From Daphnia pulex (Eukaryota; Arthropoda; Branchiopoda; Diplostraca; Daphniidae), in contig NC_060023.1 in the NCBI RefSeq assembly GCF_021134715.1, positions 1,550,001 to 1,614,000 on the forward strand: DNA of 64,000 nt. Reading direction: 5' to 3'. This document shows, one piece after another, positions 1 to 64,000 of this stretch; the stretch's first letter is position 1; each line of letters opens with the position of its first letter. The position numbers and the translations under genes were made by a program. The notes below the pieces were generated by a model that saw only the letters and a program-made list of their open reading frames with translations, was not told where the DNA came from and ran no database searches.

Positions 1-1376
1 AAAACCATTCCCAATATTACAAGAAAAAAACAAAAATGTTTGATTATTAACTATTTTTGTATTATGAGAGTGAATGAGGGTATTCCTTAAATGGGTTTGA
101 AATAAAAGAAAATGTGAATCGATTCCTTCGCTTTCACCATTCATCACCGATGAATTTAAATGTATAAGAGCAAACCGGCTTATCTGTTGATGTGGCAAGT
201 GATCAGCGTATAAAAATAAATCTTGTGATAACAGAAACAAGGTTTTTTATTTGTAGTTAATCGATTTGAGCTTGTTTTTTTTTATAATAAGCCGCATTGC
301 TCATCTTGTTGATTTATTGACTGTGGTTTGTTTGTACGACCGTCTTAGTTCATGTATACTGGTGTTTAATGGAAGCTATGTGACTCATCCTTATCTTATT
401 GCTGTTTGATTGCAATAGCATCAAGTCAACACCTTTTTGGGTGGTGACTTAATTCAAGTTTCTTTCGGTTTCCAAAAGTTTCTAGTTGCTTCTGTCTTCC
501 AGATTTCAATCAATGGTGCAATCACGGGAAATTTGTCGAGTTGAGCACTTGCCTTTGTGCCATTTCTGTCAGAAATAAAAATAAATATATCGTCAACAGA
601 GATTTGACCAGGTTTAGACTTGTCCGGTCGGCCGGCGATATTTGTTTTTAGTCAGAGATTTTGGCATTGATTATAAATACACCTTGTTTAATTGTTTTTT
701 AAAAGAAATTGCTCGGTATTTTTGGCTTAGGTTTACCCCTTTTCATTCCTCGAATTGTTGTCGCCTTGACAAATCACGGTTAATTTAAAATTTCAGCGAA
801 AAGTCATCAAAGGCGTCAGAGATGAATGAATCAGAAAACATTTTTGGGGTGGGAATTCCCCACAGAATTAATTAATTTCTCCAAATTCTTTAACCTGTTC
901 ATTCATATTTCCCTAGTCCCGAAACATTTTGAAATGTTCGTCACCAAATGTGTTAAGCCAGTTGCCCGAAACGTGACCGCATACATAATCCAATCATAAA
1001 TACCTAAATTTTTCACTTGTGATAAAAATATTGTTAATTCGACTTGTCCGCTGAACATTGCAATATCCTCTGCCAGGTAAGTGCGTGTTATTACTACCGG
1101 TTATTATTACGTAATTAAGGTTATTACAGAAATAATACTTTGATGGCGCAACATTCAATATTTGATTTGGCCGGACTGGGCACGTGGCAACGACAATCAA
1201 CTTAGATAGACTTGTTGAAAAATGATTTTGACGTATTACAGGTGCGAAGGGATTTATTCCGATCAAAAATCAATGCATGAATAATATTCGTGTCCATACT
1301 AGCACGAGAGGGGGAGGAGGGGTTTTTCTGATTCAGCGCTGATAGCGAGCCTTGATTGCCTAATTGGTAAAAAAGG
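1..1376. other. Upstream region, no gene seen
   Basis: AT-rich DNA with no supported coding exon. From roughly position 480 on it resembles 3480-4300, including a shared stretch near 795 and 3745 that reads AAATTTCAGCGAAAAGT-like. It is therefore the 5' part of the tandem duplication unit and probably holds the regulatory region of the first copy. Confidence 0.6.
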
Positions 1377-1384
1377 TATAAATA
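1377..1384 (+). promoter_or_regulatory. TATA box of first tandem secreted-protein gene
   Basis: The sequence TATAAATA lies about 150 bases before the start codon at 1528. The second copy has TATATAAAA at the matching place, so both copies appear to carry their own core promoter. Confidence 0.6.
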
Positions 1385-1527
1385 AAAGGTAAGAACAGTC
1401 CGTTATGAACAGAAACTGTCTAAAACTTGTCAGCTATACCAAAGGTGCGATCGTTTAATTTCTTAACGACCAAATTATTTTCTTAATCACAACGAATTCT
1501 TATTTAATCATCACTTTCAAGAGCAGA

Positions 1528-2967
1528 ATGACGCCCGAACCAGTCACTAGAGTTCGATGGATCTTTCACCTCATTTATGGTCAGTTTCTCGAAATAATCA
1601 TTTTTAAAATGTTGCACACAAGTTATAGAATTAATGAGAGCGCTGAGGTGGGGTGAAATAGTGATGTATTTTTTACAAAAATTTCGTTTTGAATTTGGCG
1701 CCACATTCCTTTCGAATCTAATCTCTTGCACCTAAAGGCATCGGCTTTTATCTTGTCGGTGAGATAAATCACTGAAGGTTTTTCCGGTTCTTTCACTATT
1801 GAACACGTTGTTTAAAAGATCGGTGTCCAGACAAGAGTTTAACTCATCTAAATCTAGTAAAATTTAGCTTCTTATTTTGTCTCATTAGAATTCATTGCCT
1901 GTTTTATTTTTTACAACAATTCAAAATCATTTTTGAAAATTAGTGAATATCCAACGGTGAAATTTCACGACGACTAGTTTGACCTCATTTCACATTTAAA
2001 AAAATTAATTCTCAATTTTATTTCGTCATTTCCATTTTAGTTTTGTTCTGCTTAAGCAAGAGAGTCATGGCTTCACCTGTCACTGGTGACTTGAGTCGGT
2101 CCACTCGAATTGGCCCTGAAGGTCCGGAATTCTGGATCCAGCCATGCGGATACACTGTGGAAGGAAATACTCCACCGTATCCTGACTCTGTTTTAGCAGG
2201 AGATTACAAATCTTACCTGCAGATGGACCTCCTTTATCTCGAACAGTGGCTGGGGAATTTCGTAATTACAGAAAAATTAATTTCAGTGTTGCCTCATTAG
2301 AAATTAAATATTCACATTTTCATTTAGTGTCAGGACAAATTCCTAATGTCTTTTGCCGATCAAGTGAAAAGCGATGAAGCTTACCGCTATGATTGGCTTC
2401 AAGTTAACACCGTCATTCCAAAAAAGCCCGGTCAGCACTTGACTGCATCCCATTATTCTCAACAGCAGGTATGCATAATCAAATATTTACCAGTTGAAGG
2501 TTATGGTGAATTAATCATTCATTTTTATTTATTCGGTCATTTGATTTCTAGTTTTCTGCCATGTTGACCCAATCATCCAACATTTTCCAACGGATCGCCA
2601 TTGGTTGGGAACAAATGGAATATGAGAAAACCGATTCCTCTTACAAAGATTATTTCACATCCGCAAAATTCCGCATGAAAACTGTAAGTTTTTTCAAAAA
2701 ATTCAATTCTCTGTGTTTAACATTTTCTAATGAACTGTTTTATAGACGTTGTGTCAGTTGGATGGATATTTGGCTGATAAGAAAATGTCTCCGGCGCCCA
2801 ATCCGACCCGGTCCATTATGCCAAATGAATTGCGTTCAATCACGAGCGCATCCCAACGCGACCAACGTAATTTCCGCATCATAAAAGAATATGTCAACGC
2901 CCTAGAATATTACGTCGATGCGTTTAGCTACTTTGAAACAGCTTCGGCTCAGAAGTCTTCCCTCTAA
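1528..2967 (+). CDS. Secreted four-helix cytokine-like protein, tandem copy 1
   Basis: Not a family I recognise. Five exons join in phase: 1528-1579, 2041-2261, 2328-2468, 2552-2683 and 2746-2967, giving about 255 residues. Residues 1-30 form a hydrophobic leader, with a plausible cut after VMA. The mature part starts with a Gly/Pro-rich segment (RSTRIGPEGPEFWIQPCGYT). Long helix-prone stretches follow, including YKSYLQMDLLYLEQWL, FQRIAIGWEQMEYEK, FRMKTTLCQLDGYLADKK and FRIIKEYVNALEYYVDAF. A long loop separates the first two and a Pro-rich loop precedes the last. That layout fits an up-up-down-down four-helix bundle, as in the CNTF/CLC/Unpaired group. The fold is inference; the exon model is well supported because copy 2 keeps every junction. 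Confidence 0.8.
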
Positions 2968-4278
2968 TTATTTCCTATAATTTATTTCCTTCTGGCTTTT
3001 GTGATAGTTTATAGGAAAAAAGATCTCTATTCAAAAAATATGTCTCTTACAAAATGATCTTGTTAAAAAGAAACGTTTAAGGTGCTAGATTACGTCCCAG
3101 TCTTGATGATTATAATTCCATATAATTAATATTTAATGTTATGTCCTATATATTTTGAATCGTTTGCCAAAGTATTTATCGCAGGGACTTTTAATGCTGA
3201 CTTGACTTAATGTTGCTAATGGTAACCACAAATGAAAATCTATTTAACAGTGCCAAACTATTGCCAAAAATCAAAGAGAGAAGAATAAAATATTTCACGA
3301 CAAGCAATTGTGTTTAATTATTTTTAAATTCCCGGTGATTTTCTGTTTTGACCAGGAGATTATAAATTTTACCTGTAGATGGACCTCCTTTACCTTAATC
3401 AGTGGCTGGAAAATTTGATTAGTTCAAAAATGTAATTTTCTGTTTTTGCTTAAAGTAAATTTTCTCATCCGTCTTTCACTGTTTCACATAACAATTGATG
3501 ATGCAATAAGGGGAATTTTTTTAACCAAATCACTTTTCAATTAATCGGTTTCATCCACATAGATTTTATCTGGCCCAGACTTGCCCGGTCGGTGATTTAC
3601 TACGTCAAGGCAGCAGAGATTTTGGCATTTTTACACCTTTTTATGAATTGAACCTTTTTATGAATGGTTAAAAAATGTCGGCATTTTTACTTGATTTCCT
3701 CTTTTCATTCTTTGAATTTTGTCACCTTGAAAATCACAGTTAACAAAATTCAGCGAAAAGTAATTAAAGGTGTCTGAGATGAAGGTAAAAACTTGTCGAA
3801 TGAATCAGAAAATTTGGGAATTCCTCACAGTACCAATAAATTTTCTAAATCTTGACCCAGTCCTGACCCAATTAATTATTCATCCAGTCGCGAAACAGTT
3901 TTTACGTCACGGACGTATGACGTAATGAGTTACGTATGAACTGATGATTGACAGGCACGTGACCATGCAAGATGCAACCAATCATAAAACGTTATAGAAA
4001 TACAGTATATACCTGAATACATTAAATTGTCATGTATTAAGTTATCCCAATTTCACCGGTGATTATAATATTGATTGCGATAATGTGTCAGGCGCACGTG
4101 CGTGACGTAAATATGTACCGGAAATTGCATTGATGGTGCAACAGAAAAAATGCGATTTATGTTGGCGCATATGATTACATATTTTGGCATGATTGAACAA
4201 TCTGTGTAAATAATTAATTGATTGATTTGTTTGACATTTGTTTCTTAGGCGTGGAATTGGCAGACAGATAAGATAACA
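2968..4278. other. Spacer between tandem copies, with pseudo-exon
   Basis: The 3' untranslated region of copy 1 is followed by AATAAA near 3284. A degenerate piece of exon 2 lies at about 3350-3415, and the region upstream of copy 2 repeats that of copy 1. No intact gene was seen. Confidence 0.6.
3350..3415 (+). pseudogene. Relic of exon 2 of the tandem secreted-protein gene
   Basis: The sequence closely follows the second exon of both flanking genes, from the AGGAGATTA stretch through the segment coding MDLLYLxQWLxNF. A TAG interrupts the frame just before the methionine codon. The surrounding exons are absent. It suggests a third copy that was lost, or an unequal crossover scar. Confidence 0.75.
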
Positions 4279-4287
4279 TATATAAAA
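4279..4287 (+). promoter_or_regulatory. TATA box of second tandem secreted-protein gene
   Basis: TATATAAAA lies about 160 bases before the start codon at 4446, in the position equivalent to the TATA of copy 1. Transcription would start near 4310-4320. Confidence 0.6.
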
Positions 4288-4445
4288 ACCGGAGTATCCA
4301 TCACAAAAATCACACTTTACTTTGATTCTTTGGATGAAGAACAAGTTATTCCAAGAGCAAAATTCGATTATTGCTTCATTCTCTCCATCAACACAATTGT
4401 TTTCCAGCTCAAAAACAATTCTTATTCAATCAGCACTTAAGCAAG

Positions 4446-5843
4446 ATGACGTCCAAACGAGTCACCCAAATTCGTTGGATCCTTTGCCTAATTGCTGGTT
4501 AGTTTTTCAAAATGTGTTGCACAAGTTCTTAATGAGGATGCGGAGGGGTGTGATGAAATCAATCAATTTTTTTAAAAACATTTTTGAATTTTGGCGCCAA
4601 ATTTCTTATCTAATCTCTTGTGTCTATGGCAACGGCTTTATCTTTTTGACTCACGCGATCGCAGTAAATTTGTCCATTTCGTTTATACTAAACACGTTGT
4701 TTTAGAACGATGTTCCGAAAAACTGGTTTCATCAAAACTGGTCAATGTAACTTCCGATTATCAGTCAAATATCTATTTCATTGTCTGTTTTATATTTACA
4801 AAACAATCCAAAATCATTTTTGAAAATTAGTGAAAATCCAACGGTGAAATATCGTGAAGAGAAAATGTGATCTCACTTCAAATTTATAATAATACATAAA
4901 TTCTCAATTTAATTTCCTCATTTTTAATTTTAGTTTTGATCTGCTTAAGCAAGAGAGTCATGTCCTCACCTGTCACTGGTGACTTGAGTCGGTCCACTCG
5001 AATTGGCCCTGAAGGTCCGGAATTCTGGATCCAGCCATGCGGATACACAGTGGAAGGAAATACTCCACCATTTCCTGACTCTGTTTTAGCAGGAGATTAC
5101 AAATCTTACCTGGAGATGGACCTCCATTACCTTGAAGAGCTGTGGCTAGAACAATTTGTAATTTCCAAAAATTAATTTCGGTGTTGGCTTATGCATTGAA
5201 TATTCACATTTTCATTTAGTGTCTGGACAAGTTTTTAATGTCTTTTGCCGATAAAGTGAAAAGTGATGAAGCTTACCGCTATGATTGGCTTCAAGTTAAC
5301 ACCGTCATTCCAAAAAAGCCCGGTCAGCACTTGAATGAATCCCATTATTCTCAACTGCAAGTATGAATAAACAAATATTTACCATTTGAAAGTTATGGTG
5401 AATTGATCATTCATTTCCCTTTTATAGTTTCCTTCCATGCTGACTCAATCATCCAACATTTTCCAACGGATCGCCATTGGTTGGGAACAAATGGAATATG
5501 AGAAAACCGATTCCTCTTACAAAGATTATTTCACATCCGCAAAATTCCGCATGAAAACTGTAAGTTTTTCAAATGAAATTCACTTCTCTGTGTTAACATT
5601 TTCTAATGAACTGTTTTATAGACGTTGTGTCAGTTGGATGGATATTTGGCTGATAAGAAAATGTCTCCGGCGCCCAATCCGACCCGATCCATTATGCCAA
5701 ATGAATTGCGTTCAATCACAAGCGCATCCCAACGGGACGAACGTAATTTCCGCATCATAAAAGAATACGTCAACGCCCTAGAATATTACGTCGATGTATT
5801 CAGCTACTTCGAAACAGCTTTGGCTTCAAAGTCTTCCCTCTAA
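4446..5843 (+). CDS. Secreted four-helix cytokine-like protein, tandem copy 2
   Basis: Five exons at 4446-4497, 4934-5157, 5220-5360, 5428-5559 and 5622-5843 give 256 residues. The start (MTSKRVTQIRWILCLIAV) is a better signal peptide than in copy 1. All intron positions and phases match copy 1. Exons 4 and 5 are almost identical at the base level, so the duplication is recent or kept alike by gene conversion. The few differences are mostly in the first exon and around the first helix (LHYLEELWLEQF against LLYLEQWLGNF). Three cysteines (after the Trp-rich N-terminal segment, at the start of exon 3, and in LCQLDGYL) are kept in both copies. The function is unknown; a helical cytokine is the best structural guess. 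Confidence 0.82.
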
Positions 5844-6538
5844 TTACATTTCCTTGCTAATTTTATTAACTGCTTAATTTTGTGGATCACTTAGAGAAGA
5901 TTCACAAGATTTTTCTGCTACAAAAAAGATCTCTCGTATAAAAAGATGTATTATTCCTATATTTTTATTATTTCGCAGGATATTTATGAGTAATTCCGTT
6001 GATTGAATGCTATTTAATGTGGTTGGACAGTGTCAATTATTTAACTATAGAGATTTATTTAACAGTGCCAAAACTTGCCAAAAATCGTGAGAGAAAAATA
6101 AACGTTTCACGAAAAAAACAATCATTGGAGTATTAAGGTGAAACTCGGATTTCATTTCAGTGATGCAATGCTAGATTTTGCGCGGGACGACGAGTCCTCT
6201 TGAATCTTGTTGGGCTTGGGCTGATTCAAATTTCAAACAGCGTTTGTCTTTTCTAAAGTCGTTAAGATATAAGGCCTCTTCTACCTTTAAAATTTATTTA
6301 CGGATTCTGGCGGATTAAGGAAGGCCTCGTTAGTTTTATTAGCTTCAATCTTCAAAAAATCAAAGTTTATTGACGAGTTTTTATTTTGTGTTTGTACTTT
6401 TGACCGTTAGGTGTCACTGTTTGATTTGTTGATTCGTCTGCACTTGTCAGTGTGTGTCACCGAAGGTCCGAAATAGTAAAAAGTGCAATTTTCTTTTTAA
6501 ATTCATCTTGTTAGTTATAAATCCCGAAACATCTTGAA
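5844..6538. other. Intergenic, 3' UTR of copy 2 and NMNAT upstream
   Basis: A polyadenylation-like AATAAA lies near 6097. No TATA box or coding exon is evident before the NMNAT start. Confidence 0.5.
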
Positions 6539-7601
6539 ATGAATAAGTGTTTTAAACCGACCCGAACTGTTTTGATAGCTGTGGGATCTTTCAACCCGCC
6601 GACAAACATGCATCTGCGGATTTTTGGTAACTTGACCCATTCATTTCTGAACTATTTTCACAACAATCCATGACTTCAATATTGAAATAAGAGCTTGCCA
6701 AGGATTTCCTGCAGAAAAATGATCATGAAGTACTTGGAGGCATCATTTCACCTGTCCACGATCAGTATGGAAAGAAGGTAGATTAGTTTCTAAATATCCA
6801 ATAAAACATTCTGGTGCCTGATGAGTTAGTTGATCTTTTATATTTTTTAGGGTTTGGTAACGGCTGAACACAGATGCTCTATGCTCAAGTTGGCAGTTGA
6901 GACATCTAACTGGGTTAACATTTCTGAATGGGAAACCCAGCAAGAAGGATGGACCAGAACGGCAGAAAGCCTCAAATTTTACAAGGTGAATTAAAGAAGA
7001 GTACCATTATTTATAGTTTGCTATAATGGTTTTTGTTTCATTTCAGAAAGCTCTTAATGATATTAACAGTGAATTTGACTGGGCCAAAAAGATTCAGGCC
7101 AAAATGTTGGACAAGGAATTCCCGTTGAACATCAACTTAAAACTTTTGTGTGGTGCAGATCTAATTGAGTCTTTTGCTGTCCCTGGACTCTGGAAAGATG
7201 AAGATGTTGGTTGATGTTGCATTTTATAAATTATTCATTCAAAATTACCAAGATTAATTTGTTCGGTTTTCATTTATAGATTGAAGACATTGTGAGCAAT
7301 TATGGATTGGTGGTCATTTCACGTTCTGGGTCCAATCCGCAGCAGTTTATTTATGAATCCGATTTGCTAACTCGCCTGCAGGTATATTTACTTAATCAGA
7401 TTTTTTTTTATTGACCTAACTCGTGTCTTAAATCCAAATAATATTGCACAGAGAAATATCAGCATAGTTCCAGAGTGGATAACGAATGAAATCAGCTCAA
7501 CCAAGATTCGAAGAGCTCTAAGCCGTGGCGAGAGTGTTCGATACCTGACGAGCGATTCGGTAATCGACTATATTCAGACCAATCGTCTCTACATCCAGTG
7601 A
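6539..7601 (+). CDS. Nmnat: Nicotinamide mononucleotide adenylyltransferase
   Basis: Joins NMN (or nicotinate mononucleotide) with ATP to make NAD, the last step of NAD synthesis. Six exons at 6539-6626, 6692-6777, 6851-6985, 7047-7205, 7280-7381 and 7452-7601 join in phase to give 239 residues, a little shorter than the animal enzymes. The N-terminal nucleotide-binding motif is complete ([14 protein letters not shown], about residues 16-29). [13 protein letters not shown] follows, then [17 protein letters not shown], and near the C-terminus [11 protein letters not shown], the family's ISxTxxR motif. No nuclear-localisation or membrane segment is obvious. The second intron boundary has a weak polypyrimidine tract but keeps the conserved FELAKDFL reading. 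The start is the first ATG in frame shortly before the motif. Confidence 0.95.
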
Positions 7602-8356
7602 GCCGGAAGTTCTGCCAGTGCTATTGCTAGTCTATCGTTTCAACCGCTTATTTATAAACATTTTGGTGTATGTTTGGTACGTATAAAAATATAACTTGGA
7701 AGTCTACTAATCAAAATTGAAATGTTTCCAACGAGGGTGTGTAAATAGCCAGTTCGATCTAACAGTCATAGCAACCATAGCAACTGCTACCTGTTGAGTA
7801 TGAAAGCATTTCATTATACATATAGGAATCCTACCGGGTGTGTATCCGTCATCATCAGACAGATATAATAGTAATTAAGAAACTGTTAAGGCATCATGCA
7901 TTCTTTCACTTGAAGAACACACATGGAAATATAGCAGGTTATCATATTACGATTAAATAGCAGGTTGAACTTCATATTCAGTGCTGCCGTTTGTTTGAAA
8001 CGGAATTTGCTGGACAAAGTAGTAAGTGTGGAACTATTACCATACCGTGCTATAACTCACCCGCACCTGCTTTACGGCATACCGAGCAATTGCATTCGTT
8101 GGGAAATTTATAGACATCTGTGCTGATTCACTGTTTTCATTATTTTTTTTTCTCTCGTGTGCTCGACATTTTATTAGTCACGTTGGATTCTATTGCTCCG
8201 ACATTCTCTCAGTTAGTTTTTGGACTGTCATTCCATATGCGACTAACAGATGCAATTCGATTGACGTCAGTAAAATTGGGCTTTATAAGGGAGAGACATT
8301 TTAGCCTGTAGCTTCATATCAGAATCGAAACAATAACTGCGTTACTAGTTAGAGAG
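7602..8356. other. Intergenic between NMNAT and histidine-rich peptide gene
   Basis: The NMNAT 3' UTR and the promoter of the next gene. A TTTATAAGG TATA-like element at about 8281-8289 lies 70 bases before the next start codon. No other coding exon was seen. Confidence 0.5.
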
Positions 8357-8669
8357 ATGAACAAGTCCGTAGCATTCCTTCTCGTGCTGGTTTGTGTCCA
8401 GCTAATGATCCAGGTATATCTAATATTACTTTACATTTATTGATTATAATTTCATTGTATTAACATTTTTACAGGGCAGCGAACAAAATCCAATTGCTGA
8501 TGTTGAAGAAAAATGGTTTGCCGCTATGCGTCACAAACACGAATCGGCCAAAGGCGAGAATGGCCATCACCATGGCCATCACTATGGCCCAAACCAAGGA
8601 CATCATGGACATCACAAACGCTCGACTACTACGTCGTCGACAACAGAAGCGGCTCTAACAACCGTTTAG
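8357..8669 (+). CDS. Small secreted histidine-rich peptide precursor
   Basis: Not a recognised family. Two exons, 8357-8413 and 8475-8669, give 83 residues. The first exon is a clean signal peptide (MNKSVAFLLVLVCVQLMIQ). The second encodes a charged stretch, a His/Gly cluster (HHHGHHYGPNQGHHGHH), a Lys-Arg site where a processing protease could cut, and a Ser/Thr-rich tail. His clusters of this kind bind metal ions or occur in antimicrobial peptides, but which applies here is inference. A third exon may exist after an acceptor at about 8759, because the sequence there reads in one frame as SSAAPRRHPAP, but no donor joins it without a stop. Confidence 0.6.
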
Positions 8670-8971
8670 GTACCCATATCATAATCTCAAAAATTAATCC
8701 AATGGAAAATAATCGACATCACCACTGATTTGGTATGCTAAACAACTGTTGCATTACAGGCAGCTCCGCAGCTCCACGTCGACATCCGGCTCCATTGATT
8801 CGCCGTGAAACAATATGACCCTATTAAGGAACATTCTGTTTCTCTACGGAATACTGTTAACATAAATGGTGTGTTAAATTATTTAAAACAATTATGTGAT
8901 CCTACTAATCATTCCTTATCACGAATTGTTGTTATATTTCATTTAATTTCTGGCTATATACACTATGAAGT

Positions 8972-9035
8972 AATTACAGAGACAAGTCAATTTCTTCTTC
9001 GATAAGGAATCCGGTGAATTGAGTAGGATTTTAAG
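8972..9035 (-). pseudogene. Short relic of a C1q gene 3' end
   Basis: Position 8972 onward matches the start of 20308-20370 closely (the stretch around AAGTCAATTTCTTCTTCGA is shared). That is the last codons of the C1q gene at 20.3 kb plus its stop. Only about 60 bases are present, so it is a copied fragment and not a gene. Confidence 0.7.
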
Positions 9036-9424
9036 AATGGATTTTCCAGGTTCAAACTAGCGGTTCAAACTAGCGGACTAATAACTAGTTTTTATAACTT
9101 TTTGTTTTGTGTCTAAGTGGTTATTTTGATCACTATTGATGGTTGCTGTTGAAATATTCGGAAATATTAGCTGGTTTTTCGCAAAAAGGTGTTTAATTAA
9201 AATACCATTCTTCCAGTAAAATTAAACCAGTAAGATGATAAACTAGATGAATGATTTAATTTCCAAAAAGAATCAAGTAACCCACCTCACTCTTGTTTTC
9301 AATTTAATCCAGTCAGAAGCGATTTATATGAAAGTAATTGGACATGTTAAACGATATGACATGTTAAATAAAATTAAGGGAAATATTTATGAATGTTATG
9401 GATTATTTGCGAATTTGATTTGAC

Positions 9425-9756
9425 TCGAATCGAATTCATTTCCGAACTCACCATACAGTGTCCTTCAGGAATTATGATTAACCATGTATTTAACCATGTT
9501 ACCAGTAGACATGATATGTCTTGGATTTCTTGCGACACTAGGATTTGTATACAAGTTCCATGCAAACTTGCTCACTCAAACCCCGACCCGGCACTCTCGT
9601 TTCCCATATACATTCATAAACAGTCATATTGTTTGTTTGTAAGTATTTCATGAGCCGATAGCGGTAATTTTTGCTGACCGCGGGAGTCGAACTCAGGTCT
9701 CATGGTGCCCCTCCCCTCCTGGAACACTAAGCGACGCCTTATTCAACTCCCATACC
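9425..9756 (-). repeat. tRNA-derived SINE, copy A
   Basis: Read on the minus strand, the element starts with an A-box-like GGGAGTTGAATAAGGCGTCG. The B-box-like GAGTTCGACTCCCGC follows, much as in a tRNA with its T arm. A body of about 250 bases then matches copies at 18.2 and 18.96 kb (shared words include ATGGGAAACGA, TTTGCATGGAACTT and CATGGTTAA). The extent is approximate. Confidence 0.7.
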
Positions 9757-10200
9757 TATGGCAATACTTTAGTGCCATTTTTCGGACATCATAAATTAAA
9801 AAAATTTTCAAACATATTTTGTAAAGTAAAAACTAAAAGTAAAAACTTTTGTTAAATTTTTGTTAAATTTGTAAATGTAATTTTAAAAGATAAAACTAAA
9901 TGGAAAATCAAAAGTCTATTTTTAAAAGTTAATTTAAAAAGAAAAAGCTAAATGTTAAAGTAAAAATTAAATGTAAAAACCATTGGCTATTGTTAAAAGA
10001 TAAATGTTAAACTAAAAACTAAATTTAAAAACTATCGAGTCCGCGAGCTATCCTGCCCCTCCTGTGCTGCCATCTAGCGACTGCTACTGCAAACGCCCAT
10101 ACAGACCAAGAGATCGGCGTCTCTTGCTCCCCTCCCTATAGACCGTTGCGCCCTCTACATAAAGATTAAAGAGTGTGCGGAATTAGTGCTGTTTAGCCAC
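9757..10200. other. Low-complexity AT-rich stretch
   Basis: From about 9790 to 10035 the plus strand is built of irregular repeats of GTAAAAACTAAA-like and TTAAAAGATAAA-like words with almost no G or C. No gene was seen. Confidence 0.6.
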
Positions 10201-10582
10201 ACTCGAAGTCTGTGAGGGCGTAGTCACGGCTGTCAAAAAGTCCAAATACTTCATACTCAATTGCTTGACATTTCACAGCTTCTTCAACCAAAAGTATGCT
10301 CGATTATTCCATAGAGTTTGTCATTTTATTGTCCTAATAACCCCATCTCATTATGGTTCGAGACATAATTTTTGAGGACTGTCTAACATGTGGATGTTCA
10401 GTGGAATTGTCCCTATTGGAAAACCATGTGTCCAATTGGTAATTTACATCATAATAATATATTGAATAAATTCACATCCTAATTTCATTTTCGCACTAGC
10501 ATAATTCTAAATGAGCGGTCTGTTTCTGAAGTCCAAAGGAAAAGGAAATTAGATGTGGACGTGGACAAAGTGAAACAATATC

Positions 10583-10981
10583 TAGGTAAACATTTCATTT
10601 AGTTCCGTCTCTATAAACTGGAGAATCCTTCAGGCTAATGCTTTTCAAATTTTTTGCTACCGATGAGAGAATTCCTACTAAGGAAATTTGCCATTTGCTT
10701 GGAATCTCAAGAAGGACTCTATTTCGAGTCTTAAAAGAGATCAACATTACAGCTAGACCAAAATACACTAAAATTGGAATGAAGAACTAGGAATCATATC
10801 TTACCAACACAATCTTCAAAAGAAACCCAAAATTTGGTAATTATTGAGATGAATAGTGTATTACATTACATTGTGAAACAATAACTAGGTAAACACATCA
10901 TTTAGTTCCGTCTCTATAAACTTGAGAATCCTTCAGGCTAATGCTTTTCAAATTTTTTTGCTACAGATGAGAGAATTCCTA
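10583..10981 (+). repeat. Direct repeat flanking a helix-turn-helix-like fragment
   Basis: About 96 bases starting TAGGTAAACA are repeated at 10583-10678 and 10886-10981 with only a few changes. Between them a short reading frame encodes KEICHLLGISRRTLFRVLKE. That resembles the DNA-recognition helices of transposase-type or resolvase-type helix-turn-helix proteins. It breaks at a stop shortly after. It looks like the remains of a transposable element with a local duplication. Confidence 0.55.
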
Positions 10982-11004
10982 CAGCTACTCATTCTTCATC
11001 CACG

Positions 11005-12440
11005 GAGCCATCGACGGATATTTTGAGGCATTTTGTCTGAAGTTTTTAATCTCTTGTGTTCACCTCTGTTACAAGGTGTGGCTTTGGGCTCCCTTCTCGA
11101 TTTTCTACAGGCATTGGTCGAGTTTAATGCACCTGGTTAGTGATGCTTTTTTCATTAGTTTAAACTGAAATCCTTTGATGGCACAAATATTTACCACCCA
11201 GGATCTTGTCTTGGCTACCGCGATCTGTTGATGTTTATGATGAATTTGGCGTCGAAACCTGGTCTTCACAATACTGCTCATCATTCTGTCGCTCAGGCTG
11301 TTGCTTCATTGGTTGTAACTCAACCAGTTTCTGAAGCTTTTACATTGGTGCAGAATTTCCTCCAGGAGGCTCAGAGACCTCATTCTGATTGGCAACACAT
11401 TTTTGCGCTCCTTTGTATTGGAGAGATCGGCAAACGAATTGATCTTAACCAGGTTCCAGGGTTAGGACAAGCAATCAGCGATTCTTTCGGCCCACCAAAT
11501 GAAGAAGTACGTCTATTACTTTCTCAACTATCTGAATCAATCTATATCCGTTTTCTATAGGTGAAATCTGCAGCTTCGCACGCCCTCGGATCTGTAACAG
11601 TTGGAAATATTCCAGGTTTCTTGCCCTTTATTCTTACTCAGATTGAAAATCAATCGCGGCGCCAGTATTTGCTGCTCCACTCGTTAAAGGAAGTGATTAC
11701 TTCGCTATCACTTGGAATTGAGGCCATTGCACAATTACGCCCATTTGTCCCACGAATTTGGGATCTTCTCTTCCGTCACTGCGAGTGTAATGAAGAAGGA
11801 ACACGCAATGTTGTAGCCGAGTGTTTGGGAAAGCTTACGCTGACAGATCCTGAGGGATTGCTTCCACGTCTTCGAGCTGCTCTGAACTGCCCTTCTGCGT
11901 TGATGAGAAGTACGATCGTCACAGCAGCCAAATTCAGAATTTCCGATCAAGTTCAAACCATTGATCCTCTGCTGAAGCAATGCATGGGCGATTTTCTTCA
12001 AACCTTACAGGTAAATAATAAGGTTTCATCGTGATTAACATAAACGGAACGTTAAATTGAATCTGTAATAGGATGACGACTTGAATGTGCGACGAGTGGT
12101 ATTCATTGCGTTCAATTCGGCAGCACACAACAAGCCTTCGTTGGTCAGAGACTTGCTCGATTCCGTTTTGCCTCAGCTTTATAATGAAACTAAAGTTAGA
12201 GTAAGTATTCAATGTTGGGAGTCTTTTTTGACGATCGAATTATCCTTAATTAATCAAAAAAAATTAATTCGCAGAAAGAGTTAGTCCCCGAAGTTGAAAT
12301 GGGTCCCTTCAAGCACACGGTTGACGATGGTCTAGACCGTGGTAAGGCCGCTTTCGAATGCATGTACACCCTTCTGGATTCGTGTCTTGATCGATTGGAT
12401 GTTTTCGAATTTTTGAATCACGTTGAACTAGGATTGAAAG
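11005..12440 (+). pseudogene. CAND1: Truncated CAND1 (cullin-associated NEDD8-dissociated protein 1) copy
   Basis: CAND1 is a HEAT-repeat protein that exchanges cullin-RING ligase receptors. Only a C-terminal part is here. Segments at about 11005-11135, 11202-11506, 11561-12010, 12072-12200 and 12275-12440 join across normal introns. They give strongly CAND1-like sequence, for example KRQYLLLHSLKE-like [51 protein letters not shown] and [16 protein letters not shown]. The N-terminal two thirds are missing. The first segment has a frameshift near 11030 (STDILRH then ILSEVF in another frame), and the 3' end stops after HVELGLKG with the final repeats absent. Introns are retained, so this is a DNA-level duplication and not a retrocopy. 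A partly expressed product cannot be excluded. Confidence 0.85.
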
Positions 12441-12504
12441 GTTTGCTGTGTTTTCTTTCAAAAAGCAATCAAAACGTAACTCGCGTTACGTAACAACAAA
12501 AGCG

Positions 12505-12730
12505 CTAGAGGACTACACCACTGAGGCTCCTAAGTACTACACCACCAAAGCACCTGAGACTACACAATTACGTATGCTGCCCCAGCCTACTACACCGAGG
12601 CTCCAAAGTACTACACCACTAGTAAACCGGAGTACTACAGGCTACGTATGCTGCCTCAACCTACGACACCGAGGCTCCAGCTTATTACACCACCAAAGCG
12701 GTTGAATACTACACAGAAGCGGCAAAGTAG
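12505..12730 (+). pseudogene. Fragment of a Tyr/Thr-rich repeat protein gene
   Basis: The sequence repeats units coding YYTTxAPKYYTTKAPE and similar, as in extracellular or cuticle-like repeat proteins of water fleas (family placement is inference). The reading frame shifts at least twice: the phrase is in one frame up to about 12557, in another to about 12640, and in a third after that. It lies directly after the truncated CAND1 piece, which suggests the two were joined by rearrangement. Confidence 0.6.
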
Positions 12731-13070
12731 AAATCAGTCGAGTGAGCATCTCCGACACCCAACACGGCAGCCCCGAAGTTTCGTATTAACTTCGTTTCAA
12801 ACAGTGGAACGTCAAAGAGTGAAGGTGAGCTCTTTAATATTTTAATTTTGCGGAACATGTACTAATGACTTGTTTTCCTTCGTTGTATGTTTTTCGAACA
12901 AGAAGAATTCTACTGCAATCCCGTCGAATTGAACGGTAAAGACAACGGTGGCGCAGCAGTCGTACGTGGACAATCATTCGTTAAACTTGACATTGTCGTT
13001 CGGAAAGCCGAACTTGACTATGTCCGTACCATCACCTACGACAAGTGCCTGATAGGCTAATATTGCTACA
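12730..13070 (+). pseudogene. Fragments of an unrecognised protein-coding gene
   Basis: Two coding-like pieces follow the repeat fragment. One at about 12730-12815 reads EISRVSISDTQHGSPEVSY and then meets a stop. The other, 12904-13060, begins EFYCNPVELNGKDNGGAAVV and ends at a stop after KCLIG, preceded by an intron-like boundary. The domain is not one I recognise. The stop inside the first piece points to decay. Confidence 0.45.
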
Positions 13071-13249
13071 GGTTAACATTTTATGCTCAACGAAAATCGT
13101 ATTTAAAAGTCTCAATGATTACACCTTTATGGAATGTTGAACAACTTTGATAATCTTCCCGCTAGATAGTATCTGAGAGCCTATTCAAACTGCTAGCAAT
13201 TTATTTCTGTTATTACGAATCACTCTAAAAATGGCCTTTATTTTCGTGC

Positions 13250-13415
13250 TAGGTGGTAAACGAAAATCTTTTCCAATCCCTGAGCGGTGCCCTCAAAGTT
13301 GCCCAGGAGCACGTAACGCTGTTCCGCAACATCGATGGCGGTAACATGGGCCAAGTCCTCCCTAAATATGAGCGAATGGATGACCGAGAAGTTGAATGCG
13401 GAAAGTGTTTTGTAT
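13250..13415. other. Coding-like fragment, strand uncertain
   Basis: About 165 bases of GC-richer sequence is open on both strands. The plus frame reads FQSLSGALKVAQEHVTLFRN and the minus frame reads FREDLAHVTAIDVAEQRYVL. Neither matches a family I know. It is followed directly by DNA copied from the C1q locus. Confidence 0.35.
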
Positions 13416-13419
13416 GGAT

Positions 13420-13810
13420 GGATAACAATTTTCGTCTTGGTGTCGGCCACGTCCTTTGTTGTTCCAGTCAACCGCCTGATTAGTTAACATCGATACCTTT
13501 TTTATTGTCCAAATTAGTATAATTTACCATCTAGCTTTGTACAGTCGGTTGACAAATTATACTTCGTTAATTCTTGGCTTTCTTGCTGATCGTGTCAAGC
13601 TTGGTCTTGGTTGCCGTCAAATCTTTTGAATTTGTTTCCAAGTTCTGGTTAGTGCCTGAAAATCGTTCACGAACGAGTCAATTTTTGCATTTCCCGTTTT
13701 TTAGTTTTTTATTAATGTGTTTTTGTTAACAAAAAGTATTGCGTTGAGATCGACTACTTAAGTGCTGGTAGTCTTTAAATTCTTGGTAGTTTCTGCAACA
13801 AGTTTTGATT
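13420..13810 (-). pseudogene. Rearranged copy of coiled-coil exons from the 22.5-26.4 kb C1q gene
   Basis: The stretch from about 13425 matches the exon at 24398-24481. It then jumps to sequence like 24663-24725, then 24860-24990, then 25040-25095. The order is kept but pieces between are missing, including most of two exons. It has no start, no C1q part and no continuous frame. Confidence 0.75.
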
Positions 13811-14255
13811 GCAAATATAATCAGTTGAAATTGAAAAACAAATATTTCAATTTACTAACAAATATATTCTTTCTAGCTCCGGCTTTGAATTCATTTAAAT
13901 AACGTCCGAAATTACAAAAACAAACTACGTACATTTGAAAAAATCGAAAAGATTTGACCTGTTAATTGATAAAAGTTTAATGGGGAAATAATAAAAGTTT
14001 GATTAGTTAAAACCTAGAGCGTTAGATGGAGCGGTAGTGAGGAGAAGGGTTAGAGTTTGCTGGGGGGGGTTTGAGAGGCAGTTGAGACCGGTCTAAAGAT
14101 CCGTTAAAAAAGTCATCGTCTTTGAACTTTGAAGCAACTACATGTGATGTGAATGTGATTTCATTATTTAGCAAATGACAAGACAAATACTTAGCAATTA
14201 AAGTGAGTGACACTGATAAAAATTAAACAAAAGCAACAACTTCAACTGCTAGAAA
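13811..14255. other. Intergenic before CAF-1 gene
   Basis: AT-rich DNA with no coding exon. The 5' UTR of the CAF-1 gene probably starts in the last 50 bases. Confidence 0.4.
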
Positions 14256-16928
14256 ATGGATAAGGTTGAAAACAACTATCATGTCTTAGGAAAGACTCTG
14301 CCAGATCAGGCTTCAACTGGTAAAAATCATCATTTGTTGGTACTCTTAAAAATTTCTAAATATTCATACACTCTTTTTGGATACAGAAATCAGTTATGGT
14401 AGGAGTTTTAAAACCTTTCCACTGGTAGCTGATGACTATTTTGCAGTTAGTATTCCGAATGCTTCAATGGCTGGAGCTGATCAGGAAAGCGAGCTTGATG
14501 TGAGTTGTGTTTCGAATGATGAGTTAGGAAAGACTCTGCCAGATAGGTATAAACCTTCCGCTGACATGAGTAAAGCTGCTGAAGTTACTGGAACTGGTGA
14601 ATATCATAACTTGATACTATTTGAAAATTTCTTAATGTTTATAGACTCATTTTTAATATAGGAATTAACATGGCTAAGAGTCCAAAATGTTATTTACTTG
14701 TGGATTATTCTTCATCTGACGAATCAGATGCTTCAATGGATGATTCAGGAAAGACTCGGCCAGATAAAACATCCACTCCAAGGAAAGAAGTGAAAGGAAA
14801 GAAAAGGCCTGCCTTATCCCAAGAAGAAAAGAAAGTAATAACAAAACTAAATTACATTCATTGGAATATGTGTACATAAATTTTTGTATTGTTATTTGGT
14901 TTAGGAGAAAGAAAGACAAATTGCAGAGAAGAAAGCAGAAAGAGAACGCTTACGCAAAGAAAAGAAAGAGGAAAAGAAAAAGAAAGAAGAAGAAAGAGAA
15001 ACTGAGAAGAAGAAGAGAGAAGAAGAAAAAAAGAAGAAGGAGGAAGAAAAAGAAGCAGAAAGGAAAAAGAAAGAAGAAGAAAAGAGTAAAAAGGAAGAAA
15101 TTAAAGAAACTGAAAGGAAGAGAAAAGAAGAAGAAAAGAAACGTAAAGAAGAAGAAAAGAGACAAAACGAAGAAATTAAAGAAGCTGAAAGGAAGAGAAA
15201 AGAAGAGGAGAAGAAACGAAAAGAAGTAGAAAAGGAAAATGCCAAAAAGATAAAAGAAGATGAGGAACGGCGGAAAAAAGAAAATTTTGCTCAAAAATAC
15301 GTGAAACATGCCCCTGTTTTTCGAACGGAATTTGATACTTCTAGAAAGAAATACTTGGAACAGATTCTGAAAAAGTCAGATTCGGAACCTTCAGTTGATT
15401 TAAATCTTCGCCAGTATAGAGAAAACAAAGGAAGAAGTTATGGTGCTACTTGGCCAATTAAGGATAATGATGTTGGAGTGATTGGTAAGTGAATTTTATC
15501 TTCATGTCGGAAACGTATTAAGTATCGTTGAATATAGACGAGGACGAAGCGAAAGCCCCCATCAACAACGAAACCATTGTAACGATCGTCCATCCAGTCC
15601 CTCATAGAATGCGACCCAAGTTAGTCCAGTTTTGGGAAAATCGTCGTCCTGCCTATTGGGGAACCTGGAGAAAATCGAGTTATTCAGTGGGTCCAAGACG
15701 TCCTTTCGGCAAAGAGGTATATACAATTCAAAGGGCAAAATAAATGAAGCAAGTAATGTACGCCAACATTCTATAGATCATATTCGATTACGATGTCGAT
15801 TCTGATGATGAATGGGAGGAGGAAGTTGAACCGGGCGAATCTTTGACCGATTCAGAAGGTGAAGGCGAAGAAAAAGAGCCAGCCGATGATTATGAGGTTC
15901 GTTTTGTTGAAACGTGAATTTTTAAAAGTCTTTCACTGGCACTTTACAAGCTTTTATATATTTTAGGTAGACAATGAATTCCTTGTACCCCATGGATACT
16001 TGAGCGACGACGAAGGAGAGAAGGATGAAGACGAGAGAGCGCTATCCACGTCTGCAGCCAAAGAGAAACTCAAGTTAAAGGAAGAGCAATTTGAGAGAGA
16101 GTTGAAGAAGAAGACGTGTTATATCAAACCCAGCTTGATCGGTTGTTGCTGGTCGGATGACTTTAACCCTAATCCGCAGCATCTTAAAGTTCTTGAGCGC
16201 TACGCACCGATTGTATTGTCTTCAACACTGCCGATAGAACTGAAAAGTGAGGGTGAGGAGTCGGATGACAACATCAACAAGAAATCGACTAAACGCTTAG
16301 TCAATGAAAAGGATATACCTGACCTTATTCGCGTACTTCATGGAAGCTTATTCGGAAGATCCACGATTGTTCAAGAGTTTCAGTTGCATTTGGAACGCAA
16401 TAGAGCCGGTCAAAACCAGAATGGTAACAATTATACAAATTAAATCTTCGTGCTTTCACTATTTTATATATATTTGGGATGAATTTAGGTCCATCCAAGG
16501 CACAAATATTGGCCAAAATTTCTGAAATTGCGTCATATAGCAGATGTACAGAAGCCGGAGCAATGAGTGGAAAAATTTGTTGGCTCGTGCAACCAAGTGT
16601 TCTTGAGCATTACAATCTCGCTGAATTATCTGTCATCAATGCTTGGGAATTCGCTACCGATACGAAAAAGCGAGGACGTAAGACCGACGATTCTGAGGAG
16701 GACACCCCACTAGCAAAGATCCCGCGCGTGTCGCCCATTAAGGAATTTGATCAGCCAGCTAGTTTACCAGCAAACAGAGTTTCTTCATCGCAGGAGAACG
16801 AGCTTTCAGAATCGGGGAAAGATTCAAATGTGCCAGCTAAGCAACCAATTTTCTCAACTCCTAAAGGGAAGAAAACGCATCTCGTTGATAAGTCTCCCAA
16901 CATCTGCAACCAAGAAACCCAAGAGTGA
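14256..16928 (+). CDS. CHAF1A: Chromatin assembly factor 1, large subunit (p150)
   Basis: The CAF-1 complex deposits H3-H4 on newly replicated DNA; this is its large subunit. Eight exons at 14256-14319, 14387-14596, 14662-14834, 14905-15484, 15538-15716, 15777-15896, 15967-16423 and 16489-16928 give about 740 residues. Exon 4 carries a long Lys/Glu/Arg-rich (KER) coiled coil. The diagnostic core follows: LVQFWENRRPAYWGTW, then YDVDSDDEWEEEVEPGESL with an acidic run and VPHGYLSDDEGE. The C-terminal part contains CWLVQPSVLEHYNLAELSVI. Early exons contain a small repeat, LGKTLPD at three places. The 3' end is uncertain: the frame used here stops at 16928, while other frames stay coding-like beyond it (TTPLTNFLKKMS, then KEALSKLSENIDDSLDGI). 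Either the true end uses another splice or this end has frameshifts. Confidence 0.93.
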
Positions 16929-17349
16929 TACTAAAACAACTCCATTAACCAATTTCTTAAAGAAAATGAGTGCAAAGAGGCACTGTCCAAATTATCAGAG
17001 AATATTGACGACTCATTGGATGGGATCAAATGTTTTACTTTTGAGTTATTTGTGTCGTTCCTTTCGAGTAATTTAATGTTTAGAGCATGTTTTTTCCCCT
17101 GCAAAATTTATATGTTGATATATGGGATGTATCTTTTTTTCTGTAACCGTTGCATACACCTAAATTTCTATTACACGGATGAAATATATGAGACCGATGG
17201 TAGGGAGCTAACGCGGGGGATAAAAAGGTTGGCAGCCAACTGGTAAACAAACAAAACATAAATAACAACAACAAATGATGATCCAAGCTGATATTTTTTT
17301 TAAACGGGTGACCTTTTGGTGTCCATCGTCTTCTCTGCATTAACTGAAT

Positions 17350-17583
17350 AGAGAAAACGCTTCATGGAAGAATTGTGCCGAAATCGGAGAAAACTGTTGG
17401 ATCGTTTATCCAGATGTTCTCAATCGATACGGTCTAACTAATTTGTCGATCATCAACTCATGGGAATTCGCAGCCGAGACGAAAAAGCGAGGACGGAAGC
17501 GTAACTTTTCTACAACTGATACCGATGACGAAATCACACCAGCCAAGACCCCGCGTGTTCCGGATCCCGCAGTCCCCCAATAG
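17350..17583 (+). pseudogene. Second copy of the CAF-1 p150 C-terminal segment
   Basis: The plus strand reads CWIVYPDVLNRYGLTNLSII, then NSWEFAAETKKRGRK and an acidic segment followed by TPAKTPRVPDPA. This parallels the segment at 16580-16735 of the gene just upstream. No start codon and no KER or acidic core are attached. It is about 60-65 percent alike by eye, so it is an older partial duplication, or an alternative 3' exon of the same gene. Confidence 0.65.
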
Positions 17584-18205
17584 TTGGCAGAGGCTGGAAT
17601 CCATTCGGCACCGTTCAGCACTGGCTAGGTGAAGACACTTTTGACATTTTACCCTGCATGTCCACTCACTACTGCCATCATAGCTAATTTAAATTTTTTA
17701 TGGAAGATGAAAGAAAGCAGAAATTCTTTAACAGTGTTTATATTTTACATACAGTAGTAAACTTGGTAATAATAAATTTGTGAACAGCCAGTAAAATAGT
17801 TTTCTCTGCAACAAAACTTACCTTACCTTTATGGTTGTTCAAAAAGTGAAAAAGAAAAAGCGTATTGTTAGCACCTTAAACGTGAAAATGTTGTCAGCTG
17901 ATTTCGTATGAATTATGATTTACCTTGGGAAATGGGAATGATAGGTGATAAGAGTAAAACCTGGGTTTTGACTCGGAGCGGACGACGCTAGAAAATCTTG
18001 TTGGTAATCGCAGTCGCTAGATGTCTCGATGGTTGGTAATCAACTTATCACCATGAAGTACTTAAGAAATCGATAATACTGCCGAACTCGGAAAATTCAA
18101 AAAACTATTATTTTTAAATATATTCTCTGTTCATACGCGGTAATTCTCATCGATTATTCATCGGAACGTGACTCACGTATCACAGTAGAAACTAGGTTTC
18201 ACTTA

Positions 18206-18520
18206 AGGGCGGGTATGGGAGTTGGCTAAGGCGTCGTAAACTGAACCGAGCACTGTGGGTTCCGAGTTCAACTCCACCGATGAACATTGTCATTAATGTG
18301 ATGGATGGTCGTTTGCTTTGTGTATTGAATATTCCCCCTTACGAAGCTAACGAGTTTGCAGTGGTTTGCATGGAATTGCTGCACACGAATCATAGTAACA
18401 CGTATATTTCTTTCAAGAGATCCTAGATATAGCATGTCTGGGTAACATTAGTTAATTCATGGTTAAACTGTCAACTGGGACTTATACGGTCACTGTACAC
18501 ACATTGTGATTTTTGAAATC
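18206..18520 (+). repeat. tRNA-derived SINE, copy B
   Basis: It has an A-box-like GGGAGTTGGCTAAGGCGTCG and a B-box-like GAGTTCAACTCCACC, with a tail that matches the other two copies up to the word CATGGTTAA. Confidence 0.7.
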
Positions 18521-18956
18521 CATAAAATTTTCCTTAATTTTATATTTATTATTTAAGTTTGATAAAAACTCATCATGTGCTGGTTCAAAAAAGTGACTTA
18601 GAAAGTATATTATTTGTACTTGGCTATTGGCTTGTTCTTTAACTTCAGTTAACATTTTCAAATTGGCGAAATTGCCATGTTTCTCTGATAAATTTGCGCG
18701 CCGAGACCAGAGGTTGAGCGGACGACGCTAGAAAGTCTTGTTGGTTGGTAATCGCAGTCGCTAGATGTCTCGATGGTTGGTAATCAACTAATCAACATGA
18801 AGTACAGAAGGAATCGAAAATCGATAAAACTGCCGAACTCGGAAAATTAAAAAATCTATCACATTTAAATAATCTCATCTTACGCGGTAATTTTCACCGC
18901 TTATTCATCTGAACGTGACTCACATATCAGAGTAAAAACAGATACTCTGTATGGTG

Positions 18957-19315
18957 CGGGTAAGGGAGTTGGATAAGGCGTCGCTTGGTGTTCCGGGCAC
19001 CATGAGACCTGAGTTCAACTCCCGCGGTGACCGCCTTCTGTTCTCGCACTACTTACAAATCTACTATATGAATGCTTATGGGAAACGATATTAACGTAAA
19101 CTGTCGTGGATGGTCGATAGTTTCGTAGGTTGATCCTCCGAAGCTAAAGAGTTTGCAAGGTTGGCATGGAACTTTGCATACGAATCAAGTGTCTCGTGTA
19201 TTTCTTGAAAGCAGACCTACGACATATGATGTCTGGGACCAACTAGTTAATTCATGGTTAAATAGTACACCAGGACTTCACACGGACAGCTGAACACACA
19301 TGGTGAATTCGGATT
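18957..19315 (+). repeat. tRNA-derived SINE, copy C
   Basis: It has an A-box-like GGGAGTTGGATAAGGCGTCG and a B-box-like GAGTTCAACTCCCGC, then a body shared with copies A and B. It cannot be a working tRNA gene because the stem pairing and anticodon arm are not recognisable. Confidence 0.72.
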
Positions 19316-19320
19316 CCATA

Positions 19321-20311
19321 AAAATCGTACAGCATATGTTGTTAAGTATCTACAGATCAGAATTTTAATCATTTGTATTTTTTGCTGTCTCTTAAACCAG
19401 CCATTTGTTCAAAATAATTCGTTTTTTTCAAATTCAAACAAAAGTTGCAACAAAAAACGTGAACGCTGAAATTGATTATTGGCAACGGTGTATAAAGAAA
19501 GTTTCTTTTTGTTTTGCCATTTGATCAAGTCACAAAACGAAAAAAAAAGTAGAAAAAAAGTAGGCCATGCACAAAACTATGCTAATTATTAATCTTAAAG
19601 ACCAAAATCCATTGGGACACAGGTGTCTAACTTAATTAGTGATGAAAAATGGGTGGGAAATACTTAAAGTAACTGAAATAGTCTAATGGTGGAACTGGAA
19701 AGAGAGTGTGTGCTTAATGCTGATGTTGCAGTTGTGACAGCATGGCTGAAAATCTATTCAATTGAGACTAACTGTAACATAAAAATAAAAAAACATGGTA
19801 AGTAATTGCTTTTCCATAAAGATAAGTTGAAAAGTGTAAAATTGTGTGTAATGTCAATGGTTTCTGCCTTTCTGGTAACTGAACTTTCCTTACATCCACA
19901 AATAAAAATACGCTAAGTTGTAATGTAATCCTTACTCGTGGGCTAAGTCTTTTAAGTCTAGACTTTTTTCTGTTAAAGCTAGGATAATTAAGAATATGTA
20001 AAATACTTAACAATAGGCAACCAAAGCTTGACGACAATTCCATCCCAGACAGCTAGGTTGTTAAACTTGTTAGATTATACTTTAAAAGTTCTAAAGTTGT
20101 AGTTTGTACATATTTTCATCAATTTCCCTTCTTTTTTAATTATCCATTTCTACTATTGACTTTTATACTCTAACCTAAGATTCAACTGAAAATCAATTGA
20201 TGTATCAAAGATATGAAACCTTCACGGTGTAAAGATAATTAATAACAGATATGATGATAACCAATTTCCATTCAAAGCAATTATATTTCAATCTAGCAGG
20301 TTTTAGGGCAA
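19321..20311. other. Intergenic, no gene seen
   Basis: AT-rich DNA between the SINE block and the C1q cluster, including the 3' flank of the first C1q gene. No coding exon is supported. Confidence 0.5.
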
Positions 20312-21984
20312 TTACAGAGATAAGTCAATTTCTTCTTCGACAAGGAAGCCAGTAAAATGAGTCGAATGGTTACCGCCGTCAAACAACATTGCATCTGTTG
20401 ATCCATCCCCAATTTGTAGCCAAAGTTGATCGCCCTTTTGTAAATGCAGAGTGGATTGCAGAGTTATTGGACTGAGCACTTTTTCAAACTTGACTAAATT
20501 AGCCTCGTTATTCTGCCCAGTCCCGATTAGATTTCCGTTCAGCAACATTTGCACTTGCAGGAAATTAAAAACGGTTGAAGAAATTGGAAATTGCGCTAAT
20601 CCAGTGAACGAGAAATAGTAAGTTCCCGTTCTGGGAGCCGTGAATTTTCCTGACGTTATATTCATGGCTTTCCCAATGTTTGTCATTTCCATGTCAAACG
20701 GCATCGGAGTATTCTTCGTGTTGAAACTAGCATTCCTTTGAACGTAGAAATAGGTGGACACTGATTTCACATCTTCGTAGCCAATCCATTTCTGGAAATC
20801 TGTACACAATTTTTTAGACTTATAACCTTGAATAGGGACTCACGTCACGTTGTTGACAAAAATTACCTGGCGTGTTTGGATATTTAGTAAAATCGCAATA
20901 AACAGTTTCGACGTGTTTATTTCCCATTACGGAATAGAGTCCACTTTTCCTGTGTCCAATATCCAAAAGATCCTTGCAGGATTGAGGAATTATGTTGATG
21001 GAAGCTTTGCTTGCACTCTCTGTAAATATTAGTTAATTACTTGTCGCCATTGTTAGACTATAAAATATTACCAATAACAATTTTTCTCAGTTCTTCAACC
21101 TCTCTCTTCAAATCGTTGACAATGGCAGTTATTTCCGTTAATTCCACTTCTTTTTCCAGATCACTCTGACAAATAAACGGCATCCATTGGTCGCATGACA
21201 AGGTAGCCCAGCTGGCGGAAGGATCCGGAACGATTCGAACATGAAGGCACTGATCGCTACCAACGCCGCTAGCATTGCTGGGCTCTCCATAAAACCAATT
21301 GACGAAAGTGAACGGAGTCTGTGCAGTCCACGAGAAAGTTTTCGTTCCCGTGTTGTAGTTACCCGACGTCCAGACGCCTATCTTCGATGCGATAGCATCT
21401 ATACCACATCACACAATTGGTACAGTATTAAAAAATATATTTGTGCCATTCAGACTTAGATGGACTTGCCATTCAATACGATAGGCATCAACACCGTTGA
21501 AACATCATTTTGTTCACGTTTATTTGTTATGCTCAGTAGACTCTTGCCACTAGCAGAGCAGAACTCTTGAGCTTTATCCCAAGTTAACTAATTGTAAAAC
21601 ATTCATTAGATTTGCGTACGATAAAAATTTTAGAGCCTCTTACCTGCGTATTTACGAAGCAATAACATTTTGTTTGAAGTCTAACGCATTTGTGACGACC
21701 CATACTGTCCTCGCAGACTACAGTTTAGAAAAAATTTGTATGCTGTGGACTAGCCTAATATGTAACTAATTTTTATACTTGCTGATTTAGATCGTTGCAT
21801 TTCAACCACTGGTTCGTCCGATCCTGCTTGGTCCACCTTCACTGCATACTGTTCACTAGCTTGCACTGCATTCACGAATTGTGTGGTTAGAAATGAATAG
21901 TGGAATAGAAATTGGAATCTTACCTTTGAACAAGACCAAACCGAAGATGTAAACCAATTGTATTGGGAAATTAAATGAGCGCAT
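20312..21984 (-). CDS. Secreted C-type lectin / coiled-coil / C1q fusion protein
   Basis: Seven exons on the minus strand: 21924-21984, 21779-21865, 21644-21717, 21470-21587, 21072-21398, 20867-21019 and 20312-20799. They give 435 residues. The order is signal peptide (MRSFNFPIQLVYIFGLVLF), a C-type lectin domain (CYCFVN, WDKAQEFCSASGKSLLSI, VNWFYGEPSN, CLHVR, CDQWMPFICQ), a short coiled coil, a cysteine module (SCKDLLDIGHRKSGLYSVMG then VETVYCDF) and a C1q domain ending at the stop. The lectin part has EPS and not the EPN that marks mannose-type calcium binding. Intron 4 appears to use a GC donor (GGCAAGT at 21464-21470). Such proteins act outside the cell, probably in pattern recognition; the ligand is unknown. 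Confidence 0.88.
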
Positions 21985-22062
21985 TGTCAGAATATGGACG
22001 TACTTCTTGACGGAGTGGATGTGTTCTTCGATCTGAAGGTAAATTTGCAATAGTTCTCTGGG

Positions 22063-22070
22063 TTTATATA
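22063..22070 (-). promoter_or_regulatory. TATA box of lectin-C1q gene
   Basis: TATATAAA on the minus strand lies about 80 bases before the start codon at 21984. Confidence 0.65.
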
Positions 22071-22501
22071 GGGCAGCCGAGTCGAATAAATTGTTATGTC
22101 GGTCAGTAACCTCTTCCCATGACCATCGTAACATTTCACCCATATTTAAGTGTTTTAGGAGGGGAAAATGGGATGTAGACGAAGGAACAGGTAATATTTA
22201 TTGGGGTGGCTTGACATTCAAGGTTACCGGATCACGGAAAATTTATTGTCTTTTTACCTTTCCGGGTTCAATAACTTCTTCATTTTCAACGGTCAAGTTG
22301 AGGTAGGTTCTCAGCCATCTCAGGTAAAAAATCCAAACTTAAGTATCACTGTCCTTCGTAACTCTGTTAATCTTTTGTTGGTTTTAAGATAAAAATTTTG
22401 AATATTTTGGCCCCATTATTAGTAACATTTAGAACTCTTGAATATGTAATATTGTATTTCGCTAAAAAATAATTTAACTTTCAGGTATAACATGAACATC
22501 T
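22071..22501. other. Intergenic between first and second C1q genes
   Basis: Upstream flank of the first gene and 3' flank of the second. No coding exon is supported. Confidence 0.5.
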
Positions 22502-25500
22502 TCATGGCGAAATATCTTCCTGTAAAATGAAACCAGTGAAATGAGTCTGGTTGTCTGAATCGTCAAACAGTTCGACTCCCTTCGGAGAAAGGTATTTGAT
22601 CTGAACCCAAATTCTGTCTCCCGCTTTCAACTTGAGTGTGGATTGAAGGGTAACCGGGACGATGTGATCCTCCGGTGGGTTGCCATCACGTACGAAACTT
22701 AACCCGACTGCATTGCCGTTTAGGAAAAGACTTACTCCAAGCTTAGACGGAGATGGTGGGAAGATCGCCACTCCGGTGAAGGAAAAGAAATAAGTTCCGT
22801 CACGAGGGGTCGTGAAAATTCCCGTTGATTTATCCATGGCATCTCCAGTGTTCACCACTTCAATTTCGTAAGGAATCGGAGTATTCATCGTGGAGAATCC
22901 GGTATTTTTCTGGACGTAAAAGTAAGTTGGTGTTGATTTCACGTCCTCGTAACCAATCCATTTCTGAAAATCTATTTAGACGGCACCGTTTTTTAAGTAA
23001 CACTTGGAAACAATAGAATCGGCAATTCTTTTTACCCGCTCCGTTGGGTTGTTTGGTGAAATCGCAGTAAACAGTTTCGATTTGCTTTTTCCCCATTACG
23101 GAATATAATCCGCTTTTCCTATGTCCAATATCCATTAGATCTTTACACGAATTGGGGATTCTATCAATCGATGCGGCACTTGTACCCGCTGCCAATGAGC
23201 AAACGGAGATTCAAATAGTGTTTCAATAATTGGATTGTTTTATTCACGTCAAGCAGTTTCATTACATAATGTAATAAGTTTCCATTTTAAAATTTAGATA
23301 GTTTTACCGTCCAACTTGGTTGCAAGAGTCCCGATTTGCGTTTTGGTTTCAGATGAGCTTAGTGAAGTCACTGCAAAATATTAAATAATTCTTTTGTAAT
23401 TTCCTGGTTTTGGTTGAGAAAATTTATTACCTTGCAAATCAGTTTTTATGACATCAACCTCAGTCTTGGTGTCCGTCAGATCTTTCATTGTAGCTGCAAC
23501 CATGGACAAATGAGTTAAATTGCTTCCGCTTTTTCAATTATTTCTTGAATGTTGAGAAATTAGTTACCGTTCAAATTGGTGCCAAGGCTCTCCAGTTTGG
23601 ATTTTGTTTCTCTGGACCGTTTCGCAACTTCTTGAAATCAGGAAGAAAATTGTTCCATTTTAATAATATTTTCCGTGCCCATTTTTATCGCATACCTTCT
23701 AGTTTCTCCTTGATAGCCTCAATGGCCTTGACGTCATAATTCGTGCCATCTTTTCTGATAGACACTGCCATTCCAAGAGTTGCGTCTGAAAAGCAAAGAA
23801 TATTAGTTTAAACAAAATTGTTGAATAATAATTTAATTTCACTTTTCAAGTCCATATTCATAGCCTCAAGTTTGGTCTTCGTGTCTGTCAAGTCTTTCGT
23901 AGTTCTCTCCAGTGTTTGGGTGGTGCCTGGAATGAAATAGAGTAGATTCCATTTAATTTTCTTTTGTAAAATAGTTCATCAATTTAAAGATTATTACCAA
24001 ACAGGATGGTATTCAGATCCTCAACTTTTGTGTTGGTTTTTGTTAAATTCTTGGCAGTTTCTGCGTGAAAGTATTTTTTTTTAATCTTTTCAGATTTTTG
24101 TTTAAACGAAGAATGGAATATTACCGCTTAGTTTTGTCATTAGCTCTCCTAATTGAACCTTCGTTTCAGCTGATCCCTTCGATGTTGCTACAAGATTACG
24201 ATGCGCGGTTATACGATTGTCTTCGGCGCCAATTCGAATTATTAATTATCTTACCTTGCAAATCTGTTTTGATACCGCGAACTTCGGTCTTCGTATCCGC
24301 TAAATCTTTCGAAGTGGCTGCCAAATTTTGAAGAGTACCTACGGATTAAAAGTTACTTAATTTCCGCGACCAATTTTCAATAATTAATTTCTCACACCTT
24401 CCAATTCGGTACTCAAATTGACAATTTTCGTCTTGGTGTCGGCCACGTCCTTTGTTGTTCCAGTCAACCGCCTGATTGTATCTGCGCATCACAGTAAGTG
24501 TATATGACTAGACTTATCTCACATTTATGATTTAATTATTTCGAATTTTTTTAACTACCTTTTAGTTCCACGTTTGTGTTCTCAAGTTTTCCCTTGGTGA
24601 CGTTCAGATCTTTCGTAGTTTCGTCGAGACATCGGGTAGTGACTGCAGATCACGGTATGATTTAATTAGTTAACATCGATACCTTTTTTATTGTCCAAAT
24701 TAGTATAATTTACCATCTAGCTTTCCACTCAGTTTTCCAACCTTTGTCTTGGTATCTGTCAACTCAACTTGCGTAACTTCTAAATCGTGAGTTGTATCTG
24801 AAAATGATTACAACATAGTTTGTTATTTGACTCAATTTGAAAACTGGTACAGTCGTTTGATAAATAATAATACTTCGTAAATTCTTGCTGATCGTGTCAA
24901 GTTTGGTCTTGGTAGCCGTCAAATCTTTTGAAGTGGCTTCCAAATTCTGGTTAGTGCCTGAAAATCGTACACGAGTCAATTTTTTTTTTATTTCCCGTTT
25001 TTTATTTTTTAAATAATGTGCTATTGTTACCAAAAAGTATTGTGTTGAGATTGACTACTTTACTGCTGGTAGCCGTTAAATTTTTGGTAGTTTCTGCATA
25101 AAGGTTTAATTTGAAATAATCATTTCACAACTTTGCCAATTTAATTTAATTCAAATTTTACCGCCTAGTTTTGCCATCAAATCGCCGACTTTGACCTTCG
25201 TTTCAGCTGAACCTTGAGATGTTGCTATACACGTCATCGTCGTAAACGCCTTTGAGTTACTGCAGCCTCGGTAATAAAATATTTGAAATCTTTATACCTT
25301 GTAAGTTGGTTTTGATACTCTGAATGTCAGTCTTTGTGTCTGCCAAGTCTTTCTTAGTGGCCATCAGACTTTGGGTGGTACCTGTTGATAATTTAATTTT
25401 TAATTCTTATGTAATAACTGTATCTTTAAATCTTTAGCGTACCGTCCAACTGTGCTGTCAGGTCATCAACTCTCGTCTTGGTGTCCGCCAAATCCTTTGT

Positions 25501-26368
25501 CGTAGCTGTCAACCAATTGCTGGTACCTGCGCATCGCAAAAAAAGTAAAGTTATAGTTTCGCAATCGATATTATTCAAGTTCACTGCTGGTTACTTGCCA
25601 TCAAATTTTTTAATTAATTCCGTCTTAACCTGTGCCAAGTCTTGCTTAGTGTTGATCAAATCTTGCGTCGTTACTGCGTAAGAAATGAGCTTGTAATTTA
25701 CACCAAATTACAGATTGAGGATGTCAAATTATCTTACCGTGCAAATCCGTTTGAACACTTTCCAATTTGGATTTTGTGTCTATCAAATCGTTGTTAGTTT
25801 CTTCCAAAGTCTGTGTAGTGTCTAGAAAACCAAATTACGCACGTGAGATTGCTATTAGTCAAATTTTAAATGAATAACATTACCAGCTAGTTTTGTGTTT
25901 AAATCCTTGACTCTTGTGTGGGCATCCGATAAATCTTTGGTAGTCTCTAAAGTCCAAAAACAATATTTTTGATTTCTGTAATTATTTTGTAATTATTATT
26001 TTTTAGAAAAATAACACACTTAATCTCAATTCCTTGGTCAGGTTCTCAACGGTGATCTCGAGAAGTTCCATTCTGGCAATGAGACCTCGAGTGAAAATAT
26101 TGCGGACTTGAGGCTGTTCATCAGCTTTTTGTGAAGACCGGAAGCTGGCAACCGTCTGGGTCCCTTTATTCTTGTTCGAGTGAGCAGCAGGCGCCAGTGA
26201 AAAGTAAGGATGATAGCTATAAGGATCGTAATTCCAATCAGCCGGTATTTGACCGCAAACTGTGCACGTCGTGACGAATAAAACGACGACAAACTAAAGG
26301 CGGGAAATTTAAATCAAATATTCGAAAGGAAAGGAAATCAGATGAGCAAAACTTACCAAGTTCTTCAT
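22502..26368 (-). CDS. Secreted long coiled-coil C1q protein with exon-coded heptads
   Basis: A minus-strand gene of 23 exons, about 777 residues. Exon 1 (26357-26368) codes only MKNL and exon 2 (26020-26293) completes the signal peptide (FVVVLFVTTCTVCGQ) and an N-terminal region. Nineteen exons from 25946 to 23308 code a coiled coil. Eighteen are 84 bases (28 residues), 63 bases (21), 75 or 90, all phase 1. Typical units read TTKDLADTKTRVDDLTAQLD or ETTKNLTATSSKVVNLNTIL. The cysteine module (23036-23188, GHRKSGLYSVMG, VYCDF) and C1q domain (22502-22971) follow. One intron after 25599 has a GC donor. The exon at 25885-25946 counts to 62 and not 63 bases, which would shift the frame; it may be a base error or real decay. 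C1q proteins of this kind form trimers through the coiled coil. Confidence 0.85.
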
Positions 26369-26438
26369 TTTTTTTTGTGAGGATGTAACTTGAAGAGCAG
26401 TGAAGTCGAAAGAACAATAGTCCAGTTGCTAATCACCC

Positions 26439-26446
26439 TTTATATA
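26439..26446 (-). promoter_or_regulatory. TATA box of long coiled-coil C1q gene
   Basis: TATATAAA on the minus strand lies about 70 bases before the start codon at 26368. Confidence 0.65.
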
Positions 26447-26449
26447 CAC

Positions 26450-27949
26450 GTCAATTTTGCCTGCCCTTGAGGAACAGGTTTAAAAATTTCAAAACGGTCT
26501 TCATAAATTGCTTCCACACAATTTTATTATTTGGTATATTTCTCCTAGTCGGCAACTTTAACATTGACTTACTCCATCCGGTTTTTATCTTCCGTGTCTT
26601 CGTCGTCCTTGAGAACTTGCTGAAGGCTTTGGGCTCAGATGGAAGCAATCTCTATTTATCTATTAATACGGACTCGATTCTTCCAGCTAGTTTTTACTTG
26701 CCGATCGTGCTCTCATTATGGAGTGGAATTGAGGTTTATCTTGCCAATCTGACAGTTTGTATCTGTTGTAAAGAGGAGGCATTGCCCTTTGGTAACTCTT
26801 TTCGGATGCGCATAGTAGTTTTGGAATCACATTTGTTTTCAAATGTTGACATTTTCTAGAATTTTTTCCCTTTCGGTAATTTGGGGAATGTCGTCAGATA
26901 GGTAGATGACAACAAAATGTTGTCAGACACGAATTGTGGTATTGTTTTTTTTAATTATGACATCAGACATGAAAAAGAAGAGCGTTTTTGAAAATTTGGT
27001 TACACACATTTAGTAAACTAAATATTTTATTTTCCTTTTTTTCTGAACAAGTTTAATTCGAATGGATGATATTTTTTGTTTGTTTTTATAGGATAACATT
27101 ATTTTATTTTGTTAGAGTCGGCGAAAGAAAATTCGAGGAATTATACGGGTTTAAAGGAATTCCGAATTTGAGTATATTTAGAAAATTTACTTGGCACTAT
27201 TCATAAAGGTATTATTCGGTTTCGGTATTATAATACTAACAGGAAAATTAAAGAGAGAAATTTTGATTCTTTTTGAATTTCGGGTTTTATTAAGTTGTAG
27301 GACAACACTGGAATTTCAGGCTCAGTCAGTCCCAGTCTAATCAAAGTTGAGTGATGGAGCCTGATAATACATCTGAGATTGAACTTGGAATTTGGATACA
27401 CTGAAGTTGTTTAACGAAGTTTTTGTTATTAAGGTAAAACAAATTTTTTTTCTTTTACATACAGAGAATGTCAGGAACTGTTTTCTGTCTCAAACCTTTT
27501 GGATTTCACACTGAGAATCCAAATTTGTTTCGTTTTACATACCAAATTGTGGGCGTTAACGTTACTAGCTACTTTGTTACTTGTTTAAAAAGGCGCCCAG
27601 CTTGAGTGTCAATATTGGATTGAGACTTTGGATTGTAGACTGTTTTTCGATTACGCCATAGGCCCACGTAATTGTTTTTCATTTCCTATCACATTGGAAA
27701 AGATTGGCTCGATTCTCCGTTGGTGTTTTGTGCCAATATTCCTCTTAATGCTCAGATCTGACCGTTGATTTCAGTTATTCTTTGGGTATAAGGGCCACTA
27801 AATTAGTCTGTAACATTCTTTTATTATATTTATCATTATTAAATTATAGCAAATCAAATTTGACTGTTGTTGTGAACAGCATGCGAAACAATCGGGCAGA
27901 AATGTTTACAAAAATAATTAAGACGGTTAGTCGTTATTAAATAGTACAA
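26450..27949. other. Intergenic, no gene seen
   Basis: The region holds an open frame on the plus strand at 26467-26859, but it lacks a good start, family match or splice context. AT-rich DNA follows. I see no supported gene. Confidence 0.5.
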
Positions 27950-29345
27950 CTAGTTGAAGAGGTCTTCTTTGATAAGGACGCCAGTAAAGTGGGTCGAGTG
28001 GTAAACGCTGTCAAATAACACTCCATCTGTTGAAATGACACCAATTTGCAACCACATTTGATCGCCCTTTTCTAAATGCAGAGTCGATTGCAGAGTTCCT
28101 GGACTGAGAACGCTGGTAAAACTGACGACATTAGCCTCGTTGATCTGCGCAGTCCCGATCAGATTTCCGTTCAGCAACAATTGCACTTGCATGTAATTGA
28201 AAGCTGAGCCAGAAGCAGGATAATTCGCCAATCCAGCGAAGGTATAGAAATAAGTCGCTTTAACGGGTGCCGTAAATTTCCCAGTTACTATATCCATGGC
28301 GCTTCCGGCGTTCAGCGTTTCAATTTCAAACGGAATCGGGGTATTCATTGTCGAGAATGTCATGATTTTCTGCACGTAAAATTAGACTGGCGTCGATTTG
28401 ACGTCTTCGTAGCCGATCCATTGCTGGAAACTTTATAATAAAATTACAATTTGAATTATTCAGGAGATTAAAGGAACTGATGATTACCTAGTCCATCTGA
28501 TGGTTGTGTGAAGTCGCAGTTAACAGTTTCAACTTGTGAACTTCCCATTACGGAATAGAGTCCGCTTTTCCTGTATCCAATAGCTTTCAATTCGGCACAG
28601 GAGCTGGGAATTTTTCCGATGGACGTTGGGTCATCTGCTGAACAAGAGCATCTAAACGCTGCGAGTACGTAATTAGAAAATAACTAGTTGGCACGAATAT
28701 TGTCTCTAGTAAATTACTAAATTGTTTCTTCATTTTCAAAACTACCGTTTAATTGGGCTAATAAGCGTTCGATTGTGGCCTTTGTTTCTGCCGCATTTTC
28801 TGCAAACGAAATAAGAGGTACTAAATTTTTACACTGGTAACCCATCATATTTTTCTATCGTTTTCATAACCTATAAGAATATTGACTAATAGTATTATTT
28901 TATATTTCCCTTCAAATTTTGCTTTTAGTCTCGCGCCATCACACCTTAAACCGTCCACTGCGTTTATGATGTCTTCCAGGCGTTGTGAAATGGATGCATT
29001 TAATAATCGACGGATGTAAATGTCTTATACGGTGAAACAAAGTAATAACAAATTACTCACGATGTTTCAACTTTTTAACCCAAAGATCGACTATCATAGC
29101 TAAAAACCCTCGATAAAACAAAGTTCCCATTCTATTGACGGCGAGATTAGTGAATGGGTAAGCGCGATTCGTGTTAACCTCTTTTTCGTGTGCGGATGAA
29201 CTGACCGCAAAATGTTCAGGATCATTGGAAGAACTCCAATCGACCAGTAACTGAGACGAAACGACAAAGGTTAGGACAAAGAAAACAGCAACAAACTTTA
29301 ACGAGGTCTTATATAATTAAAAAATATCAAACTTACATGTTTCAT
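27950..29345 (-). pseudogene. Decayed C1q gene of the same family
   Basis: Minus-strand parts are in order: a 9-base start exon (29337-29345), signal and N-terminal exon (29061-29295, FVAVFFVLTFVVSSQ), coil pieces near 28900-28990 and 28746-28799, the cysteine module (28488-28658) and the C1q domain (27950-28430). Three defects are visible. A TAA stop lies at 28382-28384 inside the conserved KSTPVxFYVQ segment. The C1q exon acceptor is one base out of frame with the exon before it. No usable acceptor is seen for the exon after 29061. The C1q domain is otherwise well kept, so decay is probably recent, or a form without the stop exists in other strains. Confidence 0.72.
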
Positions 29346-29414
29346 TTTTTTTTAGTTGTCGCCTGTTTGGATGTGCAGTGCTGAATGAACGATATTCGAC
29401 AAGACGGAAGGTCC

Positions 29415-29425
29415 TTAATATATTT
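29415..29425 (-). promoter_or_regulatory. TATA-like element of third C1q gene
   Basis: AAATATATTAA on the minus strand, about 75 bases before the start codon at 29345. Confidence 0.4.
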
Positions 29426-29972
29426 CATTCTCCGTGTTCCTTTTCGGTCGACTGCCCTGGAGAAACAGCAAATAGATCACACCCTGCATAGCAAAATGTT
29501 CTTTCATCGGTTCAGTGATGTTTGCCTCTCCGCCGTGTTCGCGTTCTAGGGTGAAGAAGATGGCTTTTATCGGTACAGGTAATACAAACCTCATCTCGAA
29601 TTTAAGCAGATTCGCATACGTCACATTCTACCTGTATTTTGATATTGATCGACTATGTCGTTTTTTTTATAAGATGCTGATATTCGAATGATAACAGTAG
29701 AGGAACTATGTGACTGAGTATCAGTGCTGGGAATCCCCGCACGTAGGTAGCTATATTTAAAAAATTTTACTTCGCTTGTTTGAAAAGCCACCGACTCTAA
29801 GTAAAAACTTTTTCGGCGGCAGATTAAAAGGCGGGAGTTTGAACTTTCTTGAAGAATTTTTTGGACACATTCAAAATGTCTTATGGGATCTATTTTGCCA
29901 AGGTAAGACACATTTCATGGAATTGTTATTTGAAAATAATTGAGTGAAATAATCGTACATTTTACAGGGTTA
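29426..29972. other. Intergenic between third and fourth C1q genes
   Basis: Upstream flank of the third gene and 3' flank of the fourth. No coding exon is supported. Confidence 0.5.
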
Positions 29973-30985
29973 TTAAGAAAAGTCTTGCTCCAGAAGGCAA
30001 CCATTGAAATGAGTCAAATGATTGCTGTCGTCATACAGTGTTACTCCGGCAGTCAAGGATTGAATCTGTATCCAGACTTGATCGCCGGCTGCCAGACTTA
30101 ACGTTGATTGAAGTGCCAATGGACTCGGTTGATTATGTAGGTCGTGAGTCTCGCCAACCAAAGACGTTCCGATTACATTCCCGTTCAAATAAAGGTTTAC
30201 GCTTAGAGTTTCAAGGACGGAAAAAGCACCTCCCTGGAAATGAGCGTGTCCCGTGAAGGTGAAGAAATAAGTTCCTTTGACTGGCGCCGTAAATATTCCC
30301 GTAGCTGCATCCATGGCGTTTCCGGTGTTGACCACTTCTACCTCGAAGGGAATTTGTGTGCCCACTGTCGAAAACGGCGTGTCTTTCTGTACGTAGAAGT
30401 TGACTGTCGTTGATTTGACGTCTTCGTAGCCAATGAATTTCTGTAAATCTTCATAATCGAATTGCAATTTGAATTATTTCAGAGTTTTAGGGAAATTGGG
30501 AGATTAAGCTGATAACATTACTTGGCCCATTTGACGGTTGTGTGAAGTCGCAGTAAACCATTTCAACTTGTTGAGTTCCCAAGACGGAATTGAGTTCGCT
30601 TTTCCTGTACTCAATAGCTCTCAAATCCGCACAGGAAATGGGAATTTTCCCTATCGAAGCGCCGACATCCGCATTGAAATGGCACGAATACGCTGTCAAA
30701 TAACCAATTGAACTTCATCTTAATTGGAGGTAAAAATGAAGTGGTCTCACCGTTAAATCTGGATGTCAAACTCAAGTTTCCCTTTTAAATTCTCGACTGT
30801 TTTGGCTGTTTCTTCCAATCGTTGCGTAGTCGATGCCAAATTTGCTGTGTTTGCGGCCAATAACTGAGCGGAGATAACAAAAGTCAGGACGAAGAAAACA
30901 GCGACAAACTTAAATGTGGTAATAAAATTGTTTAATACGTTGTAATTGGCCTGTATAATCAAAATAATAAACTTACAAATTTCAT
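29973..30985 (-). CDS. Short secreted C1q protein (fourth of cluster)
   Basis: Four exons on the minus strand: 30977-30985 (MKF), 30751-30908, 30522-30692 and 29973-30448. The second exon gives a signal peptide (FVAVFFVLTFVISAQ) and a short coiled coil (STTQRLEETAKTVENLKG). The third is the cysteine module (SCADLRAIEYRKSELNSVLG, VYCDF). The fourth is a full C1q domain ending LEQDFS. Joining exons 2 and 3 needs one base less (or two more) than is present: the exon-2 frame used upstream reaches TAA just before the donor, while another frame reads LSLTSRFNG into the next exon. A single indel around the run AAAAGGG near 30783 would explain this. It is therefore a nearly intact gene or a young pseudogene. 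Confidence 0.75.
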
Positions 30986-31054
30986 TTACAGTTGTTGCGT
31001 TGTATGGGCGATTGTTGAGTGTCGAATGAACAACATTGAAAAAGGCGAAGGTCC

Positions 31055-31063
31055 GTTATATTT
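31055..31063 (-). promoter_or_regulatory. Weak TATA-like element of fourth C1q gene
   Basis: AAAATATAA on the minus strand, about 75 bases before the start codon at 30985, matching the position in the other cluster genes. Confidence 0.35.
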
Positions 31064-33180
31064 TGTGTGTTCATTTTCGGTCGGCTATACCCCCCCCCCC
31101 CTAGGCCAGTTCATATTAAAACGGATCACATAGCCAGCATGACTAAATATGTTCTTGATTGGGATATTTGCATGGGTCCACAGTGTCCGCATTCTAAGGT
31201 GAAAATGGCTTGTATCGGTACAGGTAAATACAACATACTTACACTTGCTTGATCAATTCTGCGTAACGCTCACGAAGCTAAATAATTTCTTACGTAACAT
31301 TCTTCCCGATTATACCGAGCGACTATTTCTTGTAAGATGTTGAAAACTGATTTAGAGTAACGGAAATATTTGCCTTATCATCAATGCCGGGATTTCTCGT
31401 ATTTAGCCTTTGTAGTACTACTTGAGGTATATGTGGAGCGGCTTACATAATAAATTTAGCCTACTTTTATCTTAGAAGTACTGTACAGTCACAAGTGACC
31501 TATCTAAGCAAGTCAAATTCCTTCTTCAACATTCTCCGCTCAAATATGCTCGCGTGATTTCGCCTTCTTGACATTGATCCCATTATGCGCCGGATGACTG
31601 GGCGCTTTACCCTATGTTGTAATATCTTACCATATAAATAGTAATTTATATTTTAGCAAATAACATTTCTAATGAATGAACAATGATCTTCAATATAAGA
31701 TGGATGCAGTCTAAGAAACATCTGTCCCGATATGAATGTTGATGATCGAATGGGCCAGATGAAAGTAGTAGTATTTTATCATTCAGATTTATAGACTAGT
31801 AGGTGTTAATTAGTTGCTTACTGTTATAATTATTAAGAGAACTCTCGACACTCATTTCCTGTATAAGGTATGCATCTACCCATCCAGATTTACTTAGCTG
31901 TGCACAGATGTATAGCCATGTTCTGTAACAACCATAGTAAGGTCTGGATCAACATTTACACAGAAATGAGGTCGAAAATTTAGTAAAAAGGTGTATGGCC
32001 TGAAATATCAAGAATTATTATTACACAATCACGATGGCGAAATAAAATGAATCCAATCCGTGAAAATTAACTTTAACTAATTAAAATATCCTTTTTCATT
32101 CAGAATACGGTGCAAATTCTATGTAAAGAATAACGTTCACATTTCAGATTAGTTAAAATCCAGTCTTTGACCACATATTTAACACGATCAAATTTAAGTT
32201 TTACCGTTTCTTTTTCCGCAAATTTAGTAATATTTAGTCTGCTTTTATCATACAGTACTTTACAGTCACTAGTGACCTATCCAAAGCAATCCAAATTCTT
32301 TCTTCAACATTCTCCGCTCAAGATGATATGCTCGTAACATTTTTCTAATGAATGAACATTGAACTTCAATATATGATGAAAACAGTCCAAGAAACATCTG
32401 TACCATTTGTAAATTTGCGATTGAATGGTGCCAGACGAAATAGTTGTATTTTGCCACCCAGATTTTTAGTCGATAGACATATATAAAATGAATTTGCTCT
32501 TAATATTGTAGATAACTTCACTAATACACATCGCCAGATTGGTTATTTTAAAATCCTGATGGAATGTAATTATAAAATAACATGAACATGGGATTGTATT
32601 GAAGTGAGGTGTTCATTTAAATTATGGGCGTAATGCCTGAATTATTAAGAATTCGGTATCCGTTAATACAACTGGCAAAATATAACACATTTAACCCCGT
32701 TTTGTTAAGATGTGTCTTATTAATGTTTCCTTTTTCATGTATGTGCCAATACAATTCTATGTAAAGAATAACGTTCTCGCTTCAGATTGATTAATCTCAT
32801 TAGTTTGGGCATTTTACCACACAGTCTTTGACCAAATTTAAGTTTTACCGTTTCTTTTCCCGCCAGGCTCATAGGTACCTGCACCACGTAGCGGTAACTA
32901 TGGGAAACGGGATGCAATTTGACAGTTCGACGTGTCAGATCGTGTATCAGGTTTGCCAAGAGCAAACGAGTTAGAAATTTCTTTTACTATTGTCTTGTAC
33001 ACCTGTTGATGGTGTCGGTTGCCAACGCACAAGCCACATCACCAGTTTTTGTCAACTCACGTGTTGGACAATGGTCTATTTGTTTCCATAGTGCTTTACA
33101 TTGTTTATTCGAAGTTTTGGCTATTTAGCCTTTTTAAGCTTTTTTTCCACTTACTGTCCATATTTATTATCGGCTTCAGG
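31064..33180. repeat. Intergenic region with an internal tandem duplication
   Basis: Segments near 31466-31740 are repeated near 32236-32405 (shared words include CTTCAACATTCTCCGCTCAA and AAGAAACATCTGT). The segment 32095-32220 is repeated near 32745-32860 (shared CAAATTTAAGTTTTACCG). The unit is about 650-775 bases. A poly-C run of eleven bases lies near 31091. No coding exon is supported. Confidence 0.65.
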
Positions 33181-34464
33181 ATGGGATTTGATCTCCGAAG
33201 GTGAGAGTCACATACAAACCGGTGCTTTACAGTAGGCATTCTAATCAATGTGATTCATCATTAGGTTGGATATCTATCGGAAGGTTCCTAAAGACCTAAC
33301 CCAACCGACTGTAACTGGTGCTGTCATTTCTATTTGTTGCTGTGCCTTCATGACATTCCTCTTCTTCTCGGAGTTCTTTCATTTCATTTCTCCAGAAGTG
33401 TAAGTTTTTTTGCTGTCCTGAGGGCAATCCTCAAGTTTTACATATTTATTTATTTTTATTTTGTTTCCACAGAGTATCTGAACTTTTTGTAGACAATCCA
33501 GGGAACACTGATGAAAAGATACCAGTACAAATTAACATAACACTGCCACGACTGGCTTGTGAATGTAATGAATCAACCAGCATATTAATGAAACAAAATC
33601 TAACCATTACTATTTTTATTCAGATGTTGGAATTGATATTCAAGATGATCTTGGGAGACATGACGTTGGCTTTATTGAAAACACTCTGAAGACACCATGG
33701 AACAAGGGAAAGGGTTGCATTTTCGAGAGCCGCTTCCATATTAATCGGGTTCCAGGTTGGTTATCAACATAATCGTGTCAAGCTTTCAATTTGAAATGAT
33801 TAAATTCTATTTTCTATTAGGAAATTTTCATGTTTCTACTCACTCTGCCGATAAACAACCGGACAGCGCCGACATGGCTCATTATATTACTTCGCTAACC
33901 TTTGGCGAAATGCTTGACAACAAAAATTTGCCCGGGAATTTTAATCCGCTTGCTCGTAGAGATAGAAGCCATGCCGATCCAGCAGAATCTCATGATTACA
34001 CAATGAAGATCGTCCCCACTATTTATGAAGATTCAGCCGGAACCACGCTGGTTTCCTATCAGTATACTTATGCTTACTCAGTAAGTCTTCTTAAATCGAT
34101 GCATACAAAAATGTTTCTAATAATTCTTAAACTTTCACAAATACCTACAGAATTATGTTTCGTTTTCTCTTGGCGGCCGTTCACCTGCTGCTATTTGGTT
34201 TCGCTATGATCTGAATCCCATCACGGTCAAGTATCACGAAAGGCGTCAACCGATTTACGCTTTTTTGACTTCGGTAATATAAAAAAATGAATTTAAAATA
34301 TTTACAAGTAGGTTATAATAAAAGTGTCTTATTATTTTATGATAAAATTGAATTAGGTCTGCGCAATTATCGGCGGGACTTTCACCGTTGCAGGGATTAT
34401 CGATTCTTTTGTGTTCACAGCTTCTGAAATATTTAAAAAATTTGAGCTTGGCAAATTGAGTTAA
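33181..34464 (+). CDS. ERGIC1: ERGIC1 (ER-Golgi intermediate compartment protein, 32 kDa)
   Basis: A membrane protein that cycles between ER and Golgi and helps sort cargo. Seven exons, 33181-33200, 33265-33399, 33473-33564, 33624-33755, 33821-34080, 34151-34273 and 34357-34464, join in phase to 289 residues, one less than the human protein. The conserved start MGFDLRRLDIYRKVPKDLTQ is followed by a membrane span (AVISICCCAFMTFLFFSEFF). The lumenal domain follows (GIDIQDDLGRHDVG, VPGNFHVSTHSA, PAIWFRYDLNPITVKY-like). A second span runs VCAIIGGTFTVAGIIDSF. Both spans and the short cytosolic tail (KKFELGKLS) are as expected. The start fits the human MPFDFRRFDIYRK. No odd feature was seen. Confidence 0.96.
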
Positions 34465-35222
34465 AGAAGAAGCCAACAAGTTGGCGAATGATTTAACACA
34501 CGCCAGTGCCCAAGGAAAATCCTTTTTAAAATCTCTTGACAATTATTGGCATTGTTATCGTTTACAGACGAGTGTGTGAAAGAGAGATGATAAAATACAA
34601 AACAACAAACAAACGGTCTGAATAGTTTTCTAATCTCTGTGGAATTTTATCTACTACATTAGTCCCAAGAGTAAGAAAGCCATATGTAAAAGGGGGTAAA
34701 TACCGACGGTCTATAGTTGGTTTGTTTAGTAATGCGACCTGGCACAGCTGCGTATGGTATATGTGTTTAGGATAGGAACTGTGACGTCAGAGCGATTCAA
34801 AATGGCGGATGGTGTTTTGGCCCGTACGTGTCAGAAATTATGCCTTAGCTTTGCGTCTTCTTTATACACCACCCGCATAGCCTTCTAAATATTGTATTCG
34901 TTCAGTGCATTAGGACTTGATAGAGCCTCTATTTTTTTACTATAGACTAGTTTTGTGACAGTGAATGTAATTGCAAAGAATTGTTTTGTGTAAAGCTTGG
35001 TTTGGAAGCTATATATCGCGTCGGGGTGCGTTTTTGGGCGAAGCCGGACGTGACTCGCAGCGATAAGGTGTGGTGGGAGATTTTCAGATTCCTTGCTTTA
35101 ACAAATCCAATTAATTCACGACATTTGCATAGTGATTGGAGTGTTAACAGAATTTTCCTGATGTGTTGACTACAAAACCCCCTTGCATTCTATCTTCAAC
35201 CTCCTGCATGGGCTAGGTGAAA
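34465..35222 (+). promoter_or_regulatory. Spacer with probable SLK kinase promoter and 5' UTR
   Basis: About 750 bases between ERGIC1 and the kinase. The word AAAATGGCGG near 34798 is a typical YY1/Pho-type site. An initiator-like TTCAGTGCA lies near 34903. No TATA box is obvious, which fits a housekeeping promoter. The rest is probably 5' UTR. Confidence 0.4.
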
Positions 35223-39706
<4,484 letters not shown>

Positions 39707-41325
39707 ATTATCAAAGCTTCTTATAAAAACTGTTTATTCATCCCACCCCCCTTTACCCGAAATACCTAGAGTTACGCGACAGTTTTTGCCCACCATCCCC
39801 ACACACACACACACTTTAAAAGCCAGTTTTTTCGCTCTATCCAAATTTTTTTTTTCCTTTTTTTAAAACTAAATTTAATTTAAAAGAAAACCTTTCAGCT
39901 CAACGATTCATCACCCCTTCCCCTCCCTCCACTATAATTTACAGATGAAAATAATAATAATAATTCTAAAGGGTGTGACTTTTTGATTCCTAGTTTCGTG
40001 GGAAATGGGCTAGCTCTTCTATCGATGCCCAACATACACAACAAACGACACATGCAATAAGAAATATAATGACCTAGTTAATAACGTACTAACAAATACA
40101 TTTTCGTCTTTTTTTGTTTTTGCAATTCGGGTCGAGCCACGAGAAAAATAAGAATTAACTTTGTGATTCATTCAACGCAAATTGAAAAAAAAAAAAAATA
40201 ATTATCTAACTTTTAACGTTTTTCTTTTTGTTTGCGTCCACAGAGTCATACAAAGGTATCAAAGTTGAACTGGATTTTTTCTCTTTTTTTTCATTTTGTG
40301 TTTATTCTATTAAAAAACAAATATTTGTTTTTCCTTTTCATTTTGTCCTTTTTTATTTTGTCCCCTCTCAAGTGAAAAAATGTGCATGTTGCTTAGGAAC
40401 TATATAACTTGAATTTTCCCCTCTTTCCAGGGCTGACTAATATAAACTTGCTTTGTCTTAAAAAAAACATATTTCTTTCCTCCCCCCAAATCTTTCCCTT
40501 GCTGATTCCTCTTTAATCTTCGTCCGTGTGCCTTTTCTATTGTACAGTAGGATATGTCGGCGCTCTGCTATATTAAACGGCTTTCAATCTATATTAACTT
40601 TGTACAGCATAGAAACCCAAGTTTATAGTATCAAGTGAGAAAATTGTCCATTGTGTCCAATGAACGTGTTTCTATTTTAGAACGCTATTTTCCCGAAGGC
40701 GATTTTTAATAAGTTTCCAAACGGAAGTAATTTCTGGTAGCTTTTTTTTTCTCACCTGAAATTTGAAACAAAATGAATAGGGGGCCTTAGGGCGTCTTTT
40801 AAAAAATAAGCGATTTATTAATACACACCGGAAGAATTTTAGTTGAGTAATTCTACCTGAATTCCTTGGAGAATGACGTCGATTATTACGTGAAAAGATA
40901 TCAGATTATTTTCTTTTGATGCGATGCATTTTTGAAATTGGCACTTTGTGACGCGGAGTTGCCAGGTTCAAATTACCAGACAGGTTTCAAATTATTTTGT
41001 AAACTCAAATTCCTAAAATCAGCTGAAATTGATCAATTAAATTCTAAAATTCACGTTTAATTTAAAATTGATCTAAAATTCGTGTTATGAATTTTATCAA
41101 ATTTAATCTAATTAAAAACTGTTGAGTTTTGACATGAGCACCCGAGGGCTTGAAAAAGTGGGGGATGGTTAAAACCGCACGTCTCATTTGTCAATCTGAT
41201 TTCTTTGATCCCTGGTGCTAGTTTTGGCAATCATTCACATATCGACATCTGTCAAAGTCACATGTTTTCATTTTAGTCGAGTTTGTCATCCCATTTTTAT
41301 CCTGTCATTTGCTGTCAAACGAAAA
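39707..41325. other. SLK 3' UTR and spacer
   Basis: T-rich and A-rich runs with a short CA repeat near 39789. No coding exon is supported before the next start at 41326. Confidence 0.5.
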
Positions 41326-42823
41326 ATGACGTACCAACAGTGGAATCACCAGCATCATTACCAGGTAAATTACACATTTTACTTAATTTTGCATGGTGAT
41401 GTTTAATTGTGTTTGAAATGTGATTAAAAATAAAAGGCTGTACCGGAATCGAGGCCTTTGCTTATGCAGCCATGGCAGCACGAGTTTGGTTGTCCTGTGC
41501 CCAGACCACGTTCTTTTTCACTGGGTAGTCGACCGACTGGCCAAGAGTTGTTGCAAGTCTCAACCAAACGAATGTACGACACATCCCCGCAGATCATTCT
41601 GCCAGTTGATTCGAACCAAAACTATTGTTACAGCAGCAACAACAATCGTACGAGCGATTTCAAATCTAAACGCCATTCAAGGAAATGTGGTTGGGCACTT
41701 GTTTTCATTTTATTACTGGCCAGCGGTTTGTCTGTTTTGGCATGGTGGAAACTTCGCCGATCATCAATTGTTTTAGATCAAGAGAAAGATTATCCTCCTG
41801 TACCTGCCCAGCAAAATTATCAACCACCACCACCTCCTCCTGTTCCTCAGCAGCAGCAGCAGCAATCGGCTTACCATCCGTTACCACCTCCACCAGCGGC
41901 TCTGGTTCCCCCCGGCACCCAGCAACAGTATTATATGCCTCAACAACCGACTGGATGGCAACAGCCCCAACAACAACAACAGCAGCATTATCAGCACGTT
42001 CCTCCTGTTCCTGTCGAAGCCCAGCGAAACTACCAGCCGCAACAGTATCAACAACAACAGCAGTACAATAATCCGCAACACAGCTATCCGCAACAATATC
42101 AACAACCCCATTACGGTCAGCCACCGCAGGTTAATCCGCACCACGCCCAACACTACGCCAATCACCAACCGGTAATTGAATTAAGAGATTAAAAGTAAAT
42201 TCTGGTTTTATTTTAAAAGATTTTGTATCGATTTTTGTTGTTGTTGTAGGATGTAGCCCATCACCAAGGTGAACAGGTTCCTCGAAAGTCTTGGATGATG
42301 GAACACGTAGAAAATCCTGTAGCTCAAAATGAAATGCGGCATCAACAACAACAATTTCAGCCCCAACAGCCTCAGCAGATTCATCAACAGCCTCAACAAC
42401 AATCTCAGCAATCATCGCCTCCTCCACCACCTCCACCACCACCTCACGTTCATCAACAACAACAACAGCAACCACCGATGATGGAACCGGTGCTGAGTCG
42501 TCAAGAGGAGCGGGCCAAAGCCAGAAACCAGGCGAGGACGATGAACCCCAAAAAGAACTCGTCCAAAGTTCAAGACGACGACATTTGGGAGGTATGTCTA
42601 TAATTTATTCGTGTTGCAATCTGATTAGAATGAAAGTTATTTTCAATAGCAGGAAAAGAAGGTGGAAAACGATGAAATTGCCGTGGAGATTCCATTAAAG
42701 TTACGACTAGAACCGGCCCTGTTTTCGTTCACAGAGTCAGTTCTAGGAAACGATGGCACAGTTTTTATTACGTCATTCGAAGATGACGAGGATGTCACAG
42801 TCGAAGTGATTGAAGAAGCTTAA
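41326..42823 (+). CDS. Gln/Pro-rich single-span membrane protein
   Basis: I do not recognise the family. Four exons, 41326-41364, 41437-42171, 42250-42591 and 42653-42823, give about 428 residues. The N-terminal ~95 residues are polar and include PRPRSFSLGSRPTG, a possible phosphorylation site. One membrane span follows (WALVFILLLASGLSVLAWW) flanked by basic residues on both sides. The rest is a low-complexity tail of Gln, Pro, Tyr and His runs with nine prolines near the middle. The C-terminus is conserved-looking and acidic (EIAVEIPLKLRLEPALFSFT then EDDEDVTVEVIEEA). No signal peptide is present, so the topology is uncertain. The last exon could begin three bases earlier (CAG), adding one Gln. 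Confidence 0.8.
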
Positions 42824-43561
42824 ACAGCTACTACAAATGTGTATTATTCTGCATGATGTGTAAATTTTGTAAATTTCTTTTTTTATTTATCGAGATAATA
42901 GTTTTATGCAATTCAATTAAGATAATTTATTTCTGAAAAGGGTTTTTTTAAATAAGAGAATCAATAATACACGCATAATTAAATAAGGAAATACCTTTTT
43001 TAAAAAATCAATTGTCGTTGCGAGCTTGAAAATCGACCGCTAGGTGGCTTAACCACGCCGCCAGGGGAGACAAGAAAAACAGGGGGCTTTGTGTTCCCTT
43101 CCCCTTTCTCATGCAGCACACACACACACACACAAGCCGTGTTTTACTTTCTACGCAGTTGAGTTTCATATATCGTCTAGAAGATTCGTCGTTTACATCT
43201 CGTCTCTCTTTTGTCCAAAAGTTCATTTTTTTCACCCCCAAAGACTTGGAAGCACAAACCCGTAAACTGTCGAGTGTGTATTGTATCTAAAACGTTGACT
43301 TTGTCTCCCTTCTTGTATTGCGTATTTCCATAACTGTTTAAAAGAGATTTGGTTAGGTAATCTTTGTGTTTTTGAACCGACAACGTGGTGACGTCGTTCG
43401 TGTCGTGCTTCAAAACAAAACTCATATAAAACTGAAACCGATCTCACGTAATCAGTTTCCATTGAACGCACGCTAGTCTCTCTTCTGCGTCCCTTTTCAC
43501 AACCCACGCGCTCGAGTCGTCTTTTTGTTTTGTTGCCATCAGGGAAGAAGAAAAAAGAAAA
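42824..43561. other. Spacer and PDCD4 5' region
   Basis: A CA microsatellite lies at about 43116-43133. The last 150 bases are probably the 5' UTR of PDCD4. Open frames on the minus strand here are not supported. Confidence 0.5.
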
Positions 43562-45482
43562 ATGGATCTTTATTCAGAAGTAGCCGACGTACCAATCGAT
43601 GATGTCGAAGCAGCTGTCGAAAAGGTGGAAGAAGGGGACGGCACGCCTGCTGCAGGATCAGCTTCGGCCGTTGATGAACGAATTACACGACGAGCTAAAC
43701 GACCGTCAAAGTATCTCGTCAAACATCTCAGCAAGGAAGGAAGCAGCAGCCCAAATGCTGGTCAAAACGGTGGGGCCGAAGGAACGTCACTTATCGTCAA
43801 CGGGATTCGAACGGCTAAAAATCTTCGACGACCCAGAAATGGCTACGGACGAGGACTTCCCAAAAAAGGTAAATCATTTCTTTTGGTTTTATTGGGTCAA
43901 TTATTATGTTATTTTAGTTCTGTTTTCTTTTGGCAAAAGTCAACCTGTTTTCCACCATTTTTGTTCTTATTTGACTTATCGTTTTCCCTTCCTCTCGTCT
44001 ATTTACCCAAAGATGGTGGACTGGAAAATAGGGGGGAAGAATCTCGTGGCTACTATATCAAAGAAAAGATGCGCCCTTGACTTTGACCTTGGCAAAAGGG
44101 GGGCTGTTACGTCGTGCTTTAAATTATATGTGTGTGAAAAATATGGTTAAATAAAAGAAACGTTTTTTTCTTTCTTTAGGCGGAGCCGGAGGCAAGGGCG
44201 TTTGGGGTAAGCCAGGTATTGAGCTGGATGTTCCCGAAGTGATGGATGAAAAGGACCCCAATTACGATTCCGATTCTTTGGACAATGGCGACGTGACGAT
44301 CGAGACCATCGTGCCTCAATTATCGCACGCCGAGATTAACAAACACTTGGAGCCTATCATCCTGGAATACTATTCACATGGCGACACGAAAGAGGTTTGT
44401 GTTTGTTTGCGATTGGATAACAAGTTCCTCTCAGCTGACACAACGTGTTCGCTGTTTTCCCTTGGTAACTTTTATTTTGGTCGCTAGGTGGCGTTGGCTT
44501 TGGAAGACTACAATTTCGGTGAAAATCGCTACCTGATTGCCGTGGTTGCCATCGAGTTGGCGATGGACCACAAGCCGTCCAATCGTGAAATGACATCCGT
44601 CCTGCTCTCCGATCTCTACCAGCATTACTTGACCGAGCGGGAGATGGAGAAAGCGCTGGATCAATTGCTGCGCAATTTGCCCGATCTCGTTCTAGACACT
44701 CCAGATGCGCCCACTATCCTGGGCAATTACATCGCCCGCTCCGTTGCCGACGACACGCTGGCTCCCCGTTTCCTGCAGAATTATCAAGGCAAAGTCGAAT
44801 GCGATCTGGCCAAGTAAGAAATTCATTTGCCCATTCGATTGCATTAAAGAGTTTAAACTTAAAACAATTGAATTGCATTGTTAGGCTTGCTCTGGCCAGA
44901 GCGGACGTTTTGCTTTCAATGAAGCATGGAATGACTCGTTTGGACAATGTCTGGGGTGTAGGTGGAGGCCTGCGCCCAGTGGCATCATTGGTCCGTTCCA
45001 TGGGACTCTTGTTGCAAGAGTATTTATCATCCGACGATACACTGGAGGCGGCCCGATGCCTCAAAGAATTGGAAGTGCCCCATTTCCATCACGAACTCGT
45101 CTACGAAGCCGTCGTGCTCGCACTGGAGGCTGCCAACGAAGAAACGGAGAATTCCATGGTTAAACTGCTCAAATCCTTTTACGACAGCACTATCGTTACT
45201 CCGGATCAGATGAAAAATGTAATTTTACTACTTTCCTGCTCATTTTCATATCAACAAATGCTAATATTTGAATGTGGTTTTATTTAGGGAATTTATCGCG
45301 TCTTGGATGATCTGGACGACATTTGCCTGGACGTACCAAATGCGGCATTGTACCTGGAACGATTGGGCGGTAAGTGTAAAACTGCCGGACTGATTGACGA
45401 AGCCATGTTGCAAAAGTGCAATGCCGCTAGGGGACGCAAGCGTTTCGTCTCCGAAGGTGATGGTGGCCGCTTCAAAGACTAA
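43562..45482 (+). CDS. PDCD4: Programmed cell death protein 4
   Basis: Inhibits translation by binding the helicase eIF4A through two MA3 domains. Five exons, 43562-43868, 44180-44394, 44488-44813, 44885-45218 and 45288-45482, give 458 residues, close to the 469 of human. The N-terminal part is basic (ERITRRAKRPSKYL, RRPRNGYGRGLPKKG). It is followed by GKGVWGKPGIE and DPNYDSD, which is the usual link to the first MA3 domain. MA3-1 covers about residues 150-290 (EYYSHGDTKEVALALEDYNF). MA3-2 starts near SMGLLLQEYLSSDDTLEAAR. Phospho-degron sites like those of human PDCD4 were not located. No defects are seen. The gene is tail-to-tail with SUCLG1. Confidence 0.96.
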
Positions 45483-46033
45483 AAATATGCAAATTATCAA
45501 GTCTTTTTTTGTCGTTCGGTTCCACCAAAAAACCAAATCCAGAATGAAGAGAAAAAGAGAATCTGTGTGTCAAGTGTTGAGTGTTTTAAGAAGATATACA
45601 ATAACCGAAATGATTTGGTTACTACATAAACCCACCACCTCCCTCTCACTCTTGTTACGACCCTCACCCTAAAAGACACCGTTCTCCAAAATTTTTGTTT
45701 TTCCCTCTCAACTTTTCTCTTTTCGGGTGTCAAATCCTGGTAAGAAAAGAATTAATGGAATGTTTCTCCTTTTTTTTTTATTTACTCAAAGATTACATGT
45801 AAAGGTTTGGAAGTTAAATAAACCAGATGTTTTGATCTTTCAAATTGATTTTTGTATTTTTCTCTCAACACCTGTTTTTGTTGGAAATAAGAGAAGAACT
45901 TTAATAAAATTGTACAAACCGCGGGAAGTTTTTTTCTCTAATCTTTTTTATTAGTTTACAAAGATGGCTAATATTTCTTTATATAATCATCAAACCACAC
46001 CTAATTTGATTGCCCTGGGTTGGTTATAAGTTT
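45483..46033. other. Convergent 3' ends of PDCD4 and SUCLG1
   Basis: The spacer of 551 bases holds the two 3' UTRs. AATAAA occurs on the plus strand near 45818 for PDCD4. On the minus strand AATAAA at 45947-45952 suits SUCLG1. Confidence 0.6.
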
Positions 46034-47446
46034 TCAAACTTTGCCGACCATCTCCTTCATCAATGTTGTGCCCAACTGAGCTGGACTTCGAGTAACAACA
46101 ACACCAGCCTGTCAAGTTACAAATTTAGAAGTTTTAACATATCTACTCTTGGCGTTAAATTTTGTTAACTTACTCGTTCAAGAGCCATAATCTTATCTTG
46201 AGCACCGCCTTTGCCACCAGAAATAATGGCACCAGCGTGACCCATGCGTCGGCCGGGAGGAGCTGTCAAGCCAGCAATAAATGACACTACTGGTTTCCTG
46301 TTGTCACCCTGCAAAAATAGAATAAAATTGTGTAAGGAATTCGTTCATTTGGGAGTAAACAGATCGTAAGTATACCGAATTGTGTTGAGTCAGGTACTCG
46401 GCAGCTCGTTCTTCAGCTCCACCACCAATCTCGCCGATAAGAATAATTCCCTTGGTTTCTGGGTCATTAAGAAACACTTCCAAACAGTCAATGAAATTGG
46501 TGCCGTTGAAAGGATCACCACCAATACCAACGCAGAGAGTTTGACCTAGACCCACCTGTGAGTTGAACGAGACAAGTCCATTAGTAACAAACAATTGGAT
46601 GAATAGGAAAATGGTGCAATTTACCTGAGTAGTTTGATGAACAGCCTCGTAGGTCAAAGTGCCTGAACGTGAAACGATGCCAACACATCCTTGTTGGTGG
46701 ATGTGACCAGGCATGATACCAATCTTGCACTAAAGTTTGGTTGTTAATAAATAGTTGTAGCATAAGTTTAGTGTATGAAACAAGGTTAACAGATATATTA
46801 CCTTGCCAGGAGCAATAATTCCAGGACAATTGGGACCAATCAAACGGGACTTGTTTTGCCTCATAAGGCGATGCTTGACCTTAACCATGTCTTGTTGGGG
46901 GATGCCTTCTGTGATGCAGACAATTAAAGGAATTTCAGCATCCATGGCCTCCATGATTGCTTTTGCTGCTCCAGGAGGAGGCACATAGATGACTGTAGCA
47001 TCTGGTTGCACTGCTTCTTTAGCCTGTTTAGATTTAAAACTTTTAGCCATTTTATAATTTGTTGGAATGAAGGATTGAGATTTACTTCTAGAACGGTGTT
47101 GAAAACGGGTACACCAAGATGGATTTTGCCTCCCTTTCCTGGGGAAACTCCACCAACCATGTTGGTACCATAGTCAATGGCCTGCTTGCTGTGAAAGGTT
47201 CCTTGTTTTCCCGTGAATCCCTGGCAAAGGACTCGGGTTGATTTGGTCAATTTCATTTGATGTCTAGTTGACGAATAGCACCACCTGACACCGACATTTG
47301 GTGGCCTCACAGATACTATAATGACAATAATGGTTTAGAATGAAATGAACCATAGACACATACCTTAAAAATAATCAACCAAACATTTAAAATCAAAATA
47401 TTTAATTACCCAAGAAAGGGGATAAAACTCGAGCAGCAGCGGCCAT
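46034..47446 (-). CDS. SUCLG1: Succinyl-CoA ligase, alpha subunit, mitochondrial
   Basis: The catalytic alpha subunit that makes succinate and ATP or GTP from succinyl-CoA in the citric acid cycle. Seven exons on the minus strand, 47410-47446, 47086-47315, 46802-47023, 46625-46729, 46376-46555, 46174-46308 and 46034-46108, give 327 residues. The start [13 protein letters not shown] and the following Arg/Ser-rich segment form a mitochondrial presequence. CoA-binding elements follow ([34 protein letters not shown]). The phosphohistidine site is in [17 protein letters not shown] near the C-terminus. [15 protein letters not shown] and [15 protein letters not shown] are also typical. No defects are seen. 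Confidence 0.96.
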
Positions 47447-47829
47447 GTTTCGTGAATTTTGGTGTGGGATCACAGTCAACACAAGTTTAGTAATGAAAGC
47501 AACATTGTAAATTTTTTAATGAAAATACCACATTTTACATTAGTAATTAATTATACACTTTTATTTCAGTTTATTTAAAACTGAATTCTTTATTAATTTA
47601 ATAATAATTTGAGTTTTTTCAACAAAAAATAGTTTGAACGATCGGATTTGACAAAATGGCAACGTCTAGCTCGCTTTCAAACTCTCAAACCTAACTGGCT
47701 TTTTGCTTTCTGCTGCCGGAACTCCCTCCTAATTTTACTCTCAGTCACCTCGATTAGATGACCGTTGCATAAAGTGCGCCATAGTCTTTGTTCGATTTTA
47801 ATTAAAATTGCAAGGGTAGTGCTCAGATT
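47447..47829. promoter_or_regulatory. Divergent promoter of SUCLG1 and kinesin-5
   Basis: The two start codons face away from each other with 383 bases between. No TATA box suits either gene. AT-rich DNA occupies the middle. A shared bidirectional promoter is likely but inferred from spacing only. Confidence 0.5.
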
Positions 47830-50800
47830 ATGAGCGAAGTGAAACGCAGAGAAATGAGAGATAAAAATCAAAATATCCAAGTCTTCGTCCGAATTCGGTA
47901 AGGGCGTTTATTTTTCTAACTGTCTTTTTGCAACTCAACATAACGTTATTTTTTTTGTGGAAATTTCCTAGGCCTGTTAGCTCGCAAGAGAAAGCAGCCC
48001 GTTCACCCATTGTGGTTGAAACTCAAGCTGGCAACAATAAAGAAGTGCAGGTGGTTGAGAAGAGTTCGCTTACAAAATCTTTCAGCTTTGATCGGGTCTT
48101 TGGGAGCAATTCAAAGCAAGTGGATGTCTATAAAGTTGTTGCCGCTCCATTGGTGGACGAAGTGCTGGCAGGCTATAACTGCACTGTATTTGCATATGGG
48201 CAGACGGGGACAGGCAAAACTTTCACCATGGAGGGTGAAAGGCATGACGAATTGTCATCTTCATGGGAAAATGTAAGTTTTTCGAAAACAGAACTTGTTC
48301 ATGGTTAAGACTTTGTTTTTAATTTTGGTTTGTTAACTCTTTTAGGACCCTTATTCTGGAATCATTCCTAGAACGCTGTCACATCTGTTTGATGAATTGA
48401 GGATTCAAGAAGTTGAGTGTACAGTTCGTGTTTCATTTATTGAAATTTATAATGAAGACATCTACGATTTGCTGTCTGGAACTGATGACACTACCAAACT
48501 TCGGTGAGTCATTCATTACATTATTTTAACAATTTTGTGACCGTTTAGTAAAAACACATTTGTCTTTCAATTTGTTAAAGCTTGTATGATGACACAACCA
48601 AGAAGGGCTCAGTCATTATCCAAGGCATGGAGGAGGTAACTGTGCACAACAAAAATGAAGTGAGTTTTTCCTGATTTCTATTGTCTTCCATTCCAACATT
48701 TTAAGGCTGCGTTAAGTCCTTTGTTTACCATCTCTTATTTCATGGTTATTTATCTTACAGGTTTACAGTATTTTGGCTAAAGGCTCGCTCAAGCGTCAAA
48801 CAGCAGCCACGCTAATGAATGCCCATTCGAGTCGCTCGCATACCATCTTCTCCATCACTGTTCACATCAAGGAGAACACCGACGACGGCGAGGAGCTTAT
48901 GAAGATTGGCAAACTGAACCTGGTCGATTTGGCCGGGAGTGAGAACATTGGTCGTTCTGGGGCCGTTGAACGCCGAGCTCGTGAAGCTGGCAATATCAAT
49001 CAATCGTTGCTGACACTTGGTCGTGTTATCACTTCCCTCGTCGAGCGTGCTCCACACATCCCATACAGGTATATAATTTAAACGAAATGATTCAACCGCG
49101 CCCAACAGCCACAAAAATGGATGCGTCATTCAACGCGTTAATAACGTTAAAATGGAAATGTTTCTCTCTTCTCTTGGAATCATTTAGAGAATCGAAACTG
49201 ACACGCTTGCTTCAGGACTCTCTGGGCGGCCGAACTAAAACGTCTATCATCGCTACCATCTCGCCAGCGGCCGCCAACCTGGAGGAGACTCTATCAACCC
49301 TCGACTACGCCCACCGAGCCAAGAACATCACCAACCGACCCGAGGTCAATCAGAAGCTCACGAAAAAGGCCCTACTCAAGGTAATCATCGCATACTTGAG
49401 AGTGCGCGGAATCCTATCAGCTTTCTCCTCCGCCCTCATCTGACTTGTCTCGAAATATCCTGGCCGGTGTTAACGACCTATCCCACACTACTTACTGCCG
49501 CTGCTTGGCTTGACTAATGACAGGGCCTTTCCACACACGCAACCATTTGTATTTAAAGTTGGTGGTGGTGGTGGATGTTATTAGGAGTCCGTCTAGAGCA
49601 GTTTAGGTATCGTCCCTTACCAAAAGAGAGAGAAAAGACCACACAATCAAATGCTGAGTCATTCCTATTTTCCCTTCGAGATTCCAAAGTTATTTTTTCT
49701 CACTGGAAGGAACCGAATAGGAAGAAAATCGATTTTTTTGTTTTTCTTTTGGGGTTCCTGGGATGGGTCTGCATGGGGTGTTTATGGGAGAAGGAGGAGG
49801 AGGAGAAGTCGGGACAGATAGTCGGTCCCGCCCGCGGGTAAAAGGTGGAGTGTCTACAGAGGAAAGGTGGGGTATTCTTAGGCCAGAAAGGGCACGCGGA
49901 CCGACTGACTGTGCGTCTGTTGTTGGCACTTGTTTTTAACAAGGAGGGAGAAATAGTTGAAAAGTCCCCCCAACCTCCTCCCACCCATTAAGCTCCTAAA
50001 AAAGTTAAACCGTCCGAGCAGAGTCGGTTGGAGAGTTGGAGATATTATTTTTCAATTTGCGTGGTGGACCGGCGGGGGGTATGGGGGGGGTTATGGACCT
50101 ATTACTTGCAAAAACTTTTCGTGCCAATTTTGGGGCTCCTGATTCGCTCTCCTCTCTCTCTCTGGATGTTTAAAAAAAGATTGTTTTGTAGTTTTGTTTG
50201 CTGTTTTTCGTCGAAAGAGTTTGTTGGAGTCCCGAGGATTAGACTGGGCACACGTCAGTGGAGAGACCTCCGCCCCTGTCAAGGTTACAATGCAAATTAG
50301 CCGCGATATAAATACCCTTTTTGTCTTGCTGTGAGGGAGTGAGTCTGTGTGTGTGTGTGTGGACGTCGTGTGTGTGTGTTGTGAGTAGGCCGTTCGGGTC
50401 GTGTGGTGTCTGGTGGGGATTTTAGTTTTGTTTTTGTTTTTGAACTTGGCGCTTAAAAAATTGAGATGTATCCATCTCTTTTTATTTCTTTTCGATGGGC
50501 GTGTGTGATTAAGTTCCTTATTTGACTGGTTTATTCTTGTGTACACTATCGCCGTTTAAATTATCAGGGATATTTAAGGGACTTTTTTAATATTTTTTTT
50601 CTCTATCTCACTCTCTCGGGGCGGTCCCTTTTTTGTTTTTTTAACTTGTAGCTCCTTTTTTAACAAGAGGGTGGAGGGGGGATTAACTAACTGTTGAGGG
50701 GCTAGAACTTTGGGATCCTTTCCAGCCCGTGATGGATTGAAATTTGTCCGAGGGCCAGGTGCTGCGCTGCGCTTTTTTCTATTTTTTTTCTCCCTTGTGC

Positions 50801-52895
50801 GTCTTTTTGATGATCTTTCAATCTTGGCACATTCTTCGACCGAGATAAAAAGTGGAGAAAGAAGAAAAAATGGACGTTTGAATTGGAAATGAAAGGCAAG
50901 GATTTTTTTCTTTCGCTCGCCAAGCTGCTAAAAGGCGATGATTAAACGATCGGTTGTTTGACTAACTCTTGAAAAGATGAATGGGGATCGGTGATCGGGG
51001 AACGAGGTGGGCCTAAAGGTATTTTGACTGTCCCAAGTATTTATTTGATTGGTTAGGAGAAACGAGGGGAGAGAAAATAAAATAAAAGTTTTTCTTGGAC
51101 GAATGCCTATCGTCGTACTACACATTACTCGTGCCTAGTCTAATTTTGTGTGAGTTGTCGTCCGCACCGGGGGTATAGACGAGAGGAGATGGGGGGTTCG
51201 GATTGTTGTTTTTTTCTTTCTGTTTTTTTTTGTTTTCTTCTTCGACCGAACTGAAAAACTCCCACGTAGGAGAGAAGAGAAACGCTAGAGAGAGAGAGAA
51301 AAAGTCAGCATGTCGAGAGTATAACCTCCCCTCATCAGCGTGAGATAGGGTCCATTTCAGTGCTCCCGACCGTCGTGAAAGGATGTGACTCTCGCTCGCT
51401 CTCTCTGCCGTGCTGGTGCTCCTTTTTTTTCCTCCCTCTCGCCGAGACAGGATTTTCTCGTGTGTTGTTGTTGTTGTTGTTTTTCCCTTCTTCATTGGGA
51501 GACCCCAGTTGTATAATTGATCGCTCGGTGTTTGTCTAGTGAGAGCGGTGCGCCTGTGAATGACTGAGTGCGTGTGAAATGAAGGGGGGGACTCTTGTTG
51601 TCGTAGTTTGGGTCGATTGACGGAATCAACCAAACGGCCGAAGAAGTAAAAAAATTCGAAACAGGAAATCGAAGTGGACGAGAAAAAAAAAATAGGAAAA
51701 CTTGTGAGTGAGGCGGCCCGTGTGGTTGATGGGGAGAGTGAGATTGCCGGGCTGCGGCGGTGGCGGCAGCGGTGGAACGGCGACTCTATGGCTGCCCGCC
51801 CTGCTCCTTCTGCTCTTGTTGACGGTCGGCGTCCTTGTCGGGACTTTTGCCCTTTTTTACCGGGTAAGTTGTCGTCCATCTCATTGTCTTGTCCAGTCGA
51901 TTGTTTTCGACACACCTGCCCGTGTGTTATTGTTGTTGCTGGTCTTTTGCGTCGTCACGGACGAGACTTGCGTTGTTTCTCACCTTTATGTCTACTCCCT
52001 TATTTAGCCTTTCGATTGAACCAGTCGCGATAAAGATGAGGTTTTTTTTCTGGAGGGAGCTACCTTACGGATGATGTGGGCGAGACCCCCCCTTCTCTCT
52101 CCGTCTCTCCATTGGTGCCTTCTAGTACCTCTAAGGGCCTTTTTTCTTCTTCTTCCTTTCATATGAAAACGTCAAAGATTTACGAGCTCACGCCGGTTTT
52201 TCTCCCGACCCGAGCTAAGCAGCTTTCGTAGGAGAGAGGCTTGATGCGATGCTGTGAACGAATCGCGCCAAATAAGGGGATAGAGCCGCTAGGAAAAATG
52301 GTTTGCCCTCTTTGTATCATATGTAACAACAACAACAGCAACAACATGATGGAGAAGAGATCATTTCCCATGCCAGCGGCCTTCATCTTTTTATTGGCCC
52401 TCTCTTACAAATGATTATTCTCCGGCTGATGAATGTCGAGGAAAGTGGCCAGCCAGCCGCATTTCGTCGGCTTGTTTTTTTCTTTTTTTCTCCCCCCTAG
52501 ATCTAAAAAGATGAGGTCGTAAACGGATACAAACGAGAGGGAAGCAACAACAACCAAAAGGAGGGAAATTAGAATAAAATTTGACTTTATTGACCGCTTG
52601 TCACTTTGGCGGCCCACGCGACAGAGCCCATGCTGCTGCTGCTGCCAGCCGAGACAGAGAAAAAAGAGATGGATATGATTATTCCGATTCCAAGGTCTTT
52701 TGGGAATGGATGCCGTGGTTTCGAATGTATGGACAGATGATGGAAAACGCAGTTGGTTTTTCGCTTTTTTTTTCCTTCTTCTGTCTTCCTTCCTTCCTTC
52801 CGCCGCAAAGAAAACGAATAAGAGACAAAAGAGGGGGGAAGACGGACTAACTAACTCACTAACATTCCGGACCCTTAGTTTGTCTGCCTGCCTGC

Positions 52896-52930
<35 letters not shown>

Positions 52931-55599
52931 CTTGTTGACCATATTGGTCCGTGTGTGTGGGAGAGTTTGGGGATGGCTAAATTCATCATAATCATCTTTT
53001 GTGTCGAATTGTTGCGCCTGCGCTCGCGTAGGAGTACACGGAGGAGATCGAGAGGTTGCGCCGGGACCTGCTAGCCGCCCGCGAGAAGAACGGCGTCTAC
53101 ATGGCGCAGGAGAATTATGAGCAAATCACTCGCGAGATTGAATTGCAGCGCAAGGAGATTGTCGAGAAGCTGGAACAGATCAAGGCCATGGAGGAGGAAC
53201 AGACTCGCAAGGAGGAATCCTGCCAGCAGCTCCAGGGACTCTATGACGAGCAGCAGACCGTCCTACACGTAAGTGTCAATCTCTTTCTTCCCCCGCACGT
53301 TTTTTTTTATTTAAATTTTAAAGCGAAATTGATTTTTGATTGACGGGGACTACTTTGCAGGCCACGGCGGAGGAGCTCAACAGCACCAAACACAATCTGT
53401 CGATGACTCGATCCAAGCTGAAGCAGACCAGACGCCAGCGTGACGAAAAGGGACACGTTGTCCTTCACCAGACTCGCACCGAGCAGCAACTGGGCATCCA
53501 AGCCCGTGAATTGCTCAAAGTCGCTGACGTCTCGACGGATCACGTAGACAAACTTCACTCGAAGCTGGATCGTAAACGGTAAACACCTCGAATGCTGCTC
53601 CAAATGCTGGAATTTCCATTTGATTCTCTAAAACATTTGAAACATTTTTTTTTTCGTGGGGTGAAACAGGTCGGTCGAGAAGGAGAATGAGCGGATCAAC
53701 CAAGAATTCCGTCAGAGTTTCGCCCAAAACGTGGGCCGCATGGAGGACAGCCTGGAGAATTTCGTCAAGGATCACACCAAATTCCTGGGCGATCTGTCTG
53801 GCAGTTATGGAACGATCATGGCCAAGCAGAGCCGCGATCTGAGCGTCTTGAGCGAATTGATGTCGTCGCTGGTCAAGTCGCAGTCGCAGTTCGCCGAGGG
53901 CCAGCGCAAGGCCGCCACCGACAGCACGCACAGCACTCAGGAATTCACGAAATCCTTCCTGGGCACGACGAGGACCCAAGTCAACGCCCAGGTGGCCAAT
54001 CAGAATCAGTTTCTCGTGGACAATTTCTTACCCAAGTTCCAGACGGTGGCCAAGGCCCTGCAGGAGCAAGGACAGGCGGTCCAGCAGCTCCAGCGCTCGA
54101 TGACGGAGGATCTCCAGCAGCAGGCGGATTTGGTGAACGTTCTGTTGACGGATCAAAAGGACGGCATGAACCGGTTGAGGCAGGTGGCCCAGCAGTGGGA
54201 CCAGCAGACGGAGTCGCATCTGCGCCGGATCAGCGAGCAGCAGACACTTTCCAGCCAGTCGCTGAGTGAATTCGACGCCGAGAGCAACAAGCAAATGCAG
54301 ATGATCATCAACCTGGTCAACTCTGTCCAGCAGACGCGCGAGAATTTCAAGAGCCGCATCAACGACACGAGCAGCGAAGTGTCTAACGCGGTCCAGATGG
54401 CGCAGCAGGAGCGCAGCAATTTCTACCACGTCGTCGAGACGACGGCCAACGACTTTGTCAACAAGGGCAAGGATCTCCGCAGCCAGTTGGAGACGGCCCG
54501 CTCGACTTTGCTGCAGACGGCGACGGCCTCGCTGGAGAAGGGCGTCGGCCGGATGCAGGACTCGTCCAAGACGTGCGCCGTCATCGAGGGCGACGTTTCC
54601 AGTCACGTGACGGCCTCGCAGGCCGCCTGGCAGGAGCTCTACAGCGCCCAGGAGACGGATTTGCGCAAACACTCTGATCACTTGAACGGGGCCCTGCTGA
54701 GCCACGCCCACTTGACGACCGAGTCGCTCCACTCGCTCCACGTTGCCGCCCAGACTCAGGAGGCTCTGCTGGAGGAGCAGCGAGCCGACATGGTGACGAC
54801 GGTCCGCGAGAGACGCGACGACTTGGAGGCCCACACCTCGTCGATGAGCGATTGGAGCTCGCTCCTCTCGACCGAGATCCGCCAGCGCAACAACGACGTG
54901 GTCAAATTCATCGTCGAAGATATGCGTCAAGATGTCGCCACAGGTCGGTTGATTTTCCACCAGGATCGTGTTTTTTCTTTTGTGTCTAATAAAATGTTGG
55001 GGTTTTAATTGGATCGAAAACATCTTTCCGCAGGACAAACGCCGCAGAGGAGAGAATTTGGATTCCCGAGATTCTTGGCTTCGACTTCTCCCCACGAGCG
55101 GATCATCGAGAGATTCCACGAGGAGCGGGGACCCTACAACACGGACGAGGAAGACGACGACGCTGCGGAATTCTCGCAGCTCAGCCGCCGTCACACGGTC
55201 AACGAGGCTAGCGGCAAAGCCACGACCTCTTCGACGGCCGTGATTCACCGCTCGGCGTCTATGAACGATTTGGCCAATCCTGACAAATCTGCAGGAGCGT
55301 CGTCGGCTTCTTCAGCCTCGGCGTCTTCCAGCCACGGTGGATCTTCTTCGCTGCCTCAACCGAATCACCGGGCCAGCACTGGTGGAGAGTCTCACGCAAA
55401 TCTGGGTTTTCATCGCGCTCTCTCCGTCGAAGGATCGCTCAACACCAGCGGCAAGGAAAACAAAGAAAATTTCGCCGTTCCCCAAGATCCCCTTCCGGTG
55501 GGTGCAGCATCGGGCGGAGGCAAGAAAATTCAACGACAGCAATCCGGACCACAGTCTGGCCGTAAAATCCTCAACTCTCAAAATACCAAAAGTTCTTAA
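47830..55599 (+). CDS. KIF11: Kinesin-5 (Eg5/KIF11) spindle motor
   Basis: A tetrameric plus-end motor that pushes spindle poles apart in mitosis. Ten exons, 47830-47897, 47972-48272, 48346-48503, 48581-48659, 48761-49068, 49188-49380, 53032-53268, 53361-53578, 53670-54943 and 55034-55599, give 1133 residues, slightly longer than human Eg5. The motor domain has the P-loop GQTGTGKT, switch I NAHSSRSH, switch II DLAGSE and the neck start KKALLK. A coiled coil follows ([20 protein letters not shown]). A BimC box lies near the C-terminus ([13 protein letters not shown]), the Cdk1-phosphorylated motif of the family. The tail after it is Ser/Gly-rich. The sixth intron, 3.65 kb, is far longer than the others and holds a candidate promoter and exon. 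All joins stay in frame. Confidence 0.97.
49381..50289 (+). other. First part of kinesin-5 intron 6
   Basis: Intronic DNA, partly G-rich near 49780-50090. No exon is supported here. Confidence 0.5.
50290..50314 (+). promoter_or_regulatory. Octamer and TATA promoter inside kinesin-5 intron
   Basis: ATGCAAAT at 50290-50297 is a perfect octamer site, and TATAAATA follows at 50307-50314. Such a pair is a good core promoter. It would begin a transcript near 50340 that reads toward the transmembrane exon at 51729. Confidence 0.5.
50315..51728 (+). other. Probable 5' UTR and intron DNA before the transmembrane exon
   Basis: GT-rich runs near 50345-50385, then T-rich and GA-rich DNA. If the intronic promoter is used, much of this would be 5' UTR. 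Open frames on the minus strand here look like chance. Confidence 0.4.
51729..51863 (+). CDS. Candidate transmembrane first exon inside kinesin-5 intron
   Basis: An ATG at 51729 opens 45 codons ending at a consensus donor (CGG then GTAAGT). The frame has a Gly-rich start ([10 protein letters not shown]) and a strong membrane span ([18 protein letters not shown]). It ends in phase 0, as does the kinesin-5 exon junction at 49380/53032. Spliced to 53032, it would give a membrane-anchored coiled coil without the motor. It could instead be the first exon of a nested gene whose later exons I cannot place. The GC-rich codon use is unlike the rest of the intron. Confidence 0.5.
51864..53031 (+). other. 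Last part of kinesin-5 intron 6, with GT microsatellite
   Basis: A GT dinucleotide run occupies about 52900-52927. CT-rich tracts flank it. No exon is supported. Confidence 0.6.
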
Positions 55600-58122
55600 A
55601 TTTAAAAAAATCCTACGAAAGAAAAACAAAGAAAAGGTACAGACGAACGACTTTGGCAAAGATGCGGTAGCAATTATTTGCCGCACAAACACGAAATAAT
55701 AATAATTCATTGATTTAATTTTACGAATAATTTTTTTATTATTTCAAGAAAAACTGCTAATGTTTAATTTGGAAAGAAAAGCCAATTCTGATAAATACCC
55801 TTACAAAAATACGAACAACTATTTCAAATTTTTTTACAATCTCTCTCTATTTTCTATCTGTCTCTGTCTATCTCACTCTTTTCTCGCATCTTTTGGTCAT
55901 CAACACTTTTTACAGGAATGTTTTTTGAGAGCCTCAAAATATTGTCTATTTGTGGTAGTTTTTAGAGATTCTTCCAATCTTTTTCCTTTTTTTTTTTTTT
56001 GGTCGCCCCCCTTTTTTCATTTTAATACCGAACGTGAGTTTTGTTTCCAAGAATACACGTCTTCATTAATAAAAATCCGGCGTGTCATTATTTTTTCTCG
56101 AAATTCATTTTTTTTTTTTTTTTTTTTTTGAAATTTTTATTTTTGTTTGCAACTGAGCCGCCGGTCGTTATTCACGTTGAAACTCCCTCGGGAATCTTGC
56201 GTTCTGTTCTTTATTTTTATTTATTTATTTATTTTTTTTTTAGATTGTTGCCTCTCTGGACTGTTTTTGGCATGATGACGTCATTAAAAGCAGACGGCGT
56301 CACACAGAGGGATCGTGCCGTGTACGTGTGGTGGCCAAAGACGACGCCCGCGTCCAGGGCCCATAAAGTTGCCACCGGATTTCTACAAAAGGAAAACCGG
56401 GGATGAAGCAGGAGCCAAGAGTCGTAAAATCTCGAGCTGACCCAGCTCATCTTTATTTTGATGACCGACGGAATTTTTCTTGTGCGATTTTCTTTTTTAA
56501 ATTTTGAAATCTAAATATTTACCAACAGGTTTTATGCGAATCTTTATTTTTAAAAATTCGATGTACGACGCACTTGGTGCGATTTTACGGTGATGAATCG
56601 CATCTGGGGAATATTTCTACAACAGGCGGTTAATTGGTGTGTCACTCCTGTTTCTGTTAACAACTTTTAATTTCGCAGAAAGAACTTTTGCTACATTTTT
56701 CTACTCCCCCCGCACTCCTACGGTTCGCCATGCCAAAAACATCACGGGAAAATTGGGTGTCCAGGAATGTGTTTCAGGAGAGTTGCAACAGTTTGGAGAT
56801 TTCGGTGTTGCTGCTGTGTGTGTGTGTTGTTTACCAGGGATTCGTTCAGCCGTTGAAGGATTGATGGATCCCTCTGCCAAATCGTTGCAGCTGGAACATT
56901 TGTATGGACATCCCCACACAACGCAGTAGATTGCGTGCGGACGTTTGACAGCTCGCCGTAACTCGTGTGTGCGAAGCGAAAACAAGTATTTCGAGATTAT
57001 TGTTGGAGCGGTGGGCAGTTGTTGGTCCGCGTGATTTAGCGTGAAGGCATGCGACGCCGTTGTTTTTGTTTGTATTTTTATTATTCGCCAGTTCCTTTTT
57101 ACCTGAACGCCATTTTTACATGCGCCGCCAGCGCCTTTTTAGAAAATGTGTTTTTCATTCATTTTCAATGTTGTTCGTAGATAACTGAAAAACAGATATT
57201 TCGTGGCTGTTGCGTTATTTATAACTGAATGGTGATTAATCGTTATTGAATTGAATTGAATTAGCTAATTAATTGTTTTAATTAGTTTCAGATTTCGCCA
57301 ATTGACAACGGTGTTGGTCGAATAATTTTCAAAACATTTTTGCTCACTGGCAGCATTTTGTCTGCTGCCAAAGGATTAGTCATGAAACAGAAGAAACAGT
57401 GTAATTTTACAATTTCGTCAGGTAATTGAAATATCGCCAAAGTTTTATATTGATGACCAAGTAACTTCCCAAAAATGTACTCAGTTTCAAAATGTTTAAT
57501 TTTGAATAATAGGTCAAGAACACGATGTTTGGGTTCGAGATTTATTCATCGCCGACTTCTCTTCATTTTGAATTCCACTTTTAAGGGTGAGTGTGAATTT
57601 ATGTTATTCTTTCTCTTTATGTATGTCTGAATGTTTTCTGTCAATGGCTTGTAAACTAAGTAAAAGTTTATAGCAGGTATTGGCTATCAAGAGGGAAAGC
57701 CTTGTGTTTTTCTTGCCTGTTTGACTTGCAAAATCAGTTGATATCGTAGCTTAAATTATAGGTAAATTTTATACTTGCTGTACAATCAGGTGTTGTTAGA
57801 TTTACGTTGCCAGGAAGATACACTTGGGCTATGAGTTTTTCTTACATTAGGGAAAGTGAATTAAGCGTGAATGATATTTTTAAAAACGGTTGAACAAGTC
57901 AGAAATTTTGCCAAAATTATTTATTTTAAAACTGTTAGGTAATGCATTAGATACACATGTGTAGTCATGAAATTTTCCCACACCTTTATAATTACCCAGT
58001 AAAGTAATATTTATTTCAAAGAAAAACTTGAAAAAATGAATAATTATTATCAATATAGATGAGTCCCAAACTGCAACCAGTGTCTCTATCGTCGTCCCGT
58101 CTATCTAATCATTTTCCACAAA
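55600..58122. other. Kinesin-5 3' UTR and intergenic DNA
   Basis: Long T runs near 55990 and 56110 and a GT-rich patch near 56816. Short open frames at 56041-56929 lack splice or family support. No gene was seen. Confidence 0.5.
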
Positions 58123-59664
58123 TTAGATTTTGGCCCTGATGTCGATAAAATCTTTCCTGGTGGCTGTTGAATCACAGTTAAAGCTTCCGTTAGTTTAAGC
58201 TTTCTCAAACGTTATTTCAGCTTAGACTTACCATCCAATTTCATATTAATGTCCACCATAGTGTTGCTCAGATCAGCACGGATCCGTTCGAGCTTTGTGT
58301 TGGTGTGGGACACATCCGAATTGACATCGTCGAGTTTAGTTTTGGTGTCGATCAATTCCTTCTTGGTAACTGCCATTTCGAACAGGGTTTTATTACTTTT
58401 TGTTTTTAAAACCCAACACAATTTGATAGTATGTAAGGCTCACCATCCAATTTTGAAGCTAAATCGGTCTTGGTGTTAATCAATTCGGTTTTCACGCCAT
58501 CCATTTTAGAGTTTGTGTTTGCTAATTCCATTTTGACGGCCTCCAGTCTAGTCTTGGTGTCGATGAGATCTTTCTTTGTCGCTGTGAAATCACATAGAAA
58601 TTTTCGTTAGATATGATTCCACATTAAAAAGACTTGCAAAGTTCGTTGTTAAAGTTTAACTCACCGTCCATTTTCGCTGATAATTCCGGTTTTGTATTAG
58701 CCATTTCCGTCATGACACTGTCAATTTTGGTGTTGGTATTCATCAAATCAATTTTCAGACCCTCGAGTCTGGTCTTGGTGTCAATCAAATCTTTCTTGGT
58801 TGCTACCGAATTCGAATATCCAAACGAAATTAATTTGAATGCATCATGTATTTACAGTGCTATTTAGAAGCTTACAGTCCATTTTTTCTTTGATGTCCGG
58901 CCTTGTGTTCATGAGCTCGGTTTTCATTCGATCGATTTTGATGTTGGTGTTGACCACTTCTGAATTGACGTTGTCCAGTCTGGACTTTGTGTCGATCAAA
59001 TCTTTCTTGGAAGCTGAAAAAAAAATCATTTTATTTTTTTACCGATTCATTTTTAAAAGGGTTAAAAATAAATTACCGTCCGCTTGCTTTGAAAAATCAG
59101 TTTTGAGGTTGGTTAAATCCCCTTTCATATCATCAAATTTAGCATTAGTGACAGTCTTCATGATGTTGATTTCGGTTTTGGTTGCCAAGCTTTGCATCGT
59201 TCGCTCAAATCGGCTCGAAGTAGACTCCAGTTGTGCCAAAAGGTCTACAAATCAAGTTTAATTCATTCGAATTTTCTCAACCGAGTAATAATAGTCAAAT
59301 AATATGCCACACCTTTCACCTTCCTCGCCAAAATCTCTGTAGTATCTTCGAGGGTTTCCATTCTTGAAGTGAGTCGTCTGAAATTCAAATTTTGTCCGAC
59401 GTTACTTACGATGATGCTCTCTGATTCTTGACTGGGCATGGACAGCCAATCGCTCCTCAATGAGTTCGCCCCTTGTCCAGTTGATCGGGGAGCGTAGTAA
59501 GGGAGCCTTGCATTGGGGTTGTAATAATACCATTTGGGCGCCAACTGAGCGGAGACGGCACAGGCCAAAACCAAAACTAAACTGAAAATCTAATAATAAC
59601 GAATAAAATCATTAAGAGAATTTCGACAAAATAATTTAAAGTGCCAACTTACTGAAATCTTCAT
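58123..59664 (-). CDS. Secreted coiled-coil protein of four 46-residue exon repeats
   Basis: Related to the 22.5-26.4 kb C1q gene but without a C1q domain. Eight exons on the minus strand, 59653-59664, 59313-59589, 59077-59244, 58876-59013, 58665-58802, 58444-58581, 58232-58369 and 58123-58163, give 349 residues. The first exon codes only MKIS. The second completes the signal peptide (IFSLVLVLACAVSAQ) and a Tyr/Pro/Asn-rich segment (WYYYNPNARLPYYAPRS). Four consecutive exons of exactly 138 bases follow. Each starts TKKDLIDTKTRLE or similar and ends near KxxLxxKLDG, so each is one 46-residue coiled-coil unit. The last exon is a truncated fifth unit (ATRKDFIDIRAKI and stop). All introns are phase 1 except the first. 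The function is unknown; it may partner the C1q proteins. Confidence 0.85.
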
Positions 59665-59732
59665 TACTGCTCAGGCTAGAGTTGCACTAGATTGCCAAGG
59701 TATAATGACGACAAACCAGAAGACGACAGCGG

Positions 59733-59740
59733 TTTTTATA
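59733..59740 (-). promoter_or_regulatory. TATA box of secreted coiled-coil gene
   Basis: TATAAAAA on the minus strand lies about 70 bases before the start codon at 59664, as in the C1q cluster genes. Confidence 0.65.
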
Positions 59741-62411
59741 AGAGCCAGGAAGTTTTAAACCGGTTTCCCACACTGTAAAAATCAAACGTATTTTAAGTCT
59801 GTTGTTTCTCCGAACTTTTCCAATCATATCGTGATGAATCTCTTTCGTTCGAATTCTTCAGTGCCCTCATTTGTTTGAACCAAGGTTAATCATAGCCAAT
59901 AATCTAATGATTGACATTCTTGAGTTTGGACGATGACTAGAGAGAGCATTGTCCTTTGATGACCGTCCAGCACGAGCTTGTATTTAAAAAAATTCAATCT
60001 GCCTGTTTTTCTTTGTCAAACCGTTATTTGTAATGCGTTTCCATTTCGTTCTTAGTGGAACCTATTTTTTCATTCAAGTGGCGAAGCTTGTGTGAAACGC
60101 CTAGTTGGCCCTTTTTTTCCATATCACGATAATAAACGCGTTCTATAAGGTTCGGATTTCAAGAACTGACTTTGATGGTTGGATGTTACAGCTGGTTTAT
60201 GGCAGGTTAACTCCTTAGATAGAAGCGTTTGGTTTGTTTGGTGGCGTTCAACTTTTCGCGACAAGTTTGGAGTTTCATATTCAATTTTATTTCTATTTTA
60301 TACGCTTTCTGGCCTGTCTTGTCCAATTAAGACGAGAACCTTTCGTGTTTACAACTTTGTTGTTTATTACACGTGTGTAACTTTTTAATCAGCTTCGCAG
60401 GTGTAATCGCGGGTAAACATTCGCCGAAACACTCTTGCGCAAACGACTTTTAGAATTCACCCAACGCTTTGGCTTTTCTGATTAAAATTTGGGTGTTGTT
60501 GTTTATTTTCTATTCACCAAAAAAAGTGGACTGGTCTCGACGAAACCCTGGACTTTTGTTGATGTTGTTCTAGCATAGATTTTTGTTTTGTGACAGCAAG
60601 AGGATCCAGTTATGCATTAGGCGAGATTGATGACAAGAGGCGGTTGCACCTGGGTTAGAAAGACGTAATGGACTACCTTGGCTTATTGGACTGGAAAGGA
60701 GGAGGTGGTTCTCAAGTTCAACCTAATCCCTCTTTGAAAACACAATTCTGTCCACCCGTTTCATAACCGGTCCGGAGTCTAAGTAGAGTGATTACAGGCT
60801 TTCTTTGTGCCCAATTAACCGCGACTCTTGCCGATCTCCGAAAGGGGCCGTCCTCGGGCGGAAAACCTGTCGTATCAAACCGATTCCGTCTTATTTTTGT
60901 TCGTCGTCGGGACTATAGCCGGAACGCAACGGAATGCGGCGGCCGTTTTATTGACAAATAAGCCGGTGAATCGACGGCGAGTGCCGTGCCTCTAGCGACA
61001 TGATTTTCTATTTTTTTATGCCATCGTCTTTGATAGCGCTATTCCTTTTTTTATAGTTTGGATTAACTTTGTCGCAATAACCTTGAGGTAATTCTATCTG
61101 GAAGAATTAGTTTAACTTTCTTCCTTGCTGGATAATGTGGGTAAAATTTGATTCCGTAAGTTCGTTTGGTTGTTTAAATTTGTGTTAAATTTAAAATATT
61201 GTTTCAATCACGTATTCTCGCATCCAGTAAAGATGCGTGAAGATTTGGCCCGAGGTTAACGCACTCTATTGACCATTGGTTTTTGGCCTTCAGTTACGTG
61301 ACCCACAACTTGTAACTGCCGTTCAAAAAAAAAAGGAATTACTTTGCTCATCAGACTTTATGAGAACCGGTTGCGTTATAGTTGGTCGCGTGAATTTTAC
61401 GGGCAGTTTTATTTACGACCCTTGCGCCAATTTACCGTTTCAAAGTGGAACGTCGTCTGATCGTTCTGCCAATTAAAAATTGTTTTCCTGATTTGTTTTA
61501 GCAGGCGAATCGAACTTTGTGATTCATCACCTTCCATTATCAAATGTCCATCAAGCGAAAATGTTTCATACTACCACTGATTGTTGTGTACCTTAGCCAA
61601 TTTTAGTACCGTTGTGAGTTTGAATTTGAAATCTTGTCAGCCCCCCGCTTTTAAAATATCCTTAATGATGACTAAAGCCGGTTGTAACTTGGCTTTTATC
61701 TGGCACAAGTTGTACAAGTGTAAGTGGTAAACATTTGAGTGTTTTGTGGATAAGGAACTGGCTACCGACTCCTAGCGCCTTAAAGACTAGCACCAAAAAA
61801 CCAAACAAGGATAAATGCTAAAAGACCACATATGTGCGGACTTTTTACATGGAAGGTGGCCGGTTGCCCTGTTCTTGTCTCTCCCAACGGTTGGAAACGT
61901 TTACCCATAAAAGTCTATTTCAGCTGGGCAGAAGGAATAAACTCGTTATTCACCCTCTGCCGATCACTCACCGTCACGCAACAGCTGGTTATCGGATAGC
62001 GTTAACTTCTCTCATCAATCGTGACCATCGACTGCTTTTGGGGGTTTGGGGCGATAATTATTTCCAGCTCTGTGTGTAGCATTTATTTAACCATCGTCGG
62101 ATAGCAATCTTTTGATCGACATCGATTCCCAACTTGGGGATGCGTTTGTTTCGAAAGAAAGCTTCCACATTCTGGTAGTTTACAAGCTACCGGCTCCAAT
62201 AATTCCTTGTTTTTTGTTTGTCTGGATTTATCTGATAAAAGTTCATGTCAATCTGAACCTGAGCAGCGAATTCACTTCCTTATTCGCTTATCAATTGAAA
62301 TAAATCTTGATTTGAAATTCAAGAGAAAATTCGGTTCAAAGTTATTTTAGAAACGTTACATTGTTTGATTGTATAATAATTTTGGGTTTAAATTCTTTCT
62401 CTTGTTTTCAG
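59741..62411. other. Intergenic, no gene seen
   Basis: Mixed AT-rich DNA with short open frames at 60179-60388, 61276-61476 and 61834-62079, none of which has a leader, family match or good splice context. It may be the upstream region or an intron of a gene beyond the window. Confidence 0.4.
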
Positions 62412-62514
62412 GAGATGACGTGTTCCAAATACAACAAGTTGTGGAGTCAATTGCCGTGAAGGGTATCGAAAGGAACAGCGTCCTACAACTCCATTCCAGT
62501 TTTTACTTCTGTCG
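62412..62514 (+). other. Candidate exon
   Basis: It is flanked by a good acceptor (TTGTTTTCAG) and a consensus donor (GTAAGT). One frame is open throughout and reads DDVFQIQQVVESIAVKGIER, but no neighbouring exon could be joined. It could be a coding exon or a 5' UTR exon of a gene that continues past the window. Confidence 0.3.
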
Positions 62515-64000
62515 GTAAGTTCATGGTTGGCCTACCCCATTCTGTTTTTGTTTTTATTTTGTCTGTCGTTGATTTTTTTTCATGTGGACGTGTGCCGGAA
62601 TTTTGTTTTTTTGAATTTGAATTTGACGCGAAGAACCGCTCAGCCTTTTGCCTTACGTAAGGAATTTTTGGCTTCCGATTACAGACGTTTCGTCCGAAAG
62701 TTTCTGTCATTAACCTGACAATGTCAGGGGTGCCTCTTGGCAGCCAGAAATTTTTCAATGGCTATTTTTTGTGATGATTATTTTGTAAGTTTTTTTTTCT
62801 GCGCATTATATAGACGGGTTTGGATGCGTGAGTCATGGAAACATTATGGGAGAAATGCAATTTCTATAAAGATTTGGGTGCGAAGCAGTTTTTCTCTATG
62901 TTGGCAATCCGCCCGCTTTTCTGTTTATTTGTGAGGGCGGGCCACGTACGACGTCAATCTGACCATTCATTGGGAACAGACCCATTGGATCTTTTTATTA
63001 AGAAAGAAAGAAACTACCTACCGGTAAGCTGTCCGTTTTTGGAAGCCCGTGGCCTATTGCCCATTTATTTTCAGACTTGGGTGTTGGTTGCCATTGCCCT
63101 GGTGTCCGTGTAGACTGCTCGGCATTCACTTTGGTCCAATGATTCCCTATCTTTTGGCAAGACATTTTGAAAATCAAGTTTGAAAATCAACTGTGGATAT
63201 ATTCTTTTAATATTACATCTTTGGGAAATCTTCGCGTTTTTAATGGGCCGTTCAGTTTCGTCTCGTTGCTTTTGGGGATTTGGTGGTAAGATTTGAAGGT
63301 GATGGCTGTGTTCCAGATGGTCACGAGACTCACGACTGAGGAACACGGTGTCAAATTGTGATTCCCGAACGGTTGAATATGAGAAAACTTTTTAAAAGTT
63401 TGTTTGCGTTTTGGGGATCTAGGCTTTAGGCTATTGAATGAGTTCAACATTTTGGTCTAACTATTTTTTTTATAGCCGTCATACTTTACCAAGTTTATTT
63501 TTCAAATTTGGGTCTAAAAATAATTTCAAGTAGAATTCAAACGAAGGACTGAATCTTCACTAATGTTTGAGAGAAAAAATATAATAAAAGGGTAGGGACT
63601 ATCGGCTTATTAAGCTCCAATAATACGGCTCAATTTGCCTCTATAGTAGCAGGAATTTTCTCATCTTCTTCTGTTTCTAGGAAGTGGATGATGGACGTTT
63701 ATTTCCATTGTATCCGATGTTGATGCGGTGCACTCACCTAACAGAAGAACAGGTTCTTTGGAAGTGCTCGACATTTTACAATGAACCGGGCGAATGATTG
63801 GCTTACCCATTTCTCTCCATTTGCTTTATCCGGTGATGGAGGATGTTGCCCCAGTGTCGAGTAGCATTTAAATTTCAATCATTTCAATGTGGTTTGCGAG
63901 CGTTTTGTACTGCAAAGCTGCGTTGATGAGTTCCCTATTTATTTCAACGTTAGACCCTCTCACGACAGTTACGTCTTTAAAAAAATGTGCCCAGTTCAAA
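62515..64000. other. End of window, no gene seen
   Basis: No supported coding exon or repeat. A second acceptor-like site lies near 63681 (TTTCTAG before GAAGTGGATG), but nothing could be joined to it. Confidence 0.4.

Follow-up and report, generated by a model that had tools for sequence, protein, structure and literature searches.

The window analysed here, a 64,000-base stretch of the Daphnia pulex genome (C7:1550001-1614000), carries two intact five-exon genes in tandem, gene 1 (1528-2967) and gene 2 (4446-5843). Exon positions in the spliced models are listed below; the helix limits given for gene 1 are those of a low-confidence AF2 core model.

1528..1579, plus strand: gene 1 exon 1, start codon and first part of the putative signal peptide, ending in phase 1
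2041..2261, plus strand: gene 1 exon 2, remainder of the signal peptide, N-tail with the PCG cysteine and first half of helix A, phase 0
2328..2468, plus strand: gene 1 exon 3, remainder of helix A and AB loop, phase 0
2552..2683, plus strand: gene 1 exon 4, helix B and first half of helix C, phase 0
2746..2967, plus strand: gene 1 exon 5, remainder of helix C with the LCQL cysteine, CD loop, helix D and stop
4446..4497, plus strand: gene 2 exon 1
4934..5157, plus strand: gene 2 exon 2
5220..5360, plus strand: gene 2 exon 3
5428..5559, plus strand: gene 2 exon 4
5622..5843, plus strand: gene 2 exon 5

Coding lengths of the gene 1 exons, calculated from the coordinates, are 52, 221, 141, 132, and 222 bases. 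All introns are GT-AG, the spliced frames are open over 255 aa (gene 1) and 256 aa (gene 2), and intron phases are 1-0-0-0 in both genes. Both N-termini carry a hydrophobic segment (most hydrophobic 12-mer at residues 12-23), followed in the family members by SKRVMASP, SKRVMSSP, or TRNVMAAP; on inspection of the sequences, both features fit a cleavable signal peptide. A preliminary description of this DNA had reported a tandem pair of secreted proteins, which these gene models and signal-like N-termini uphold, and the two peptides it quoted, LCQLDGYL and FRIIKEYVNALEYYVDxF, are encoded in exon 5 of both genes. The mature chains are 93% identical, with a dN of 0.037 and a dS of 0.172 (NG86); given the resulting dN/dS of ~0.21, both genes appear to be retained by purifying selection. 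Genes 1 and 2 arose by recent tandem duplication and belong to a small family, of which another gene and a relic were identified.

C7:1542102-1539159, minus strand: gene 3, a diverged paralogue outside the window, identified by protein search of the own genome
3347..3461, plus strand: relic of the exon 2 end and intron 2 start, 115 bases, 74% identical to gene 1

Gene 3 lies 9.4 kb upstream of gene 1, head to head, and is 28% identical to gene 2 (65/228 positions). Read by hand, its last three introns are all phase 0 and sit in the same alignment columns as their counterparts in the other two genes (F|C or V, Q/E|F or L, T/M|T or V). A phase 1 intron precedes the signal region, and an additional one interrupts the N-tail. 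Apart from a first exon that was not identified, the gene is complete. It is likely an older copy and good bait for orthologues. The relic is a dead partial copy with in-frame stops, so that the family in this genome comprises two intact genes, a third whose first exon alone was not found, and one relic. Own-genome searches covered 133.2 Mb on 13 contigs, the protein searches scoring best candidates only; with gene 3 as query, all seven matches at E up to 10 fell within genes 1-3. A match of gene 1 on C12 (E 0.60 genome-wide, E 4e-5 when that 6 kb piece alone was searched) was taken as chance because the family's conserved motifs were absent by eye. Pattern searches for relatives in viral_contigs and genome_contigs, collections without other eukaryotes, gave 60 and 52 matches, respectively, with none confirmed.

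Mature gene 3 has exactly two cysteines, and both are common to genes 1 and 2, so that one in the N-tail (PCG, mature residue 25) and one in helix C (LCxL, residue 157/158) are kept in all three paralogues. Genes 2 and 3 further share (i) FxMxF...YDWL....PK..G..L at the helix A end and AB loop start, (ii) QxIAxGxEQ at the helix B end, and (iii) RxxSASxRxxRxFxIxxxYxNxLEY at the helix D start, in addition to the N-tail PCG. If the bundle were up-up-down-down, these three stretches would lie together at one bundle end, which in IL-6-family cytokines is receptor site III. In CNTF, LIF, OSM, and CLCF1, site III has an FxxK motif where helix D begins; the motif is visible in the CNTF, LIF, and OSM sequences. 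None of genes 1, 2, and 3 has it there: gene 3 lacks FxxK altogether, and in genes 1 and 2 it is confined to the helix A or C segments.

The exons of human IL6 contain 19, 191, 114, 147, and 168 coding bases, giving phases 1-0-0-0, with junctions near the helix A end, at the helix B start, and within the second half of helix C. In gene 2, the junctions follow mature residues 64, 111, and 155. The first and third of these split helices A and C in their second halves, and the second directly precedes helix B (core-model residue 77, mature 112, is where helix B starts). Agreement with IL6 is good, though the helix limits come from a poor model. Genes 1 and 2 have the five-exon, 1-0-0-0 plan of class I cytokines, and gene 3, as far as its exons were identified, shows it with the extra N-tail intron. 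The same plan, with phases 1-0-0-0, is that of IL6 and PRL, for which the literature gives five exons and four introns; neither a printed 1-0-0-0 rule nor IL6 exon lengths were found among the literature matches listed. Phase 1 introns near signal peptides are, however, common in animals (PMC1626468).

AF2 models of the core and of the full mature chain have mean pLDDT values of 46.6 and 34, respectively. At this low confidence, each shows four main helical regions, of which the first is fragmented; the middle loop is short (3 residues in one model and 7 in the other), and the first and last loops are longer. Among the matches listed for the core model, Foldseek gave its highest probabilities to G-CSF and IL-11, and 24 of 50 VIA matches were long-chain cytokines, a group sparsely represented in the PDB compared to ferritin-like and other helical bundles. 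Every Foldseek E-value is above 0.1, and non-cytokine helical bundles rank as high as cytokines. For the full-chain model, the best 50 matches listed by each of Foldseek and VIA include helical hairpins and no cytokine.

The amphipathic fraction of gene 2 was reached by 17 of 500 shuffles and that of gene 3 by 141 of 500. When helical periodicity was calculated from hydrophobic positions common to genes 2 and 3, shuffles scored as high in 70/2000 cases for helix A, 1620/2000 for B, 184/2000 for C, and 130/2000 for D, compared to 150/2000 for the CD loop and 1510/2000 for the AB loop. Since only helix A falls below 5% and the CD loop scores as well as the helices, this test fails to separate helices from loops, and the amphipathicity statistics are too weak to carry a cytokine claim. 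Of the layout proposed in the preliminary description, four helical regions and fitting loop lengths are therefore seen in low-confidence models, while amphipathicity beyond chance is not well confirmed. The fold comparison suggested there places the core model near G-CSF and IL-11, but with E-values, rival bundles, and a full-chain result that leave its IL-6-type assignment as the best reading rather than a settled one.

It is the best reading because of gene structure, cysteine pair, and core-model matches, and on balance we slightly favour a family of class I-like, long-chain helical cytokines that would act through JAK/STAT. Like vertebrate IL-6, IL-11, G-CSF, LIF, and CNTF, the proteins appear to be secreted, with a predicted four-helix core of ~190 residues, longer AB and CD loops, and a short BC loop; like LIF and OSM, they have cysteines in the N-tail and helix C segments, which may form a bond. 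They differ from vertebrate long-chain cytokines in occurring in a crustacean, in having an N-tail of ~40 residues before helix A, and in lacking both detectable sequence similarity and FxxK at the helix D start.

The strongest alternative, to which we give a considerable probability short of even, is a lineage-specific secreted helical protein of another fold or role (e.g. in haemolymph, egg, or gut) whose four-helix appearance is generic. Low AF2 confidence, equally good non-cytokine matches to the core, the hairpin matches of the full chain, and near-chance amphipathicity all agree with it, as do database searches. No significant family was found for genes 1, 2, or 3 in Pfam (one match, RUBY_RBDX, at E 0.26, is far below the cut-off, and HMMER filtering discards most matches with E above 0.1) or in NCBIfam, and no PDB chain matched the gene 2 sequence or a three-member profile significantly. 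In an arbitrary helical protein, however, the combination of a five-exon 1-0-0-0 plan, a cysteine pair, and the observed share of long-chain cytokines among core-model matches would be unexpected. A ferritin-like (up-down-down-up) four-helix protein is very improbable: the 26 non-cytokine VIA alignments start at core-model residue 66-76 and therefore cover mainly helices B-D, the N-terminus here is of the secretory type, and ExxH, the diiron ligand motif of ferritin-like four-helix proteins, is found in none of the three proteins.

The preliminary description had also noted, by eye, a likeness to CLC/CNTF. Pairwise alignment of genes 2 and 3 with CNTF, CLCF1, LIF, OSM, and IL-6 placed nine of ten comparisons at chance (z from -1.1 to 0.5; gene 2 with CNTF z=-1.1, with CLCF1 z=0.5, and gene 3 with CNTF z=0.3). 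The remaining pair, gene 3 and CLCF1, is collinear with z=1.7, which is unremarkable as the best of ten comparisons with 22/300 shuffles as high. By hhalign, the family profile (of which the filter kept two of three rows) scored 13.4 against CNTF/CLCF1/CT-1, a value equalled or bettered by 28/100 column shuffles, compared to 11.1 for the reversed profile. CNTF (PF01110) and LIF_OSM (PF01291) models did not match the family proteins, while human CNTF and LIF did match their own models; genome scans with the LIF_OSM, CNTF, and Unpaired models returned nothing usable and no positive-control match. The by-eye likeness is thus at chance and is not evidence for a cytokine fold, and specific CLC/CNTF kinship is unsupported by sequence. 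The same tests are insensitive within the accepted family: among CNTF, CLCF1, LIF, OSM, and IL-6, five of ten pairs gave |z| below 1 (the other five z 3.6 to 9.4), and phmmer with human CNTF, LIF, and OSM against solved chains recovered the same cytokine only, together with unrelated matches no better than E 0.15. Missing similarity therefore speaks weakly against close kinship and hardly at all against the fold. True membership of the CNTF/CLC/LIF subfamily, beyond a class I fold, is the least probable alternative, for cysteine placement, the VLCxL of gene 3 beside VLCRLC in LIF by eye, and the collinear CLCF1 alignment are outweighed by the shuffles, the unmatched Pfam models, and the absence of FxxK at the helix D start.

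Returning to the class I-like cytokine reading, candidate pathway components were sought in the genome. The genome contains a STAT gene. Class I receptors carry a two-fn3 module with WSXWS, and a CRLF3-like gene that encodes WSPWS was recognized by eye at C9:1331163-1331393 (E 5.8e-4, with a human query); three of its open frames gave no significant Pfam family; another match to the CRLF3 query was rejected as a titin/obscurin-like kinase by eye. One Pfam model for JAK found nothing in a genome scan run without a positive control. The IL6Ra-bind model matched 37 places on 12 contigs, all with an equally weak 21.6 bits, below the cut-off, and one stop each, and these places probably belong to a repeat family that resembles the model by chance.

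Unpaired ligands are secreted, helical, and clustered. Upd1-3 (PF15972), the Drosophila Domeless ligands, are arthropod JAK/STAT ligands according to the available part of one article (PMC9195186), and their profile matched none of genes 1, 2, or 3. The same part of that article describes the activators of arthropod JAK/STAT as largely unknown and shrimp Peroxiredoxin 4, an enzyme and not a helical cytokine, as a proposed JAK/STAT activator and Domeless ligand in a crustacean (PMC9195186). In the sections available of other articles, Domeless and JAK are single homologues in malacostracans (PMC5437397), domeless, unpaired, and upd have no occurrences in a paper on Daphnia pulex immune genes (PMC2685406), and no endogenous CRLF3 ligand is stated to have been identified (PMC8063046). 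Among the literature matches listed, judged by title or abstract start, none concerned a crustacean helical cytokine.

Possible control sequences lie upstream of both genes.

790..870, no strand assigned: putative distal element upstream of gene 1, containing STAT-like TTCAGCGAA at 792-800 and kappaB-like GGGAATTCCC at 851-860
3745..3830, no strand assigned: putative copy of this element before gene 2, with TTCAGCGAA at 3749-3757 and GGGAATTCCT at 3816-3825
1377..1383, plus strand: putative TATA-like box of gene 1, 151 bases before the start codon
4279..4285, plus strand: putative TATA-like box of gene 2, 167 bases before the start codon

With limits chosen after looking, the upstream blocks of genes 1 and 2 are 70% identical (191/271 aligned bases), rising to 86% (77/90) in a core with TTCAGCGAA and GGGAATTCC(C/T); identity is 44% (207/473) in the next stretch towards the gene and 66% (101/152) in the part adjoining and including exon 1. 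GGGAATTCCY has four matches in the window, compared to 0.30 expected, but these occupy three sites. Two of the matches are one palindrome at 851 read on either strand, the third is the duplicated copy of that site at 3816, and the fourth, at 7114, belongs to another gene. Across the window, neither a broader kappaB pattern (11 vs 10.4 expected) nor the STAT pattern (28 vs 36.2 expected) is enriched, and the TATA-like boxes are weak evidence because seven such matches occur in the first 6000 bases.

A mechanism can be proposed in which transcription would possibly be induced via the shared upstream element through its kappaB-like and STAT-like sites. The chain would be secreted, its N-tail and helix C cysteines would pair in a disulphide, and it would fold as an up-up-down-down bundle whose conserved end could bind a class I cytokine receptor, either Domeless or CRLF3-like, with signalling through JAK and STAT. 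That the locus is all of this at once, namely a crustacean class I helical cytokine and ligand of Domeless or the orphan CRLF3 with an IL-6/LIF gene plan and NF-kappaB/STAT-type control, seems doubtful. If it were so, a long-chain cytokine gene, and not just its receptor, would predate the protostome-deuterostome split. A water-flea family of helical cytokines would also offer a concrete candidate for an arthropod JAK/STAT activator and CRLF3 ligand, and relatives could be sought by gene plan and fold instead of sequence.

Elsewhere in the window, a multi-exon gene at ~6541-7600 resembles nicotinamide mononucleotide adenylyltransferase by eye. At ~8358-8720, a short gene, also noted by eye, may encode a small secreted His-rich peptide: its start looks signal-like, and it contains a stretch rich in histidine and glycine (GHHHGHHYGPNQGHHGHH). 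Open frames read by eye further suggest a STE20/SLK-like kinase coding stretch at 35217-37446 and a kinesin-5-like one at 53665-55008.
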